From positions 1 to 64,000 of the forward strand of contig NC_014634.1 in NCBI RefSeq assembly GCF_000165505.1: a DNA stretch of 64,000 bases. The letters are read 5' to 3'. Below are positions 1-64,000 of the stretch, piece by piece (position 1 is the first letter of the stretch; the number at the start of each line of letters is the position of its first letter). The notes below the pieces were generated by a model that worked only from the letters and a program-made list of their open reading frames with translations, had not been told where the DNA came from and searched no databases. The DNA is from Ilyobacter polytropus DSM 2926 (lineage in GTDB: Bacteria; Fusobacteriota; Fusobacteriia; Fusobacteriales; Fusobacteriaceae). Made by a program: the position numbers and the translations under genes.

Positions 1-18
1 CACACTTGGGGAGAAAAT

Positions 19-1692
19 ATGAATAAAAAGCTTAAGGAGTCTTATGCTTTGTTTGATTCAGGAGGCAGTCCAGAAGATTCCACAATGCGAATAATAAAAA
101 AAGATATAGATGAAATAGAAACTAAAATAATAACTTATGGTCAATCAGATGAAAAGTGGGAGATATCGAGCTTGGATCATATAAGTCTTCCGTTTTTTAC
201 CAGAAAGAAGAATAAGAAGGTTAATCTTGTTTATCAGTTTGCTGATTTTGGTATTAAGATGCACTGTAACATAACTTCGCAGGAAAAGGACGCACAGCAG
301 CCATCAGAATTTGAGGAAAGTATATTTGAGTATGTAGTCCAGAGATCTTTTGAGGCTTATAAAGATGAGCTTACGAGCATAGAGGGTAATGAAGAATACG
401 CAGAGAGTACGAAGGAAAAATTAAAAAAAAATATCATTAATAACATTGAAATAACTTTTTCCATAGAGGACCTTTTAAAGCACTTGGGACTTCTAAAAAG
501 CCAATCGCTCTATACAAAGGTAGAAAAAGCTCTTAATAACATGAAATTTACTGAATATTATTTTGAGACAGAAAATTCTAAGAAAGCTCAGCAGAGTAAT
601 TATATATTCGAAACGGACACTTTTAAGCTAATTAATTATCAAAAACTAAAAAATGGAAGAAAAACCTTTTATAAAATAATTCCTAGTTCTACTTTGCTTC
701 AGAGAGCGCTGCAGAATAAAAATTATTTGTATTTTACAGAAAGTTCAAGAAGAGATATTTCTAAACATAGCAGGGCAGCATTGAGAATTTTTAGATATAT
801 AGGGAAAAAGAGATTCTCCAAGGTTCAAGATACATCTTCTTTGGAAGCATTGGCAATGGTTGTGCCTTATGAGGTAGAAACTAAGGTAACCAAGAAAACT
901 AAAGCTGGAGAAAAGGAATACTATACCTGTAGAAGAAAAGAGATAAAAGCTCGAATAGAGGAACATATGAACCTACTAGTGGATTTGGGTTATTTAAAAA
1001 AATATAAAACTATTTACCATGGTGAAAAAAATTATGAGTTTTGGTATGAATTTGGAGAGAAGATGGGGATAATAACGACTCATACTCTTAAATTGGAGAA
1101 TAAAAAACAAGTGAAATCAGCAGATGAAAAGAAGCCTGGTTCAAAAAACTCTTTTATTGAAGAAAGTATTAACAGGCTACAAAATGAGATAGACAAGTCC
1201 AAAAGAAATATATTTATATCTAAGGCGTGGAATAAAAGAGCAGACAATAAAATCAAAAAGATAGCAGTTGAGGATGGAGAAGAGTACGCTGTGCATATTT
1301 TGAAGACAGCATATAAAAACCTTAAACAGGATGTTAGAACTACTCTAGTCCAATATATCAATGGGATAATAAAAAACATTCCTAAAAATGAATATTATGA
1401 AAAAATGATAGAAAAAAACCTTGGAACATCAGAAGCTCTAGAACCTCTAGAGCCTCAGAGTAAAACTTATAAAAACGAGAAAAATTTTTCAGATGAACAG
1501 GGAGACCCTATGACTGAAATTTTACATGGTATGTACTTAAAAATGAAGGATGAAGAGCAGGAGGCTTTGAGAAAAAGAGCTAGAGAGCTTTATCTTATGG
1601 AAACCAACTCAAAATCGTTTAATGGAGTGCATGAAAAAATATTTAAGAACTTGGAAAAAAATTATATTATTAGAATAATCAAGGGGGAGTAG
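19..1692 (+). CDS. Plasmid replication initiator-like protein
   Basis: 557-aa protein, the first gene of the window, directly followed by parA (stop abuts the next ATG). It has a charged N-terminus and two winged-helix-like segments (about residues 150-180 and 240-300, the latter with SRRDISKHSRAALRIFRYIG). The C-terminal third is Lys/Glu rich and likely coiled. This layout and position are typical of Rep-type initiators that bind origin repeats, but I recognise the family by context more than by a signature motif. A GGGGAGA Shine-Dalgarno precedes the ATG. Only 18 bases lie upstream in the window, so the origin itself may be off the edge. It could instead be a regulator of the par genes. Confidence 0.7.
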   Translation: MNKKLKESYALFDSGGSPEDSTMRIIKKDIDEIETKIITYGQSDEKWEISSLDHISLPFFTRKKNKKVNLVYQFADFGIKMHCNITSQEKDAQQPSEFEESIFEYVVQRSFEAYKDELTSIEGNEEYAESTKEKLKKNIINNIEITFSIEDLLKHLGLLKSQSLYTKVEKALNNMKFTEYYFETENSKKAQQSNYIFETDTFKLINYQKLKNGRKTFYKIIPSSTLLQRALQNKNYLYFTESSRRDISKHSRAALRIFRYIGKKRFSKVQDTSSLEALAMVVPYEVETKVTKKTKAGEKEYYTCRRKEIKARIEEHMNLLVDLGYLKKYKTIYHGEKNYEFWYEFGEKMGIITTHTLKLENKKQVKSADEKKPGSKNSFIEESINRLQNEIDKSKRNIFISKAWNKRADNKIKKIAVEDGEEYAVHILKTAYKNLKQDVRTTLVQYINGIIKNIPKNEYYEKMIEKNLGTSEALEPLEPQSKTYKNEKNFSDEQGDPMTEILHGMYLKMKDEEQEALRKRARELYLMETNSKSFNGVHEKIFKNLEKNYIIRIIKGE

Positions 1693-2427
1693 ATGAAAGT
1701 AATATCTATTTTGAATCAAAAGGGTGGCGTAGGAAAGAGTACTACTGCTGTAAATCTTTCTGTTGCTCTTAGTAAGTTAAATAAAAAAGTTTTATTAATA
1801 GATCTAGATCCTCAGGGGGATAGTACAGATACCTCTGGAATTATAGATGAACAGGAAAATACAACTCTTGAATTTCTCCTTGATGGGACAGATAGTAGAA
1901 TAAAGACAGATCATTATGATGTAATTCCAGCAGATATATCTTTGGCCGGATTTGATCTGTCAGTAGCGAATAGAATAGCAAGAGAAAGCATACTAAAAAG
2001 TTCAGTAAACAATTTTAAGGATGAGTACGACTTTATCTTATTAGATTGTCAACCAAGTCTATCTTTATTGCCTCTGAATGCCCTAGTAGCCTCAGATTTA
2101 GTATTGGTTCCTATGATGGCTGAGAAATACAGCACAAAGGGGATAGATGCACTTTTGAACACCATAGAAGAGGTTAAACCCCTCAATGAGAATTTAGACT
2201 ATAAATTTTTGATAACCAGGTATAATAAAAGTTTTTCCCATAATGTAGCCTTAGAGAAGGAAATAAGAGAAATTATCGGAGATATAACTTTGACTACTTT
2301 GATTAGGCAGGATGTGAAGATATCTAACTCACAGCTGGAATCTACGAATATTTTTGACTATGATAGTAAGAGTAAGGCTGCTAAAGACTATAGCCAGCTG
2401 GCGGAGGAAGTGATGAGTCTTGGGTAG
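1693..2427 (+). CDS. parA: ParA-family partition ATPase
   Basis: 244-aa deviant Walker-A ATPase. The N-terminus carries KGGVGKST (residues 10-17). A Walker A' region is seen at [12 protein letters not shown] (about residues 35-46), and the switch/Walker B region at [12 protein letters not shown]. ParA proteins dimerise on ATP, bind the nucleoid and move plasmid copies through a ParB-centromere complex. It lacks a long N-terminal DNA-binding domain, so it is the short ParA/Soj type. The gene abuts the initiator upstream and overlaps the next gene by 8 bases, so rep-parA-parB is one transcription unit. Confidence 0.93.
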
Positions 2428-3109
2428 AAAAACATCGGGATTGTTGAGCATAAGAGAAAAGAGTGAAAAATTAAAAGAGAAGTCCAGTAACTTAGAAAAA
2501 GTTACTGGTAACACAGTGTTACCAGTAAAACTGGAGGAAGATTTTAAAATCACAGAAGATAAAGAAACAAATGAGTTTCTAGTTAAAAAATCCATAGAAG
2601 TTTTAAGAATACAGGCAAAGGCTTCGGTAGACTTAGGAAAGGTATTCAAAGAAGTTCACGAAAAACTAGCTGGAGACAACCATCATAATGGTGTTTATAC
2701 AGTATGGTTAGAAAAAAATGGATTTAACAAAATGACTGCTATTAGACACCGAAGAAGGTATGAACTTTATACTATGGTAAACTCAGAAAAGGGAAAAGCC
2801 TTTGTAGCTACTTTACCAGTAAGAATCATAGATTCTATCTACAGGCAGGAAGATATTAGTGGTATAGCGGCGACAATTACCGAAGGAATAACGAGAAAAG
2901 AGTTAGAGAACATGATAGCAAGCCCAGAAATATTTGAAGGGGTGGATATATTGCCTTATGATCCCAAAGAAGCAGAAAAATTGTACAGTGAAATAGGTAA
3001 TATATATAAAAAAGTTTCCCTTGATAAAATTTCTGAAGATAATAAAGATGCTTTTGAAAAGGATATGAAGAGAATAGAAAAGATTCTTTCAAAGTGGTCT
3101 TCTAGTTAG
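2420..3109 (+). CDS. ParB-like plasmid partition partner
   Basis: 229-aa protein overlapping the end of parA by 8 bases, the usual place of the centromere-binding partner. It lacks the classic ParB N-terminal nuclease-like box. Instead it has a basic N-terminus, a segment VTGNTVLPV (about residues 28-36), and a central helix-rich region with [19 protein letters not shown] (about residues 94-112) that looks like a DNA-binding helix-turn-helix. The DNA coding for VTGNTVLPV is itself a 27-bp perfect palindrome. Similar proteins sit next to ParA on plasmids of Fusobacteriota (from memory of the family). The role is inferred from position and the HTH-like segment. Confidence 0.72.
2502..2528. promoter_or_regulatory. 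27-bp perfect palindrome inside the parB-like gene (parS-like site)
   Basis: Arms TTACTGGTAACAC and GTGTTACCAGTAA flank a single central A (position 2515). The 13-bp arms are fully complementary. A second, imperfect copy lies just after the gene. A partition centromere or a Rep/ParB operator is the likeliest use. Confidence 0.6.
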
Positions 3110-3123
3110 AGAAGCAAAATAGT

Positions 3124-3150
3124 TTAGTGGTAACACAGTGTTACTAGTAA
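3124..3150. promoter_or_regulatory. Second copy of the partition palindrome
   Basis: The core GGTAACACAGTGTTAC is identical to the copy at 2502-2528, but the outer arms carry two mismatches (TTAGT on the left, CTAGTAA on the right). It starts 15 bases after the parB-like stop codon and upstream of the nucleotidyltransferase gene, so it may also act as an operator for that pair. Confidence 0.55.
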
Positions 3151-3202
3151 AAAAATCATTCAAATGAAGATAGGTGATCATAACTGAAGGGGGCTAATAT
3201 CA

Positions 3203-3484
3203 ATGACACTTGAAAATTTTAGGAATTTTCTGATAAAAGAAAAAATTTTTGATAAATATGCTCTTGAAAAAATTGGAGTTTTTGGTTCTTTGGCAAGAGG
3301 CGAAGATGGTAATGATATAGATATTTTGGTTGAATATCTCAATTATAAAAAATGGATCTCCATAAAAAATGATTTAGAGAATAATTATCATCTTCATTTG
3401 GACGTTGTTTTAGAGAAGTATGCCAATCCGATTGTTTTAATGAGAGCTAAAAAGGAGATTGTTTATGTCACCAAATATAGCTAA
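3203..3484 (+). CDS. Minimal nucleotidyltransferase (MNT), antitoxin-type
   Basis: 93-aa protein with the polymerase-beta-like signature GSLARGEDGNDIDILVE (about residues 28-44): the GS motif, then two catalytic Asp residues in DID. This is the MntA class, which modifies (AMPylates) a Tyr of its HEPN partner and so neutralises it. It has a good Shine-Dalgarno (GGGGGC, nine bases before ATG). The HEPN gene starts inside its 3' end, so the two are translationally coupled. All the nucleotidyltransferase residues I would expect are present, so this half looks active. Confidence 0.85.
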   Translation: MTLENFRNFLIKEKIFDKYALEKIGVFGSLARGEDGNDIDILVEYLNYKKWISIKNDLENNYHLHLDVVLEKYANPIVLMRAKKEIVYVTKYS

Positions 3485-3881
3485 TGATCTATTATATATT
3501 TTAAGTATTTTAGAGAGTATTGGAAAACTATCTGAGTATACAAAAGGCTATTCAGATGCGGAAGAGTTTTTTGAAGTGGTAAATCAAATGCCATTCAATG
3601 CATCCCTCTCTTTATTGGTAAATATAGGAGAAGCCTCTGGAAAAATGAGTAAGGAACTTCGAGAAAAGCATGTAAATATTCCTTGGAAAACCATGAAAAA
3701 TTTTAGAAATAGAGTGGCTTACGACTACGTGAATCTGAATATATTTATTATTTCCGATGTAATCAAAGATAAACTTCCGTCGATATTAGAAAATTTAGAA
3801 GACATTGTTTCAGTAGAGCTAAATAACAAAAAATTTATTTTGGAAGAATATCAAGATGCATATAGGCAACAGGTTTTATAA
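3465..3881 (+). CDS. HEPN (HepT/DUF86-like) protein, altered active site
   Basis: About 138 aa counted from the ATG at 3465; an alternative ATG lies at 3459. It overlaps the MNT gene. HepT-type RNases carry R-x4-H-x-Y. Here the matching segment reads RNRVAYDY (R81, then Y86 where His is expected, then Y88). The Tyr codon TAC at 3720-3722 is one base from a His codon. The Tyr that the MNT partner would modify is kept. Known HEPN enzymes need the His, so RNase activity is doubtful. The C-terminus is longer than usual (ends EYQDAYRQQVL). A paralogue with an even more altered motif lies at 51775. Confidence 0.75.
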   Translation: MSPNIANDLLYILSILESIGKLSEYTKGYSDAEEFFEVVNQMPFNASLSLLVNIGEASGKMSKELREKHVNIPWKTMKNFRNRVAYDYVNLNIFIISDVIKDKLPSILENLEDIVSVELNNKKFILEEYQDAYRQQVL

Positions 3882-3943
3882 GCATGTGAGATTTTAGAAG
3901 ATCAACTCTAAAATTAGATAAAAATGAAATTATAAATAATTTA

Positions 3944-3971
3944 AGAGAGGAAATTTAGCCTCTCTTTTTTT
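3944..3971 (+). terminator. Rho-independent terminator after the MNT-HEPN pair
   Basis: AGAGAGG and CCTCTCT arms with an AAATTTAG loop, followed by seven T. The same hairpin type recurs at 14979 and 17236. Confidence 0.8.
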
Positions 3972-4122
3972 GGGTTTAGAGACCTTACAATCTTCATAGA
4001 CTTTTGCAGTGGATTCACTTTTAGGTATAGAAACGTCTATTTATTTACAGTTGGACAATTTCGTCTATGTTATTTTTCCAAATTTTCTGATGACAATTTA
4101 AATTTGTTACTAAAACAAGCTC

Positions 4123-4386
4123 CTACAATTTTTCTACGTTTATTTTTCCTGGTTTTCCCTTAAAAATGCGTATTGCTGAGATCACAACGAGATATAAGAA
4201 GACTGATCTCAAACCTGTAATTAAACTTATTTTGAATAAGCTAATAGTATCAAAATTTTCTATGTAAATTAAGTAAAGAGGAGCCATCATAGAAAAAATC
4301 AATATAAAGAACAACAAAAATATTTTCAAAGAGTTTATAAATGCCTCTTTTAGATTTTTGACCCTAAAAAAACTCTTCTTACTCAT
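4123..4386 (-). CDS. Small two-helix membrane protein, unknown function
   Basis: 87 aa from the ATG at 4386, chosen because GGAGGGATC sits just upstream; a start at 4404 lacks this. Two hydrophobic segments (FLLFFILIFSMMAPLYLIYI and ISLITGLRSVFLYLVVISAI) indicate two membrane helices, with basic ends (KKSFFRVK, KGKPGK). I do not recognise a family. It stands alone, convergent with the HEPN gene and divergent from the EAL gene. Confidence 0.55.
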   Translation of the reverse strand: MSKKSFFRVKNLKEAFINSLKIFLLFFILIFSMMAPLYLIYIENFDTISLFKISLITGLRSVFLYLVVISAIRIFKGKPGKINVEKL

Positions 4387-4404
4387 GACGATCCCTCCAA
4401 TCAA

Positions 4405-4877
4405 TTTTTATTTTGAATATTATTCGTTTAGTATCAAAAAGATCCTCTTTTGAGTGTGCTTTTGTTGATGATACTGGAGATACTGCTTTGACGTTTTTCC
4501 AGATAAGCATTTAGCTCACATTTAGAACCATTAAGGACAATTGCAAAACGAATCAAGTTTTTTCTCTATTTAGTATAAAAAAAATTCTATAATTAGCATA
4601 ACTAACCTTTTCGGAAAAGCTTTGTGTTAGGATAGAGAGAAAAAAATAGATTAACTAACTGCAACTTTCGCATAATAACCGACTTTCAAACTTTATATCG
4701 TAAAGCCTATAAGAACCAAGAGCTTCCATGAAAATACATATATCACTATTTCGCCATATATTTTTCAATAATTTTGGTGTATTATATAAATGAAGTTACT
4801 CAGTTATAAAAATACAAACTTTTGATTTTGAAAACCTCTTTACTTGCTAAGAAATAAATTCTGAAGGAGCTAACTTT
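4405..4877. other. Intergenic region, no supported gene
   Basis: AT-rich 470 bp between the divergent membrane-protein and EAL genes. A TATTAT box near 4790 and GAAGGAG before 4878 are plausible expression signals for the EAL gene. A short minus-strand reading frame (4434-4556, about 40 codons from TTG) is too weak to call. Confidence 0.4.
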
Positions 4878-6530
4878 ATGGATTTAATTACTATAATAGA
4901 GAAGATAATTTCTTGGAAAAAAACCAGTATTTTTCGAAAGATACTGTTGATAGCCTTAATGGTATCTATTCAACTTTTTATAACTTTTATGATTTATAGT
5001 TCGGGGGGAACGAAAACAGCATTTGCATACTTTGTCCTTTTAATTGTCATATTAGGAGGATGCTTTTTTGGACCTATTGGAGGAGCTTTTTTAGGAATAA
5101 CTGGTGGATTTTTCTTAGGCCCTTTTATGCCAGCTGATGCTACTCTCATGGTTATGCAAGAAACATTCGACTGGGGTTTCAGGTTTATTTTCTATGTAGT
5201 TGTAGGTTTTTTTTCAGGAAAAGGTATTAGATATCTTCTTGATATTATAGAGAACCTAAGCTCAGCCACTTTGTATCAACCTATTACGAACTTACCAAAT
5301 AAAAAATATTTTGAGAAAATGGATATGAAGTGGGATTATCATGATCGTGTTGCAGTTATAAAGTTTGAAGAGTACTATAAAATGATAGAAAGTTATGGTG
5401 AGGATTATGCAAATGATTTTATAAAAAAAATATCCTCCATCTTTGTAGAAATCTTCAATGATGACAGAAGAATAGCTGATAGACCTAATGTATTTCATCT
5501 TGACGAAGATAAGCTTGCAGTTGTGTTCTCGGAATTAGAAACTAAAGATAATTTTAAAAATGTGTTTAAAAGAATATATCGTTCTATAAAATCGAAAGAG
5601 CTTAATCACTTTCCAGGTGTGTTTATAGGAATAAGCGAATGCAATGAGAGTAATACTAAAATTATTCAGAATGCTGAAACAGCAAGAAGGTCTGCCAGGA
5701 AAGATCTAAAGCTTTATAAGATATATTCTCCTAAATTAAGTGAAAAATCTAATGAAAATTTTGACCTTTCAATGGAGATTCCACGAGCTTTAAATGAAAG
5801 ACAGTTCTTTTTATGTTATCACCCCAAAATAAACCTTAGATCTGGAGAGGTTGAAGGAATAGAGGCTCTAATAAGATGGAACCATGCTGAAAGAGGATTT
5901 ATTGCACCTGATAATTTCATTCCTCATATAGAAAAGACCTCAATGATAAATAAGGTTACTGAGTGGGTATTGAAAACTTCTTTTTCAGAAATAAAAAATA
6001 TGGAGAGTGAAAATATAGATGTGAACGTATCTGTCAATATTCCACTTAAAATACTAGAAAATCCAATAATAGTGAGATATCTTAAGTCTTATAAAAAAAA
6101 GCAACTTCCCCTTCAAAAATTAGAGTTAGAAATTCTTGAAAGAGATAATGTAGAAGATTTTGAGATCACTGCATCGGCAGTAAAAACTTTAAAAAAAATG
6201 GGTATTTCTTTTTCACTAGATGACTATGGAACAGGCTACTCCACACTGTCATATATGCAGAATCTACCATTTGATAAAATAAAAATTGACAGAATGTTTA
6301 TAAAAGACATAGAAACTAACGGCAACACCAGAGAGATTGTTCGTTCAACAATTGGTATAGTACATATTTTGGGCATGGAAGTTGTAGCTGAAGGTGTAGA
6401 GACAAAAGAAACAGTTGAGATTTTAAAAAATATGGGATGTGATTACGCTCAAGGATATTATTATACGAAACCTCTTGCATATAGAGAGTTTATAGATTGG
6501 CATAAGAAATATAAAGCTTCTGAAGTATAA
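4878..6530 (+). CDS. Membrane-bound EAL c-di-GMP phosphodiesterase with degenerate GGDEF
   Basis: 550 aa. The N-terminus (about residues 20-120) holds four to five hydrophobic, Gly-rich helices. Residues about 130-275 resemble a GGDEF domain (SATLYQPITNLPNKKYFEKM) but the GGDEF signature is replaced by HLDEDK, so no cyclase activity is expected. The EAL domain (about 295-540) keeps EALIRW, the Asn of VNIP, the E-x-x-E of ELEILE, DDYGTGYSTL, the Lys of KIKIDR, EGVET and QGYYYTKP. These are the metal and catalytic positions, so hydrolysis of c-di-GMP to pGpG is likely. The degenerate GGDEF may act as a GTP or c-di-GMP sensor. It is monocistronic, ending in a strong terminator. Confidence 0.88.
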   Translation: MDLITIIEKIISWKKTSIFRKILLIALMVSIQLFITFMIYSSGGTKTAFAYFVLLIVILGGCFFGPIGGAFLGITGGFFLGPFMPADATLMVMQETFDWGFRFIFYVVVGFFSGKGIRYLLDIIENLSSATLYQPITNLPNKKYFEKMDMKWDYHDRVAVIKFEEYYKMIESYGEDYANDFIKKISSIFVEIFNDDRRIADRPNVFHLDEDKLAVVFSELETKDNFKNVFKRIYRSIKSKELNHFPGVFIGISECNESNTKIIQNAETARRSARKDLKLYKIYSPKLSEKSNENFDLSMEIPRALNERQFFLCYHPKINLRSGEVEGIEALIRWNHAERGFIAPDNFIPHIEKTSMINKVTEWVLKTSFSEIKNMESENIDVNVSVNIPLKILENPIIVRYLKSYKKKQLPLQKLELEILERDNVEDFEITASAVKTLKKMGISFSLDDYGTGYSTLSYMQNLPFDKIKIDRMFIKDIETNGNTREIVRSTIGIVHILGMEVVAEGVETKETVEILKNMGCDYAQGYYYTKPLAYREFIDWHKKYKASEV

Positions 6531-6565
6531 TTTAAGTTCTTTTATTAAAAAAATCATTGCCTTTA

Positions 6566-6592
6566 GAAACCCTAATGTAGGGTTTCTTTTTT
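6566..6592 (+). terminator. Terminator of the EAL gene
   Basis: Perfect 9-bp arms GAAACCCTA and TAGGGTTTC with an ATG loop, then a T run. Confidence 0.88.
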
Positions 6593-6638
6593 ATGTTGTC
6601 TAATTTATTTCTATTATTTAAGTGCATAAGAACCATTT

Positions 6639-6920
6639 TCAAGAGAGTATAATTCCCTCTATGTTTACAACTTCGAATTTTAGTGAAAAGAAAAGATTGG
6701 ACATTTCAGTGCAACCAATACCTTTATTTTTTTTAACATCATCGATATCAATATCTAAAAGATTTCCCTTTTTAAAACTTTGTAATGTGCAATTTCTACA
6801 TTTCTCCGAATTAGGATTGTGGCACCCGTAACCTTTTAATAATAGTTTACTGTTTTTAATTAGGTATAAAATTTTCACCTCACTATTAAAATCTTTTGGA
6901 AAATTAATGTTTAAAACCAT
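6639..6920 (-). CDS. Small Cys-containing protein behind a c-di-GMP riboswitch, unknown function
   Basis: 93 aa with a clear AAAGGAGGT Shine-Dalgarno. It has four Cys, three clustered in GCHNPNSEKCRNCTL (about residues 32-46) and one in GIGCTEM near residue 70, which could bind a metal or Fe-S cluster. No PilZ, GGDEF or EAL motif is visible and I do not recognise the family. The nearest upstream elements on this strand are a terminator and a c-di-GMP-I aptamer (7145-7210), with no gene between, so expression should respond to c-di-GMP. That makes it a candidate output protein of the signalling network. Confidence 0.7.
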   Translation of the reverse strand: MVLNINFPKDFNSEVKILYLIKNSKLLLKGYGCHNPNSEKCRNCTLQSFKKGNLLDIDIDDVKKNKGIGCTEMSNLFFSLKFEVVNIEGIILS

Positions 6921-7091
6921 CGATACCTCCTTTTTTTATCATATTACGTGTGTTGTGTATGGAAAAAAGTTTTCTATAAACTGCTAAATTGAAATGCATG
7001 ACTTTCTTTAAACTGTTATTTGAATTTTCTTTAATTATAAGATTAGTATAGTTAGATTTTTCTAGCTTTGAGAATTAACTAAAAATGTCGA

Positions 7092-7121
7092 AATAAAAAA
7101 GCATAGCTTACCTAGCTATGC
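7092..7121 (-). terminator. Riboswitch expression-platform terminator
   Basis: On the minus strand GCATAGCTA and its near-complement TAGCTATGC type arms form a hairpin over 7101-7121, followed by a T run at 7092-7100. It lies between the aptamer at 7145-7210 and the gene at 6639-6920, the right place for transcriptional control. Confidence 0.75.
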
Positions 7122-7144
7122 AAAAAATAGAAAAACCCTTTTTT

Positions 7145-7210
7145 CTGCAACTGGCTACCATTTTAAAGGCCCTATAGCTTTGCGTCCTAACGTTTCCATT
7201 AGTTTGCCAA
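7145..7210 (-). promoter_or_regulatory. c-di-GMP-I (GEMM-I) riboswitch upstream of the Cys-containing gene
   Basis: Minus-strand sequence matches the GEMM-I core: GCAAACT, a hairpin capped by a GGAAAC loop, GGACGCAAAGCTATAGGGCC, then GGTAGCCAGTT. The base just before GCAAAC is G, as in typical c-di-GMP binders. It is nearly identical to the copy at 47009-47071. A terminator follows at 7092-7121. Confidence 0.88.
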
Positions 7211-7361
7211 ATAATTCACTTGAAAGATATCTTCTTTGTTTTATATCTTTTCCTTTTTTATAACTACATATTTTAGTAATTTAATTGCACAAAGGGTTTT
7301 TACTGATATTGCAGTCAACATTTCAAAATCGAATTATTTTGAACTTTTGTGCTTTACAAAT

Positions 7362-7469
7362 AAAAAAAGCCAGACACGGTAGATGTCCAGCTTAGAATTT
7401 TGGGGTGGCAGCCATCTTGGGGAGATGGCTGCCGGCTAATACTCTTGTTTGAATTGGAAAAGTTTCGAC
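7362..7469 (-). ncRNA. Candidate small RNA with two hairpins and terminator
   Basis: On the minus strand an extended -10 (TGCTAAAAT; TAAAAT at 7477-7482) with a TTATCA -35 at about 16 bp would start transcription near 7469. Downstream come a GC-rich perfect 10-bp hairpin (GGCAGCCATC and GATGGCTGCC, 7407-7433) and a second hairpin (7368-7392) followed by seven T. No open reading frame is supported. The predicted transcript is about 108 nt. It matches no RNA family I can name. Confidence 0.45.
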
Positions 7470-7976
7470 GTCAATTATTTTAGCATAAAATTATAATGTG
7501 ATAAACCTACCTTTTAGCTATACACTTATTGTATATAATTTTGTGAGTTAAAAAATCTCAATATAATTACAAAACCCCAGGAAATTATACCTGAGGCTTC
7601 GATAAGTGGGAATCTTTTAGGGAAAAAATCATCTTAGAGATTTGAAGACTAAATCATAATTGATTCAATATTAACTTAACATTAAATAGTATTTTTCCTT
7701 TTTTTTAATAACGAATGTAACTATATTTCTCAGGCAAAAAATTTCCATGTAAATTTTTATGTGGATATAAATTCAGCTTTAAACGGTTTTTAACAAATTA
7801 TTGGACAAGAAAAAAGGTTGTTGTTGTGAAATAGTCTCAGTTAGTTTCAGAGGTTCTATAGAGACTATAAAATCTATCTAGAGTAGCTATTGAATGTTAG
7901 ATTGAATGGTTAAATATTATGTATAGGGTATACTTTTTAATAAAAAAATGTTATACTCGTATTTATAAAACTATAT

Positions 7977-8044
7977 TAATAGCAAACCATTGGAAACGAT
8001 GGGACGCAAAGCTATAGGGCCTTTAATGTGGCAGCCAGTTACCA
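7977..8044 (+). promoter_or_regulatory. GEMM-I riboswitch upstream of the HD-GYP gene (A at the specificity position)
   Basis: Core elements in order: AGCAAACCATTGGAAACGAT, then GGGACGCAAAGCTATAGGGC, then GGCAGCCAGTTACC. These match c-di-GMP-I aptamers: GAAA-capped P2, GACGCAAAG, and the tetraloop receptor region. The base before GCAAACC is A, whereas the other two aptamers here have G. In the Vc2 numbering I recall this is position 20, linked to c-di-GMP versus cGAMP choice. A weak terminator-like hairpin follows. Confidence 0.87.
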
Positions 8045-8075
8045 AAGAAGAAAATTCTTTGTCCACTATTTAGAG

Positions 8076-8105
8076 TATGGGTTTCTTGCCATATTTTTTT
8101 TATTT
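8076..8105 (+). terminator. Possible riboswitch terminator
   Basis: TATGG and CCATA arms with a TTTCTT-containing loop, then about nine T. The stem is only 5 bp, so this is weaker than the terminators of the two other riboswitches. Confidence 0.45.
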
Positions 8106-8164
8106 TTTGTGAAGAATTATAATTTAAAAAAATATTGATAACAGGATTTGAAGTAGGTAGAGAG

Positions 8165-9655
8165 ATGAATATAATAAGAAAAGCCTTCGTTTCATTATAT
8201 GTAAAAATTGCATTAGGAATATTAGTGGCAGTAACTTCTGCAATTTTTTTGGTTTCATATCTTCATAATGATTTTATTTTTAATTACATAGATACCACTA
8301 CTGAAAATCAAATTTGTTCTATTTTAGACAGTGCAAATATCTCAAGTTCAATCTTTATTCAAAACGGAGAGTTTAATGACCTTCAGAGAATGGTGGAAAA
8401 GATTGCCTCCCATAACTTCATAAAAGAAGTTAAGGTCTACGATAAAAATAAAAAAATTATAGCTTCAGGTACTGGCTATAAAGGTGATGATAATTCAGGG
8501 AGTAAAATTTTAGACGAGCTACTAAATGGACAAATACTTGAATATAAAAAATCAAACTTTTCTGAAAATGTCTTCGATATGGCTATTCCAATAAATGAGG
8601 TTGGATATAGCAGCATACAAGAAAATGGAATAATTGGAGTCCTTTGCATAAAAGTTGATCTTGGATCTGTAAAAGGCTTTTTTAAACATTTACATTATGA
8701 TTTTCTTAAAACTATTTTTACAATAGGAGCATTATTTTTATCTGGCATTATTAGTTTGTTATCATTTAAATTATTCACTCCAATTTCAAAGCTTTACAAG
8801 GCGGCTCAGGCCATCTCAGAAGGTGATTATAGGCATGTTGTAGATGAATATAGTGAAAGAGAGTTTTATCCTATAATTAAGGGATTCAACAATATGACGG
8901 AAAAAATAAGAACAAGAGACGAAGAATTGAAATCACTTCATAAAAAATTGGAAGATCACAATGAACACCTGGAAACTATTGTAACTGAAAGAACAAGTGA
9001 ATTGAAATTAACGCAAGACATCACAATCAGAAGTCTTGCCAACTTGGCCGAAACTAGAGATAACGAGACAGGAAGTCATATTTTTAGAACTCAGCATTAT
9101 GTAGAGACACTGGCAGAATATCTTAAGGAAAATCCAAAATTTTCAGAAGAACTAATGTCAAAAAATATTGAATTGATGTTCAGATCTGCACCGCTGCACG
9201 ATATTGGAAAAGTAGGAATACCAGATAACATTCTCTTAAAACCCTTTGGTCTCACAAAAGAAGAATTCGAGATAATGAAAAAGCATACTACTTACGGCAA
9301 AGAAACTATTGAAAAATCTGAAAAATTTATTGGAAATAAGTCATTATTGTCTTTTGCTAAGGAGATTGCATTCTCCCACCATGAAAAATGGAACGGTTCA
9401 GGTTATCCAGAAGGTTTGGTTGGAGAAGAGATTCCATTGTCAGCTAGGATTATGGCAATAGCGGACGTATATGATGCATTGGTCAGTCAAAGACCGTATA
9501 AAAAAGCATTCACCCATGATGAGGCAGTTAGAATAATATTAGAGGGAGACGGCAGAACTTCTCCAGAACATTTTGATCCCGACATACTAACTGCATTTTC
9601 TAAAATTCATCATAAGTTCGATGAAATCCATAAAAAACATCCTGATGAAGAGTAA
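8165..9655 (+). CDS. Membrane HAMP/HD-GYP cyclic dinucleotide phosphodiesterase
   Basis: 496 aa from the ATG at 8165, chosen because GGTAGAGAG precedes it. An upstream TTG at 8137 would be in the leader. Domains: membrane helix (about 10-35), extracytoplasmic sensor region (about 36-180), second helix (about 185-205), HAMP (PISKLYKAAQAISEGDY), coiled coil, then HD-GYP. The metal motif HDIGK is near residue 344 and HHEKWNGSGYPEGL near 405; the GYP is intact, with N in place of the common D before G. HD-GYP enzymes hydrolyse c-di-GMP, and some cleave 3',3'-cGAMP. The GEMM-I riboswitch about 120 bases upstream should make expression respond to the messenger. Confidence 0.9.
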   Translation: MNIIRKAFVSLYVKIALGILVAVTSAIFLVSYLHNDFIFNYIDTTTENQICSILDSANISSSIFIQNGEFNDLQRMVEKIASHNFIKEVKVYDKNKKIIASGTGYKGDDNSGSKILDELLNGQILEYKKSNFSENVFDMAIPINEVGYSSIQENGIIGVLCIKVDLGSVKGFFKHLHYDFLKTIFTIGALFLSGIISLLSFKLFTPISKLYKAAQAISEGDYRHVVDEYSEREFYPIIKGFNNMTEKIRTRDEELKSLHKKLEDHNEHLETIVTERTSELKLTQDITIRSLANLAETRDNETGSHIFRTQHYVETLAEYLKENPKFSEELMSKNIELMFRSAPLHDIGKVGIPDNILLKPFGLTKEEFEIMKKHTTYGKETIEKSEKFIGNKSLLSFAKEIAFSHHEKWNGSGYPEGLVGEEIPLSARIMAIADVYDALVSQRPYKKAFTHDEAVRIILEGDGRTSPEHFDPDILTAFSKIHHKFDEIHKKHPDEE

Positions 9656-9700
9656 AAACAGTTAAAATATCAACAATATAAAGTGATATATTTTGATTTA

Positions 9701-9730
9701 AAAAGGGATTCCAGTTGGAATCCCTTTTTA
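9701..9730 (+). terminator. Terminator of the HD-GYP gene
   Basis: AAAAGGGATTCCA and TGGAATCCCTTTT arms around a GT loop, followed by T; perfect 13-bp stem that could work in both directions. Confidence 0.88.
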
Positions 9731-9818
9731 AATTCATAGTTTAATTCAAATCTACAACACGAAATTCTCGATATATATTTTTTAAATACGAGCGCCAACA
9801 CTGACTTTTGTAATTTGG

Positions 9819-10487
9819 TCATTCTAACTTCTTGTAAACGGCAAAGAAATGAGGAACAGGTGGTTCTTGGGTATCATCATAAGCTTCAAAACTCTCTTCC
9901 CTTAGGCCACATCGTATAAAACCGTCTATCTCGTCTTTATCAAGAGGAAGTGGGATGTCATCTTCCTGTTCTTCCTTAAGACGACTTCTACACGAGACAA
10001 GAATGTATCCCTGCGGAGCCAGTAGAGAGACCATTGCATCTCTTGCTTGTACTCTGTACTTACCTGGTAAAACTTGGATTGTATTACACTCGTAAACAAG
10101 ATCAAAACTTTCAAACCATTTTGAAGGGTAATCAAAAAGATCAGCTATAAGATATTTTACTTTGGTATATGGATAACGTTTTTTACAAAGACGTATTGCT
10201 TCAGGAGAAATATCAAAAGCAGTTACCTCATATCCCGCTTCACTCAAAGCTTCTGCATCATCTCCTACTCCACATCCAATAACAATTGCCTTAAGTTCTG
10301 TACTTTTAAAAGTATAAGTTTTTAACCATTTTAAAAGATAAGGATTGGGTTCAAGGTCTGCCCAGAAGACATCTCTATAATCTCCTTCTGCATCGGTATA
10401 AATACTATCAAACCAATCAGTAGGTCTATCTTGATCTTGGTAAGATTTGACAATTTTTTTATATGCAATGGGATCAAACTTTTTCAT
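9819..10487 (-). CDS. Class I SAM-dependent methyltransferase
   Basis: 222 aa. SAM-binding motif I is AIVIGCGVGDDAEAL (about residues 67-81), with an acidic residue after the next strand (TAFDIS) and motif IV-like FDLVYECNTIQVL. The C-terminus (EPPVPHFFAVYKKL) caps the Rossmann fold. The substrate cannot be told from the sequence; the layout resembles thiopurine or small-molecule methyltransferases. GCAGGAGGT precedes the ATG. It is transcribed away from the rubredoxin cluster, and a long inverted repeat lies just upstream. Confidence 0.8.
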   Translation of the reverse strand: MKKFDPIAYKKIVKSYQDQDRPTDWFDSIYTDAEGDYRDVFWADLEPNPYLLKWLKTYTFKSTELKAIVIGCGVGDDAEALSEAGYEVTAFDISPEAIRLCKKRYPYTKVKYLIADLFDYPSKWFESFDLVYECNTIQVLPGKYRVQARDAMVSLLAPQGYILVSCRSRLKEEQEDDIPLPLDKDEIDGFIRCGLREESFEAYDDTQEPPVPHFFAVYKKLE

Positions 10488-10525
10488 GCTTTTTTACCTC
10501 CTGCATTTGATGCAATATTTTTATA

Positions 10526-10569
10526 TACAACTCAAAAGGTAGGTTATTAAGCCTACCTTTTGAGTTGTA
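10526..10569. repeat. 18-bp perfect inverted repeat between divergent genes
   Basis: Arms TACAACTCAAAAGGTAGG (10526-10543) and its exact complement (10552-10569) flank the 8-base loop TTATTAAG. It lies between the methyltransferase (minus) and double rubredoxin (plus) genes. No T run follows, so it may be an operator or RNA hairpin rather than a terminator. The rest of 10570-10820 holds a TATAAT box at 10771-10776 and no gene. Confidence 0.6.
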
Positions 10570-10820
10570 AAGGAATTTTTTGGAGAAAGTCATTCACAAC
10601 AGTGATTAAAACTGATACGTCTAAAATAGCCTTCTGAAAATTAAAAAAAATCCTTTTAAAAGATCAATACTTCAATATATTAGCCGATAATATTATTTAT
10701 GATGATAAGGGATTCCTTTGGAGAGAGTTTCTAGACTTTGATTTATTAGAGGATTTAAAGTTAAATTTAGTATAATTTTACGGGTAGGTTAATTTAAAAA
10801 ATAAAAGTCAGGAGGTTAAA

Positions 10821-11210
10821 ATGAAAGAGTGGAGATGTAAAAAATGTGGACACGTTTATGAGAATATGGATACTCACATCAGAGATGGTCTGCCTAACGG
10901 AAGTATGCTTGCTACTATCGACATGCTAGATACTGAAGAAGGTCTTGATGATATTCCTTTTGAAGAATTGCCAACAGATTGGGTATGCCCTGTCTGCCAA
11001 GCTTCAAAAGATGAATTTGAGGCGATAGAGAAAGAAAAAAAAGCTCCTGAATCTGAAAAATGGCTTTGTAATCCATGCGGATATGTTTACGACCCTAATA
11101 TCGGAGATACAGATCACGATATCCCTATAGGGACTGAGTTTAATGACCTTCCTGATACTTGGGTATGCCCTCTTTGCGGTGCGCCTAAAGAGGATTTCAG
11201 TGTTATTTAA
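10821..11210 (+). CDS. Double-domain rubredoxin
   Basis: 129 aa with two rubredoxin domains in tandem. Each has its own pair of Fe-binding Cys motifs: CKKCGHVY and WVCPVC in the first, CNPCGYVY and WVCPLCGAP in the second. The first domain has an insertion of about 15 residues (DTHIRDGLPNGSMLATID) between its Cys pairs. The second is of standard length. Rubredoxins carry single electrons to flavodiiron proteins and peroxide or superoxide reductases in anaerobes. The gene heads a run that includes ferredoxin, Hcp and a single rubredoxin. AGGAGG precedes the ATG. Confidence 0.92.
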   Translation: MKEWRCKKCGHVYENMDTHIRDGLPNGSMLATIDMLDTEEGLDDIPFEELPTDWVCPVCQASKDEFEAIEKEKKAPESEKWLCNPCGYVYDPNIGDTDHDIPIGTEFNDLPDTWVCPLCGAPKEDFSVI

Positions 11211-11310
11211 TCATGAATTTAAGCAGATTATACAACATTTTAATTTTGAATAAATAGATTAGTAGAGTAATATTACTGGTGGTTATAGACCTAAATAAGG
11301 AGGAATAAAT

Positions 11311-11490
11311 ATGTCTTATAGAATTAATGAAGATGAATGTATAGCTTGTGGTGCGTGTGAACCAGTATGCCCAGTAGAGTGCATTTCTGAGGTAGAAGGT
11401 GGAAAAAGAAGAATCGACGAAGCTGTATGTATTGATTGTGGTGCTTGTGCAGGTGTTTGTCCTGTTGATTGTATCGCTCCAGTTGAATAA
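11311..11490 (+). CDS. 2[4Fe-4S] ferredoxin
   Basis: 59 aa, with AAGGAGG eight bases before the ATG. It has two CxxCxxCxxxCP clusters: [12 protein letters not shown] and [12 protein letters not shown]. This is the clostridial-type low-potential ferredoxin. It sits between the double rubredoxin and hcp, so it is a plausible electron donor to Hcp. The length is normal for the family and both clusters are complete. Confidence 0.95.
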
Positions 11491-11526
11491 TTCTTAATTA
11501 TAACTTAAATCTAGAGGAGGAAATAA

Positions 11527-13176
11527 ATGTCAATGTTCTGTTATCAATGTCAGGAAACAGCTATGAATAAAGGATGCACAATCAGAGGAGTCTGTGGAAA
11601 AACTCCTGAGACAGCTAAACTTCAAGATCTTTTAATTTATACTGCAAAAAGTGTAGCGTCTTACTGCTCATTATTGGATGGGAAATATGAAGTACCTAAG
11701 GAAGCATATGTCTGGGTTGTAAATTCTTTATTCATGACTATAACTAACGCTAACTTTGATGATGACGCAATTATCAAAGAGATAGAGAAAGGACAAAGCT
11801 GTAGGGAAACTCTTGAATCAAAAGCTAAAGAACTTGGTATTCAGGTGCCTGATAAATATCTTCAGAATTTAAAATTCACTGGTAAAGAAAATATGATTGC
11901 GTTTGCTGAAAATGTTGGAGTGTTAAGAACTGAAAATGAAGATATAAGGTCTCTAAGAGAGCTTGTGACATACGGATTAAAAGGGATGAGTGCCTATGTT
12001 GAGCATGCATCTAACCTTGGTAAAGAGGATATGGAAGTATATAAATTCATGGCAAAAGCACTGGCTGACCTTGATGATGAGAGCTTTGGACTTGACGGAT
12101 TAGTGGCTCTTACGATGGAAGTTGGTAAACACGGAGTAACTGCCATGGCTCTTCTTGATGGAGCTAACACTGGTACGTACGGAAATCCAGAAGCTACAAA
12201 GGTTAATATAGGTGTTAGAAACAATCCTGGTATCCTTATATCTGGTCATGACCTAAGAGATCTAGAGCAGTTATTGGAGCAAACAAAGGGAACAGGAGTA
12301 GATATTTATACTCACTCTGAGATGCTTCCGGCTAACTCTTATCCTGCGTTTAAGAAATATGATAACCTGGTTGGTAACTACGGTGGTTCATGGTGGCACC
12401 AGACTAAGGAATTTATTTCATTTAACGGTCCAGTATTATTCACAAGTAATTGTTTAGTTCCTCCTAGAGGATCTGCAGCAGATTATCTAGACAGGATCTA
12501 CACTACAAATTCAGCTGGAATGCATGGATGCGAACATATATTAAAAGATGCTGAAGGAAAAAAAGACTTCAGTAAAATAATAGAACATGCAAAAAAATGT
12601 GCATCACCTGTTGAAATAGAAAACGGAGCCATAGACGGAGGTTTTGCACACAATCAGATATTAGCAGTTGCTGATACTGTAGTAGAAGCAATAAAAGGCG
12701 GAGCTATTAAAAAGTTCGTTGTAATGGCTGGATGCGATGCTAGAATGCAGGATAGAAAATACTATACTGAATTTGCAGAGAAGCTTCCTAAGGATACAGT
12801 AATTCTTACTGCAGGTTGTGCAAAATACAGATATAATAAATTAAACCTTGGAGAAATAGGCGGAATTCCAAGAGTATTAGATGCAGGACAATGTAACGAT
12901 TCATATTCTCTTGCTTTAGTAGCTATGAAGTTACAAGAGGTATTTGGATTAGACGATATAAATGATCTTCCTATAGTATATAATATTGCATGGTATGAGC
13001 AGAAGGCTTGTCTTGTATTACTTGCTCTTCTCCACCTTGGTGTAAAAAACATTCACCTTGGACCAACTTTACCAGCATTCCTTTCACCAGCAGTTACAAA
13101 TGTACTAGTTGAGAATTTTGGGATTGCAGGAATAACTTCAGTAGAAGAAGATATGAAAATTTTTGGAATAGAATAA
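11527..13176 (+). CDS. hcp: Hybrid cluster protein (hydroxylamine reductase type)
   Basis: 549 aa, full length. The N-terminal Fe-S motif is C-x2-C-x8-C-x5-C (in [15 protein letters not shown] and following). Hybrid-cluster ligands are recognisable downstream: [28 protein letters not shown] and a final [12 protein letters not shown]. Hcp acts in the cytoplasm on NO or hydroxylamine and protects anaerobes from nitrosative stress. It follows the ferredoxin by 36 bases and is followed by a rubredoxin, so all are likely co-transcribed. GAGGAGG precedes the ATG. Confidence 0.96.
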
Positions 13177-13229
13177 ATTTTTTGACTTATTCGGATAAAA
13201 AAATTTAGGGGAAAATAGGAGGAATGAAA

Positions 13230-13391
13230 ATGGAAAAATGGAGATGTAAACCTTGTGGCTATATTTATGATCCTGCAGTTGGTGATGAAGCTGGTGATAT
13301 AAAGCCAGGTGTTAAATTTGAAGATTTATCAGAAGATTGGGTTTGTCCTTTATGTGGTGCACCAAAAGAAGATTTTGAAAAAGTTCAATAG
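13230..13391 (+). CDS. Rubredoxin
   Basis: 53 aa, the normal rubredoxin length. It carries [10 protein letters not shown] and [13 protein letters not shown], so all four Fe ligands are present. I chose the ATG at 13230 because AGGAGG is seven bases upstream; the ATG at 13224 is too close to it. The gene lies between hcp and the flavodiiron protein. It is the likely direct electron donor to that enzyme. Confidence 0.94.
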
Positions 13392-13436
13392 GTAAAAAAC
13401 TACTGAGTTAAATATTTTTTAGAAAACAGAAATAGA

Positions 13437-13483
13437 AAACCTGTGAACAAAACAATTTAATGTGTTTGTTTGCAGGTTTTTTT
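13437..13483 (+). terminator. Terminator after the rubredoxin
   Basis: AAACCTG and CAGGTTT arms, extended by GAACAAA/TTTGTT pairing, followed by seven T. It separates the rubredoxin-hcp operon from the flavodiiron gene. Confidence 0.82.
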
Positions 13484-13494
13484 AGATAGGAATT

Positions 13495-13535
13495 TAACTT
13501 ATGCTGTGTTAGGTAACATAAGTTACTGCTATAAT
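13495..13535 (+). promoter_or_regulatory. Promoter of the flavodiiron gene with dyad operator
   Basis: Perfect 9-bp arms TAACTTATG (13495-13503) and CATAAGTTA (13517-13525) span the -35 region. A consensus TATAAT -10 follows at 13530-13535. The geometry fits a dimeric regulator controlling the detoxification gene. Confidence 0.55.
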
Positions 13536-13609
13536 TTGAGGTTAGGTTTAAAATAGGTAGTTAGATAGATTGTTTATTTAAGTTCAGTATATACTAAAAG
13601 GAGAAGAAT

Positions 13610-14803
13610 ATGAAAAAATTTGTTTCTGTTAGTGATAGTGTTAAATGGGTTGGAGTTGTTGACCAGGATATGAAAAAATTTCATGGAGAAGAACTTTCTA
13701 TTCCAAGTGGTACTACATATAACTCTTATTTAATAAGGGACGAAAAAATAGCTCTTGTAGATACAGTAATTCATGCTTTTGGTGAGCAGTGGCTGGAACT
13801 TTTGAAAGAAGAGATTGACCTTAACAAGATAGATTATATAATCATGAATCACAATGAACCTGACCATAGTGGAGCTCTTGTGCAGCTCATGAAGGAGATT
13901 CCTGATACACCGATATACTGTACGCAGATGGGGAAAGAGATTATAGAAGCTTACTACGGAAGAAGTTATAACTTTAACATTGTAAAAACAGGCGATAAAC
14001 TAAGTCTTGGAAAAAATGAGATCACTTTTGTAGAGATGAAAATGCTTCACTGGCCTGACAGTATGATGTCTTATTTAAATGGGGAAAACATCCTCTTTAG
14101 TAATGATGCCTTCGGTCAGCACTATGGTGCCAACGGGCTCTTTAATGATATGGTAGACCAGAATACTTTAGAATACGAATGCCTAAAATATTATGCATGT
14201 ATACTTACACCATTCAGCAAGATCCTTGAGAAAAAATTAGAAGAAGTTATTTCTCTTGGACTTCCTATAGATGTAATATGTCCGTCTCACGGCGTAATAT
14301 GGAGAGATAATCCTATGCAGATTGTTGAAAAATATTCTAAATGGTGTAGAAGTTATAAAGAAGACGTTGTTGTGATAGCTTATGATACTATGTGGGAAAG
14401 TACAAAGAAGATGGCAGAATCCATAGCTGATGGTATAAGGGAAGTAAAACCAGAATATGAGATTATCCTCACCAACTCAGCAAAGAACAGTGAAAACGAC
14501 ATAGTTACAGATATGTTCAGAGCATCTGCAATACTATTTGGATCTTCAACGATAAATAATGGGATTCTTCCGTCTATGGCTGCTCTGATAGAAGGGGTAA
14601 AAGGAGTAAATTTCCAGGATAAGAAAGTAGCGGCTTTTGGAAGTTATGGATGGAATGGAAAATCACTTGCTGTACTTAACGAAGAACTGTCTAAAACAAA
14701 GATGACTCTTGTTAACGAGGGACTGAAAGTAAAGTGGAATCTTAACAGTGCTACAAGAGAAGAATGTATGGTATTTGGAAGGGATTTTGCAGTAAAACTC
14801 TAA
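13610..14803 (+). CDS. Flavodiiron protein (A-type flavoprotein, NO/O2 reductase)
   Basis: 397 aa. The N-terminal metallo-beta-lactamase-like domain binds the di-iron site: NHNEPDHSG (H-x-E-x-D-H), then LHWPDSM and SNDAFGQHYG, and CPSHGVIW. The C-terminal flavodoxin domain starts near residue 255 (VVIAYDTMWESTKKMAESIA). The soluble two-domain form reduces O2 to water and/or NO to N2O, taking electrons from rubredoxin. Two rubredoxin genes lie just upstream. It has its own promoter with a dyad and a GGAGAAG ribosome site. Confidence 0.95.
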   Translation: MKKFVSVSDSVKWVGVVDQDMKKFHGEELSIPSGTTYNSYLIRDEKIALVDTVIHAFGEQWLELLKEEIDLNKIDYIIMNHNEPDHSGALVQLMKEIPDTPIYCTQMGKEIIEAYYGRSYNFNIVKTGDKLSLGKNEITFVEMKMLHWPDSMMSYLNGENILFSNDAFGQHYGANGLFNDMVDQNTLEYECLKYYACILTPFSKILEKKLEEVISLGLPIDVICPSHGVIWRDNPMQIVEKYSKWCRSYKEDVVVIAYDTMWESTKKMAESIADGIREVKPEYEIILTNSAKNSENDIVTDMFRASAILFGSSTINNGILPSMAALIEGVKGVNFQDKKVAAFGSYGWNGKSLAVLNEELSKTKMTLVNEGLKVKWNLNSATREECMVFGRDFAVKL

Positions 14804-14883
14804 TTTGTTTTTTATAGATTAAGCTATATATGAAAAGTGTCTATTAGAGGTGAAGTGGAATAAACACACATCCCTAAGATGTA

Positions 14884-15004
14884 GGAAGAGTATCAAGTAT
14901 GCATAAAAAATTGGTTTTATAAGCATGTGCAGTTTGATAAAATTAATTTTAAAATTAAACAAGAATATACCCAACTACGAGAGGTTATAGAGCCTCTCTT
15001 TTTT
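14884..15004 (+). repeat. Remnant of the HEPN gene 3' end plus duplicated terminator
   Basis: 14884-14926 resembles the 3' end and trailer of the HEPN gene at 3465-3881: GAAGAGTATCAAG, and GGTTTTATAAGCATGTG identical in both. A GAGAGG/CCTCTC terminator with a T run follows at 14979-15004, like the one at 3944. This is a copied gene end without the gene. The rest of 14804-15139 holds no supported gene. Confidence 0.55.
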
Positions 15005-15139
15005 ATTATTATTATTTACCTATAGTAAATTTTAAAGAGGTAAAGTGAATTTTATTTCTTATAGTATGTTGAAGGTTAATTTTTCAATATCTTTCGTAAT
15101 TTTTTATTTATATTGTTATTTAGATTAAGGAGGAATCCG

Positions 15140-16768
15140 TTGAGAAAGATCTATTCATTTATTTTAATTTTATGTTTTACTTTTTCAGCATTTGCAATGA
15201 GTAATAAGATGAAACCACAAGAAAAGGGTGTGAAATACGGGAATCAGCTTGGAACGGTTCAGCTTCCTATAGAATATAAATCTTCAGTCGAGTCCCATCT
15301 TAAATATGGACTGGCTTTACTTCATCATATGACCTATACAGAATCAAGGGAGGAATTTATAAAGGCAACTGAAGTTGATCCAAAATGTGCTTTAGGATAT
15401 TGGGGTCAGGCCATGACATATATTCATCCATTGTGGTCAGATCCACCAAGCGAAGAGGATTTTAACAAGGGATTAAATTTAATAAAAAAAGCAAAACAAT
15501 ATCAAAAGGGAAAAGAAGCTGATTATATCATGGCAGTTGAATCATACTATTTAAAAGGAAAAGAAAAAAGTGAAAAAAATAATCTAAGTAATTTTGCTGA
15601 TGGGTGGGAAAAAGTTTTTAAAAAATATCCAAGTGATCCAGAAGCCGCAGCATTCTATGCTTTGTCATATCTTTCAACTGCAGATCCAGAAGATAAAAGC
15701 TATGAAAAACAAAGGAGAGTCGGAAAAATAGCTGAAGGGGTATTGAAAATTATACCGGATCATCCCGGAGCTCACCACTACATGATTCATGCTTATGATT
15801 ATCCTGAACTAGCACCCATGGGCTTGGAAATATCAAAAAGCTATGGTGAAATAGCTCCTGAAGTACCACATGCACTCCACATGCCATCTCACATATTCAT
15901 TCGTCTCGGTTTGTGGGAAGAATCTATTATGATGAATTCAAGGTCTGCAGAAGCTGCTTTAAAACATCCTGCAAAGGATACTATTTCTTTACATTATCCT
16001 CATGCAGTGGATTACTTGATCTACGCTTATCTTCAACGTGGAGAGGACTTAAAAGCGAAAGAAGCCTTGAAAAATTTGATGTCAATGAAAGAAGATTTTC
16101 AATCTCATATTGCAGCATCTTACACTTTTAATGCTGCACCAGCACGACTTCTTCTTGAAAGACAGAAATGGAATGAAGCGATGAAGCTTGAGCCTTGGGT
16201 TCCAGAAAATTACGATTCAAATAAGTTTCCCGCCATGGAAGCCATCACCTATTTTGCAAAAGGTCTTGGTGCCGCCAGATCTGGAAATAAATCTTCTGCA
16301 GAAAAATCAATTCAAAAGCTTTTAGAGTTGTACGATAAAACTGAGTCAGTATCACCTTATTGGTCAAAGCAGATAAAAATTCAGTCTCTTTCTATAATGG
16401 CATGGACAACATATATTACAGATAAGAAAAAAGGTCTTGAGATGATGAAGGAAGCAGCCATGATGGAAGCTACTACGGAGAAACATCCTGTAACACCAGG
16501 TGAAGTTTTACCTGCTAGAGAACTTTATGGAGATATGCTTCTTGATTCAAAGCAGTATAAAAAAGCTCAAGATGAATATGAGGCAAGCCTAAAAAGAAAT
16601 AAAAATCGATTTAACAGCCTGTATGGCGCCGGAAGAACAGCTGAAATGCAAGGGGATGTTACTAGTGCAAAATACTATTATGAGGTATTCATAGGTCAAA
16701 CCAGAGGTGCAGATACGGAGAATGAACGGATAAGTCGTGCAAAAATGTATTTGAGAAACAACAAATAA
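15140..16768 (+). CDS. Secreted tetratricopeptide repeat protein
   Basis: 542 aa from a TTG at 15140, chosen because AAGGAGG lies eight bases upstream; this gives a clean signal peptide (RKIYSFILILCFTFSAFA). TPR-like helical repeats run from about residue 55 (HLKYGLALLHHMTYTESREE) and again near the C-terminus (AQDEYEASLKRNKNRFNSLY). The centre has conserved HHYMIHAYDYP and ALHMPSHIFIRLGLW blocks seen in a family of bacterial TPR proteins of unknown role. It probably acts in the periplasm or at the surface as a binding scaffold. It is monocistronic, between the flavodiiron and DUF4242 genes. Confidence 0.8.
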   Translation: MRKIYSFILILCFTFSAFAMSNKMKPQEKGVKYGNQLGTVQLPIEYKSSVESHLKYGLALLHHMTYTESREEFIKATEVDPKCALGYWGQAMTYIHPLWSDPPSEEDFNKGLNLIKKAKQYQKGKEADYIMAVESYYLKGKEKSEKNNLSNFADGWEKVFKKYPSDPEAAAFYALSYLSTADPEDKSYEKQRRVGKIAEGVLKIIPDHPGAHHYMIHAYDYPELAPMGLEISKSYGEIAPEVPHALHMPSHIFIRLGLWEESIMMNSRSAEAALKHPAKDTISLHYPHAVDYLIYAYLQRGEDLKAKEALKNLMSMKEDFQSHIAASYTFNAAPARLLLERQKWNEAMKLEPWVPENYDSNKFPAMEAITYFAKGLGAARSGNKSSAEKSIQKLLELYDKTESVSPYWSKQIKIQSLSIMAWTTYITDKKKGLEMMKEAAMMEATTEKHPVTPGEVLPARELYGDMLLDSKQYKKAQDEYEASLKRNKNRFNSLYGAGRTAEMQGDVTSAKYYYEVFIGQTRGADTENERISRAKMYLRNNK

Positions 16769-16920
16769 GACAATAGTATAAAATGTTCATAAATTCTAAA
16801 GTTAAATATAGAAAATAATTAAATATAGCTCTTATGTCGGATATATAAAAAGAAACCTTCAAATATAATTTTGTAATTATTTTTTTTATTTTTTATTTTA
16901 ATTTTTTTAAGGAGGTTACT

Positions 16921-17193
16921 ATGCCTAAATATATAATTGAACGAAATATTCAAGGAGCAGGAAATTTTTCTTTAGAAAAATTAAAAGAAGCGGCTAAAAG
17001 TTCTTGTGATGTTTTGAGAAAAATGGGTCCTGAAATACAGTGGGTAGAAAGTTATGTAACTGAAAACAAAATTTACTGTGTTTATATTTCTCCAAATGAA
17101 GAAATGATAAGAGAGCATGCAGAAAAAGACGGAATACCTGTAGATAAAATTTCAAAAATAAATACAATAATAGATCCTACAACAGCAGAATAA
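16921..17193 (+). CDS. DUF4242 (nickel-binding-like) small protein
   Basis: 90 aa. It has the family pattern MPKYIIERNIQGAGNFS, then GPEIQWVESYVTENKIYCVY, then INTIIDPTTAE at the C-terminus. DUF4242 proteins are ferredoxin-like-fold, often dimeric; one studied member binds nickel. The function here is unknown. AAGGAGG precedes the ATG. A terminator follows within 45 bases, so it is a single-gene unit. Confidence 0.85.
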   Translation: MPKYIIERNIQGAGNFSLEKLKEAAKSSCDVLRKMGPEIQWVESYVTENKIYCVYISPNEEMIREHAEKDGIPVDKISKINTIIDPTTAE

Positions 17194-17235
17194 TACTCAT
17201 ATTATAAATCTTATCAATCTTGTCAAATATATTTA

Positions 17236-17262
17236 AGAGAGGCTAAACAGCCTCTCTTTTTT
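17236..17262 (+). terminator. Terminator after the DUF4242 gene
   Basis: AGAGAGGCT and AGCCTCTCT arms, AAAC loop, six T. The following 45 bases (AGGTTTAGAAACTTTACATG and on) resemble the sequence after the terminator at 3944, so terminator plus trailer form a repeated module. Confidence 0.85.
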
Positions 17263-17340
17263 AGGTTTAGAAACTTTACATGCTTCATATCCTTTTGCAG
17301 CAGTCTGGAATGGCAACATTTTTTAGGCAACTTTTTTGAG

Positions 17341-17557
17341 GTTATGACAGGAAGTTTTTTGTCCATTTACAGAAAAAACTTCACACTCCCAATCCAAGGG
17401 AGTATTTTCACCTAATATGTCTCTTTTGAAGCAGTTATCTCTTGTAGTAATTGATCTAGACAATAAATGGGATAGAAGTTTTAAAAGAGGTTGGGATCAG
17501 ATTCTTGGGCAAATAGTAATTAAATATGAAAACAGACTCTCAAAATATTTATTCTAG
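17341..17557 (+). pseudogene. IS256-family remnants: IS end plus transposase C-terminus
   Basis: 17341-17392 matches, in reverse orientation, the IS end at 55309 (GTTATGACAGGAAG and TTTACAGAAAAAACTTCACA). Right after it, 17394-17557 reads GVFSPNMSLLKQLS, WDRSFKRGWDQILGQ and ends KYLF stop. That is the last ~50 residues of the transposase type also seen at 63522-64000. The two pieces come from different IS256-family elements. No intact open frame remains. Confidence 0.75.
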
Positions 17558-17644
17558 AGCCTGCTGGTTTATTCAGTAATTAAGTTTTGAAGAAAACACT
17601 AAATTTGAGAACCCCTTCCTCTTCCCTTAAAAAACAGAGATTTT

Positions 17645-17878
17645 TTACAGATCTTTTTTTATTTCATCAAACTCTTCCTTGGTAATCTCTCCTCTTGCAT
17701 ATCTTTTTTTTAGTATTTCCAAGGGAGTATCGGTTCCAGTTGTGCTATGTTTTTCTCTCTTTTCAAAAAGATAAAAAATCAAAACAATAATCAGTATCGG
17801 AAACAACATCATAAGACCACCTCCCATCCAACCAAAAATTCCACCTCTAGAAAAATTATTAAAACACCATTCCCACAT
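17645..17878 (-). CDS. SHOCT-domain small membrane protein
   Basis: 77 aa. A Gly/Trp-rich start (GGIFGWMGGG) runs into one membrane helix (LMMLFPILIIVLIFYLF). The C-terminal SHOCT motif follows: TPLEILKKRYARGEITKEEFDEIKKDL in pattern, with L-x-x-R-x-x-x-G-x-I-x-x-x-E-F/Y. Such proteins are common in metal-resistance islands; their role is not settled. It is divergent from the multicopper oxidase gene and shares a promoter region with it. GGAGGT precedes the ATG. Confidence 0.8.
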   Translation of the reverse strand: MWEWCFNNFSRGGIFGWMGGGLMMLFPILIIVLIFYLFEKREKHSTTGTDTPLEILKKRYARGEITKEEFDEIKKDL

Positions 17879-17944
17879 TTAGACACCTCCATTTTTAAAC
17901 TTTCTTATTTATACCTTGTAATACTGAATTATACAATTTTTTTA

Positions 17945-17965
17945 TGTCTTAAGCGTGACAAAAAA
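17945..17965 (+). promoter_or_regulatory. Direct-repeat regulator site in the multicopper oxidase promoter
   Basis: TGTC at 17945 and TGAC at 17956 are spaced by 11 bp within TGTCTTAAGCGTGACAAAAA. The same pattern (TGGCCTAAGTATGGCAAAAA) lies at 25837 before the two-component genes. Response regulators of the OmpR family bind 11-bp-period direct repeats. Confidence 0.5.
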
Positions 17966-18029
17966 GATTTAAATGATAGGATTATTAGTATTTTCATTGA
18001 ATAGTATTAGATAAGAAAGGTGGTATATT

Positions 18030-19406
18030 ATGAAAATTTTGGTATTGTTATTTTTATGTTTATTTAAAATGTCCTTTGGAGAAATATTGCCAATTCCACC
18101 ACTTTTGGAAGAAAAAGACGGAGTTTTTAATTTAAAAGTTATAGAGGGAGAATATGAATTTTTTGATGGAACAGAGGAAAGTACATTGGGATACAACGGT
18201 AATATACTTGGTCAAACAATAAGAGTAAAAAAAGGAGATATGGTAGAAATTCACGTTAATAATTCTCTTAAAGAAGACACTACGGTTCATTGGCACGGTT
18301 TAAGAGTAATAGGAATTATGGATGGGGGACCTCATCAGGTTATCAAGCCTGGAACAACATGGAAAGTAAGGTTTCCAATAGAGCAAGAAGCCGCAACGCT
18401 TTGGTATCACCCACATCTTCTTCATAAGACTGGGATTCAGGTTTACAAGGGACTAGCGGGTTTATTTATAATCGATGATGAAAGATCAGACAGTCTGAAT
18501 CTGCCTAAAAATTACGGGGTTGATGATATCCCACTCATTATTCAAGATAAGAGATTTGATTCACAAATGAAACTTGAGTATCTTACAAGAAATGAAGATA
18601 TCATAAATGGAATGTTGGGGAATGTAGGGATAATAAACGGTGTTGTAGATCCGACTTTTAAACCCCAGTTAGGAGTTACCAGGTTCAGAATATTAAATGG
18701 AGCTAATGCAAGGACTTTTAATCTAGCATTTAGTGATAACAGGTCATTCTATCAGATAGCTACAGACGGAGGATTTTTAGAAAAACCTATAAGAAGAAAA
18801 AGTCTCTTATTAGCTCCAGGAGAGAGGGCAGAAATTTTAGTTGACTTCAAGTCTCTAAATGAAAAGGTGGAACTCAGAGATGGAGATTATTCTTTGCTAA
18901 CTTTAATACCAAAAGATGAAGAGAGCAAGGTGGAAAAAGTTCCCAAAATGCTCAATCAAAAGGTTAAACTACCAGATACATCTAAAATGAAGAAGAGGTA
19001 TTTTGTTATGCAGGGATCTGGTAGAACCGTTAATATTAATGGGAAACAAATGGATATGGATAGAATAGACGAATATGTAAAATTAAATGAGCCAGAGATT
19101 TGGGTTGTAACTAATGCCTCACATCATATGGGAAGGGACATGATGATGGGTGGTGGTATGAGTAGCATGATGGGAAATATCCCGCATCCATTCCATATTC
19201 ACAATACACAGTTTAGAATACTTAATCGTAATGGTCGTCCTCCGTATAAGTGGGAGCGAGGATACAAGGATACTGTATTAGTAGACCCAGGAGAGACTGT
19301 AGAACTCTTGGTGGAATTCAGACACGCAGGATTATTTATGTATCACTGCCATATACTTGAACATGAAGATATGGGGATGATGGGACAATTTAATGTGAGT
19401 AAATAG
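18030..19406 (+). CDS. Multicopper oxidase (CueO-like)
   Basis: 458 aa with a signal peptide (MKILVLLFLCLFKMSFG). Copper ligand motifs are complete: HWHGLR, WYHPHLLHK, HPFHIHNTQF, and HCHILEHEDMGMMG with the type-1 Cys, His and Met. A Met-rich stretch (MGRDMMMGGGMSSMMG, about residues 368-383) precedes the third motif, as in cuprous oxidases. It would act in the periplasm to oxidise Cu(I). The three cupredoxin domains fit the length. It opens the copper island and is followed by a decayed P-type ATPase gene. Confidence 0.93.
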   Translation: MKILVLLFLCLFKMSFGEILPIPPLLEEKDGVFNLKVIEGEYEFFDGTEESTLGYNGNILGQTIRVKKGDMVEIHVNNSLKEDTTVHWHGLRVIGIMDGGPHQVIKPGTTWKVRFPIEQEAATLWYHPHLLHKTGIQVYKGLAGLFIIDDERSDSLNLPKNYGVDDIPLIIQDKRFDSQMKLEYLTRNEDIINGMLGNVGIINGVVDPTFKPQLGVTRFRILNGANARTFNLAFSDNRSFYQIATDGGFLEKPIRRKSLLLAPGERAEILVDFKSLNEKVELRDGDYSLLTLIPKDEESKVEKVPKMLNQKVKLPDTSKMKKRYFVMQGSGRTVNINGKQMDMDRIDEYVKLNEPEIWVVTNASHHMGRDMMMGGGMSSMMGNIPHPFHIHNTQFRILNRNGRPPYKWERGYKDTVLVDPGETVELLVEFRHAGLFMYHCHILEHEDMGMMGQFNVSK

Positions 19407-19479
19407 GAGATAGTTTATGTACCGCACCTATTATAATAATGGAATCTTGAGGTAGATAATATATATATTTATTTTTAAT

Positions 19480-19861
19480 GAGGGAAAGAAGGGTGCAATG
19501 GTTGTGGACGGGATAAATGATGCCCCTGCTCTTACCTAGGATGACCTGGGAATAGAAATAGGTTTAAAGAGCGTGAATAGAGACTGGGGATATTGTGCTT
19601 ATTAAAGAGGACTTGAGAGTCGTGGTGGTGGCGATGGAACTGTCAAAATATACTATGAGAAAAATCAAGAAAAATTTATTTTGGAAATTTTTCTATAACA
19701 GTCTAGGGATACCACTAGCTGCAGGAGCTCTCTATCTCTTTACAGGATTTTTGCTGAGTCCAGTAATAGCAGGAGCAGCAATGGCTTTTAGTTCTGTTTC
19801 TGTGGTGAGCAACTCGCTGCTCATGAAACGTTGGCATTCCAGCATTAAGACAGATAGTTAA
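19480..19861 (+). pseudogene. Remnant of a heavy-metal (copper) P-type ATPase
   Basis: Only the C-terminal part of a CopA-type pump survives. VVDGINDAPALT (near 19500) is the conserved hinge motif, followed at once by a TAG stop and then DDLGIEIG. Further on, in another frame, IVLIKEDLRVVVVAMELSK and AMAFSSVSVVSNSLL correspond to the last membrane helices. Stops and frameshifts rule out function. It follows the multicopper oxidase in the place where a copper efflux pump would be expected. 19862-20037 holds no gene. Confidence 0.85.
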
Positions 19862-20037
19862 ATTTATATAATTTTATTATTAATTATGATGTTGTTAACT
19901 TCAATGTTGGCGTTTTCTGAAAACATTTATAATTCATAGATACTCCTTTTAATATTTAGTATAATTTCCTCAAAGTAATATTTTTAACTGAAATTAAATA
20001 AAGTAATCACATTACAGATAAGTTTTATCTACAATTT

Positions 20038-20065
20038 GAAAGCTGTTGGAATTCCAACAGCTTTC
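20038..20065. terminator. Palindromic terminator between the ATPase remnant and cupredoxin gene
   Basis: GAAAGCTGTTGGAA pairs with TTCCAACAGCTTTC, a perfect 14-bp palindrome with short T/A tracts on both sides; it lies just after the cupredoxin stop on the minus strand. Confidence 0.7.
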
Positions 20066-20072
20066 ATTTTTA

Positions 20073-20465
20073 TTACTTCACAATTAAATATCCAATCATT
20101 GCTTTATGCCCACTTCCGCAAGGAACTGAACATTTGAATTTATAAATGCCACTTTTTTCTGTAGTAAATTCTATAGTACTTATTTCTCCTGGATTTATAG
20201 TCACATCAATATTCATCTCTTTAAGCATAAACCCATGTGTAACATCCCGGGTTGTAAAATTCAACTTAACCTTTTCCCCGGAATTTACAACTATATAATC
20301 TGGTTCAAAGGCAAAACTATACGCTTCTACTTCTATAACCCTTACACCATTAATAATTTCACCAATTACCTTGTGATCGGAGGGATTGATCTTTTTACCA
20401 TCATTTTCACCAGAACAGCTAATAAAAATGAATGTTATAAAAATAACCCATAATATCCTTTTCAT
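20073..20465 (-). CDS. CuA-like cupredoxin lipoprotein
   Basis: 130 aa from the ATG at 20465, chosen for AGGAGGTG upstream. A lipobox (FISCSGE) gives an N-terminal lipoprotein signal. The cupredoxin fold follows, with HGF (near residue 86) and CSVPCGSGHKAM near the end. That last motif is the binuclear CuA pattern C-x3-C-x3-H-x2-M of cytochrome oxidase subunit II and N2O reductase. No oxidase subunit is seen in the window, so this is a stand-alone CuA-like domain on the outer face of the membrane. It may bind copper for storage or electron transfer. Confidence 0.83.
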   Translation of the reverse strand: MKRILWVIFITFIFISCSGENDGKKINPSDHKVIGEIINGVRVIEVEAYSFAFEPDYIVVNSGEKVKLNFTTRDVTHGFMLKEMNIDVTINPGEISTIEFTTEKSGIYKFKCSVPCGSGHKAMIGYLIVK

Positions 20466-20515
20466 TTTTTCACCTCCTGATAATAGCACAAAATTTATCT
20501 CTCAAGATTTTTTAC

Positions 20516-21085
20516 TCACCTAGTTTCATGTGTTATATTTTCAACAGGGAGTTTGCAAAATCCTTGAGGAGCAACATCCAGGGCACTGTTGAATTTACTA
20601 GATAAATTCTGAAAGGCTATTAGGCCGGTTAGTTCAACTATGCCATCTTCATCAAAATATTTCTTAAGATCGGCAATCATCTCGTCAGTAACCTCCTTAT
20701 CTGAGTATGTCACTGCTTCGGTATATTCAAGAACAGTTCTCTCTTTGTCATCAAAGAGGGCAGACTCCCTCCATTTTTCCAAATTCTCAACTTTATCCAT
20801 TGAATTAGTTAGTTTAGCCAGCGTAGAGGAGTTTATGTCAACACAAAAACGACACCAGTTTATTTGAGAAACTCTTACTGTTACTATAGATCGGATCACA
20901 GGGCTTATAGGGGATTTTTTTCTTATTAATACTCCGTAGAGGACTGCCACAGCTGCAAAAAGTTTTGGTACTCTTCCCCAGAGAAGACCTGGAACCAGAA
21001 CTTTTCCGTATCTCTTTTTTTGACTCCAAAAGAATGGTTTTAAAAATATTGGATAGTCTCTTAATTCTTTTACTGAGATTCTCAT
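20516..21085 (-). CDS. Carboxymuconolactone decarboxylase/AhpD-like protein
   Basis: 190 aa from the ATG at 21085; the open frame extends upstream but GGAGAG fits this start. The AhpD-like core has WCRFCVDINSS (about residues 72-82), a CxxC with downstream acidic and polar residues, preceded by RSIVTVRVSQIN. This family includes thiol peroxidase helpers and decarboxylases; the CxxC suggests a redox role. It stands between the CuA-like protein and divergent DUF4405 gene in the copper island. The substrate is unknown. Confidence 0.75.
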   Translation of the reverse strand: MRISVKELRDYPIFLKPFFWSQKKRYGKVLVPGLLWGRVPKLFAAVAVLYGVLIRKKSPISPVIRSIVTVRVSQINWCRFCVDINSSTLAKLTNSMDKVENLEKWRESALFDDKERTVLEYTEAVTYSDKEVTDEMIADLKKYFDEDGIVELTGLIAFQNLSSKFNSALDVAPQGFCKLPVENITHETR

Positions 21086-21239
21086 AAGCATTCTCTCCTT
21101 AAAGATAGCGTTAATTTTATTACATTGGACCGTACTTATAAATTTTGACTTTATCCAAACTAAGACATCACTTTGTACAAGGGAAAATTCAAATCTAATC
21201 AAATATAGCAATAGGATATTTTTTACGGGTGGTGTTATT

Positions 21240-21458
21240 ATGAAAAAAATTACCTTACTTAAAATAATTAATTTACTTCTTTTAACAAATTTTATATCCA
21301 TTGTAGCCGTGGTATTTCTGAGAAGTTTAATGCCTCCAGAAATATTTTATCTGATTCACCCGAAACTAGGATATTCATTTATATTTTTGTTATTTTTTCA
21401 TGTTGGAATGAATTGGAACTGGATAAAATCAAACTTTTTAAAAAGAAAGAAAAAGTAA
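21240..21458 (+). CDS. Small DUF4405-like membrane protein
   Basis: 72 aa with two membrane helices. The second ends with FLLFFHVGMNWNWIKSNFLK, the H-x-x-x-N-W-x-W-I pattern of DUF4405 (cytochrome-b-like) proteins. GGGTGGTG lies before the ATG. Haem binding by the conserved His is possible but not shown. It is convergent with the HMA gene; the stops are only a few bases apart. Confidence 0.6.
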   Translation: MKKITLLKIINLLLLTNFISIVAVVFLRSLMPPEIFYLIHPKLGYSFIFLLFFHVGMNWNWIKSNFLKRKKK

Positions 21459-21460
21459 TA

Positions 21461-21814
21461 TTAGTGCTTTTTCTTATCTTCTTCTTTTTTATCGGGATCA
21501 CAACAGTGCAATTTACCTTCCCCAAATTCTTCTATATTGGATTTTTCTATTTTTCTTATAAGTCTGCTAAAAAATCCTCTCTTTTCTTTTTCCTCTTTAG
21601 AATGACTTTCTATAACCTCTATGGAAAGAACCTTATATCCTTCCTCTTCAATTGCTGACTTAATCAGATCATCCTCAATTTCACCGGAAATAAAGGCTGC
21701 CTTTTCATCAAGAGAAACTTTGACATCTTCTACTCCCTCTATAGATTTTAGTTTTTTCTCGATGGTTTCTAAACAATGACCACACATCATACCTTCAATT
21801 GCTATCTTTTTCAT
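21461..21814 (-). CDS. Heavy-metal-associated (CopZ-like) domain protein with charged tail
   Basis: 117 aa. The first ~68 residues form an HMA domain with GMMCGHC (residues 8-14), the Cu(I)-binding MxCxxC site. A Lys/Glu-rich linker and an unusual tail (HCCDPDKKEEDKKKH) follow, with a CC pair that could bind a second metal. CopZ-type proteins hand Cu(I) to a P-type ATPase, but the local ATPase is broken. AGGAGG precedes the ATG. It likely lies downstream of the large multicopper oxidase in the same transcript. Confidence 0.88.
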   Translation of the reverse strand: MKKIAIEGMMCGHCLETIEKKLKSIEGVEDVKVSLDEKAAFISGEIEDDLIKSAIEEEGYKVLSIEVIESHSKEEKEKRGFFSRLIRKIEKSNIEEFGEGKLHCCDPDKKEEDKKKH

Positions 21815-21878
21815 TTAATACACCTCCTAAAAATAAACTATTTATAAATTTTTAATCATAAACTTTATTTTTATGAAC

Positions 21879-23906
21879 TTAAAAATTTATTCTTATTCCT
21901 ACTCCTTCATCATATTCAGAGTGCACATTTGCTATAAAAGAAAGCCATTTCCTATACCGGTATTCCAACTCCAATAGATGTTCTCCATCAGTATCCAATT
22001 CCCAATTGAACTGAAGCTTGTCTGTGAGTTGCAGTTCACTAGAAAGTTCAGCTTCCAGATCTCCGTCATCATAAATTTTTACTTCGGACTCTATAAGCAG
22101 GGGAAGAAGATATTCCACACCTACAAATCCCCTGTTATCTATTTCCCCGTCTTCATCCTCTTCAAAATTAAAACCAGTAATTAAAGATAGATTTCGGTTT
22201 ATATACCTTCCGTATTGTATATCCATTTCATGCTCTCCCTCATAGGATACCTCTCCCATTAGAGAAAAAGTGTTCTTTGAATTAAATGCTGTGAGATTAA
22301 TATCTGAATAGTTTGTATAAACAGAAAAGTTACCTTTGTAAAACCATCTTCTGTCCCAGGAAAGCTTGCTGGATAAATCCTTGGAAAGCTCTTCACTGTC
22401 ATAGCTTATAATCCTTGACATCCCAGCCTTCATATGATAAAGATTATGACAATGAAAAAACCAGTCCTTTTCCTCATTTGCTAGAAACTCTATCTCTATA
22501 GTCTGCATTGGAGGTACATCTACAGTATGTTTCAAAGGAGAGTGGGTTCCATGCTTGTTTATAACTCTAAAAAAGTGGCCATGCAGGTGTAAAGGGTGAT
22601 GCATCATGGTCTCATTTTTAAGGATGAACTTTACCCTTTCTCCCTTCTTTATAAGGATTTTATCACTATCTGTGAGAGCTTTATTGTTAAATGTCCAGAT
22701 ATAGTTTTCCATATCTCCAGTAACTCTTAATTCTATAACTCTTTCCTCAAGGGTTTTACTGTATTCTGTGGATTCCCTTGCCTTCAAGAAATCATAATAT
22801 TCTGATTTTTCAGGCATCTGGTGCATAGTGTGTCCCATATCACCTTCAGCCATCTTCATGGCTGTAGAATCATGAACTTTGGAGGATTCCATCATAGAAG
22901 TCATACCATCCATTTTATCCATATTAGTTTCTTCTATCATCTTGCCTTCCTTATGCTCTGCCATTTCCACAGAAATTTTGCCTATGTGCAAACTTGCTTT
23001 TCCAGTATTATCTTGAGCAGTAGCTACAAAAACTCCTCCAGATTCTACTATCACATCATAGGTTTCTGCCACACCTATAAGTATTTTATCCATTCCTACA
23101 GGCATTACATCTATACCATCAGCGGCCACAACCTCCATATTTCCCTTTGAGTAGGAGAGGTTAAAGTATGTTGATGCGGCTGCATTGATTATTCTTAATT
23201 TTACGGAAGTTCCTGTTGGTATATTTCCAAGGGATATCTCTTTTTCCCCATTTATTAAATAGGCATCATACCCAACATCTGATAGGTCCATGGGCCCCAT
23301 TCTCATGAGGGCTCCATTAATTCTTTCTTTTATCCTTCTCTCTTTTAAAACTTTTTCCCAGGACTGTACTCTATTTCTTTTAAGAGCATAATAATCTCCG
23401 TCCTTCTTCAAATTTTTTAATATTTTCACCGGGTCTTCATCTGTCCAGTCGGATACTACCACAACATACTCTTCTATCTTCTCTTCTTCCTTTGGATGAA
23501 TTACGATACTTCCATATACACCGCGCTGCTCCTGTAATCCTGTATGAGAATGATACCAATAGGTTCCTGATTGTATCAATGGAATTTCATAGGTGAATGA
23601 AGTTCCTGGAAGTATGGGAGGGGTGTTTAGGTAAGGAACCCCGTCTTGATCATTTGGTACAAGCAGACCGTGCCAATGTATAGAGGTCTCCACATCCATA
23701 TAATTGTTAAATGTTACTCTAAGAATGTCTCCCTCTGTAAATTCAAGAGTGGGTCCCGGGATTCCTCCATTTAATGTCATGGCCTTTACAGGATTCCCAG
23801 TAAAATTTACTTCTGTATAGGCTATGTCAACTTCATATTCCACTAATTTAGAGAAACTAAAAGTAAAAATTACAATATATAAAAGTATTGCCCAAATCTT
23901 CTTCAT
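21879..23906 (-). CDS. Multicopper oxidase fused to a CopB-like beta domain
   Basis: 675 aa with a signal peptide (KIWAILLYIVIFTFSFS). The N-terminal ~500 residues are a CopA/PcoA-type multicopper oxidase: HWHGLL, WYHSHTGLQEQ, HHPLHLHGHFF and HCHNLYHMKAGM. A Met/His-rich segment (about residues 325-370, DGMTSMMESS to HTMHQMPEKS) binds copper. The last ~165 residues, after SSKLSWDRRWFYKG, are made of alternating strands (ITGFNFEED, GVEYLLPLLIESEVKI, LEYRYRKWLSFIANV) ending in an aromatic RINF. This resembles the CopB/PcoB outer-membrane barrel. A fusion of the two usually separate proteins is my reading. It is divergent from a Spy-like gene. Confidence 0.88.
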   Translation of the reverse strand: MKKIWAILLYIVIFTFSFSKLVEYEVDIAYTEVNFTGNPVKAMTLNGGIPGPTLEFTEGDILRVTFNNYMDVETSIHWHGLLVPNDQDGVPYLNTPPILPGTSFTYEIPLIQSGTYWYHSHTGLQEQRGVYGSIVIHPKEEEKIEEYVVVVSDWTDEDPVKILKNLKKDGDYYALKRNRVQSWEKVLKERRIKERINGALMRMGPMDLSDVGYDAYLINGEKEISLGNIPTGTSVKLRIINAAASTYFNLSYSKGNMEVVAADGIDVMPVGMDKILIGVAETYDVIVESGGVFVATAQDNTGKASLHIGKISVEMAEHKEGKMIEETNMDKMDGMTSMMESSKVHDSTAMKMAEGDMGHTMHQMPEKSEYYDFLKARESTEYSKTLEERVIELRVTGDMENYIWTFNNKALTDSDKILIKKGERVKFILKNETMMHHPLHLHGHFFRVINKHGTHSPLKHTVDVPPMQTIEIEFLANEEKDWFFHCHNLYHMKAGMSRIISYDSEELSKDLSSKLSWDRRWFYKGNFSVYTNYSDINLTAFNSKNTFSLMGEVSYEGEHEMDIQYGRYINRNLSLITGFNFEEDEDGEIDNRGFVGVEYLLPLLIESEVKIYDDGDLEAELSSELQLTDKLQFNWELDTDGEHLLELEYRYRKWLSFIANVHSEYDEGVGIRINF

Positions 23907-24072
23907 TAAATAGACCTCCCTATAATAAAATAATTTTTATATACTTCATTTATTATTCAATTAAAAGTTTAGAAGTCCTTTTGTGAATATTTAATCCAAA
24001 CAGTTGCTTTGATCATTGATGCTATTTTTTAGTATTAATCAAATTTAACACTTTGAAAATAATACTAACTAC

Positions 24073-24094
24073 TGTCACAATTTCGTCACATTCA
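24073..24094 (+). promoter_or_regulatory. Direct-repeat regulator site between the fused oxidase and Spy-like gene
   Basis: TGTCAC (24073) and CGTCAC (24084) repeat with an 11-bp period in the divergent promoter. This is the spacing of OmpR-family sites and is similar, though not identical, to those at 17945 and 25837. Confidence 0.45.
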
Positions 24095-24131
24095 TAAGGT
24101 ATTTATTTGTATACCAAGGAGGGTGATAATT

Positions 24132-24566
24132 ATGAAAAAATTTTTAATCGCAGGATTGTTGGTTGTATCAGTTGTAGTTTTTGCTAGAGGCTATAATAAC
24201 TACAGTCACATGTATGATTCGCACAGATATGAAACTGGAATTAATCAAAACTTAACTCCTGAACAAAATGAAAAATTAAATGCTTTAGAGAAAGAGAATT
24301 ACAACAATAGAAGAAGACATGCTTTAGATATTCAAACCAAAAATTTGGAAGTTCAACGAATGATGAATGAGGATAAGATTGACTGGGTAAAAGTTGAAAA
24401 AATTAATGGTGAAATTGCTGATATTCAGGCAAGGATGAGGACTGAATCAATGAAATTTAACAGACAAGCTTATGACATAACAGGTTATGAACATATGAAC
24501 AGAATGAGCGGAGTGAGAGGATTTTGTGGAAGAGACAATATGAGCAGAAGAGGGCATATGTATTAG
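24132..24566 (+). CDS. Spy/CpxP-like periplasmic protein
   Basis: 144 aa from the ATG at 24132 (GGAGGGTG upstream). The signal peptide is KKFLIAGLLVVSVVVFA. The mature part has NLTPEQNEKLNALEKENYNNRR, an LTxxQ-type helix typical of the Spy/CpxP/CnrX superfamily, and a second helix (NEDKIDWVKVEKINGEIADIQ pattern). The C-terminus is Met/His/Arg rich, which may bind copper. Such proteins act as metal sensors or chaperones in the periplasm. Confidence 0.78.
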   Translation: MKKFLIAGLLVVSVVVFARGYNNYSHMYDSHRYETGINQNLTPEQNEKLNALEKENYNNRRRHALDIQTKNLEVQRMMNEDKIDWVKVEKINGEIADIQARMRTESMKFNRQAYDITGYEHMNRMSGVRGFCGRDNMSRRGHMY

Positions 24567-24599
24567 ATTCTGATTTTATTCTATAGTTGTTAGTTTCTA

Positions 24600-24630
24600 A
24601 AAAGACTTCCTTTTAATGGGAAGTCTTTTA
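24600..24630. terminator. Bidirectional terminator
   Basis: AAAAGACTTCC and GGAAGTCTTTT arms with a TTTTAATG loop, with T on one side and A on the other, between two convergent genes. Confidence 0.85.
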
Positions 24631-25068
24631 TTTTTTCCCTCTTATAAATCGGGCACATATATAAATTATAAGTGTTGGAAGAGTAATCCATTGAATAATC
24701 GGAATAATTCCGATATGAGTACCAGGAATAAGGGGCATATATTCTGAATACGACCAAGATTCTCTTATAACTACATTTAATATTTCACTATATGCGGTAT
24801 ATGATGCCCCCAAGACTGTAACGGCTAAATAATCTTGTTTTGACGGGTCGAAAAACCACATATTGTTCTTTTTTGCCAGAGACCATATCACCATAGAGAC
24901 ACCTAAAATCATTATATCGCCTATTGTGCAGTGAAATCTATACCATACAATATAATTTATTTTATCGGTAATATCTTGAAAAAAAGGGGTTTGAAGCCAC
25001 TCCCACATTCCAAATATAACAAAACTGAAAAAGAAAAAAACCATAAAATATTTAATTTTTTTGATCAT
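24628..25068 (-). CDS. Four-helix membrane protein, unknown function
   Basis: 146 aa from the ATG at 25068, preceded by GGTGG; a start at 25083 lacks a ribosome site. Four hydrophobic segments are visible, with conserved-looking polar residues facing them: EWLQTPFF, WYRFHCTIGD, YSEILNV and TLPTLIIYICARF. I do not recognise the family. Its place in the copper island suggests a role in metal handling, but this is only context. Confidence 0.65.
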   Translation of the reverse strand: MIKKIKYFMVFFFFSFVIFGMWEWLQTPFFQDITDKINYIVWYRFHCTIGDIMILGVSMVIWSLAKKNNMWFFDPSKQDYLAVTVLGASYTAYSEILNVVIRESWSYSEYMPLIPGTHIGIIPIIQWITLPTLIIYICARFIRGKK

Positions 25069-25271
25069 AATATCAGCCACCATCCTAAGTATTTATAAAC
25101 GAATAGTATATGAAGGTGGTATATATGTCAAGAATGGTTATTATAAATATGGTGTTTTAGCTATATTAAGGACTCCTTATTATTCTTTAAGTATTGAGTT
25201 TTAGGATATGCTTCTTAATAAATATATTTTCTTTAGGTGTAGAGGGATTGTATGGATAAACAGGTCTTAAA

Positions 25272-25309
25272 AAACAAAATGGGGTAGGCTCTTTAGGAGC
25301 TTACCCCAT
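25272..25309 (-). terminator. Terminator of the second Spy-like gene
   Basis: On the minus strand TGGGGTAAGCTC pairs with GAGCCTACCCCA (loop CTAAA), then TTTTG and six T. It lies just after the stop at 25322. Confidence 0.85.
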
Positions 25310-25321
25310 ACTTTATTTTAC

Positions 25322-25768
25322 CTAAGAATTCTTATCCATCATTTTGCACTTCTTACCTTTACCCATCATACCATCCATCATTTTTATACCAAATTTTTCT
25401 TTCACTTCAATTTTAAACTTTAGCATCTCTTTTTCTTTGTCAGCTTGAAGTATAGATTTTTTATCTATAAGTCGAGCTATTTTTTTAGAATCAGATTTTT
25501 CATTTAACATCTCTTTTTGAATTTGAATATTAATTTCTTTTATATCCAGCATAATGTTTTTTGTTTTAGACATATGTTTTTCGTGAATAGCATGATATTC
25601 TTTTTGCTGCTCAGCAGAAAGGTTATTAATTTGATTCATCATTCCGGATTTTTTTGTATTTTCTGATTTTATTTCTGTCTTATTGTGAGCTGAGTGGTCA
25701 ACTGAAGCAGAATTGGCAAAAGATGTAGCCGAAAGTGCAAGGATACCTATTATTAACATTTTTTTCAT
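25322..25768 (-). CDS. Second Spy/CpxP-like periplasmic protein
   Basis: 148 aa with signal peptide KKMLIIGILALSATSFA. The mature start is His/Ser rich (SVDHSAHNK). The core helix NLSAEQQKEYHAIHEKHMSK is of the LTxxQ type, followed by a long coiled helix. The C-terminus (KMMDGMMGKGKKCKMMDK) is rich in Met with one Cys, a likely Cu(I) site. It is divergent from the two-component operon and shares its regulatory region. Confidence 0.76.
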   Translation of the reverse strand: MKKMLIIGILALSATSFANSASVDHSAHNKTEIKSENTKKSGMMNQINNLSAEQQKEYHAIHEKHMSKTKNIMLDIKEINIQIQKEMLNEKSDSKKIARLIDKKSILQADKEKEMLKFKIEVKEKFGIKMMDGMMGKGKKCKMMDKNS

Positions 25769-25836
25769 TTAAATCACTCCTATTTTTATATTTTTTTAGT
25801 TTTCTTTCTTTATGAAAAAATGATAACATTTGTTTG

Positions 25837-25857
25837 TGGCCTAAGTATGGCAAAAAA
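25837..25857 (+). promoter_or_regulatory. Direct-repeat regulator site upstream of the two-component genes
   Basis: TGGC at 25837 and at 25848, 11 bp apart, in TGGCCTAAGTATGGCAAAAA. It matches the site at 17945 at most positions, including the TAAG centre and the A run. It suggests autoregulation by the adjacent response regulator. Confidence 0.5.
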
Positions 25858-25942
25858 TAATTATTTAAAAAACTATACGATTATAAAGTGAAAAAAAGTG
25901 CAGTGGATTGGTTTAATAAAAAATAAAAGGAAGGTAAACAAA

Positions 25943-26608
25943 ATGAATAAAAATATACTCATAGTAGAGGACGAGAAAGAACTTGCTTTAATAATTGGAA
26001 AGTCTATGGAAGATGACGGGTTTAATGTAAAAATTGCACATGATGGTGATAAGGCTATGGAAATATTTTATGATGATAAACCTGACCTTGTTCTCTTAGA
26101 CATAAATCTTCCTAAAAAGAATGGGTGGGAGATATGTAAGGAAATAAGAGCTGTTTCTAACATTCCTGTTATAATGATGACGGCCAGAGATAGTGAGCTT
26201 GATGAGATACAGGGGTTGGAACTTGGTGCTGACGATTATATTACTAAACCTTTTAGCTTAAAATTGATTTCAGTCAAGGTGAAAAAACTTCTTAAATTGG
26301 AAAGAGATACTTTTTTCAGAATAAAAGACCTTACCTTTGATTTTAAAAGCTATATTCTTACGATTGATGGAGAAACGATAGATCTTTCAAGGCGTGAGGC
26401 TCACGCTTTGGAATATTTCTTCAAGCATAAGGGGATTATACTTTCAAGAGAAATTCTTTTAAATGAAATTTGGGGTTTTGATTTCTTCGGAGATGAAAGG
26501 GCAGTGGATACACTCATAAAACGTCTCAGGAAAAAATTAGGGAAATATAGTGATTATATAAAATCAATAAGAGGTGTGGGTTATGTCTTTAACGAAAATC
26601 AGAATTAA
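25943..26608 (+). CDS. OmpR-family response regulator (copper-type)
   Basis: 221 aa from the ATG at 25943, with AAGGAAGG upstream. The receiver domain has the acidic pair in VEDEKE, the phospho-acceptor in LVLLDINLP (about residue 53), T in MMTAR and K in TKPF. The winged-helix effector follows (DLSRREAHALEYFFKHKG and AVDTLIKRLRKKLG, ending SIRGVGYVF). Its stop overlaps the kinase start. Its location suggests copper-responsive control of the surrounding genes, as for CusR. Confidence 0.92.
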   Translation: MNKNILIVEDEKELALIIGKSMEDDGFNVKIAHDGDKAMEIFYDDKPDLVLLDINLPKKNGWEICKEIRAVSNIPVIMMTARDSELDEIQGLELGADDYITKPFSLKLISVKVKKLLKLERDTFFRIKDLTFDFKSYILTIDGETIDLSRREAHALEYFFKHKGIILSREILLNEIWGFDFFGDERAVDTLIKRLRKKLGKYSDYIKSIRGVGYVFNENQN

Positions 26609-27935
26609 TTTTTTTAAGAGAGTTTTCCTATATTCTATTCTGATAGTCCTCACTACAATATCTGTCAGCACTATTTTCAATGTATTTTTTCTCGATAAAT
26701 TTTATATACATAGAAAAGAACGGATTATGCTTAAGGTTGTAGGAGATTTAAAAAAATACTCAAGATTTAAAAATAATGAAGAATTAGAAGATTACATATA
26801 TCAAGTGAAGGAGCTTGAAGGAATCGAGATAAGTATAATTAAACCTGGACATATGAATATGATGGGAAGACCACTTATGATTGTAGGTTCAAATCCTCCA
26901 GATAAGAAATTTAAATTGACTAAACTCAAAGGTATTGGGGCACTGATACTTTCCTATCACGAAAAGCTTCCAGATGGAAATAGAATTATTGTAAGTACCT
27001 CCCTTTCTGTAATGGAGGCTCATAAACATGAGATAAATCTTTTTAATATCCTGACTGCCTTTGTTGCTCTGTCTTTTTCATTAATTGCAGGAGCTTTTTT
27101 TTCAAATAGGATAACTTCAGATGTCAGGCTTTTAAGTAAAAGTGCTGACGAGATATCAAAATTGAAATTTCCTGAAAATATAGAAATAGATAGAAATGAC
27201 GAAATAGGAGATTTAAGCAGAAGTCTAGCAATGATGTCTGATGAACTTAAACTTTCAATTAACAGCCTTAGATCCTTCGTATCTAATGCCTCTCACGAGC
27301 TTAAAACCCCAATATCAGTATTATGTACCCATGCCCACGCACTTGTAGTGGGACAAGTAAAAAATGAAGCTGAAAAAAAAAGGTACCATGAAATTCTGCT
27401 TAAGAAAGGACTGGAAATGAGGGAAATAACACAAAACCTCCTAACTATTTCTAAACTTGATACTCCTAACTATCAGATAAAAAAAGAAAAAATAGATTTG
27501 AAATCTCTCATAGAAGATTCTTTAGAAAAATATGATTTTTTGGAGTTTGAGAAAGATATTAGTATTGTTGTAGATATAGGAACGAATGAAGTCATTGGAG
27601 ATTCTAACCTTCTAAAACTAGCAACAGACAATATAATCCACAATGCTCTAAAGTATTCTCCCAATAGAGGGGTGGTAAAAATCTATGAAGAAAAAGGTTG
27701 TCTCTGTATAGAAAATCAGTCAGAAGTGATTCGGTCAGAAGAGATTGAAAATTTTTTCCAACCATTTTACCGTGGAAAAAATGCGGAAGATTCAGAAATA
27801 GAGGGAACAGGATTGGGGCTTTCCATAGTTAAAAAATCTTTGGATCTAAATAATATTCCATTACAAATTGTTTGGAAAGAAGGTAAATTTATATTTAAGA
27901 TATTTTGCAAAAATATCATTGATTCTCCTAAATAG
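26583..27935 (+). CDS. Membrane sensor histidine kinase (copper-type)
   Basis: 450 aa; I prefer the ATG at 26583 inside the end of the regulator gene, with the GTG at 26574 as an alternative. Two membrane helices (about residues 10-32 and 145-170) enclose a periplasmic sensor with GHMNMMGRPLM, a Met/His patch that may bind copper. HAMP follows, then the H-box SNASHELKTP, N-box DNIIHNALKYSPN and G-box EGTGLGLSIV. The F and D/G boxes are short but the kinase looks functional. It pairs with the regulator in one operon. Confidence 0.92.
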   Translation: MSLTKIRINFFKRVFLYSILIVLTTISVSTIFNVFFLDKFYIHRKERIMLKVVGDLKKYSRFKNNEELEDYIYQVKELEGIEISIIKPGHMNMMGRPLMIVGSNPPDKKFKLTKLKGIGALILSYHEKLPDGNRIIVSTSLSVMEAHKHEINLFNILTAFVALSFSLIAGAFFSNRITSDVRLLSKSADEISKLKFPENIEIDRNDEIGDLSRSLAMMSDELKLSINSLRSFVSNASHELKTPISVLCTHAHALVVGQVKNEAEKKRYHEILLKKGLEMREITQNLLTISKLDTPNYQIKKEKIDLKSLIEDSLEKYDFLEFEKDISIVVDIGTNEVIGDSNLLKLATDNIIHNALKYSPNRGVVKIYEEKGCLCIENQSEVIRSEEIENFFQPFYRGKNAEDSEIEGTGLGLSIVKKSLDLNNIPLQIVWKEGKFIFKIFCKNIIDSPK

Positions 27936-28012
27936 AAAAATTAAACAACTTTAAGTCTGTTTTTTATACCCACAATCCAATTTTGCTGGTATATCTATAA
28001 GAGTAGATTTTG

Positions 28013-28085
28013 TTAAAATGGGGTTACGCCAGGAAAATGAAATATACAACGCTAAGGAATTTTTCCTGACGGGACCCCATTTTAA
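28013..28085. terminator. Long hairpin/REP-like palindrome after the iron ABC operon
   Basis: Outer arms TTAAAATGGGGT and ACCCCATTTTAA, and inner arms CAGGAAAA and TTTTCCTG, enclose AACGCTAAGGAA. It lies at the 3' end of the iron transporter operon and of the kinase gene. The inner part recurs at 55258-55308 and 56770-56785, so it is also a dispersed repeat. Confidence 0.7.
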
Positions 28086-28100
28086 ATATTTTTTTTGAGA

Positions 28101-28712
28101 TTACATTTCTATTATTTTACTGCACAGTACCTCAGCATCTCTGCTATCATGAGTTACAAGAATTGTAGTTATTTTTAACTCTTCTAATACTTCTAGTATT
28201 TCTAATCTAACACTTTCCTTTAGACCTTCATCAAGTGCTGAAAAAACTTCATCAAGAAGTATAATCTTAGGACTGGTAACAAGAGTTCTGGCTAGGGCTA
28301 CTCTTTGCTTTTGACCCCCGCTAAGTTCATGTGGATAATGGTTAAAAAGAGAATCTATATGCAACATCTTAGAATATTTATTTAACAAATTTTCTTTTTT
28401 ACTGTTTTCATATTGTGAAATGCCATAAGAGATATTCTTTTTAACATTTAGGTGTGGAAATAATGCAAAGTCCTGAAATACATATCCAAACTCCCTTTTA
28501 TAAGATGGAAGATTGGTAACATTATTATTATCAAAAAAGATATTACCAATGCTAGGTTTTTCAAGACCAGCAATCAATCTGAGAAGTGTACTCTTACCAC
28601 ATCCAGACGATCCCTTAAGAGCAACTCTTTCACCTTCTCGTACTTCCATAGAAAAGTCTTTCAAAATTTTTTTATTTCCATAACTAAAATTAAGGTTGTC
28701 TATTTTTAACAT
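28101..28712 (-). CDS. Fe(III) ABC transporter ATPase
   Basis: 203 aa. Walker A is GSSGCGKST, the Q-loop is VFQDFALFPH, the ABC signature LSGGQKQRVALAR and Walker B IILLDEVFSALD. It ends soon after the H-loop (LVTHD), so it lacks the C-terminal regulatory (TOBE-like) domain present in many FbpC/PotA-type ATPases of about 350 residues. Its start overlaps the permease end by 23 bases, giving translational coupling. AGGAGGAAG precedes the ATG. Confidence 0.9.
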   Translation of the reverse strand: MLKIDNLNFSYGNKKILKDFSMEVREGERVALKGSSGCGKSTLLRLIAGLEKPSIGNIFFDNNNVTNLPSYKREFGYVFQDFALFPHLNVKKNISYGISQYENSKKENLLNKYSKMLHIDSLFNHYPHELSGGQKQRVALARTLVTSPKIILLDEVFSALDEGLKESVRLEILEVLEELKITTILVTHDSRDAEVLCSKIIEM

Positions 28713-30279
28713 TTCTTCCTCCTAATTCTAAATAGAGAATCATTAAGCTACATACTCCTACAATAACAAGAGATGGAATAGCTGCAACTTCTATCATTTC
28801 ATTTCCAGCATATCTATATATTTCAGTAGAAAGAGTTTTGAAATTAAAGGGTCTCAAAGTGTAGGTCAGTGTCAGTTCTTTTATCAGATCTATAAATAAC
28901 AGAATAAATACAAATTTTGTAGGCTTCTTAAGCAGTGGAAGGTTTATCCTTACGAATGTTCCTAAAAAATTATGACCAAGTGTTTTTGAGGCATTAAATA
29001 TATTAGGATTTATCTTATCTAAAGTATTTGAGTAGTTTGAAAAAGCCACAGATATAAATTTAATTACAAGAGCTATAATCAGTGCTGTTCTTGTATTCAT
29101 CAACACAAGCCACTCAATATGAAATAAATTATATATACTATTGTCTAAAGACAGAGTAAAAATATATACTGCCAGAGCTAGTATAAGTGACGGGATTGAG
29201 TATCCCATTACTGCAATGGTAGAGAAGAATTTTTTTCCGTTTTTTAGTTGATTTACTATACTTGCAAATATAGTTGCTATGGCAATAATAAAGACTATAG
29301 CTATAGACAGAGTGAGTAATGTATTAGAAGTAATATCAAAAAGGTTTAGACCTTCAATGTATGAACTCTTAGCTATAGAAAACTTTATCATTTCATATGC
29401 AGGAAGAATAAATCCTAAAGAGACAATAATTCCGAGAAAAATATAGATTGCAAAACTCTGTAATTTTGATGGTTTCTCAGGTTTTATTTTTCTGTTGGAG
29501 ATACCTTCATATCTCTTTCTTCTTCTGATTAGTTTTTCAACAAATATCATGGCACCAAGGATAAATATTAATATTATAGATACTTTAGCAGCAGTATCTT
29601 TTTGTCCTAGACCCATCCACGAGTCTGTAATAACTTTAGATATTGTTGCTACGCCATAAAACTCTACAACTGCAAAGTCAGATAGAGTTTCAAAGATCAC
29701 AAATAACGTAGACCCTAATATAGCTGGCCATGAAATTGGGAAAATAACTTTTATAAAAGTTTCAAAGTTAGATTTTCCAAGGGTTTTAGAGGCCTCTATA
29801 TATTCTACCAAGTTGTTTTTGAGGTATGAACGACAGGCAAGATAAATATAAGGGTATAAAAATATCCCATATATAAATACAGAACCTTCCATAAATATTT
29901 TATTGGTGAAGATATAACTTAACCATTTATTGGTATAAAATATCGATGAGTAGGTATATGCTCCTACGTAAACAGGGAATGCTAGTGGCAGAGTCAGTAA
30001 TACCTTGAACATATTTTTAAATTTAAATTCATACATAGTTATCAAATAACTACTTGTAAAACCTAACAGTATAGAAAATATACCAACTTTAAATACCAAT
30101 TCTAGTGTGTTAAATAAATACTCCCAGATAATCCCCTTGCTTATCAAAACTTCTAGATATGAGCTATTAGGTGTAAATAATAGAGGAATAGAGTCGGATA
30201 TTGGAAGCAGTATAAAACTAAGTATTAGGCCTAATAAGAGCATTTTTATTAGGCCATCCTCTATTTTAAAAATTTTCAT
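28690..30279 (-). CDS. Fe(III) ABC transporter permease
   Basis: 529 aa from the ATG at 30279 (AAGGA ten bases upstream; a GTG at 30288 is too close to it). It is a double-length permease with about twelve hydrophobic segments and two BPD-transport signature regions: EASKTLGKSNFETFIKVIFP and NASKTLGHNFLGTFVRINLP, both EAA loops that dock the ATPase. This is the FbpB/SfuB arrangement, with two permease halves fused. It would move iron across the inner membrane. Confidence 0.9.
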   Translation of the reverse strand: MKIFKIEDGLIKMLLLGLILSFILLPISDSIPLLFTPNSSYLEVLISKGIIWEYLFNTLELVFKVGIFSILLGFTSSYLITMYEFKFKNMFKVLLTLPLAFPVYVGAYTYSSIFYTNKWLSYIFTNKIFMEGSVFIYGIFLYPYIYLACRSYLKNNLVEYIEASKTLGKSNFETFIKVIFPISWPAILGSTLFVIFETLSDFAVVEFYGVATISKVITDSWMGLGQKDTAAKVSIILIFILGAMIFVEKLIRRRKRYEGISNRKIKPEKPSKLQSFAIYIFLGIIVSLGFILPAYEMIKFSIAKSSYIEGLNLFDITSNTLLTLSIAIVFIIAIATIFASIVNQLKNGKKFFSTIAVMGYSIPSLILALAVYIFTLSLDNSIYNLFHIEWLVLMNTRTALIIALVIKFISVAFSNYSNTLDKINPNIFNASKTLGHNFLGTFVRINLPLLKKPTKFVFILLFIDLIKELTLTYTLRPFNFKTLSTEIYRYAGNEMIEVAAIPSLVIVGVCSLMILYLELGGRNVKNRQP

Positions 30280-30367
30280 GAATTTCACATCCTTATAAAA
30301 TATAAAGAGGTGATAAGAGTAATTTTATACCCTTACCAACCTCTTTTGATTTAATCACGTTGAAAGA

Positions 30368-31426
30368 TTATTTTTTAGGAGTGTCCCAGTTGGCACCTAT
30401 CATGATATTAAGTGCTTCTTCATTATATTTACCTAATAAACTCAAATTGATATCTTGTTCTTTCAGCGTCTTAAGACCTTGTTTATCTAACCATGAAGCA
30501 AGAAGAGGGCTTAACTTAGCCTTTGGATTAACAGGAAATTCATAGTTAGTAGCAGAGAATGCTTCTTGTTGCTTTCTCATAGAAAGAAACTCGATCAATT
30601 TCACTGCTTCTTTTTTGTTTTTAGCATTTTTAACAACTCCGGCTCCACTAATATTCATATGAACTCCAGACTCTCCATCATTTTGGTTTGGAAAGTAAAG
30701 ACTAGTCTTATCAGCTACCCCGTAGTATTTTGAAGTGACATCAGTTTCGTTCACAAGTTTACCATAGTAATAAGAGTTGGCAATAGCAATATCACCTTCA
30801 CCATCTTTAACAGCTACAGCTTGGACTCTATCGTTTCCTTGAGGATTTCTAGCCATATGGTGAACCAAGCCTTCAACCCACTCTGAAGTTTTATTTTTAC
30901 CATTTAATGCTACAAATGAAGCAACCAGTGACTGATTATACATATTTGAGGAGGACCTAACAAGTACCTTGTCATCCCATCTGGAATTTTTAACTAAAGA
31001 TTCATAAGTAAGTCCTTTCAAATCCTTAGCTTTAACTCTATCATTTGAGTAAATAAAGACCCTAGCTCTCTTAGTTAACCCAAACCACTGATTATCATCG
31101 TCTTGATATTTGGCTGGAATATTCGATTCCAATATAGAACTTTTTACCGGTTGTAAGATACCGGCTTCTTTTGCTTTAGCTAAGTTACCTGCATCTGAGG
31201 TCATAAATACATCAGCTAAGGGAGCTCTTCCCTGTTCCTTTATCTTGGTTATACTTATAGCACCCTTATCACTAACAACATTTACTTCAATACCAGTTTT
31301 TTTAGAAAACTCCTTGTATAAGGCATCATCTGCATCGTAATGTCTCGTTGTGTAAACATTAACAACTCCAGCTGCATTTGCAACGACTGAAGATAATAGG
31401 GCCAATCCAATTAATAGCTTCTTCAT
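30368..31426 (-). CDS. Fe(III) ABC transporter substrate-binding protein
   Basis: 352 aa with a signal peptide (KKLLIGLALLSSVVANAAG). The mature start VVNVYTTRHYDADDALYKEF is the FbpA/SfuA ferric-binding pattern with the Tyr-rich site. Two Tyr residues (NSYYYGK, about residues 200-206) match the iron-coordinating pair, and VAVKDGEGDIAIANSYYYG is typical. It lies first in the operon, followed by permease and ATPase. GGAGG precedes the ATG. Confidence 0.92.
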   Translation of the reverse strand: MKKLLIGLALLSSVVANAAGVVNVYTTRHYDADDALYKEFSKKTGIEVNVVSDKGAISITKIKEQGRAPLADVFMTSDAGNLAKAKEAGILQPVKSSILESNIPAKYQDDDNQWFGLTKRARVFIYSNDRVKAKDLKGLTYESLVKNSRWDDKVLVRSSSNMYNQSLVASFVALNGKNKTSEWVEGLVHHMARNPQGNDRVQAVAVKDGEGDIAIANSYYYGKLVNETDVTSKYYGVADKTSLYFPNQNDGESGVHMNISGAGVVKNAKNKKEAVKLIEFLSMRKQQEAFSATNYEFPVNPKAKLSPLLASWLDKQGLKTLKEQDINLSLLGKYNEEALNIMIGANWDTPKK

Positions 31427-31460
31427 GTGAATAAAACCTCCTAAATATTATTGTAGAAAT

Positions 31461-31505
31461 ATAATAACACCTTTAATTTTAAAAGTCAACAATTTTGATT
31501 ATCAA
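31461..31505 (-). promoter_or_regulatory. Promoter of the iron transporter operon with a dyad
   Basis: On the minus strand TTGACT (31484-31489) and TATTAT (31461-31466) are separated by 17 bp, a near-consensus promoter. A TTGAT-A-ATCAA dyad lies just upstream of the -35 (about 31495-31505). It could be a Fur-like site but does not match a full Fur box. Confidence 0.55.
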
Positions 31506-31730
31506 AGCTTATAATTAGAAAGACTTCGTTGTATTAAAAGGTATAGTTTTTTATGCAAGGGTGTTATCATTTAAGTTAATATTATCACCTAGAAACGCCA
31601 GTCCAAAATTTTTAAGAGTCATTTTAAAAAATGATCCTGAATCTAGAGCAATTACTTTGTTTGAATATGTAATTTAGGAAACATATTTATTGACTTAATT
31701 ATACTTATATGCTAACCTTAACAAAAGCAA

Positions 31731-31767
31731 AAACTTAAAATACATGTATAAACTGTATTTTAAGTTT
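31731..31767 (+). promoter_or_regulatory. 14-bp inverted repeat in the leader of the sulfur operon
   Basis: AAACTTAAAATACA and TGTATTTTAAGTTT are perfect complements with a 9-base loop, 23 bases before the first ATG. No T run follows, so it is more likely an operator or RNA control hairpin than a terminator. A TTGACT -35-like box lies at about 31689. 31506-31730 holds no gene. Confidence 0.5.
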
Positions 31768-31790
31768 AGGGTGTTCTAGGGGAGGACGTC

Positions 31791-32414
31791 ATGGAGATAA
31801 AATTTAAAATCAGCGAAATCAAATCACTTTCAGATTTTTTAGATATAATTGAAAATCGGATTTTAAAAAAACGGCTCTCGTTTATCTTATTAGAAAATGA
31901 TACTGGAGAAAAAGACATAAGAAAACTTATCAGAGAGATAAAAAACCATTTTGATATTTTTATACTTGAAATCTCAGATTTTCCAAAGCTGAAATCCCGA
32001 ATAGACGAGAGCTTTTTTAATGGTTTCCATGGTATTTATTTCAAAAGTATTAAAGATATTTCATCGATCGACATGGGAATTATTGACCATGCCATCAAAC
32101 TTTTTCCGAAAGGTAGCTTGTTTATGGATTATAACGGTAATGAAATAAGTCAAGTTGACAAAATATTGGAGAGGGAATTAATCCCAGTGTCCACTAATTG
32201 TGACCCTATTTTATTAAATTATATTAAAGAAAAAGTTAATGAGAATGGAACACTTTCACGGTATTTGAAGTACGTACCGCTTTTAGATGAAACAGTATGT
32301 AGCTATCACATTGGGCATAAGCTTAAAAGAAAGCTTGTTCTTGAAAGTTATAATTTGAGACAGAGATTGATGGTAAAAAGTGTAGAAGATTCTTTTAATT
32401 CAAGTAAATTGTAG
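31791..32414 (+). CDS. Uncharacterised protein heading the sulfate operon
   Basis: 207 aa, first gene of the operon, with AGGGGAGGAC upstream. The alternating strand/helix pattern (SFILLENDTG, FDIFILEISD, FHGIYFKSI, KGSLFMDYNG) suggests a small alpha/beta fold. The C-terminus is basic and helical (NLRQRLMVKSVEDSFNSSKL). Cys residues at about 136 and 168 lack a cluster pattern. I do not recognise the family. Its 10-base gap to the transporter indicates a role in sulfate uptake or its control. Confidence 0.65.
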   Translation: MEIKFKISEIKSLSDFLDIIENRILKKRLSFILLENDTGEKDIRKLIREIKNHFDIFILEISDFPKLKSRIDESFFNGFHGIYFKSIKDISSIDMGIIDHAIKLFPKGSLFMDYNGNEISQVDKILERELIPVSTNCDPILLNYIKEKVNENGTLSRYLKYVPLLDETVCSYHIGHKLKRKLVLESYNLRQRLMVKSVEDSFNSSKL

Positions 32415-32424
32415 GTGAGAACTT

Positions 32425-33846
32425 ATGAATAAAAAATATGAAATAGATAAAAGACCCATAGGGCTACTTTTTCTTATAGAATATAGAAATGCAATAATGC
32501 TCTTTACAATATTGATGACTTTCTTTTACTTTATAAATAAAAATGTCAATATAACAGAACTTTCTCTTGCTGGTTATCGGGCGATGATCATATTTTTTCT
32601 AGCCATAGTTTTGTGGACTTTGAATATTATACCTGTGGTGATAACTTCTCTTCTAATAATGGGTCTATTATCAGTTTACAACGTTCTGGAAAGTAAGGTG
32701 ATTTATTCTTTTTTTGGAAACAGTTCTGTGTTTTTTATTTTAGGATCATTTATTATTTCAGCAGGTGTAAAGGTATCAGGTATTAGCAGAAGAATTGCTT
32801 ATGTTGTCCTAGCAAGATATAATAGTAGACCTTTTAGCCTAGTGGCCTCAATTTTTTTTCTTTCCGCGTTTATGTCTCACATTATGCCAGAGCATGCAGT
32901 GGCAGCTCTTCTCATCCCTATATTAGGAGATATTAGTGGAACATTTGAAAGAAAAAATGTCCTTAATCAGTATTTATACTTTTCAATATTTTTAGGTTGC
33001 GTAACAGGAGGGGTGGTCACTTTTTTGGGAGGAGCTAGAAATCCACTTGCTGTAGGTATATTAAATGAAATGACAGGAAAGAACATAAGTTTCATAAAGT
33101 GGTGGGCAGGAGCCTCTGCACCAATTTATGTTTTGATGGCAATGATTCTTTTATATCTAAAAAAAAAGATCAGTTCGGAGATCAGTGCTGGAAAGATTAA
33201 GAATAAGCTTGAAATCACAAGTGATTATAGGTTAAAAAAGATAAGCTTTAATGAGATAAAAGCAGCTTCAATATTAATTCTCACAATATTCCTTTGGATC
33301 TTTTATAATGAAGAATTTGGCATATCCAACATTGCACTTTTAAGTGCATCCCTTTACTTTGTTTTGAATGTTGCAAAATGGGAAGAAATAAATCGAGAGA
33401 TAAACTGGGGAGTTCTTTTTATGTATGGAGGTTCCATTGCCATAGGATCTGCATTAAATAGTGTTGGGGTACTAAAGTGGATTGTTGACAATTATCTTTT
33501 GAATCTTAATTTTTCAGAGAGTGGATTTATTTTTTTATTGATAACAACAAGTATATTTATGACAGAGTTAATTTCAAATAGTGCAGTCATAGTGATTCTC
33601 CTTCCGGTGGCTATCAATCTTGGAACTAAAATGGGTATCAGTCCTGAGCTTGTTACCATGTCAGTAGCTCTTCCATCGGGGCTTTCATATATTTTTCCAA
33701 TAAGCAGCCCTGTTGTAGCTATGATTTATTCTACTAAGCAATTAGATCTAAAAACTCTTATAAAAAGTGGCTTTGTTCTTAAGATTATATCGGTGATTAT
33801 TATGTTCATATTTATAAAGTATTATTTTCCATTTATAGGAATATAA
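32425..33846 (+). CDS. SLC13/DASS-family sulfate (anion) transporter
   Basis: 473 aa with about eleven membrane helices. Family motifs include FFILGSFIISAGVKVSGISRR, MSHIMPEHAVAALLIPI and, near the C-terminus, ITTSIFMTELISNSAVIVILLPVA, followed by MSVALPSGLSYIFPISSPVVAM. The paired S-N-x/SNT hairpin loops are typical of Na+-coupled dicarboxylate/sulfate carriers. The adjacent APS-forming genes indicate sulfate as the substrate. It would import sulfate across the inner membrane. Confidence 0.85.
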   Translation: MNKKYEIDKRPIGLLFLIEYRNAIMLFTILMTFFYFINKNVNITELSLAGYRAMIIFFLAIVLWTLNIIPVVITSLLIMGLLSVYNVLESKVIYSFFGNSSVFFILGSFIISAGVKVSGISRRIAYVVLARYNSRPFSLVASIFFLSAFMSHIMPEHAVAALLIPILGDISGTFERKNVLNQYLYFSIFLGCVTGGVVTFLGGARNPLAVGILNEMTGKNISFIKWWAGASAPIYVLMAMILLYLKKKISSEISAGKIKNKLEITSDYRLKKISFNEIKAASILILTIFLWIFYNEEFGISNIALLSASLYFVLNVAKWEEINREINWGVLFMYGGSIAIGSALNSVGVLKWIVDNYLLNLNFSESGFIFLLITTSIFMTELISNSAVIVILLPVAINLGTKMGISPELVTMSVALPSGLSYIFPISSPVVAMIYSTKQLDLKTLIKSGFVLKIISVIIMFIFIKYYFPFIGI

Positions 33847-33862
33847 CAACAGGAGGAAGCAG

Positions 33863-34447
33863 ATGTCAAAAAACATAGTGTGGAGTGAAAGTATAATAGG
33901 AAGAAAAGAAAGAGAAAGTATGCTAGGTCAAAATGGTGTTGTTATTTGGATGACTGGTCTTTCAGGATCAGGAAAATCTACAATAGCTAAAAAAGTTCAA
34001 GAAAAACTTCATGAAAAAAACAAGTTAGCTTATATCCTTGATGGCGACAACATAAGGCACGGGTTAAATAAGGACCTTGGATTCTCTAAAGAAGACAGGA
34101 TCGAAAATTTGAGAAGGATAACAGAAGTCGGCAAACTTTTTGTAGACTTAGGGGTTATAACTATTGTCTCTTTCATTTCTCCTTACAGGCAAGACAGAGA
34201 AGTTATCAGAAATTCCTTCCTTCCTGGAGAATTTATAGAAGTCTATGTGAAATGCTCTTTAGAGGAGTGTGAAAAAAGGGATGTTAAAGGTCTGTATAAA
34301 AAAGCAAGAGATGGCGTGATCAAAAACTTTACTGGAATTGATTCAGAATACGAAGCTCCCATCGATGCGGAAGTCGTTCTAGACACTGAAAATAAAAGTG
34401 TAAATGAACTTTCCGATAAACTTATAGACTTTATAACTAATTCATAG
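33863..34447 (+). CDS. cysC: Adenylylsulfate (APS) kinase
   Basis: 194 aa, full length for a stand-alone CysC. Walker A is GLSGSGKST (about residues 31-39), with DGDNIRHGLNKDLGFS and REDRIEN-like KEDRIENLRRI for APS binding. Later come SFISPYRQDRE and KARDGVIKNFTGIDSEYEAP, which are standard CysC blocks. It makes PAPS from APS and ATP. That is odd beside AprAB, which uses APS directly. It starts 16 bases after the transporter; GGAGGAAG precedes the ATG. Confidence 0.95.
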   Translation: MSKNIVWSESIIGRKERESMLGQNGVVIWMTGLSGSGKSTIAKKVQEKLHEKNKLAYILDGDNIRHGLNKDLGFSKEDRIENLRRITEVGKLFVDLGVITIVSFISPYRQDREVIRNSFLPGEFIEVYVKCSLEECEKRDVKGLYKKARDGVIKNFTGIDSEYEAPIDAEVVLDTENKSVNELSDKLIDFITNS

Positions 34448-34461
34448 GCGGGGTGATAAAA

Positions 34462-36132
34462 TTGGAAATTGTTAAAATTATTACGGATATTTTAATAATC
34501 GGAGGAGGGACGGCTGGATGCCATGGAGCAATCCATGCAAAGGGGTTAGATCCTAAGTTAGACGTAGTAATAATGGAAAAAGCTGGAATAAAAAGAAGCG
34601 GATGTCTCGCCGCAGGGGTGAATGCAATAAATGCATATCTTCCTGAGGGGGAAACTCCCGAGTCCTATGTAAATTATGTTAAAAAAGAATCCCATGGGCT
34701 GATAAGGGAAGATTTAACTTTATCTATAGGGAAAAAAATAAACGATATGACAAAAAAACTAGAGGCTTATGGTTTGGTTTTTTTAAAAGACAAGGATGGC
34801 AATTATATTGTCAGAGGAAAAAGAAGTATCAAAATAAATGGTGAGAATATAAAACCAATTTTGGCAAAAAAAACAATTGAAAGCGGAGCTAAGGTGCTTA
34901 ATAAAGTAATTGCTACAGATTATATAGTAGAGAAAGGACAAATAACAGGAGCTTATGGTTTTTCTTTAGAAATGGATAAATTTTACGTAATTAAGGCTAA
35001 AGCGGTAGTATGTACAACTGGTGGAGCCTCGGGAATATATAAGCCAAATAATCCTGTAGAAGCTCGACATAAGATGTGGTATTCACCTTTCAATACTGGA
35101 GATGGACTTGCAATGGGCATAAGATCCGGGGCTGAAATGACAAGCTTTGAAATGAGGTTTATAGCCCTCAGGACTAAGGATACTATATCTCCAACAGGAA
35201 CAATAGCACAAGGTCTCGAAGTTGGACAGATAAACGCCCTGGGCGAAAATTATATGAAGAGATATGAAAACAAATCTACTCCTATGAGGCTTTATGCAAG
35301 TATTTTAGAGAATCTTGAGGGGAGAGGACCTTGTTATTTAGATACTAGAAAAGCTACGAAAGATCAGGTAGAAGAATTGAAAAAAGCCTACCTAAACATG
35401 TCGCCATCTATAATCCTTAAATGGCATGACGAAGATATTGATATATCAAAAGAACCTGTGGAGATATGCGGCTCAGAACCTTACATAGTAGGTGGACACG
35501 GGCAAGCAGGATACTGGATAAAAGATGACAGAAGTACCAGTGTTAAAGGACTTTTTGCTGCAGGTGATGTATGTGGCGGATCTCCGAAAAAATACGTGAC
35601 AGGGTGTATGGCAGAGAGTGAAATAGCTGTAGAGTCAGCTATAAAATATCTATCAAGTATAAAGATTTCGAAGGATTTTGATAACAATAAGATAGAGTCT
35701 GAAATAAAAAAAGTTTTTTATCCGCTTTATAATAAAAATGGTTTTTTTTCGGCGCAGGATATCGAAGAAAAATTACAGAAGATCATGGATGAATATGCTG
35801 GAGGAATAAGCGAAAATTACAAAACAAACGAAGAGAAACTTCTGAAAGCAAAAAAGCTTGTAAAAAAACTCGATAAGGATATAGAAAAGATTAAATGCGA
35901 AAAACCTCTAGAAGTTCTTAAGTATAATGAGTTGATAAACAGAATATTAGTTGCTAAAGTTGTGATAGAACATCTTATTTATCGAAAGGAAACAAGATGG
36001 AAATGCTATCAAGAGAGAAGTGACTATCCTAACCTAGATAATGAAAACTGGTTTAAATTCGTAAATTCAGTATACAATCAAAAAGAGAATGACATTGTAA
36101 TAATTCAAAGAGATTTTCAAAGGGTGATGTAG
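34462..36132 (+). CDS. aprA: Adenylylsulfate reductase, alpha (FAD) subunit
   Basis: About 556 aa from a TTG at 34462, six bases after GGGGTG; an in-frame GTG at 34453 is an alternative. The FAD site is ILIIGGGTAGCHGAIHA. Fumarate-reductase-like features include RSGCLAAGVNAINAY, HGQAGYWI, GLFAAGDVCGGSP and MAESEIAVESA, and a helical C-terminal domain follows. AprA with AprB reduces APS to sulfite and AMP. In this genomic setting (with sulfate transporter, CysD and CysN, no DsrAB or QmoABC seen) an assimilatory role is more likely than respiration. Confidence 0.9.
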   Translation: MEIVKIITDILIIGGGTAGCHGAIHAKGLDPKLDVVIMEKAGIKRSGCLAAGVNAINAYLPEGETPESYVNYVKKESHGLIREDLTLSIGKKINDMTKKLEAYGLVFLKDKDGNYIVRGKRSIKINGENIKPILAKKTIESGAKVLNKVIATDYIVEKGQITGAYGFSLEMDKFYVIKAKAVVCTTGGASGIYKPNNPVEARHKMWYSPFNTGDGLAMGIRSGAEMTSFEMRFIALRTKDTISPTGTIAQGLEVGQINALGENYMKRYENKSTPMRLYASILENLEGRGPCYLDTRKATKDQVEELKKAYLNMSPSIILKWHDEDIDISKEPVEICGSEPYIVGGHGQAGYWIKDDRSTSVKGLFAAGDVCGGSPKKYVTGCMAESEIAVESAIKYLSSIKISKDFDNNKIESEIKKVFYPLYNKNGFFSAQDIEEKLQKIMDEYAGGISENYKTNEEKLLKAKKLVKKLDKDIEKIKCEKPLEVLKYNELINRILVAKVVIEHLIYRKETRWKCYQERSDYPNLDNENWFKFVNSVYNQKENDIVIIQRDFQRVM

Positions 36133-36447
36133 ATGGCCATAAAAATTGATGCTAAAAGATGTATTGGATGCCGACTTTGTGTAGAAGTCTGTCCAGGAAA
36201 TCTTATATCTTTGGATAAAAAATTCAAGGCAGAGATATATGATCCTAGAGAGTGTTGGGACTGTACGGCGTGTATGAAGGAATGTCCTGTGCAGGCAATA
36301 GAGATGTATCTTTTTCCGGAAACAGGAGGAAGTGGGAGTACTCTTTTTGTGAAAGAAGAAAAGAATATAATGAAATGGCAGATTAAAGAAAATGGAGTCG
36401 TTGTAGAGGAGATAGAAGTAAATAAAAAGGATTCTAACAAGTTTTAG
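36133..36447 (+). CDS. aprB: Adenylylsulfate reductase, beta (Fe-S) subunit
   Basis: 104 aa. Two [4Fe-4S] motifs are complete: [14 protein letters not shown] and [18 protein letters not shown]-terminal extension ([14 protein letters not shown] onward) is the AprB tail that wraps AprA; here it is shorter than in dissimilatory AprB. The ATG abuts the aprA stop (TAG then ATG), so translation is coupled. The clusters would carry electrons into the AprA FAD. Confidence 0.92.
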
Positions 36448-36460
36448 AGGGAGGAGCAAT

Positions 36461-37342
36461 ATGGATCATTTGGACAGATTAGAAAATAAAAGTGTAAATA
36501 TCTTAAGAGAGGCGTACAGTCAATTTAAAAATCTTGGGATGCTCTGGTCTATAGGAAAGGATAGTACCGTTCTTGTATGGCTTGCAAGAAAAGCATTTTT
36601 TGGTCATGTGCCTATTCCTTTGGTTCATGTAGACACTCATTATAAGATACCTGAGATGATAAAATATAGGGACAGATTTGCAAAAGAGTGGAAAATCGAT
36701 ATGATTTATGGAGAGAATAAAGTTGCTCTGGATTCTAAGCAGACTTATCCAGATGGTAATGTGTCAAGACTTCAATGCTGTAAATTTTTAAAAGCAGATG
36801 CTTTGAAACACACTTTAAATGGAGACTGGACTAGATACAGACTAAACCATAAAAAAGGTGTGTATGAAATTGACGAAAACAGGGAAGCTTTCACAGGCGT
36901 TATTGTAGGGGTAAGGGCAGATGAAGAGGGGAGCCGTTCTAAGGAAAGATATTTTTCCCCAAGAAATAAAGAAAATACATGGGAATTTGGTGACCAGCCA
37001 CCAGAATTTTGGAACCAATACAAAACAGATTTCAAGCCTGGGACTCATGTCAGAATACATCCACTTCTTGACTGGACCGAACTAGATATATGGGAATACA
37101 TTCAAAGGGAAAAAATACCTGTAGTATCACTGTATTTTGATCAAGGTGAAGGCAAAAGATATAGATCCTTAGGATGTTATCCTTGTACCACTCCTGTGGA
37201 CTCAACAGCTAAAAATGTGGAAGATATAGTCGAGGAACTTAAAACCGGTAAGTTTGCAAATATAGCAGAAAGGTCTGGAAGAGCTCAAGATAAAGAAGAT
37301 GGTGGAGGCCTCGAAGAACTGAGAAAAGACGGGTACATGTAA
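36461..37342 (+). CDS. cysD: Sulfate adenylyltransferase subunit 2
   Basis: 293 aa, full length. The PAPS-reductase-like fold has [17 protein letters not shown] (PP-loop), [31 protein letters not shown], and [15 protein letters not shown]. The C-terminus [12 protein letters not shown] with ERSGRAQDK is characteristic. CysD makes APS from sulfate and ATP, driven by the GTPase CysN that follows. AGGGAGGAG precedes the ATG. Confidence 0.96.
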
Positions 37343-37388
37343 GAGTTAATAGAGGAAAAACTTATTCTTAATATAGAGGAGATGGCTG

Positions 37389-39194
37389 ATGAAGGATATA
37401 AAAAGAAAAGAAGATATGAATATAGTAATAGTTGGTCATGTTGACCATGGAAAAAGCACGATTATAGGTAGGCTTCTTGCTGATACAGGATCGCTTCCTA
37501 ATGGTAAACTTGAAGAGGTAAAAGAAAGGTGCCGTAGAAATTCCAAACCATTTGAATATGCGTTTTTATTGGATGCGCTAAAGGATGAACAGGCCCAAGG
37601 TATAACTATAGATTCAGCAAGATGTTTTTTTCAGACAGAAAATAGAGAATATATAATAATAGATGCTCCAGGGCATATAGAATTTTTAAAAAACATGGTG
37701 ACGGGAGCTTCAAGAGCAGAATCTGCTCTTCTTGTAATAGATGCCAATGAAGGGATACAAGAAAACTCCAAAAGACATGGATATCTTCTTTCGATGTTGG
37801 GAATAAATCAAATTTCGGTTCTTGTAAATAAAATGGATCTTGTAGATTACGACGAAAAGGTATTTCAAAACATTGTAAAGGAATATACTGGTTTTTTGAG
37901 AGAAATAAATGTTGAACCAGATAGTTTTATTCCAATAAGCGGTATGATAGGGGATAATATTACTACGAAGTCCGAAAATACTCCCTGGTATAATGGGAAT
38001 ACCGTTATCAACACCTTAGACAATTTCCAAATAGCAGAAACTTCTGACGACAAACCATTTAGGATGCCTGTTCAGGATGTTTATAAATTTACAAAAGATG
38101 GTGACAATAGAAGAATAGTAGCAGGAACTATAGAAACAGGTAAGCTTTCAGTTGGAGATGAGGTGGTATTTTATCCGTCTGGGAAAAGAAGTACTGTAAA
38201 ATCAATTGAGGCGTTTAATAGGAAAACTCAAAACTACGTAACGGCAGGTTATTCAACCGGATTTACCCTTAAAGAGCAAATCTACATAACAAGAGGGGAA
38301 ATGGCAGGAAAAGTTGGAGTTTCCAACCCAAAAGTTGCCACAAGAATAAGAGTAAATTTATTTTGGCTTGGAAGATCTCCAATGATAAAAGGTAATAGCT
38401 ATTTTTTAAAAATTGGGAACGCCAAAGTAAAGGTTGAGATCGAAAAAATCAAACGGGTTATAGATGCATCTACTCTTACAAATGTAAACAGAGAACAGAT
38501 TGATAGAAATGATGTTGCTGAATGTATCCTTAAAACTCAAAATCCGATTGCTTTCGACGAAAACAAACATATTCAAAATACGAGTAGATTTGTTATTGTG
38601 GATGACTACGATATATCAGGTGGTGGTACTATAGAGGAGGCCTTAGAGGATAAACAAAGTAAGGTAAGGGATCAGGTTCTACTTAGAAACTACAACTGGG
38701 AAAAAAGCATGGTCAGCTCTAGTGAGAGGGCCGAAGGCTACAATCACAAATCAAAACTCCTTTTGATAACTGGGAGAAAAGGGTCCGGAAGAAGAGACAT
38801 TGCTAAGGGATTAGAGAAAAAACTACTTTCTACCGGTAAAAAAGCCTATTATTTGGGAGTAGAAAATCTAATTTATGGTATTGATGCTGATATTAAAGAC
38901 CCTCAAAAAGAGGATAATAGGGAAGAGTTTATACGAAGATTCGCTGAAATAGCATACATATTAGTTGATGCAGGAAATATTCTTATTACGACTATAGTAG
39001 AATTAAGTGAAGAAGAACTAGAATTAATAAAAACAGTTGTTAGTCCTGAAAATATGGAGATAATCTGGATAGGAGAAAGAACACCGACTGATATCAAAAC
39101 AGATTTTTATCTCCCAGATCTAGATGGTATAGAGGATGGTATAATCGCATTGAAAGAATATCTACAAGAAAAAAATATTATAATGAAATTTTAG
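37389..39194 (+). CDS. cysN: Sulfate adenylyltransferase subunit 1 with degenerate APS-kinase domain
   Basis: 601 aa. The N-terminal ~420 residues are the EF-Tu-like GTPase Cys[22 protein letters not shown] and NKMD are intact. From about residue 450 a CysC-like domain is fused ([19 protein letters not shown] onward). Its P-loop reads GRKGSGRR where GxSGSGKS/T is needed, so the catalytic Lys is lost and kinase activity is unlikely. The separate cysC upstream would supply the kinase. The fused domain may be kept for structure. AGGAGATG precedes the ATG. Confidence 0.94.
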
Positions 39195-39220
39195 AGTTTT
39201 ATTTAGGCAATAAAACTGAC

Positions 39221-39270
39221 CCTGTCTAAAGAAGCCTATAAATAGTATTTAAATAATTAGCTTCCACATG
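39221..39270 (+). repeat. IS256-family end remnant
   Basis: Resembles the IS end at 40926-40985: CTGTC, then AATAGTATTTAAATAATTAG and CTTCC. No transposase follows. It abuts the truncated start of the dioxygenase pseudogene, so it marks the deletion point. Confidence 0.55.
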
Positions 39271-39281
39271 GGGGAGGTCCT

Positions 39282-40013
39282 ATGCCGTTGCTAGGTGATC
39301 CAAATCATGCAGAGCTTATTAAATTTATGAAAACAATCCCTAATAAGCTAAGGAAGCCATCAGCGATCGTCGTAACCAGTGCTAATTGGGAGGAGAGAAC
39401 AGCAACAATTACAGGTGCTAAGCATCCTGAAATGATCTATGATTACTCTGGTTTCCCTGAGGAATCTTATAAAATATAATGCTCCGCAAAGGAAGTCTTA
39501 GGTGCATTTAATGAAAATGGTATTCTGGCGAAAAAAGATGATAAAAGGTGTTATGGTCACGGTCTATTTATCCCATTGATGCTTATGTATCCTGATGCGG
39601 ATATTCCATGTATTCAAATATCTCAATTAAAAAGCCTCGAACCAAGGGAACACATAGCATTAGGAAAAGCCCTCACAAAACTTATGGAAAAGAATATTTT
39701 AGTTGTTGGTTCAGGCTTGTCTTTTCATAATATGAGAGAATTCTTCCATAAATCATCTGAAGCAGATCAAAAAGCAATTGAATTCAATAACTGGCTTATA
39801 GAAACATGTACAGATGAAAATATAAGTGAAAATGAGAGGGAAAGAAGAGTGATCGAATGGGAAAAGACTCCATCAGGGAGGTTTTGTCACCCAAGAGAAG
39901 AACATCTGTTACCACTTCATGTATGTTTTGGTATAGCAACTGCAAATAACTTTAAAGCAGAACTTGTCTTTGATGATGTGGTAATTGGGAAAAGAGCATC
40001 AGCATTTTTATAG
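39282..40013 (+). pseudogene. Decayed extradiol dioxygenase (LigB/DODA-like)
   Basis: Two open segments in the same frame (39282-39479 and 39576-40013) are split by one TAA at 39477-39479. The first reads LGDPNHAELIKF, KPSAIVVTSANWEE and YDYSGFPEESYKI; the second GHGLFIPLMLMYPDADIPCIQIS and GSGLSFHNMREF. This matches 4,5-DOPA-dioxygenase-like proteins. The N-terminal His motif is missing, and the expected YPAPGSP block after the stop is lost. An IS-end remnant lies just upstream. A second stretch with a good start is unlikely to be active. Confidence 0.82.
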
Positions 40014-40021
40014 AGAGAGTT

Positions 40022-40048
40022 TTAGCTGCTTATCTGGCTAATTTTTTT
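40022..40048 (+). terminator. Terminator after the dioxygenase pseudogene
   Basis: TTAGC and GCTAA arms with a ten-base loop, then seven T. Confidence 0.6.
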
Positions 40049-40120
40049 AAAAAACATACATCCAATTGGATATATGTTTGCTTTTATCTTTACTTCAAAC
40101 AAAAAACTAGGAGGATTCAT

Positions 40121-40453
40121 ATGAAAAAATTACTTATAATATCTTTGATGACATTAACTATAGGAATAGTTGCAAGTGCTAACTCAGGTAAGGAAAATAT
40201 TTATAACGGAAAGGCAAAAGGGTTTAAAGGAAATATCAAAATAGCTGCAGATTTTGAAAAAAATAAAATTGCATCTCTCAATATACTTGAACACTCTGAA
40301 ACACCTGATATCGGAGGAAAGGCACTGGAGAAGCTGGCTGTATCAAGCATCGGAAAAGAAATATCTGAAATAGACACTGTTGTCGGAGCCACGTACACAT
40401 CCAAGGGACTTAAACTTGCGTTAGAAAACGCCTTAACTAGTAAGAACAATTAA
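40121..40453 (+). CDS. FMN-binding domain protein, exported
   Basis: 110 aa with a signal peptide (KKLLIISLMTLTIGIVASA). The FMN_bind core has YNGKAKGFKGNIKIAADFE, an ETPDIGGKALEKL segment, and VVGATYTSKGL at the end. The T in GATYTS is the residue that carries FMN through a phosphoester in RnfG/NqrC-type proteins. Here the pattern is VGAT rather than SGAT. It likely transfers electrons at the outer face. GGAGG precedes the ATG; a paralogue follows. Confidence 0.83.
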   Translation: MKKLLIISLMTLTIGIVASANSGKENIYNGKAKGFKGNIKIAADFEKNKIASLNILEHSETPDIGGKALEKLAVSSIGKEISEIDTVVGATYTSKGLKLALENALTSKNN

Positions 40454-40504
40454 AATTTAAAAATAATACGTAAAATCTTAAATAAATTTGGTGAAGGAGC
40501 TTTA

Positions 40505-40858
40505 ATGAGAAAGATAGATAAGATTAGGAGACTGGGTGTAGTTTTATTTATATGTTCTGGAATATTTACAGGATTCTATGAAATGGCAACCGTTCTGCCT
40601 GAGTTTAAAGGGAAAGGCCAAGGGTTTTCGGGTGAAGTTTCGGTAAAAGTCAGTATGAGTGGAGACGAAATAAAAAACATCATGGTGACAAGCCACGGAG
40701 ATACTCCTGAAATAGCGCAGATGGCAATAGATAATATTATTCCTGAAATTATTATAACTCAGAGTATAGAGGTGGACGATATTGGAGGGGCTACCTATAC
40801 ATCCCGTGGAATCAAAGAAGCAGTAGGAAATGCAATTGAAAAATCTAAATTATTATAG
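40505..40858 (+). CDS. Second FMN-binding domain protein
   Basis: 117 aa. A hydrophobic N-terminus (RRLGVVLFICSGIFTGFYEM) is a membrane anchor or uncleaved signal. The core KGKGQGFSGEVSVKVSM, TPEIAQMAIDNI and IGGATYTSRGIKEAV parallels the gene before it. It keeps the GATYTS flavinylation site. Being 51 bases downstream, it is probably in the same operon and may pass electrons to or from the first. No flavin transferase (ApbE) is seen in the window. Confidence 0.8.
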   Translation: MRKIDKIRRLGVVLFICSGIFTGFYEMATVLPEFKGKGQGFSGEVSVKVSMSGDEIKNIMVTSHGDTPEIAQMAIDNIIPEIIITQSIEVDDIGGATYTSRGIKEAVGNAIEKSKLL

Positions 40859-40925
40859 CAAATTTAATAACGGAATGGAATTAACCTAAACTGGACTTCC
40901 CCTATTTTTCTTTACACAAAGTCAA

Positions 40926-41700
40926 GATAGAGCCTGTCCAAAAAAGTCTGTAAATAGCATTTAAATAATTAGCTTCCTGTGGTAATAACTATTACTATAA
41001 GGAGGCTTTTTATTATGGCAAAAATAGAAAAAATATCTGCTGAAAGAGAACAAGTTGTAAATGCATTATTAGAGACTTATAACATTAGAGTTCTTCAACT
41101 AATTCTAGAAATGGATTCAAAGATAAAAAAGTTAGAACTCATTATGGAGAAATTAATCTTTCAATCCCTAAAAACCCTAAAAGTTCATTTGAACCGATGG
41201 TTGTCCAAAAGAAATAAAGTCTTGCGAATAGAGCAACAGGTTATATCTATGTATGCGAGAGGTCTTACTACTAGATAAACTTCTGACCAAATTGAAGAGA
41301 TTTATGGTTTTGATGTAAGTGAAAGTTTTGTCTCAAATATTAATAATAAAATATTACCTGAAATTATGGACTGGTAAAATAGACCTCTAGATGACGTTTA
41401 TCCTATAATTTTTATTGATGCAGTTCACTTCGCTATTAGGCAGGAGAAGATTATTAAAAAACTTGCAGCGTACGTGGTTTTAGGAATTAACAAGGAAAGA
41501 AGGACGTTCCAGGACTTTATATTGATTAAAATAAAAGCAGTAAGTATTGGTTAGGAATACTAAATGAGCTTAAGAATTGTGGAATTAAAGATATATTAAT
41601 TATGTGTGCAAATGGTCTTGGCGGCATTAAAGAGAGCATTCAAGTTGCTTTTCCAAATACCGAATATCAGAGGTGTATTGTCCATCAGGTGAGAAATATA
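40926..41700 (+). pseudogene. Decayed IS256-family element with transposase remnant
   Basis: The left end at 40926-40985 matches the end at 56712-56768 (GTCTGTAAATAG, AATAATTAGCTTCCTGTGG). The transposase copy starts at 41015 (ATGGCAAAAATAGAA) and parallels the gene at 55461-56683: SMYARGLTTR, then a stop, SDQIEEIYGFDVSESFVSN, KLAAYVVLGI, and QRCIVHQVRN near 41695. Several stops, frameshifts and internal deletions are present. It ends abruptly after that motif, so the 3' end is lost. 41701-41814 holds no recognisable sequence. Confidence 0.85.
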
Positions 41701-41814
41701 AAGGGAAAGAATCAGAGAAATTTAAAGTAGCAGCATAAAACGCGCAAAATAAAGAAATAAGTCCAAGAATTAGGGGGTCAAACCGTTAGAAAATTTAGTC
41801 CTTTTTGGCTGATA

Positions 41815-42047
41815 GTATAGTTCTTATTCATTTTTTCAATTGCTTTGCTAAGCTCAACTTTTATTCTATTTTTTCTTTTTATAGCCTGATTGAGCTTTTC
41901 TGAGAAAAAGCGGAACCTATCCTTCTATTTTTCTCCGTTGGATATCAGCTGTAGTGTGTCTCCGTTACTAACCTTACCAATGAGGATCTGAGAAAGAATA
42001 GATAGAGACAGAAAAAAGAACATAACGAGCAAGTTTAATTTTTTCAT
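41815..42047 (-). pseudogene. Chimeric remnant: signal-peptide start plus EAL-linker fragment
   Basis: From the ATG at 42047 (AGGTGG upstream) a 40-codon frame reads a signal peptide (KKLNLLVMFFFLSLSILS) and GKVSNGDTLQLISNGEK, then TAG at 41925-41927. The same frame continues with RFRFFSEKLNQAIKRKNRIK, very like the linker CFFSEELNQSIKRKESIK of the GGDEF-EAL protein at 43929. So it is a fragment of a signalling gene with its ends lost. Confidence 0.5.
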
Positions 42048-42226
42048 AAAAACCACCTTTCAAATTAAATTCAGGTTATCATACAATTTTAAGAGAAGTT
42101 CCCTTTTAGTGAACTGAAGAGTTGATCTCCAGCTTTTTTATTGACAGATAAAAAATAAAATACCATACTTGAGATATATTTAAAGATAAAAAATTAATTT
42201 GTTTATGAATAGTACGGGGGGAATCT

Positions 42227-42844
42227 ATGTTTTTTAGAAAAAATTCAAAGTCTCATTGGGATAAAATTTATTCAGGATGCAACAGGGAGAATCTCGGATG
42301 GTATGAAAAAGAGGCAAAAGAATCACTGAATTTGATAGTGGAAACAGGTATCAAAAAAAATATAATAGACATTGGATGTGGGAAGACTACCCTTATAGAG
42401 AGTCTCCTCGAGATGGGTTATGATAACATAACCGGGATAGATTTAAGTGAAATTGCTATTGGTGATTTAAAAGAGAGTCTGGCTGAATATTGCGACAGGG
42501 TAAACTTATTTCAATGTGACGTACTTAGTCTAAAGTTAGATGAAAAGGTGGATATATGGCACGACAGGGCGGTATTACACTTTTTAAATTCAGAAAAAGA
42601 TGAAAATCTTTACTTTGATCAGCTTAGGAGATATTTAAACGAAGCTGGATATTTTATATTGGCAACTTTTTCAAAAGACAATAAAAATAGGTGTAGTGGA
42701 CTAAAAATAAGAACCTGGGATGAGTGTGAGGTTTTAGAAAGATTGGGTAATAATTTCAAACTGTTAAAAGCATATGATCAAAACTATACTATGCCTTCAG
42801 GAGACGGCAGAAAATTTAGGTATATGATGTTTAAAAAAAACTAA
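42227..42844 (+). CDS. Class I SAM-dependent methyltransferase
   Basis: 205 aa. The SAM site is IIDIGCGKTTLIESLLE (about residues 44-60), then TGIDLSEIAI and a motif IV-like VDIWHDRAVLHFL. The WHDRAVLHF and ATFSKDNKNRCSGLKI blocks are shared with a family annotated as small-molecule methyltransferases, substrate unknown. GGGGGGAA precedes the ATG. It stands alone between IS debris and the resolvase. Confidence 0.8.
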   Translation: MFFRKNSKSHWDKIYSGCNRENLGWYEKEAKESLNLIVETGIKKNIIDIGCGKTTLIESLLEMGYDNITGIDLSEIAIGDLKESLAEYCDRVNLFQCDVLSLKLDEKVDIWHDRAVLHFLNSEKDENLYFDQLRRYLNEAGYFILATFSKDNKNRCSGLKIRTWDECEVLERLGNNFKLLKAYDQNYTMPSGDGRKFRYMMFKKN

Positions 42845-43150
42845 CTTGAAAGGATTCGTTGGTAGTTCCTGTTATTGAAATTACACTCTAATTTTTCATA
42901 TAGTCTCCTGTTAAAATCAGTAAAATAGAGTCACATTTCAAAATTATTTTACAAAAAGTAAAATTTAATCTAAGTTTCCATCTTAATAATTTTACTTTCC
43001 AAAAGGTATACCTTGTGAGACGAAAATTTCATAACGTATTTACTGGGCTAGAGAGCCGTATTTTCACATAAAAAGTGATCATAATTTACATTGACCTTTT
43101 GGAACATTTTATGTTACAGTTTTTGTAAGATAGAGTGTGGGAGGTGTTAA
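42845..43150. other. Intergenic region with inverted repeats upstream of the resolvase
   Basis: Holds an 11-bp inverted repeat, TTCCAAAAGGT at 42997-43007 and ACCTTTTGGAA at 43094-43104, 86 bp apart, plus TTTTACAAAAAGTAAAA near 42950. These could be resolvase (res-type) or operator sites. No gene is visible. Confidence 0.45.
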
Positions 43151-43771
43151 ATGAAATACGGTTATGTGAGAGTATCAACTAGAGAACAAAATGAGGAGAG
43201 ACAGATAAAGGCTCTAAGAGATCACGGAGTCACTGAAAGTCATATTTATACAGATAAGATCTCAGGGAAAAGCATGGATAGACCTGCATGGAATGAGTTA
43301 CTTATAAAAGTTGTAGCTGGAGACACGATAGTGGTCAAGGAGTTAGACAGACTAGGAAGAAATTTGAAACAGATAAAAGACACCTATGAGCTTCTAGGTA
43401 AGAAGAAGGTGCATCTAGAGATATTGGACAATGAAGTTTTGTCTACGGCAAATAAAAATGAAATAGAGATAGATCTGCTACAGCCGATGTTAATTCACCT
43501 TCTTGGATATATCGCAGAGAAGGAGAGGGAAAAGCTACTAAAGAGGCAGCGTGAAGGTATAGAGGCTATGGAGATAAATGATAATGGTAAAAAGGTATCT
43601 AAGCGAACTAGAAGAGAGACAGGTCGACCTAGTAAGAGAGATGCCCTTACAAAAGATCAGGAGCGGCATATAGATGCCTGGATGAGCAAGAGCATAAAAC
43701 TATCTGACTGCATAAAACTGACAGAGCTAAGCAAGGCAACGCTGTATCGGATAAAGCGTGAAAGAGTATAG
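43151..43771 (+). CDS. Serine recombinase (resolvase/invertase family)
   Basis: 206 aa, a standard small serine recombinase. The catalytic region is YGYVRVSTREQNEERQ with the nucleophilic Ser near residue 9, then YTDKISGKSMDRPAW and KELDRLGRNLK. The C-terminal helix-turn-helix reads SDCIKLTELSKATLYRIKRE. The middle is longer than usual (IEIDLLQPMLIHLLGYIAEKEREK). It would resolve multimers or invert DNA. GGGAGGTG precedes the ATG. A truncated paralogue lies at 63315. Confidence 0.93.
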   Translation: MKYGYVRVSTREQNEERQIKALRDHGVTESHIYTDKISGKSMDRPAWNELLIKVVAGDTIVVKELDRLGRNLKQIKDTYELLGKKKVHLEILDNEVLSTANKNEIEIDLLQPMLIHLLGYIAEKEREKLLKRQREGIEAMEINDNGKKVSKRTRRETGRPSKRDALTKDQERHIDAWMSKSIKLSDCIKLTELSKATLYRIKRERV

Positions 43772-43798
43772 AGGTCTCATTAGGACCTCTATTTTTTT
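43770..43798 (+). terminator. Terminator of the resolvase gene
   Basis: AGAGGTC and GACCTCT arms around TCATTAG, then seven T. Confidence 0.85.
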
Positions 43799-43928
43799 AT
43801 TCACCTTGAATTGTCTAGTTAACAGCACAAAATGATCCATAGATGTTTCTTCGATACGATATAAGTATCCAATGGAAATTTTCTATGAGTCATGAACAAC
43901 TATTGCATTCAATTTAAGAATTCAGATT

Positions 43929-45340
43929 TTAATTTTTCCAATTTTTAAAAAAAGTTTCATATTTACTTATTTCCATTGGCCTAGCGAAATAATATCCCTG
44001 CATGGAGTGACATCCATATTTAGAAAGAAGATCTACCTGCTCTTTGCACTCTACACCTTCTGCTACTACTTGCAAGCTAAGTAACTCCGACATTTTTATA
44101 ATTGCTTGGGTGAGTACAGAATTCCCGTTATCAGTAGTAATATCGGATATAAAGCTTCTGTCGATTTTAACTTTGCTTATGGGAAGCTTTTTCAAGTAGC
44201 TAAGCGAGGAGTATCCAGTTCCAAAGTCGTCAACTGAGATTTCAATTCCAATAGATCTCAGGTTCGTTAGAATGGAAATGGCCTCGTCTATATCATCCAT
44301 GAACATAGTTTCAGTAATTTCTATTTCTAGAGACTTAGGAGAAATTGGGATATGCTTAAAAGCTTCTTTTATAGTTTGCAGTATCCTTCCCTCTTTAAAA
44401 TGCAAGGCTGAGATATTTACTGCGATTTTCTGCCCTTTTATCCCCGATTTTTCCCAGGTATCTATTTGCTTACACGCTGTCATCAGTACCCATTTATCCA
44501 ATTCAAAAATAAGTCCAGACTCTTCTGCTATAGATATGAATTCATCTGGATAGAGATAACTCTCTCCACCACGAATCCAACGAGTAAGAGCTTCTGCTCC
44601 TACTATTTTATTTTTAGATACGTCGATTTTAGGCTGGTAATAAAGCTCTAATTCATTATTTTTAATGGCCTGTCTAAGCTCAGCTTTTATGCTCTCTTTT
44701 CTTTTTATAGATTGATTAAGCTCCTCTGAAAAAAAACAGTAGCTGTCTTTACCTATGTTTTTTGCCTGGAACATTGCAGCATCGGCATTGTTTAAAAGTT
44801 TTTTTACTGTTGATCCATCATCTGGAAACACTGAAATACCAATGCTTGCTGAAATAAAATTTTCTCTACCTTCAATTTTAAAGGGGTGTTTCAAGTTTGA
44901 CAATATTTTATTGGATATATCTGATAGCTGTTTAACGTCTGAAACTCCTTCAAGGATAATTATAAACTCATCTCCGCCTAATCGTGAGAGGTTACAGTTC
45001 TTTCCAAGGAAATTTTTTAAACGCTTTACCACCCTTTTTAAAAAGAGATCCCCTACATAGTGACCATGATCATCATTTATGTTTTTAAAGTTATCAATGT
45101 CTATGTAGAGCAGAGAGAATTTTGAGTTATTTTCAGATGCATTTAAAATTGATTCAAAAAGACTATTTATAAACATTTTACGATTTGGTAAGTTTGTCAG
45201 AGTGTCATAGTAAGCTAGTCTTTCAATGGTTTTTTCAGCTTCTCTACGTTTTGTAATGTCATGTATGGATCCATGTACAATATTACTTTGTGGGTCGAAC
45301 TCAGCTAAAGAGTGGATTGATACGATATTTCCATTTTTTT
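43929..45340 (-). CDS. GGDEF-EAL part of a frameshifted c-di-GMP enzyme (3' part)
   Basis: The frame is open from about 45340 and includes ITKRREAEKTIERLAYYDTL, then the GGDEF domain (YIDIDNFKNINDDHGHYVGD, RLGGDEFIIIL) and EAL (GAEALTRW, NISALHF, EITETMF, DDFGTGYSSL, KIDRSF, QGYYFARP). Both sets of catalytic residues look intact. The first in-frame ATG is at 45176, inside the GGDEF domain, and has no good ribosome site, so translation probably depends on the upstream half. It joins the REC-PAS half at 45305-45961 through a one-base frameshift in an A7 run near 45335-45345. Confidence 0.85.
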
Positions 45341-45961
45341 ATTTTTTATTTTGAATTCCACATCATATTGGAATCCTTTTTCAATCATATCTCTGAAAGC
45401 TTCCCTTTTTCTTTCTCTATATTCTGGAAGTACCATGTTTTCAATTTCATTATACTGATAAGGCCCGTATTCCACTCCGTATATTTTTTCCGCACCCTCA
45501 GAACCATACATGATTTTTTTATTTAAATCTAATTCCCAGTGTCCAAATCCCGCTAGCAGCTCAGCCTTTTTGTATCTTTTTTCATTGTCCAGAATATTTT
45601 CTATTGTTTTAAATGCAATTAAGGCGTTCCGTATTGAAAAATCCATCACAGAAACGTTAGCATTTTTAGTGATACACCCGTAACAGAAATTGCTTTGAAG
45701 TCTTTCTATCTCATAAGATTTTATTTCAGAGGTTAGATATATAAAAGGAATATCTTTAAGAGATAAAATATTTTTAATAAAAACGGAAGCATTTTTTATA
45801 GAGTCGATGTCAATTAGGACGATTTTTATAGAGTTATTTTTTTCATAAAGTTCAATCGTTTCTCTGTAGGATTTGGCAGGAATAACTTTATAGTTTAAAG
45901 TTCTCAGTATTTTAATTTGTCTTGCTGTATTTTCTTTATCTTTAGATATTAATAGAATCAT
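45305..45961 (-). CDS. REC-PAS part of the frameshifted c-di-GMP enzyme (5' part)
   Basis: 218 aa before the frame closes. The N-terminus resembles a response-regulator receiver (IVLIDIDS with the Asp, then IPFIYLTSE). A PAS domain follows (LLAGFGHWELDLNKKIMYGS, IYGVEYGPYQYNEIE). It stops in KMEISYQSTL where the other frame continues NGNIVSIHSLAEFDPQ. Changing the A7 run to A8 or A5 would restore one protein of about 670 aa: REC-PAS-GGDEF-EAL. It starts 77 bases after the diguanylate cyclase gene, so both are in the riboswitch-headed transcript. Confidence 0.83.
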   Translation of the reverse strand: MILLISKDKENTARQIKILRTLNYKVIPAKSYRETIELYEKNNSIKIVLIDIDSIKNASVFIKNILSLKDIPFIYLTSEIKSYEIERLQSNFCYGCITKNANVSVMDFSIRNALIAFKTIENILDNEKRYKKAELLAGFGHWELDLNKKIMYGSEGAEKIYGVEYGPYQYNEIENMVLPEYRERKREAFRDMIEKGFQYDVEFKIKNKKMEISYQSTL

Positions 45962-46037
45962 AGTTTTTATTAGGCCCTTTCGTATTATATACTCATAATG
46001 TATAATTTGCGTTATAACTTTGGCACAGCAACTAATT

Positions 46038-46904
46038 TTAAAGAGCTATACTTATTTTGTCTTTACCACTTTTTTTGGAATCGTACATAGCCTTGTCCGC
46101 TCTATTAATTAATTCTTTCCAATTTTCATTTTTCTGATAAGACACTATTCCTGAACTTATACTAATTTTATTTTCATAAAGGAAATCATTCTTTTTCATT
46201 TTGGTGTTAATTCTTTCAGTTATTTCGAGGGCTTTTTCTGTTGATGTATCTTGATATAATATTATGAATTCATCCCCGCCATATCGGATAGCGTTGTCCG
46301 TCTCTCTTATAGAGCTTTTAATAAGTTTGCCCATAAATTCTAGAACTTCATCTCCTCTTTTATGACCATATTTATCATTTATATTTTTAAAGTTATCAAG
46401 ATCGATAAATGCTATAGATATTTCTTTGTCAAATGCCAATGATTTTTTTATTAAGGTATCCAGATTTAATTCTAAGTAATGTCTATTATATAATCCGGTC
46501 AAATGATCGTGCATACTTTTATCTGATATAGTAGAACGAATCTTTCTTTGATTCATAAAAGATAAAATTGTAACTGTTGATATGGTCATCAAACCTATAG
46601 GCATCAAAATTTTATCCAAATTGGAAATAAAACCTTCCATTTCATATATTTCATCCATCACATTTTGAAATGATCCTGCGTAAAATAGAATAAATCCGAA
46701 TATGATGAATCTATTGAAGTAATTTTTTCCGAGGTCGAACCTCACAAAGTATATCCATATAATAGGTTGGATACATATCAAAAGCTCACTAACAATATCC
46801 CATGAGGTAAAACCCACTAACTTTGGAAATGACATATCTGTGTATGTTAAAATTATTGTTACGATTAAACAAATTAAATATGATACTTTTGTCCTCTTGT
46901 CCAT
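46038..46904 (-). CDS. Membrane diguanylate cyclase (GGDEF)
   Basis: 288 aa. About five membrane helices fill residues 8-125. The GGDEF domain follows: DHLTGLYNRHYLE, AFIDLDNFKNINDKYGHKRGD, and RYGGDEFIILY. The guanine-contact N and D are typical of c-di-GMP makers, so a Hypr (cGAMP-making) type is unlikely. RETD, five residues before GGDEF, is the inhibitory I-site RxxD. AAGGGGT precedes the ATG. A c-di-GMP-I riboswitch with terminator lies about 105 bases upstream, so product feedback is possible at both RNA and protein levels. Confidence 0.92.
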   Translation of the reverse strand: MDKRTKVSYLICLIVTIILTYTDMSFPKLVGFTSWDIVSELLICIQPIIWIYFVRFDLGKNYFNRFIIFGFILFYAGSFQNVMDEIYEMEGFISNLDKILMPIGLMTISTVTILSFMNQRKIRSTISDKSMHDHLTGLYNRHYLELNLDTLIKKSLAFDKEISIAFIDLDNFKNINDKYGHKRGDEVLEFMGKLIKSSIRETDNAIRYGGDEFIILYQDTSTEKALEITERINTKMKKNDFLYENKISISSGIVSYQKNENWKELINRADKAMYDSKKSGKDKISIAL

Positions 46905-46954
46905 GTTTTACCCCTTTTATTTTTTTCGTGGTTATTCAAAATATATTCCATAAT

Positions 46955-46984
46955 TAAAAAATGCCTGACCTATTTGGCCACGCA
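46955..46984 (-). terminator. Terminator of the cyclase riboswitch
   Basis: On the minus strand TGCGTGGCC and GGTCAGGCA form a 9-bp stem with one mismatch, then TTTTTT. Confidence 0.72.
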
Positions 46985-47008
46985 AAAAATAGAAAAACCT
47001 TTTTTTTT

Positions 47009-47071
47009 GCAACTGGCTGCCATTTTAAAGGCCCTATAGTTTTGCGTCCTAACATTTCCATTAGTTTGCCG
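47009..47071 (-). promoter_or_regulatory. c-di-GMP-I (GEMM-I) riboswitch upstream of the diguanylate cyclase operon
   Basis: Minus-strand core: GGCAAACTAATGGAAATGTT, GGACGCAAAACTATAGGGCC, TGGCAGCCAGTTGC. It is almost identical to the aptamer at 7145-7210, with GACGCAAAA where that copy has GACGCAAAG. The base before GCAAAC is G. A terminator follows at 46955-46984. Confidence 0.85.
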
Positions 47072-47215
47072 AATATTTTTTGATAGTACCACTTTTCGAC
47101 CATATAGGTCAAGTTTTTAATATACTTAACAGAAAGGTTCTACGATAACTTCATAAAAGATGAGAATCAATATAAATTTTTATAAATAAAAAAAAGGAAA
47201 CATTTAAAAGTAGAC

Positions 47216-47428
47216 GTAGTTTTAAATCGGACAACATTTTTAACAACTGTATCATAATTGGCAATCACTTCTCCCCGGAGTGGTTGTCTCCCCATCCTAA
47301 AGCCTAAATGGTTAAGTCAACCAATTTGTAGCGGCCAAAAATAATATAAAAATTTAATTAGTTTTAAATCAGACACCAATCAAATTTATGATAGATTGAC
47401 AATCACTTTTCCCGGTAGTGGTTGTCCT
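47216..47428 (-). repeat. Two imperfect direct repeats each ending in a hairpin
   Basis: Units start near 47216 and 47355 (GTTTTAAATC then GACA) and each ends in a hairpin: GCAATCACTT with GTGGTTGTC at 47260-47288, and GACAATCACT with AGTGGTTGTC at 47398-47426. The loops are CCCGG-rich. I cannot assign them; RNA or protein binding sites are both possible. 47084-47683 contains no supported gene. Confidence 0.5.
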
Positions 47429-47639
47429 TTCCTCCTATTCATTCCTTTATACTTTCCTATAAATTCAGATAGAAAAAAACTTCTATTTTTGGAGATTTAC
47501 CCTTGAAAATATGACAGCCTTATTTGGATTTTAAACCTCTTTAAAACCGTCAGTCTCATGTTTATAAGGGTTGAATGGTTATATATGCGACGAAAGACAA
47601 TATAAAACAGGTGGAAAATTTTAGATCCGTGCAAAAAAT

Positions 47640-47675
47640 AAAAAATACTCCTCCAGTACCTAAGATGGAAGAGTA
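47640..47675 (-). terminator. Terminator after the nonsense-interrupted gene
   Basis: On the minus strand ATACTCTTCCA and TGGAGGAGTAT arms are followed by TTTTTATTTTTT. Confidence 0.72.
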
Positions 47676-47683
47676 TCATCAAT

Positions 47684-48043
47684 TTATTCTTCTTTTAAAA
47701 CTTTGTAAGCAGGATTTCCCAATATTTCTCTGACCACTATGTTTTTAATTTTTTTATCTTTCACATAGAAGTTTTCAAAGGCTTCGTGTGGACAAGATCC
47801 AAACGCTATACCGAGAATTTTAGCCTCTTTTTTGATTTTACCTTCTCTATCGATTATCTCATCATTTGAGTAAACTAAAAATTTTCTATAATAACTCTCC
47901 TCTTCAATGAGGTAATCATAGCAATAATCGTCTTATAGACAGCTGGAACCAACTTTTCCTTTCTCTATTTCATCTGCTATTTTTCTCAATATATCTGGTA
48001 CTTTTTTTAAGTCTTTTCCGTACAACTGTACTATCGTTTTCAC
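47684..48043 (-). pseudogene. Small gene interrupted by one in-frame stop
   Basis: A 120-codon frame from a GTG at 48043, with AGGAGG eight bases upstream and a terminator right after. Codon 37 is TAA (47933-47935). Before it: VQLYGKDLKKVPDILRKIAD and GKVGSSCL; after it: DDYCYDYLIEEESYYRKFLV and FGSCPHEAFENFYVKDKKIK. The flanks are clearly coding, in one frame, so a single nonsense change is likely. I do not recognise the family. 48044-48458 holds no other supported gene. Confidence 0.6.
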
Positions 48044-48458
48044 GTGTGAATCCTCCTATATAAAAGGTATTAACCCAAAGAATCTTAATTTTATTTTCAA
48101 AGGTGACCTACGGCTATTTTTGAAGTGAAAGATCTTTATAAAGCCTATCTCTTTTATTAGGATAATATTTTTATCGAATAATTGCAAGGTTGAAAACCAT
48201 ACAATTTTAATTTTTTTTAATGATAAATTTTCAAAAGTATAAAATTTAAGGCAGGTAAAATAAATGTATTTTCCGTAGTTGAGATGCCCGAGGGCTCGAA
48301 ATAGGTTTTGTTTCATTTTACCGGATTGTAAAACCAGGTATCTCCGTAGAAAAAATAAAAAAAGTGATTTTAGGTGCTTTTTGAGGCTGTCACGTAGACT
48401 ATGAGGGTTTTGTGGTATATACTAGTGTTGAAAAGCATATGGGTTTCAAGGAGGGAAT

Positions 48459-51263
48459 ATGTGCATACAGAGTGAGGCAGCACTTGAAAATAAACTACTA
48501 GAGCAACTGAAAGCTCAGGGATATGAACAAATTCATATAAAAGACGAAGATGAACTCAAAAGCAACTTTAGGAAACAGCTAGAGAAGCATAATAAGATAG
48601 AGCTTTCAGACAGGGAGTTTTCCAAGGTACTGATACACCTAGACGGTGGAAGTGTCTTTGACAAAGCCAAAAAGCTACGAGATAAGTTTGAACTGAAGAG
48701 AGATAACGACGATATATTTTACATAGAGTTTTTTAACTGTAAAGATTGGTGCAGAAATATTTTTCAGATATCCAATCAGATCTCTATGACAGGGAAGTAC
48801 AAGAATAGGTACGATGTGACCATCCTTATAAACGGACTGCCTTTGGTACAGATAGAGTTAAAGAGAAGCGGCATAGAGTTAAAAGAAGCTTTTAATCAGA
48901 TAAACAGATACCATAAGCACTCTTATAGAGGGCTTTTTAACTACGTCCAGCTATTTGTAATAAGCAACGGTGTAAATACAAAGTATTATGCCAACAATAA
49001 GACTCAGTCTTTCAAGCAGACCTTCTTCTGGACCGACATAGAGAATAAAAGGTATAGCAGACTGAACGAGTTTGCAGAGACTTTCCTGGATAAGTGTCAC
49101 TTAGCTAAGATGATATCCAAATATATAGTTCTTCATGAGTCTGATAAGATTCTTATGGCTCTGAGGCCCTATCAGTATTTTGCAGTTGAGAAGATTGTAA
49201 ATAGGGTAGAAAACAGCCCTACAAAGAACGGATACATATGGCACACAACTGGATCAGGGAAGACCCTAACATCTTTTAAGGCCAGTCAGATTATCACCCA
49301 GAATAAGAATGTAGACAAGGTAATGTTTGTAGTGGATAGAAAGGATCTAGACTACCAGACCATAAAAGAGTTTGATGCATTTTCAAAGGGTTCTGTAAAT
49401 GGCACAGATGACACAGGGCACCTTGTAAAACAGCTGACCGACGATAAGACTAAGCTTATTATTACAACTATTCAGAAGCTAAATAATGCCATAAGCAAAG
49501 GACATTTACAGAGGAAGATGGAGGTTGCTAAAGACAAGAGAATGGTATTTATCTTTGACGAGTGTCACCGTAGTCAGTTTGGAGGAACAGCAACAACTAA
49601 AGGAACTCACCAGAAGATAAAAGAGTTCTTTAGCAATAAGCAGTTCTTTGGATTTACAGGAACTCCTATCTTTGCTGAGAATTCAATAAAAAATAAAACT
49701 ACTGTAGATCTCTTTGACGAGTGCCTGCATAAGTATGTAATAAAAGATGCCATCAACGATGACAACGTTTTAGGATTCTCGGTGGAGTATTATAATACTT
49801 TTAAGTCTCACCTCACTGATGAAGAGGGGAATGATTTACCTGTAGACGATATTAGGGTAGAGGGAATAGATACCAGAGAGGTATTCAGAGCTGAGGAAAG
49901 ATTAGACGGGGTAGCAGAATTTATTATAAACAACCATGCTAGAAAGACTTACGGTAAGGAATTCACCTCAATATTCGCAGTGGACTCGGTGGAATCTCTT
50001 TTGAAGTATTACAACATATTTAAAAGCAAAGACCACAATCTAAAGATAGCAACGATATTTAGCTACCAGGCTAATGAAGAAGATCCAGACGCAAATGGCT
50101 ACACAGAAGAAGAGGAAGAGAAAACAGGACTTCATACCAGGGATAAGCTGGATATGATTATAAAAGACTACAATGAAACTTTTGGTGACAACCACGACCT
50201 CAACAGAGAAAACGGATTTAACGCCTACTATGTGGATATCTCCAAGAAGGTAAAAGACAGAAAGATAGATCTCCTTCTTGTTGTGAACATGTTTCTAACA
50301 GGTTTTGACAGTAAGAGCTTAAATACCCTTTATGTGGACAAGAATCTTAAACACCACGGTTTAATACAGGCATTCTCAAGAACCAACAGAATTTTAAACG
50401 AGAAGAAGAAGCACGGGAATATAGTGTGTTTCAGAAATTTAAAAAAGAGGACAGACGAGGCAATTACCTTGTTCTCTAACAAGGATGCCATTGAAACTGT
50501 ACTGATGAAGCCCTATGAGCACTATGTAGAGGATTTTAATAAGCATATCCTTGAACTTTATGATATAGCACCAACTGTAGATTCTGTAGACTATCTACAG
50601 AGTGAAGACGATAAGGCGAAATTTGTCCAGGCATACAGAAACCTTCTGAGGCTTATGACTAGACTGTTTTCATTTAATGAATTTTCCTTTGACTACCTGC
50701 ATATGGGAAGACAAACTTTTGAAGACTATAAGAGCAAGTATCTGGACATCTACGAATATAGAAAAGGAGATAAGGAAAAAGTCTCTATATTGGATGAATT
50801 GGATTTTGAAGTGGAGCTAATAAGGCGTGATGATGTAAACGTGGCATATATTATGACTCTTCTAAAGGATTTAGATACAGGAAGTGCAAGCTTTGTGAAA
50901 GACAAGGAGTTTATCCTAAGAACTATGGAGGGCTCTGAGGATCTACGTAGCAAGAGGGAGCTAATAGAGAAGTTTATAGAGGAGAATCTTCCGCATATTG
51001 ATGATGGCGGAGATGTGGAAAGTAAATTTGAAGAGTTCCTCGTTGCAGAAGAGGAACGAGAGGTAGATGCCTTTGTGGCACAGGAGAATCTCCATAGAAG
51101 TAAGGTAGAAGAAACCATGGAAGAATACAGGTATTCCAACAAGATGCAGCGTGACTTTATCAAGGCTGCCTTTATACGGAAGCCACCTTTGAAAGAAAGA
51201 AAGGTTAAAATTCCAATGATTGCAGATAAAATAAGGGAGATAATACACAAGTATACCTGGTGA
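48459..51263 (+). CDS. hsdR: Type I restriction enzyme, R subunit
   Basis: 934 aa. The N-terminal nuclease domain has DVTILINGLPLVQIELKRSG (D, then E-x-K). The DEAD-type motor follows: Walker A HTTGSGKTLTS, motif II IFDECHRSQFG, FTGTPIF, and motif VI-like NLKHHGLIQAFSRTNR. HsdR cuts DNA after ATP-driven translocation, in complex with HsdM and HsdS. The sequence looks complete. AAGGAGGG precedes the ATG. It is separated from hsdM by a small unknown gene and a degenerate HEPN gene. Confidence 0.95.
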   Translation: MCIQSEAALENKLLEQLKAQGYEQIHIKDEDELKSNFRKQLEKHNKIELSDREFSKVLIHLDGGSVFDKAKKLRDKFELKRDNDDIFYIEFFNCKDWCRNIFQISNQISMTGKYKNRYDVTILINGLPLVQIELKRSGIELKEAFNQINRYHKHSYRGLFNYVQLFVISNGVNTKYYANNKTQSFKQTFFWTDIENKRYSRLNEFAETFLDKCHLAKMISKYIVLHESDKILMALRPYQYFAVEKIVNRVENSPTKNGYIWHTTGSGKTLTSFKASQIITQNKNVDKVMFVVDRKDLDYQTIKEFDAFSKGSVNGTDDTGHLVKQLTDDKTKLIITTIQKLNNAISKGHLQRKMEVAKDKRMVFIFDECHRSQFGGTATTKGTHQKIKEFFSNKQFFGFTGTPIFAENSIKNKTTVDLFDECLHKYVIKDAINDDNVLGFSVEYYNTFKSHLTDEEGNDLPVDDIRVEGIDTREVFRAEERLDGVAEFIINNHARKTYGKEFTSIFAVDSVESLLKYYNIFKSKDHNLKIATIFSYQANEEDPDANGYTEEEEEKTGLHTRDKLDMIIKDYNETFGDNHDLNRENGFNAYYVDISKKVKDRKIDLLLVVNMFLTGFDSKSLNTLYVDKNLKHHGLIQAFSRTNRILNEKKKHGNIVCFRNLKKRTDEAITLFSNKDAIETVLMKPYEHYVEDFNKHILELYDIAPTVDSVDYLQSEDDKAKFVQAYRNLLRLMTRLFSFNEFSFDYLHMGRQTFEDYKSKYLDIYEYRKGDKEKVSILDELDFEVELIRRDDVNVAYIMTLLKDLDTGSASFVKDKEFILRTMEGSEDLRSKRELIEKFIEENLPHIDDGGDVESKFEEFLVAEEEREVDAFVAQENLHRSKVEETMEEYRYSNKMQRDFIKAAFIRKPPLKERKVKIPMIADKIREIIHKYTW

Positions 51264-51309
51264 TAAGAAGTAATTCCTAATAATTCCAGGGCAGAAGGGA
51301 GAGTTCAGA

Positions 51310-51582
51310 GTGATCAGAGACTGGAAATACACAAAGAATTCAAATAAAAGAAGAAGACTCGAATTAAAAAATGAAGGTAACTGCTGGAAAATAGACCTTA
51401 TAAAATACAATGACACAAGCAGAGAAACCTTCTCAGCAGAGGGATATGTTATTTTGGAATCTACTGGAGAAAAAACCTTGATTCTTCCTAAAATAGGAGA
51501 TGGTAAAAAAGAATTTTCACTAAAGCAGGTAGTTCATAGATTAACGAAGATGATAAAAGTGGACAAGATAAAAATAAAGTGA
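51310..51582 (+). CDS. Small protein in the restriction locus, unknown function
   Basis: 90 aa from a GTG at 51310 with GGGAG upstream. Charged and Lys-rich (NSNKRRRLELKNEG, VHRLTKMIKVDKIKIK), with a possible beta hairpin (GYVILESTGEKTLILPKI). I do not recognise a family. It follows hsdR by 46 bases, so may be co-transcribed. An antirestriction or control role is only a guess. Confidence 0.45.
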   Translation: MIRDWKYTKNSNKRRRLELKNEGNCWKIDLIKYNDTSRETFSAEGYVILESTGEKTLILPKIGDGKKEFSLKQVVHRLTKMIKVDKIKIK

Positions 51583-51774
51583 CATAGAAGCTTAGTTTAA
51601 GAAGATTTCTACAATTTATAGATAAAATAAGGAGTTATACGTTATAAATAACTTATTAAAACATAAAGGATATGCACAGATATTTTGTAGAAATTATGTA
51701 AGAAGCATGCTAAAAAGCGTTACGAATCCATTCTTTTAACTTGCTTCGAGATTAAATTTAGAAGGAGGTTATTT

Positions 51775-52128
51775 ATGCAAGAAGACGTTAATAGTGATCT
51801 AGTCCCTATTATTGATATCGTAAAAAGTATAAGGAAACTCTCTCAGTTGGCTGAGGGCTACAACACCTCAACAGAATTTTATAATTCTATGGATAAATTA
51901 ACTTTTCAAAATTCCATTGAACTACTTATAAATATAGGATCAGCTTCTAAAAATGTCAGCAATGAAGTAAAAGAAAAATGTCCTGAAGTTCCTTGGCATG
52001 TGATAAAAAACTTCATAGAAGTTAGAGAGGAGGATTGCACAATATTGAACAGAGCGGTTATTTTCGATTTAATTAAAGATAAGCTGCCATACATAGCTGG
52101 AGCTTTAGAGGATTTAACTAAAAACTAA
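51775..52128 (+). CDS. Degenerate HEPN (DUF86-like) protein without MNT partner
   Basis: 117 aa, similar along its length to the HEPN protein at 3465-3881 (for example LLINIGSASK against LLVNIGEASG, and DLIKDKLPYIAGALEDL against DVIKDKLPSILENLEDI). Where that protein has RNRVAYDY this one has IEVREEDC: the Arg, His/Tyr and target Tyr are all gone. RNase activity is not expected. AAGGAGGT precedes the ATG, so it is likely expressed. No MNT gene lies beside it. It sits between hsdR and hsdM. Confidence 0.7.
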   Translation: MQEDVNSDLVPIIDIVKSIRKLSQLAEGYNTSTEFYNSMDKLTFQNSIELLINIGSASKNVSNEVKEKCPEVPWHVIKNFIEVREEDCTILNRAVIFDLIKDKLPYIAGALEDLTKN

Positions 52129-52251
52129 TGGAACTTTGTTTAAGGGGGGGTATGCCTCTCTTTTTTATTTGCCGTGTTTCCATATGTGGTGGAATGGTAT
52201 ATACTGTTAGTGTGATTGATCTTATAAAAATTGTATTTTAAGGAGAAAAGC

Positions 52252-53793
52252 ATGTCAGAACATAAACAAGAACTGGAAAAAAGGCTTTGGGCCATAGCAA
52301 ACGAGCTGAGAGGTAATATGGGTGCAGATGAATTCAGAGATTACATTCTGGGTTTTATATTCTTTAAGTTTCTTTCGGAGAAGATGGAGAACTTCGCAAA
52401 GAAAGAGTTAGAAGTAGAGGGGATAAGTTTTGCAGATGCTGTAAAAGACCCTGAGATAATGGAAGACCTGAAAGAGGAGGCTATGGAATCACTAGGGTAT
52501 TTTATAGAACCTCGTCACCTATTCCACAACATAGCAGCAAGAGCAAGAAGCAGAGAGATGATTATAGAGGACCTTATAAAGGCGATGAAAGAGGTAGAAG
52601 AGTCTGCACTGGGTCATGAGAGTGAACAAGACTTTACAGGATTGTTTGAAGATGTGGATTTAACATCTACCAAACTAGGAAGAACGGTGGAACAGAAGAA
52701 CAGGCTAATATCAGAAGTAATAAAGCACTTAGACGAGATAAACTTCAAGTTTGAAGATACAGAGATGGACGTTTTGGGAGATGCCTATGAGTATCTGATC
52801 GGAGAGTTTGCAAGTGGTGCAGGGAAGAAAGCAGGAGAGTTCTATACACCGCAGCAGGTATCTAAAATACTAGCTAAGCTTGTAACCCTTGGGAAGGAAA
52901 AGATCAAAACTGTATATGACCCTACATGCGGATCGGGATCGCTGTTACTTAGGGTATCAAGGGAGAGTGATGTGTCCTTTTTCTACGGGCAGGAATTAAA
53001 TACCACCACATACAACCTGGCACGTATGAATATGATCTTGCATGACAAAAAATTCAGTGACTTTGAAATAGAACAGGGAGACACTCTAGAAGACCCACAC
53101 CACCTGGATAAGAGATTTGAAGCTGTGGTTGCTAACCCGCCATTTTCAGCAAAATGGTCGGCAAACCAGACTTTCTTATCAGACGAGAGATTCAGTGCCT
53201 ACGGAAAATTAGCACCTAAGACCAAGGCTGACTTTGCCTTTGTGCAACATATGATACACCAGCTGGATGAAAACGGAACTATGGCAACTGTACTTCCTCA
53301 CGGAGTATTATTTAGAGGTGCAGCTGAGGGAGTTATCAGAAAATACCTCATAGAAGAGAAGAACTATCTGGATGCAGTGATAGGACTTCCTGCCAACATA
53401 TTCTACGGAACATCAATCCCAACGTGTGTGTTGGTGTTTAAGAAGTGCAGGGAGAATCCTGAGAATGTGCTGTTTATAGATGCCAGCAATTACTTTGAGA
53501 AGGCAAAGAACCAGAACTATTTACGAGATGAAGATGTGGAAAGAATCATAGATACTTATAGGAACAGGACTGAAATAGAGAAGTTTTCACACGTTGCCAC
53601 AATGGCAGAGATCAAGGAGAACGATTATAACCTAAATATACCTAGGTATGTAGACACCTTCGAAGAAGAGGAGCCTGTGGATCTGGCGGAAGTTGCTAAA
53701 GCGATAAAGGCCTTGGACAAGGATATACTCTCTATAGATGAAGAGATCAAAAAATACTGTGATGAGCTTGGTATCGAAGCTCCAATGATATAG
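52252..53793 (+). CDS. hsdM: Type I DNA methyltransferase, M subunit
   Basis: 513 aa from the ATG at 52252 (AAGGAG upstream). The N-terminal helical domain (LWAIANELRGNMGADEF) is typical. Motif I is YDPTCGSGSLLLR and motif IV NPPF (in VANPPFSAKW), for N6-adenine methylation. GEFYTPQQVSKIL precedes motif I. It ends with a coiled tail (DLAEVAKAIKALDKDILSID) that binds HsdS. hsdS follows after 92 bases with two palindromes. Confidence 0.95.
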   Translation: MSEHKQELEKRLWAIANELRGNMGADEFRDYILGFIFFKFLSEKMENFAKKELEVEGISFADAVKDPEIMEDLKEEAMESLGYFIEPRHLFHNIAARARSREMIIEDLIKAMKEVEESALGHESEQDFTGLFEDVDLTSTKLGRTVEQKNRLISEVIKHLDEINFKFEDTEMDVLGDAYEYLIGEFASGAGKKAGEFYTPQQVSKILAKLVTLGKEKIKTVYDPTCGSGSLLLRVSRESDVSFFYGQELNTTTYNLARMNMILHDKKFSDFEIEQGDTLEDPHHLDKRFEAVVANPPFSAKWSANQTFLSDERFSAYGKLAPKTKADFAFVQHMIHQLDENGTMATVLPHGVLFRGAAEGVIRKYLIEEKNYLDAVIGLPANIFYGTSIPTCVLVFKKCRENPENVLFIDASNYFEKAKNQNYLRDEDVERIIDTYRNRTEIEKFSHVATMAEIKENDYNLNIPRYVDTFEEEEPVDLAEVAKAIKALDKDILSIDEEIKKYCDELGIEAPMI

Positions 53794-53802
53794 GGTAATG
53801 CA

Positions 53803-53864
53803 TCAGACAGCGTCTGACCAATTGAAAAATTTTATAAACATTAAATCAGCAGACACTGTCTGCT
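53803..53864. promoter_or_regulatory. Two palindromes between hsdM and hsdS
   Basis: TCAGACAGCGTCTGA (53803-53817) and AGCAGACA-C-TGTCTGCT (53848-53864) share the CAGACA/TGTCTG core. The second is a perfect 8-bp-arm palindrome. They look like a regulator operator or an RNA hairpin pair. Confidence 0.5.
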
Positions 53865-53885
53865 ATTTTAAAAAGCGAGGTAAGT

Positions 53886-55064
53886 ATGGTACGAGAAAAT
53901 AGATTGGAGCCAAAGTTGAGATTTCCTGAGTTTAATGGTGAGTGGCAAAATATAAAATTAAAAGATAGTTATACTTTGATTTCAGGGCAACATCTAGGAC
54001 CCGATGAATATTCTCAAGAAGAAAACAAGACACCTTATTTTACAGGTCCATCTGATTTTACAAATAAAACAGATGAAATTTCAAAATGGTCTCTGGTTAA
54101 TGGAAAATTAGCTCAAAAACATGATGTCCTCTTTACTGTTAAAGGAAGTGGAGTAGGCTCTTTAATGTATCTGAACTTAGAAAGTGTTATGATAGGAAGA
54201 CAGCTAATGGCTATTCGTTCTAGAATTTCATCCACTAAATTATTATCTCATTTCTTACCTAAGAAAAGAGAATATTTTGAAAAATTGGCAAGCGGAAATA
54301 TGATACCGGGGCTTTCTAGAGAAGACATACTCTCTTTAAATTTATCGCTTCCCACATCCCCAGAACAGCAGAAAATAGCCTCTTTCCTCACCTCTGTGGA
54401 CAGCAAGATCGAGAAGCTGGAGAAGAAGAGGGAACTCATGGCCGAATACAAAAGGGGAGTAATGCAGAAGATATTCTCACAGGAGATAAGGTTTAAGGGC
54501 GAGGACGGGAAAGAGTACCCTGAGTGGGTGGAATTACCCCTAGGTGATTTGGTTATAATCTCAAAAGAAAAATATAACCCTTTAAGAGATAAAGAAATTT
54601 ATAAATGTATTGAGCTAGAAAATTTATCACAGGAAACCGGTAAACTTTTAGGTTATTTCAATTCATCCCAACAACAGAGTATAAAAAATAAATTTAATAA
54701 GGGTGATATTCTTTATGGAAAACTAAGACCTTATTTGAAAAAATATTACAAGGCTGATTTTGATGGCGTTTGCTCTTCAGAAATATTAGTTTTAAAGGGT
54801 AAAAAACTAGATAATAATTTTTTGTATCAATTGATAAAGACTTTTAAATTTAATAGTATTGCTAATGTTTCGTCTGGCTCTAAAATGCCAAGAGCTGATT
54901 GGGAGTATATGAAGGAAATCCTATTTAAGTATCCATCAATTTTGGAACAACAGAAGATAGCCAACTTCCTGTCAGGGATAGACAAGAAGATAGAGCTGGT
55001 GGAGCAGGAAACGGAACAGGTAAAAGAGTTCAAGAGAGGGCTGTTGCAGCAGATGTTTGTGTAA
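53886..55064 (+). CDS. hsdS: Type I specificity subunit
   Basis: 392 aa with two target-recognition domains (about residues 15-160 and 215-345). Each is followed by a conserved coiled spacer: PEQQKIASFLTSVDSKIEKL with EYKRGVMQKIF, and LEQQKIANFLSGIDKKIELV with EFKRGLLQQMF. The start LEPKLRFPEFNGEW is the usual HsdS pattern. The two recognition domains differ, so the target is probably asymmetric and bipartite. GCGAGGT precedes the ATG. Confidence 0.95.
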   Translation: MVRENRLEPKLRFPEFNGEWQNIKLKDSYTLISGQHLGPDEYSQEENKTPYFTGPSDFTNKTDEISKWSLVNGKLAQKHDVLFTVKGSGVGSLMYLNLESVMIGRQLMAIRSRISSTKLLSHFLPKKREYFEKLASGNMIPGLSREDILSLNLSLPTSPEQQKIASFLTSVDSKIEKLEKKRELMAEYKRGVMQKIFSQEIRFKGEDGKEYPEWVELPLGDLVIISKEKYNPLRDKEIYKCIELENLSQETGKLLGYFNSSQQQSIKNKFNKGDILYGKLRPYLKKYYKADFDGVCSSEILVLKGKKLDNNFLYQLIKTFKFNSIANVSSGSKMPRADWEYMKEILFKYPSILEQQKIANFLSGIDKKIELVEQETEQVKEFKRGLLQQMFV

Positions 55065-55071
55065 AACTATT

Positions 55072-55099
55072 AGAGACTCCGTTATGGGAGTCTCTTTTT
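55072..55099 (+). terminator. Terminator of the restriction locus
   Basis: AGAGACTCC and GGAGTCTCT arms with GTTATG loop, then five T. Confidence 0.88.
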
Positions 55100-55257
55100 G
55101 TTATGAATAAGGTAAATTTTACGCCGGCGGAACAATAATATAATTTAGCTTTAAGGCCTAGCTCCTTTTTTCCCGAATTTTTTCACCAATCACATATTTA
55201 GCTCAACAAAAAAGAGATAATATCAAGCTATAGAATACCTTGATATTAAAGAGATAG

Positions 55258-55308
55258 CCCGTCAGTAAAAATTCCTTAGCGTTATAAATCCGCATTTTCC
55301 TGAGGGAG
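55258..55308. repeat. REP-like repeat copy adjoining the IS element
   Basis: Read on the minus strand: CAGGAAAATG, then AACGCTAAGGAATTTTTACT and GACGGG. This matches the inside of the hairpin at 28013-28085. A partial right end (TTCCTGACGGGACCCC) lies at the other side of the IS (56770-56785). Confidence 0.6.
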
Positions 55309-56768
55309 TGTGAAGTTTTTTCTGTAAATGGATAAATAGCTTCCTGTCATAACGTTAAATTTAATAGATTTTTCATAAATCTATATATTACTAGCATAGT
55401 ATTAAAATTTTAGCATGTCAAGAAAACCCTTTAAACTAGGGCGGATTTGACATGCTATTTTTACTCTGGAAGTCTTCCTTCATACATAATTGAAAGCTCT
55501 CCATAGACTTTACCCCAGCCCCTCAGAGGAATCTTCCATTTTTTACTTGCTTGCTTTGTAGCTAAATATAATGCTTTCAGAAGGGCTTGATTCGATGGAA
55601 ATACACTCCTTTGTGCGTTCGGCGCTTGTATGTGCTATTAAGGCTCTCTATGGCATTAGTGGTATAAATAACTTTCCTAACCTCTGGAGAGAATTTGTAA
55701 ATAGGTGTTAGAACGTTCCAGTTCGTTTCCCAGCTCTTCATAGAATTAGGATATTTCACTTGCCACTTAGTCTTAACCTCTTGTAAAAGATCGTATCCGA
55801 CCTCTTCTGTAGGAGCTGTATATATTGACTTCAAATCACAAGCAAACCTCTTTTTTTCCTTATGAGATACATATTTTAAAGTATTTCTAACTTGGTGAAC
55901 GATACACCTCTGATACTCGGTATTAGGGAATGCTATTTGGATACTCTCTTTGATCCCACTTAGACCATCAGCACACATAATCAAGATGTCTTTGACACCT
56001 CGATTTTTGAGTTCATTAAGCACACCAAGCCAGTATTTACTACTTTCATTTTCACCAATATATAGCCCTAACACTTCTTTTTTACCATCTTTACTAATAC
56101 CTAAAACAACATAAGCAGCTAATTTTTTTATTACTTTTTCATGCCTGACTGAGAAGTGAACCGCATCAATGAAAACGATTGGATATATATCATCTAATGG
56201 CCTATTTTGCCACTCCATAATCTCAGGTAAGATCTTGTTAGTAATGTTAGAAACAAAGCTTTCGCTTGCTTCAAACCCATATATTTCTTCAATTTGATCT
56301 GAAATTTGTCTAGTAGTTAGTCCTCTAGCATACATTGAAATAATCTGATTTTCAATGTGTGATATATCTTTTTGTCGCTTTGGAACGACTAAAGGCTCAA
56401 ATGAACTCTCACGGTCCTGCGGAACTGAAAGGTTAATTTCTCCTTGATGACTTCTAAGTTTCTTACTCTTATGCCCATTCCTAGAATTAGTAGAATCACT
56501 AATTTGTCCTTTTTCATAGCCAAGATGTTCATCCATCTCAGCTTCAAGCATCTTTTTGATTCCATCGCCAAGTAAGTCTTTTGGAGCTTCTTGTAGATCA
56601 TCAGTAGATTTAATATCGTAATTTTCAAAAAGAAGATTGAGAGCCATCTCTCTTCCTGGTATCAATTTTTCTTTTTTTGCCATAATAAAAAGCCTCCTTA
56701 AGATAATATATTTATTACCACAGGAAGCTAATTATTGAAATCTATTTACAGACTTTTTTGCACACCCT
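55309..56768 (-). mobile_element. IS256-family insertion sequence, frameshifted
   Basis: About 1.46 kb with imperfect terminal inverted repeats: the left end is GGGAGTGTGAAG, TCTGTAAATGGAT, TAGCTTCCTGT, and the right end carries the complement of GTGTGCAAAAAAGTCTGTAA and TTAGCTTCCTGTGG. It encodes the transposase at 55461-56683. REP-like repeats lie on both sides. No clear target-site duplication is visible. Confidence 0.8.
55461..56683 (-). pseudogene. IS256-family transposase with a 3' frameshift
   Basis: The main frame (368 aa, ending 55577) holds the DDE signature region: VFIDAVHFSVR, then MCADGLSGIKE, and TTNAIESLNSTYKRRTH. After KRRTHK the frame shifts. The true end lies in another frame: RSVFPSNQALLKALYLATKQ and GWGKVYGELSIMYEGRLPE, with stop at 55461-55463. 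One A appears lost in the AAAGGAG run near 55600. Truncated by about 45 residues, it may be inactive, unless ribosomes frameshift there. AAGGAGG precedes the ATG. Confidence 0.88.
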
Positions 56769-56794
56769 CTTTCCTGACGGGACCCCCTATAGTA

Positions 56795-57220
56795 TTACTT
56801 TTTATATTCTTTTAATTCACCAATACCAGAGAAATAAAACATGTCTTCAATTATATTGCGAGTCTTATCAGGGTTGTAGGCATTATAATCAGGATTCAGA
56901 ATTGCATATAAAACTCCAACTTCGATGGATCTGATAAACTTAAGATTATATATTATAGTTTCAGAATTGATACATTCAAATCTTACAAACCTATCTAAAT
57001 AAGTATCGCTTAAATATGATTTTGAGTACCTAATATCACCTTCCTCGTTTATAACTTTAAAAATAGGTCCTATAAGATTATAAGTTTCTACCCTTTCTGG
57101 ACTAGGGTTTCCTCTTGATTCTTTTGTTCCTCCTATCCAAGAACCTGCGATTTTCTTTTTTGCTGGTATACGTCCTATTTCAATACCTTGTTTACTAAGT
57201 TCCTCTTCTGCTTTTATCAT
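56795..57220 (-). CDS. Uncharacterised protein at the end of the mannoside cluster
   Basis: 141 aa with AGGAGGT before the ATG. It contains AGSWIGGTKESRGNPSPERV and VRFECINSETIIYNLKFIRS, with mixed strands and an acidic end. There is no signal peptide. I do not recognise the family. It lies 150 bases downstream of the large glycosyltransferase, and just before the IS element, so it may or may not belong to the cluster. The gap 57221-57370 holds a short frame remnant (VVEKYGIEGLPMPW) interrupted by a stop. Confidence 0.55.
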   Translation of the reverse strand: MIKAEEELSKQGIEIGRIPAKKKIAGSWIGGTKESRGNPSPERVETYNLIGPIFKVINEEGDIRYSKSYLSDTYLDRFVRFECINSETIIYNLKFIRSIEVGVLYAILNPDYNAYNPDKTRNIIEDMFYFSGIGELKEYKK

Positions 57221-57370
57221 GCTTAACCTCCTAAAAATACTTAAAAATTTAGCTAAAGTTAATAATTTATGTATTATTTTTTAAGAATATCTTTTATAAA
57301 TTAATCCATGGCATAGGTAACCCTTCTATACCATACTTTTCAACTACATCTACAGCACTCTATTTGAATT

Positions 57371-59647
57371 TCATTTAAAACTTTCGTCTTCTATCTCGTG
57401 CATTTTAATTAAGGATATTAACCCTGCTAAGGTAGATTCAGCTCCTTGATTTTTGCTTACTCCGTGAGAATCCAATCCATCTCTACACCCACCATCATCA
57501 TAGTTATATATAGGTATTTTTAGATCATTTTCTCCCAAAAACCATGCCATACATTTTTTACATTCATTTAGCCACCATGGGTCCTTTGTAGTTTTATATA
57601 CGTGTAAGCAAGCATTGAGTAAGCACATAGCCTCTACTGGTTGCTGACCAAATACAATTTTTTCTCTATCTTTAGCAAACCAACCCTCATTTCCTATTAC
57701 AGAAAGGTGTCCCTCTGGAGCGGTTTGAATTTCCAGTAACCATTTCAGAGACTGAATTCCTGTGTTATACATGTCCTTATCATCTATCGTTTCGCCAGTT
57801 ATTATTAAAGCATGGGGTAAAATTCCATTAGAATAGGTAATGGTTTCCTCGCACCAAAGCCAATCACTGGTTACTGTTTTCTTGTATAGGCTATGAATTT
57901 TTTCAGCTAAAATTCTTTTAATTAATCTTTTTTCCAAGTCTTCCGAATTTACTTCTAGATATGCCGACAAACCAAGTACTGTAAAAGCCCAAGCTCTAGG
58001 AGATGTGAAATCTCTCACCACAGAAAGTGCATATATGAACAGATCTATAGCATTGGAACGGATAGATTCATCCATTATATTTTTAATTGTAACTCCTAGT
58101 GCCCAAAGAGCTCTTCCGTGAGAATCTTCACTGCCTATATTTTCTTGCCACCTTCTGTCGTAAGACATTAAGTTTGCAAATCTATTTGTCTTTTCATCAA
58201 AGGAATAATTTAAAAAAGCCAAATACTTCTTAATAAAAGGATATATACTCCTATCTCCTCTAAGCTTGTAATACATCGATGCAACGATTAGTGCCCTGGC
58301 ATTATCATCTACACAATATCCATGATTTAAATCTGGAATAGTATATTTTGCATGTTGAAGTATTCCTGTATCATCGGTCAATATTTTTAGATGAGATAAG
58401 TCTATCTCGGGTAATTCATAAGATATTCTTTTTGACCTTCTTTCATCCTCTGATTCATATTTTGGAGATATATTGATATTCTTTTTCTCTTTGCACTCCA
58501 CTATGACCTTCAAATAACTCTTGGCAACCTCCGACCAAATCATAGATCTAACATAATTATAAGCCTTTCTTCTTATATTTTCACGCTTCTCTGAATCTGA
58601 TAATAATATGTTTATTTCTCTAGCTAAGCTTTCTGAATCTCTAAAGGGTACTAATATCCCTCTTCCTTCTGCTAAGAGTTCTTCAGCGTGCCAAAATGGC
58701 GTAGATACAACTGCTGCCCCTGACCCAAGAGCATAGGCTAATGTTCCAGAAGTTATCTGTTCTTTATTTAAATATGGTATAGAGTATACAGTAGATGTTT
58801 TTATATAGCTTACAAGAGTCTCTTGGTCTACAAATTTATTATGAAAAACAACATTTTTTTCTAAGTTTAAACTTCTTATCAGTTCTTTTAATTTTTCTCT
58901 ATATACATCTCCTGTTTTCTTTACAATATTAGGATGTGTTTTCCCCAAGATTAAATAAACCGCATTAGGATTTTTCTTTATAATAGCTGGCATTGCTTTG
59001 ATCATAAATTCCAGACCCTTGCCAGGACTTAAAAGACCAAAGGTAAGAATAATTTCTTTTCCTTCTAAACCTATTGCATCGTTGTATATACCCTGATCCT
59101 CATAAGTGGTGTTTGGTATTCCGTGGGGAATAAATACCACAATTTCTTGAGGAATACCGTATACTCTAGTCAGTATGTCGAAAGCTTTTCTACTCATTAC
59201 CAATAGTTTTTCAGAGTATTTAGCCAAATCATTCATTACTTTTCTTTGCTCAAAACTTGGATTTTCCAATACAGTATGAAGGTTGGTTAAAACAGGTATA
59301 TCTAACCTTTTCATCAGTTCTATGATGTATTCACCATCTGCACCGCCATAGATTCCATATTCATGCTGAATAACTACAGCTCTATAATTATTCCCGTTCA
59401 GATATTGAGCTACTTTAATATATTCTTCCATGTTACCTTCTTGAATTGTTAGTTTTACTTCAGAAGGATAATTATAACCTTCTTCTTTGTCATTCATAGC
59501 TATATTTATTAATCCATTTTCCCCACGTAATTCATTGGTTATTGCCTTACTCAGATCTGTTGTAAAAGTGGCTATTCCACACTGTCTTGGGAGATAATTC
59601 CCTATAACACATATTTTTTCTTGTCCATTTATAATCTTATTTATCAT
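57371..59647 (-). CDS. GT4-family glycosyltransferase with C-terminal alpha/alpha domain
   Basis: 758 aa. The N-terminal ~380 residues are GT-B fold: GNYLPRQCGIATFTTDLSK, HEYGIYGGADGEYI, FGLLSPGKGLEFMIKAMP, and the donor-site Glu region EELLAEGRGILVPF. The rest (from about 420) is a helical toroid-like domain with HGYCVDDNARALIVASMYYK, SEDSHGRALWALGV and WLWCEETITYSNGILPHALI, as in some glycoside-processing enzymes. This two-domain architecture is found next to GH130 genes. The sugar donor is probably a nucleotide mannose. AGGGAG precedes the ATG; it starts 12 bases after the first GH130 stop. Confidence 0.85.
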   Translation of the reverse strand: MINKIINGQEKICVIGNYLPRQCGIATFTTDLSKAITNELRGENGLINIAMNDKEEGYNYPSEVKLTIQEGNMEEYIKVAQYLNGNNYRAVVIQHEYGIYGGADGEYIIELMKRLDIPVLTNLHTVLENPSFEQRKVMNDLAKYSEKLLVMSRKAFDILTRVYGIPQEIVVFIPHGIPNTTYEDQGIYNDAIGLEGKEIILTFGLLSPGKGLEFMIKAMPAIIKKNPNAVYLILGKTHPNIVKKTGDVYREKLKELIRSLNLEKNVVFHNKFVDQETLVSYIKTSTVYSIPYLNKEQITSGTLAYALGSGAAVVSTPFWHAEELLAEGRGILVPFRDSESLAREINILLSDSEKRENIRRKAYNYVRSMIWSEVAKSYLKVIVECKEKKNINISPKYESEDERRSKRISYELPEIDLSHLKILTDDTGILQHAKYTIPDLNHGYCVDDNARALIVASMYYKLRGDRSIYPFIKKYLAFLNYSFDEKTNRFANLMSYDRRWQENIGSEDSHGRALWALGVTIKNIMDESIRSNAIDLFIYALSVVRDFTSPRAWAFTVLGLSAYLEVNSEDLEKRLIKRILAEKIHSLYKKTVTSDWLWCEETITYSNGILPHALIITGETIDDKDMYNTGIQSLKWLLEIQTAPEGHLSVIGNEGWFAKDREKIVFGQQPVEAMCLLNACLHVYKTTKDPWWLNECKKCMAWFLGENDLKIPIYNYDDGGCRDGLDSHGVSKNQGAESTLAGLISLIKMHEIEDESFK

Positions 59648-59659
59648 TTTTCCAACTCC

Positions 59660-61099
59660 CTAGTTTATCATGTAATCCAGTAATTCCTTTACTGAAATTA
59701 AAACTATTCCTGAATTTGTGTCTGACATTGCATAAGGAATGATTAAATTATCTCCATGGATGATTCCTCCGCAAGAGTAAACTACATTTGGAACATACCC
59801 ATTTCTTTCGCTTTCTAACGGTTCTAAAATTGGTTTACTGGTCGCCCCTATTACTTTTCTTGGATCCTCTAGATCCAATAGGATTGCTCCTATACAATAA
59901 TTTCTCATAGCCCCAACACCGTGAGTTAAAACTATCCATCCTCTATCTGTTTCTGTCGGAGACCCACAGTTCCCAATCTGCATAAATTCCCAATCATATT
60001 TAGGTCGTCTTAGCAGCTCAGAAGTTTCCCAAAAATGAATGTTTTCAGAAGACATTATATATAGATTTTCTCCATCAACTCTAGAAAGCATTACATATTT
60101 CCCATTGATTTTTCTTGGAAAAAGAGCCATCCCTTTATTAGCTGCATACTCTCCGTTTAACGTTATAGCTTTATAGCTAAAGAAATCTTTAGTTTCCAAT
60201 ATTTGGGGAAGAATCTTAATTCCATTATAGGCCGTATACGTAGCGTAATAAACTACCTCTCCATCATCATATTTAAATCGTACAAACCTTGCATCTTCTA
60301 TTCCATTACTTTCATTTTGTGAACTAGGGAATACGATCCTTTCGGATAATTTTTGATCTATTTTAAACTGTAGCTCATAATTAGATTCTGCCAACCATAA
60401 TATGGTGTCTTTTAGATCATGATTTTTTTTTTCTGGTGATATATTTAAAAGATCCCGGAGCTCAGATAAACTGAATTCATCTGATAGTTGTTCTTTTAGA
60501 TTTGATAAGGAACTACAGTCTTCATTCATTTCATTTAATTTACAAAAGAATATATCTTTTTTATATACAGGATTTTTCACGGCTATTGCCCTTTCTACAA
60601 AGGGACTCACCTCGTCAAATTCAAAGTTGCCTTCTTTATCTACCATTCCGCCCCTAAACTCTATAGAGGATAGGTGTCCCTCTCCTACTGCCCTAAAACT
60701 TAATATAAATCTTATACTCCCTTCTGGAACTTGAGTTTGATCTGGATGTTTTACAATAGATGGATTAAAAAAAGCTGCTGATTGAACTGTATACTCTTGG
60801 GAAAAATAAGCTCCCAGAAGAGCTCTTTTCACCTCACTTATCCTTTGATTCGAAGGAATATGCTCTTTTATTCTATTATAGTGTTTATCCAGTGCATCCC
60901 AGATATTTTTATGCCTTCCTGAGAAGTTTTCTATTGTATCCTGTAAAATATTATTGGCTTCCTCATCTGATAAGTTTAAAACGTGATTTATGATATTATC
61001 TATACGTCCTTCACCTGAAGGTATATGAGATTTTATAATTACTCTTGATGGATCTGGTCTAAATATCTTGTCTATCCTCCTTACATTTAATTTTCCCAT
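59660..61099 (-). CDS. GH130 mannoside phosphorylase, long form
   Basis: 479 aa. Five-bladed beta-propeller features: NGIEDARFVRFKYDDG (with the catalytic Asp in the ED pair), GNCGSPTETDRGWIVLTHGVG, and NGYVPNVVYSCG near the end, then IPYAMSDTN. An N-terminal helical extension of about 200 residues is present. GH130 enzymes phosphorolyse beta-mannosides to mannose 1-phosphate. Long GH130 members next to a short one have been shown in Thermoanaerobacter to act on beta-1,2-oligomannan (from memory). GGAGAGGG precedes the ATG. Confidence 0.88.
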   Translation of the reverse strand: MGKLNVRRIDKIFRPDPSRVIIKSHIPSGEGRIDNIINHVLNLSDEEANNILQDTIENFSGRHKNIWDALDKHYNRIKEHIPSNQRISEVKRALLGAYFSQEYTVQSAAFFNPSIVKHPDQTQVPEGSIRFILSFRAVGEGHLSSIEFRGGMVDKEGNFEFDEVSPFVERAIAVKNPVYKKDIFFCKLNEMNEDCSSLSNLKEQLSDEFSLSELRDLLNISPEKKNHDLKDTILWLAESNYELQFKIDQKLSERIVFPSSQNESNGIEDARFVRFKYDDGEVVYYATYTAYNGIKILPQILETKDFFSYKAITLNGEYAANKGMALFPRKINGKYVMLSRVDGENLYIMSSENIHFWETSELLRRPKYDWEFMQIGNCGSPTETDRGWIVLTHGVGAMRNYCIGAILLDLEDPRKVIGATSKPILEPLESERNGYVPNVVYSCGGIIHGDNLIIPYAMSDTNSGIVLISVKELLDYMIN

Positions 61100-61100
61100 T

Positions 61101-62033
61101 TTAATCCCTCTCCTTTAAACACATATCTATTAACTTATTTATATTGGCTTCTCCTACACACATGACACTGTCGGCACCGCCCCAATAAATCTTCAGAGTC
61201 CCATCCCCTTCGTCCACTGCTCCACAGGTAAAGACTACGTTGGGCACATAGCCTGTTACTTCCCAGGGATCTTCTGGCTCCAAGATCCACTCATCTGAAA
61301 CTCCCAATACAATAGATGGATCCTCCAAATCATGAAGTGCTACCCCAAGTCTGTAAACAGATCCTGACATGGTTTTAAATACACCATGATATATATTTAG
61401 CCATCCTTTTTCAGTCTTTATAGGAGTAGTTCCAGGTCCTATCTTCATCTCATCCCAGTGGTATTTATGGGGCTGCATTATTAATCTAGATCTTCCCCAA
61501 TGTACCAAATCCGGTGAATAAGATATCCAGATAGACCATTTAGATATCTCTGAATGAGGTCTATCCAACCTCACATACTGTCCGTCTATCTTTTGGGGGA
61601 AAATAACTACATTTCTTAGATCCGCCTGGGTAATAAGAGCGACTCTTTCTATCTCTGTGAAATCACGAGTTTTTGCAAGGGCTATTCTGACTCCATATTT
61701 AGAATAGCAGCTATAAGTTAAAAGGTGTTCACCGTCGATTTCACTAATCCGGAGATCTTCTACACCGTATTCCTCATACTGAGAAAATATTGATTCCTTT
61801 TGCTTACATGGTGTTAAAAAAGGTTTCGATTCCACTTTAAAATCATAACCATCATCACTTTTAGCCATTCCTATAATAGATCTTCCATTTAGCAGGTGGG
61901 AACGAAATAGCATAATATATTTATTTTTATATTTGACAATCCCTGCATTATGAACTGTAGCTACAGGATATGGCACGTCATCTTTAGTCAATATAGGATT
62001 TTTTTTATATCTTACCACCACTTCTTTCTTCAC
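61101..62033 (-). CDS. GH130 mannoside phosphorylase, short form
   Basis: 310 aa from a GTG at 62033 (GAGGAGG upstream), overlapping the end of the glycosyltransferase gene. Conserved blocks: VATVHNAGIVKYKNKYIMLF, YGVEDLRISEIDGE (catalytic Asp), GPGTTPIKTEKGWLNIYHGV, TGYVPNVVFTCG and YWGGADSVMCVGEA. These are the phosphate- and mannoside-binding positions of GH130. It would release mannose 1-phosphate from the end of a beta-mannoside chain. The next GH130 starts one base after its stop region, so they are coupled. Confidence 0.92.
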   Translation of the reverse strand: MKKEVVVRYKKNPILTKDDVPYPVATVHNAGIVKYKNKYIMLFRSHLLNGRSIIGMAKSDDGYDFKVESKPFLTPCKQKESIFSQYEEYGVEDLRISEIDGEHLLTYSCYSKYGVRIALAKTRDFTEIERVALITQADLRNVVIFPQKIDGQYVRLDRPHSEISKWSIWISYSPDLVHWGRSRLIMQPHKYHWDEMKIGPGTTPIKTEKGWLNIYHGVFKTMSGSVYRLGVALHDLEDPSIVLGVSDEWILEPEDPWEVTGYVPNVVFTCGAVDEGDGTLKIYWGGADSVMCVGEANINKLIDMCLKERD

Positions 62034-63097
62034 ATATTTCCTCCTCGTTCTTCGAGGATTTTTTCATAGACCTTTATATATTTATCCACCATTCGGTCTA
62101 CTGAAAATTTTTCCTCCACAATCTCTCTACATCTTTTTCTGTCAATGCTTGAGATGTTCTCCAAGGCTCTTAGAGCTCCGTCTACATCATTCACAATAAA
62201 CCCATTGACACCATCCTCTATAAGTTCAGGCATACTACCTTTGTTATATGCTATTACAGGTGTCCCACAAGCCATCGCTTCAACGACAGATAATCCAAAG
62301 GGTTCTTGGAAGTATATAGGGTGAAGAAGGGCCAGTGCTCCGCCTAACAACTTATCTCTCTCTTCAGGTCCAACACTTCCTATATAGGTGATCTGTTCAT
62401 TCAGATGGGGCTCTACTTCATCTTTAAAATACCCTTCATCTTGAATAATTCCTGCCATGATGAGTTTTTTATTGGATCTCTTAGCAGTCTCAATAGCTTC
62501 CTTTGGACCTTTATCTCTATGTAATCTTCCGAAAAATAACAGATAATCTTCAGGTAGTTCTCTATATGTAAATTGATTTAAATCTATTCCATGGTGTACA
62601 GTACCAATATAATTCAAACCACTATTCCTATCCGAATTGCTTATCGAAACATAGTAGGTTCTTTTGTTATATTTTTCATACACAGGGAGTATTTTTTCAG
62701 AAGAAAATCCGTGTATTGTAGTAAGTACTGGCGTCTCAACTAAACCACTATATGTCAACGGGAGAAAATCAAAATTGTTATGTATAATATCAAATTCATC
62801 GGCGCTCTGAAATACATTAGCTATATGCAGACCTTCCCAGACTTTAGGATCTATATTTTTATCCTCTTCATATCCGACTTGACATACTGATCTCAATTCT
62901 CCTTCTGTTATAGATTCCCCTGTTGCAAATAGGGTTACATCCACTCCTCTTTTTACTAAACCCTCACAAAGTAAGGAAACAACACTTTCCCAAGGACCAT
63001 AATGTCTTGGAGGGGTTCTCCAAGCTATGGGGGAAATCAAAGCCACCCTCAACGGAGTCTTTTTCTGAATTTCATCACTTCTTCTATTTTTATTCAC
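62030..63097 (-). CDS. GT4-family glycosyltransferase
   Basis: About 355 aa from a GTG at 63097, chosen because GAGGTGG lies six bases upstream; the frame is open to 63259 but those starts lack ribosome sites. The GT-B pattern is clear: RVALISPIAWRTPPRHYGPW, FDIIHNNFDFLPL, FFGRLHRDKGPKEAIE, and the donor motif EPFGLSVVEAMACGTPV. It likely adds a sugar from a nucleotide donor to build the chain that the two GH130 enzymes can shorten. It is first in the cluster. Confidence 0.87.
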   Translation of the reverse strand: MNKNRRSDEIQKKTPLRVALISPIAWRTPPRHYGPWESVVSLLCEGLVKRGVDVTLFATGESITEGELRSVCQVGYEEDKNIDPKVWEGLHIANVFQSADEFDIIHNNFDFLPLTYSGLVETPVLTTIHGFSSEKILPVYEKYNKRTYYVSISNSDRNSGLNYIGTVHHGIDLNQFTYRELPEDYLLFFGRLHRDKGPKEAIETAKRSNKKLIMAGIIQDEGYFKDEVEPHLNEQITYIGSVGPEERDKLLGGALALLHPIYFQEPFGLSVVEAMACGTPVIAYNKGSMPELIEDGVNGFIVNDVDGALRALENISSIDRKRCREIVEEKFSVDRMVDKYIKVYEKILEERGGNM

Positions 63098-63314
63098 CTT
63101 AAACCACCTCATTTTTAATTCTTTCTGATCCATTTCATACAAAAAAAATGATTGTTTCTTTCTTGAATAATGATTAGAACTTAATTTTAATTGCATTGAT
63201 TGTTGAGAATCATATATTTTTTGACTTTCATACAGTTTATTTAAATAATTATAGACCAAATCTATAATTCAGAATAATATAGCCATATATTTAATTAAAA
63301 GGAGCCAAAGAAAA

Positions 63315-63530
63315 ATGATATATGGATATTGCAGAGTAAGTACAAAGCATCAGAACCTACAGAGAAAGGTAGATGCACTGATTGACCACGGAATAAATCC
63401 AAGATTTATATTTTCAGATAAATATAGTGGAAAGACTTTGGACAGAGAAGGTCTTAATGAGCTATTAGCGATATTGAAACCTGGAGATATACTGGTTGTA
63501 AAGGAGATTGACAGGCTCTCTCTAAAATAA
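63315..63530 (+). pseudogene. Truncated serine resolvase
   Basis: 71 codons, matching the first third of the resolvase at 43151 (YGYCRVSTKHQNLQ, FSDKYSGKTLDREGLNE, VVKEIDRLS). After EIDRLS the sequence switches to the end of an IS256-family transposase gene on the other strand. The catalytic Ser is present but the rest of the catalytic domain and the HTH are missing. AAAGGAGCC precedes the ATG. Confidence 0.85.
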
Positions 63531-64000
63531 ATATTCTGAGAGTCTGTTTTCATATTTAATTGCCAATTGTCCAAGAATCTGATCCCAACCTCTTTTAAAA
63601 CTCCTATCCCATTTTTTATCCAGATCAATTACCACAAGATATAGCTGTTTTAAAAGAGACATATCCGTAGGAAAGACTCCTTTGGATTTAGTAACCTTTC
63701 TAAACTGCCTGTGGACGTTTTCTATCATATTGGTTGTGTACATGACCTTTTTAATTTCTTCTGTATATTCATAGAATGCACTCAATTGACTCCAGTTCAC
63801 TTCCCAGCTCCTTAGAGCGTATGGATATTTGAATTTCCAGGAATCCTTGATAGTATTAAGGGCAGTTAGTCCTGCTTCTTCACTTGGGGCGGTATAAATA
63901 GATTTTAAGTCATGCGCAAAAGATTTTCTGTCTTTGTAGCTTACATATTTTAGCGTATTCCTTATTTGGTGAACTATGCACCTCTGGATCTGAGCCTGTG
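63522..64000 (-). mobile_element. IS256-family transposase, 3' part (runs off the window)
   Basis: The frame is open from the window edge (QRCIVHQIRNTLKYVSYKDR) to the stop at 63522-63524. It includes TAPSEEAGLTALNTIKDSWK, TTNMIENVHRQFRKVTKSKG and FKRGWDQILGQLAIKYENRL. It differs from the transposase at 55461 and matches the remnant at 17394-17557. The region continues upstream of the displayed GTG, so any annotation starting at 63800 would be a partial. No IS end is seen beyond the stop; the truncated resolvase joins directly. Confidence 0.85.

Follow-up and report, generated by a model that had tools for sequence, protein, structure and literature searches.

An A20 c-di-GMP-I riboswitch ahead of a predicted HD-GYP phosphodiesterase gene in Ilyobacter polytropus is probably a c-di-GMP switch with relaxed specificity

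Introduction

An adenine at position 20 (A20, Vc2 numbering) of c-di-GMP-I (GEMM-I) aptamers is commonly taken as a mark of cGAMP sensing. In the GEMM-Ib cGAMP riboswitches of Geobacter (Gs1761 and Gm0970), which target cytochrome and pilus genes, A20 follows AA and U19 and is combined with a C21-G46 pair, A47 and C92. A Geobacter aptamer selective for cGAMP comes to prefer c-di-GMP upon substitution A20G (PMC6456294), and in some contexts A20 can therefore be decisive. Position 20 has also been described as less conserved (PMC9049102) and as a selectivity factor, not a hard filter (PMC9262584). The genome of Desulfobacca acetoxidans has one A variant alongside homologous G aptamers, in tandem with an AdoCbl riboswitch; binding measurements showed that it had acquired affinity for cGAMP, with "perhaps a slight weakening" of c-di-GMP binding (PMC9481103). 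Elsewhere in the pocket, A47 stacks between both ligand bases (PMC9049102); the C92 equivalent, which corresponds to C75 of the cGAMP riboswitch, pairs with the second ligand base.

Here, we compare with these systems an A20 aptamer borne by the plasmid of Ilyobacter polytropus, an anaerobe of the Fusobacteriaceae. The replicons of strain DSM 2926 are chromosome I (2,046,464 bases), chromosome II (961,624 bases) and the plasmid (124,226 bases), for a total of 3,132,314 bases (PMC3035301). The window, that is, the whole stretch of DNA analyzed, comprises bases 1-64000 of the plasmid (C3).

Results

The window aptamer is a c-di-GMP-I member with A20

The window aptamer scores above the RF01051 gathering score of 35, with an E-value computed over the whole window (Table 1). 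It resembles described c-di-GMP-I riboswitches throughout the aptamer, with an intact P2 and P3 in the model alignment and with G21-C46, A47 and C92 retained, as well as in its terminator platform and in the presence of a cyclic dinucleotide turnover gene downstream; it differs in presenting A20 in place of G20. G20 is the majority form and does not define the RF01051 structural family, and the window riboswitch is a further member of the known c-di-GMP-I type.

In the RF01051 alignment, the adenine sits just 5' of the G21-C46 and C22-G45 pairs, C46 and A47 being the C and the first A of GCAAA. This register of G21, C46 and A47, together with the equivalence of Cd1 G11 to Vc2 G20 (PMC9262584), identifies it as position 20. 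An earlier note on this DNA had singled out this A before GCAAACC, where both remaining aptamers in the window have G, and had assigned it to Vc2 position 20; both statements are borne out here. The same note delimited the riboswitch and its gene as 7977-9655, of which the end is right, whereas the start trims six aptamer bases.

Table 1. Position and supporting evidence of the features annotated in the window
Feature	Position	Strand	Evidence
c-di-GMP-I (GEMM-I, RF01051) aptamer with A20	7971-8046	+	cmscan, 64.2 bits, E 2.9e-10
A20, after U19 (G in most GEMM-I)	7981	+	RF01051 model position 11 in alignment
G21-C22 pairing with G45-C46, c-di-GMP-I type	7982-7983 with 8006-8007	+	Alignment
A47, retained	8008	+	Alignment
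C92 equivalent, retained	8042	+	Alignment
Hairpin CAAAGAA-GAAAA-TTCTTTG, 7 bp, directly 3' of aptamer, kept in paralogous leaders	8043-8061	+	RNAfold, leader alignment
Terminator-like hairpin AGTATGG...CCATATT with T-run	8074-8109	+	RNAfold; homologous to terminator-like site in chromosome II leader
Membrane HD-GYP phosphodiesterase (predicted): weak Cache, HAMP, HD-GYP	8165-9655	+	Pfam, PDB matches, alignment
G20 c-di-GMP-I aptamer, divergent, for comparison	7143-7218	-	cmscan
G20 c-di-GMP-I aptamer ahead of GGDEF gene 46038-46904	47005-47080	-	cmscan; Pfam for GGDEF

A20 and G20 are exchanged among related aptamers

The I. polytropus genome contains six aptamers, with A20 in the window aptamer and in L002 on chromosome II and G20 in the remaining four; the two aptamer flavors that had been suggested for this organism therefore do coexist in it. 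The L002 ortholog in the sister species G002 (L015), which precedes an HD-GYP gene, has G20. The two leaders are ~90% identical over 370 bases and their aptamers differ at three bases, position 20 included; this pair, unlike the window and chromosome II pair, is clean. The sister-species ortholog of L002 (L096:14422-14497, minus strand) exceeds the cut-off for the Rfam variant family RF03167 (c-di-GMP-I-GGC), although it looks like a normal G20/A47/C92 aptamer. In I. polytropus, the gene right after L002 (L095:2742-3400, equal to C2:410241-410900) is an HD-GYP pseudogene when compared with G002, frameshifted and missing several hundred bases from its interior, and the kinase and response-regulator genes downstream of it are intact.

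Exchange also occurs in another Fusobacteriaceae genus, where orthologous aptamers ahead of the same fimbrial operons vary between A20 and G20 from species to species. One series of fimbrial aptamers has G20 in G054, G037 and G058 and A20 in G056, and a second has A20 in G056 and G037 and G20 in G058. In a single fimbrial cluster of G056 (C1:2669408-2682660), fimbrial-type subunit genes are preceded by four GEMM-I aptamers, of which two have A20 and the others G20.

Position 20 is occupied by G in 117, A in 14 (~10%) and C in 4 of the 135 distinct Fusobacteriaceae aptamers in register, and A20 aptamers were found in at least 120 stretches of GTDB genomes, mostly Firmicutes among the matches listed. 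Within the Fusobacteriaceae, U19 is present in 13 of the 14 aptamers with A20, as opposed to 51 of the 117 with G20 (uncorrected P = 4e-4). U19 was the only candidate A20 signature beyond position 20 to emerge, and it is not significant after correction for ~260 tests.

A G20-controlled operon on chromosome II is a paralog of the window unit

Chromosome II carries a paralogous operon in which a GEMM-I aptamer with G20 is followed by a gene for an NMT1/THI5-like substrate-binding protein (SBP) and then by an HD-GYP gene, and the HD-GYP proteins encoded by the two units are 69% identical. The homologous leaders can be aligned from aptamer to terminator, and the SBP gene that separates switch and HD-GYP on chromosome II is absent from the window copy. 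The same aptamer-SBP-HD-GYP operon, likewise with G20, is present in G002. Phylogenetic inference groups the window HD-GYP as sister to both chromosome II-type proteins (support 99/99), which places the duplication before the split of I. polytropus and G002. A clean point-mutation origin of the window A20 was rejected, as the window and chromosome II copies are also dissimilar at several bases just 5' of this position. A DNA search of plasmid records returned short matches only.

With such a history, selection on the aptamer could have been relaxed once the unit was duplicated and its SBP gene lost; the aptamer would then be drifting, A20 having weakened or abolished control. Both A20 aptamers of I. 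polytropus lie in rearranged units, the window unit without its SBP gene and L002 before an HD-GYP pseudogene, and in the window HD-GYP the HHExxDGxGYP motif reads HHEKWNGSGYP, with the conserved Asp changed to Asn. The rest of the aptamer, the P2 and P3 pairs, the 3' hairpin and the terminator have nevertheless been kept while the proteins diverged to their present identity, and A20 is retained in orthologs of two other species. On balance, we consider drift improbable.

The leader contains a terminator-like hairpin

A terminator scan did not list the terminator-like hairpin of the window leader, which is too AU-rich, but did list its chromosome II homolog. Minimum-energy folds and a transcription walk on the leader, used to search for an antiterminator, yielded a possible 7-bp CUAUAUU/AGUAUGG pairing. 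Conservation of this pairing in both paralogous leaders is not clear, and it was rejected as a clean antiterminator on which to base an ON/OFF call. Between the two divergent riboswitches lies an inverted repeat, GGCAGCCATCT ... AGATGGCTGCC (7412-7442), and the divergent G20 aptamer precedes a 93-aa ORF (6639-6920, minus strand) with a Cys cluster and no Pfam match.

The downstream protein resembles c-di-GMP phosphodiesterases

The ORF downstream of the window aptamer, with a likely start at ATG 8165 (TTG 8135 is also possible), matches Pfam HD_5 (6.5e-30) and HAMP (6e-8) and, weakly, dCache, in agreement with the HD-GYP gene reported for this position by the earlier note. Aligned with its relatives, it keeps the HD...H...HH...D metal-binding motifs, as HDIGK, KKH, SHHEKWNGSGYP and IADVYD, along with the GYP motif. 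Its PDB scores are 178 bits for 4r8z (cyclic di-GMP phosphodiesterase), 152 bits for 4mcw (metal dependent phosphohydrolase) and 100 bits for 5z7c (cGAMP-specific V-cGAP3); V-cGAP is thus not its closest relative by sequence, although similarity does not settle the substrate. The HD-GYP gene had been put forward in support of cGAMP sensing. This argument is weak, since most HD-GYP proteins are regarded as c-di-GMP phosphodiesterases and this one is more similar to such enzymes than to V-cGAP3. The window HD-GYP probably destroys c-di-GMP.

No cGAMP synthase is recognizable in the genome

Hypr GGDEF enzymes present Ser or Thr at a base-contacting position, Ser348 in GacA (PMC6456294). We fixed the corresponding column by alignment to 6d9m (GmGacA), where the Hypr enzyme reads GHLVGS and I. 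polytropus GHKRGD. Many canonical GGDEF proteins are encoded by I. polytropus, and all intact-motif GGDEF matches in this species and in G002 have Asp in that column, which is unreadable in some degenerate domains. The earlier note had described the window GGDEF domains as looking like normal c-di-GMP makers; the genome search for Hypr-type GGDEF proteins that it had proposed as a check found none.

The Hypr codon pattern NDxxGHxxG[S/T] had no match in I. polytropus, in G002 or in any GEMM-I-bearing relative among 61 genomes, a set that left out five A20-bearing genomes (G037, G038, G039, G042 and G056). Pattern matches elsewhere in the order, as well as four in 30 A20-bearing genomes (mostly Firmicutes), were discarded because they are not GGDEF proteins. 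As a positive control, a slightly longer pattern was run on 198 Desulfobacterota genomes; it matched 21 of them, and in nearly all cases the matched letters spelled the expected peptide. For CD-NTases, no SMODS match above the cut-off was found in the I. polytropus genome.

The window aptamer combines A20 with G21-C46

The Hypr-bearing genomes G156, G194 and G284 contain 14 to 24 aptamers each, by which they appear Geobacter-like (G. sulfurreducens has 17). Their A20 aptamers, 39 in number, have C21-G46 together with U22-G45 in all but one case (38/39) and are nearly all preceded at A20 by [UC]AAU, while 11 of their 14 G20 aptamers have G21-C46. The window aptamer shares AAU-A20 with the Geobacter-like aptamers but has G21-C46, the general form in Fusobacteriaceae aptamers, where Gs1761 and Gm0970 have C21-G46. 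It further differs from these two riboswitches in targeting an HD-GYP gene and in belonging to a genome with no recognizable cGAMP synthase. Seven A20/G21-C46 aptamers do occur in other Hypr-bearing genomes, so that G21-C46 lowers, without excluding, the probability of cGAMP binding.

These comparisons bear on the cGAMP reading raised by the earlier note. If the window RNA were a true cGAMP riboswitch, cGAMP from an unrecognized synthase would bind the A20 pocket and control a cGAMP-degrading HD-GYP. The proposal accords with A20 as a known specificity base (PMC6456294), with the AA-U19 string before A20, shared with the cGAMP aptamers of Geobacter-like type, and with the cleavage of cGAMP by some HD-GYPs (PMC11352751). 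It is opposed by the lack of any Hypr GGDEF or CD-NTase among the genome matches, by G21-C46 in place of C21-G46, by the interchange of A20 and G20 in orthologous operons and by the closer similarity of the window HD-GYP to c-di-GMP phosphodiesterases, and we judge it quite unlikely. A broader claim, that the A20/G21-C46 aptamers scattered among Fusobacteriaceae and Firmicutes, often with U19-A20, are true cGAMP sensors or dual cGAMP/c-di-GMP sensors, strikes us as equally unlikely; if it were true, these bacteria would have to possess a cGAMP synthase that has so far escaped discovery.

Discussion

Taken together, these results suggest that the window RNA is probably a c-di-GMP riboswitch with relaxed specificity, possibly of lower affinity, that would exert feedback on an HD-GYP phosphodiesterase. 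An ordinary, perhaps less selective, c-di-GMP switch is the most likely reading because no cGAMP-making enzyme was seen and A and G are swapped among relatives, and because, of the two candidate ligands, the genome shows synthases and phosphodiesterases for c-di-GMP alone. That its specificity may be relaxed is suggested by the role of position 20 as a selectivity factor (PMC9262584) and by the Desulfobacca A variant (PMC9481103). The paralogy of the window unit to the G20-controlled chromosome II operon also counts in favor of the c-di-GMP reading; the AA-U19-A20 string shared with Geobacter-like A20 aptamers, and the association of U19 with A20 in the Fusobacteriaceae, count against it. The earlier note had offered such a switch as its fallback, and this is the better supported of its two readings.

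In the proposed mechanism, c-di-GMP would be the most likely cellular ligand of the A20 aptamer, which would probably also bind cGAMP in the test tube, and A20 may lower affinity for c-di-GMP. The ligand state would act on HD-GYP expression via the downstream transcription terminator, and the level of the phosphodiesterase would thereby be tied to that of c-di-GMP in a feedback loop. As a refinement of this c-di-GMP reading, G20 and A20 switches might be kept for different c-di-GMP thresholds in one cell, a view favored by the placement of paralogous HD-GYP genes of a single genome behind a G20 and an A20 aptamer and by mixed flavors inside one fimbrial locus; frequent A/G turnover suggests weak constraint, however, and we advance such affinity tuning tentatively, as a somewhat doubtful addition.

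The useful part of these findings is the general lesson on A20. Since A20 and G20 interchange in orthologous riboswitches of bacteria with no recognizable cGAMP synthase, and since these riboswitches lack C21-G46, the second mark of Geobacter-like aptamers, A20 on its own does not identify a cGAMP riboswitch, and caution is warranted in calling cGAMP signaling from it. The L002/L015 and window/chromosome II aptamers provide natural A/G pairs in which the effect of this base could be measured in its native setting.

Other c-di-GMP-I variants in the Fusobacteriaceae

The four Fusobacteriaceae aptamers with C20 are L364 (G018), L368 (G050), L369 (G027) and L370 (G053), the last of which also has G at position 92; we know of no C20 flavor of the c-di-GMP-I aptamer in the literature. 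Five G20 aptamers have U at position 92: L013, L271, L276, L283 and L001, located on the I. polytropus plasmid (C3:122888-122974). In L001, the 5' flank CUCCGAAAAA and the sequence UUUUUGGGAG, which covers the ribosome-binding site, are complementary, suggesting that L001 may act as a translational switch.
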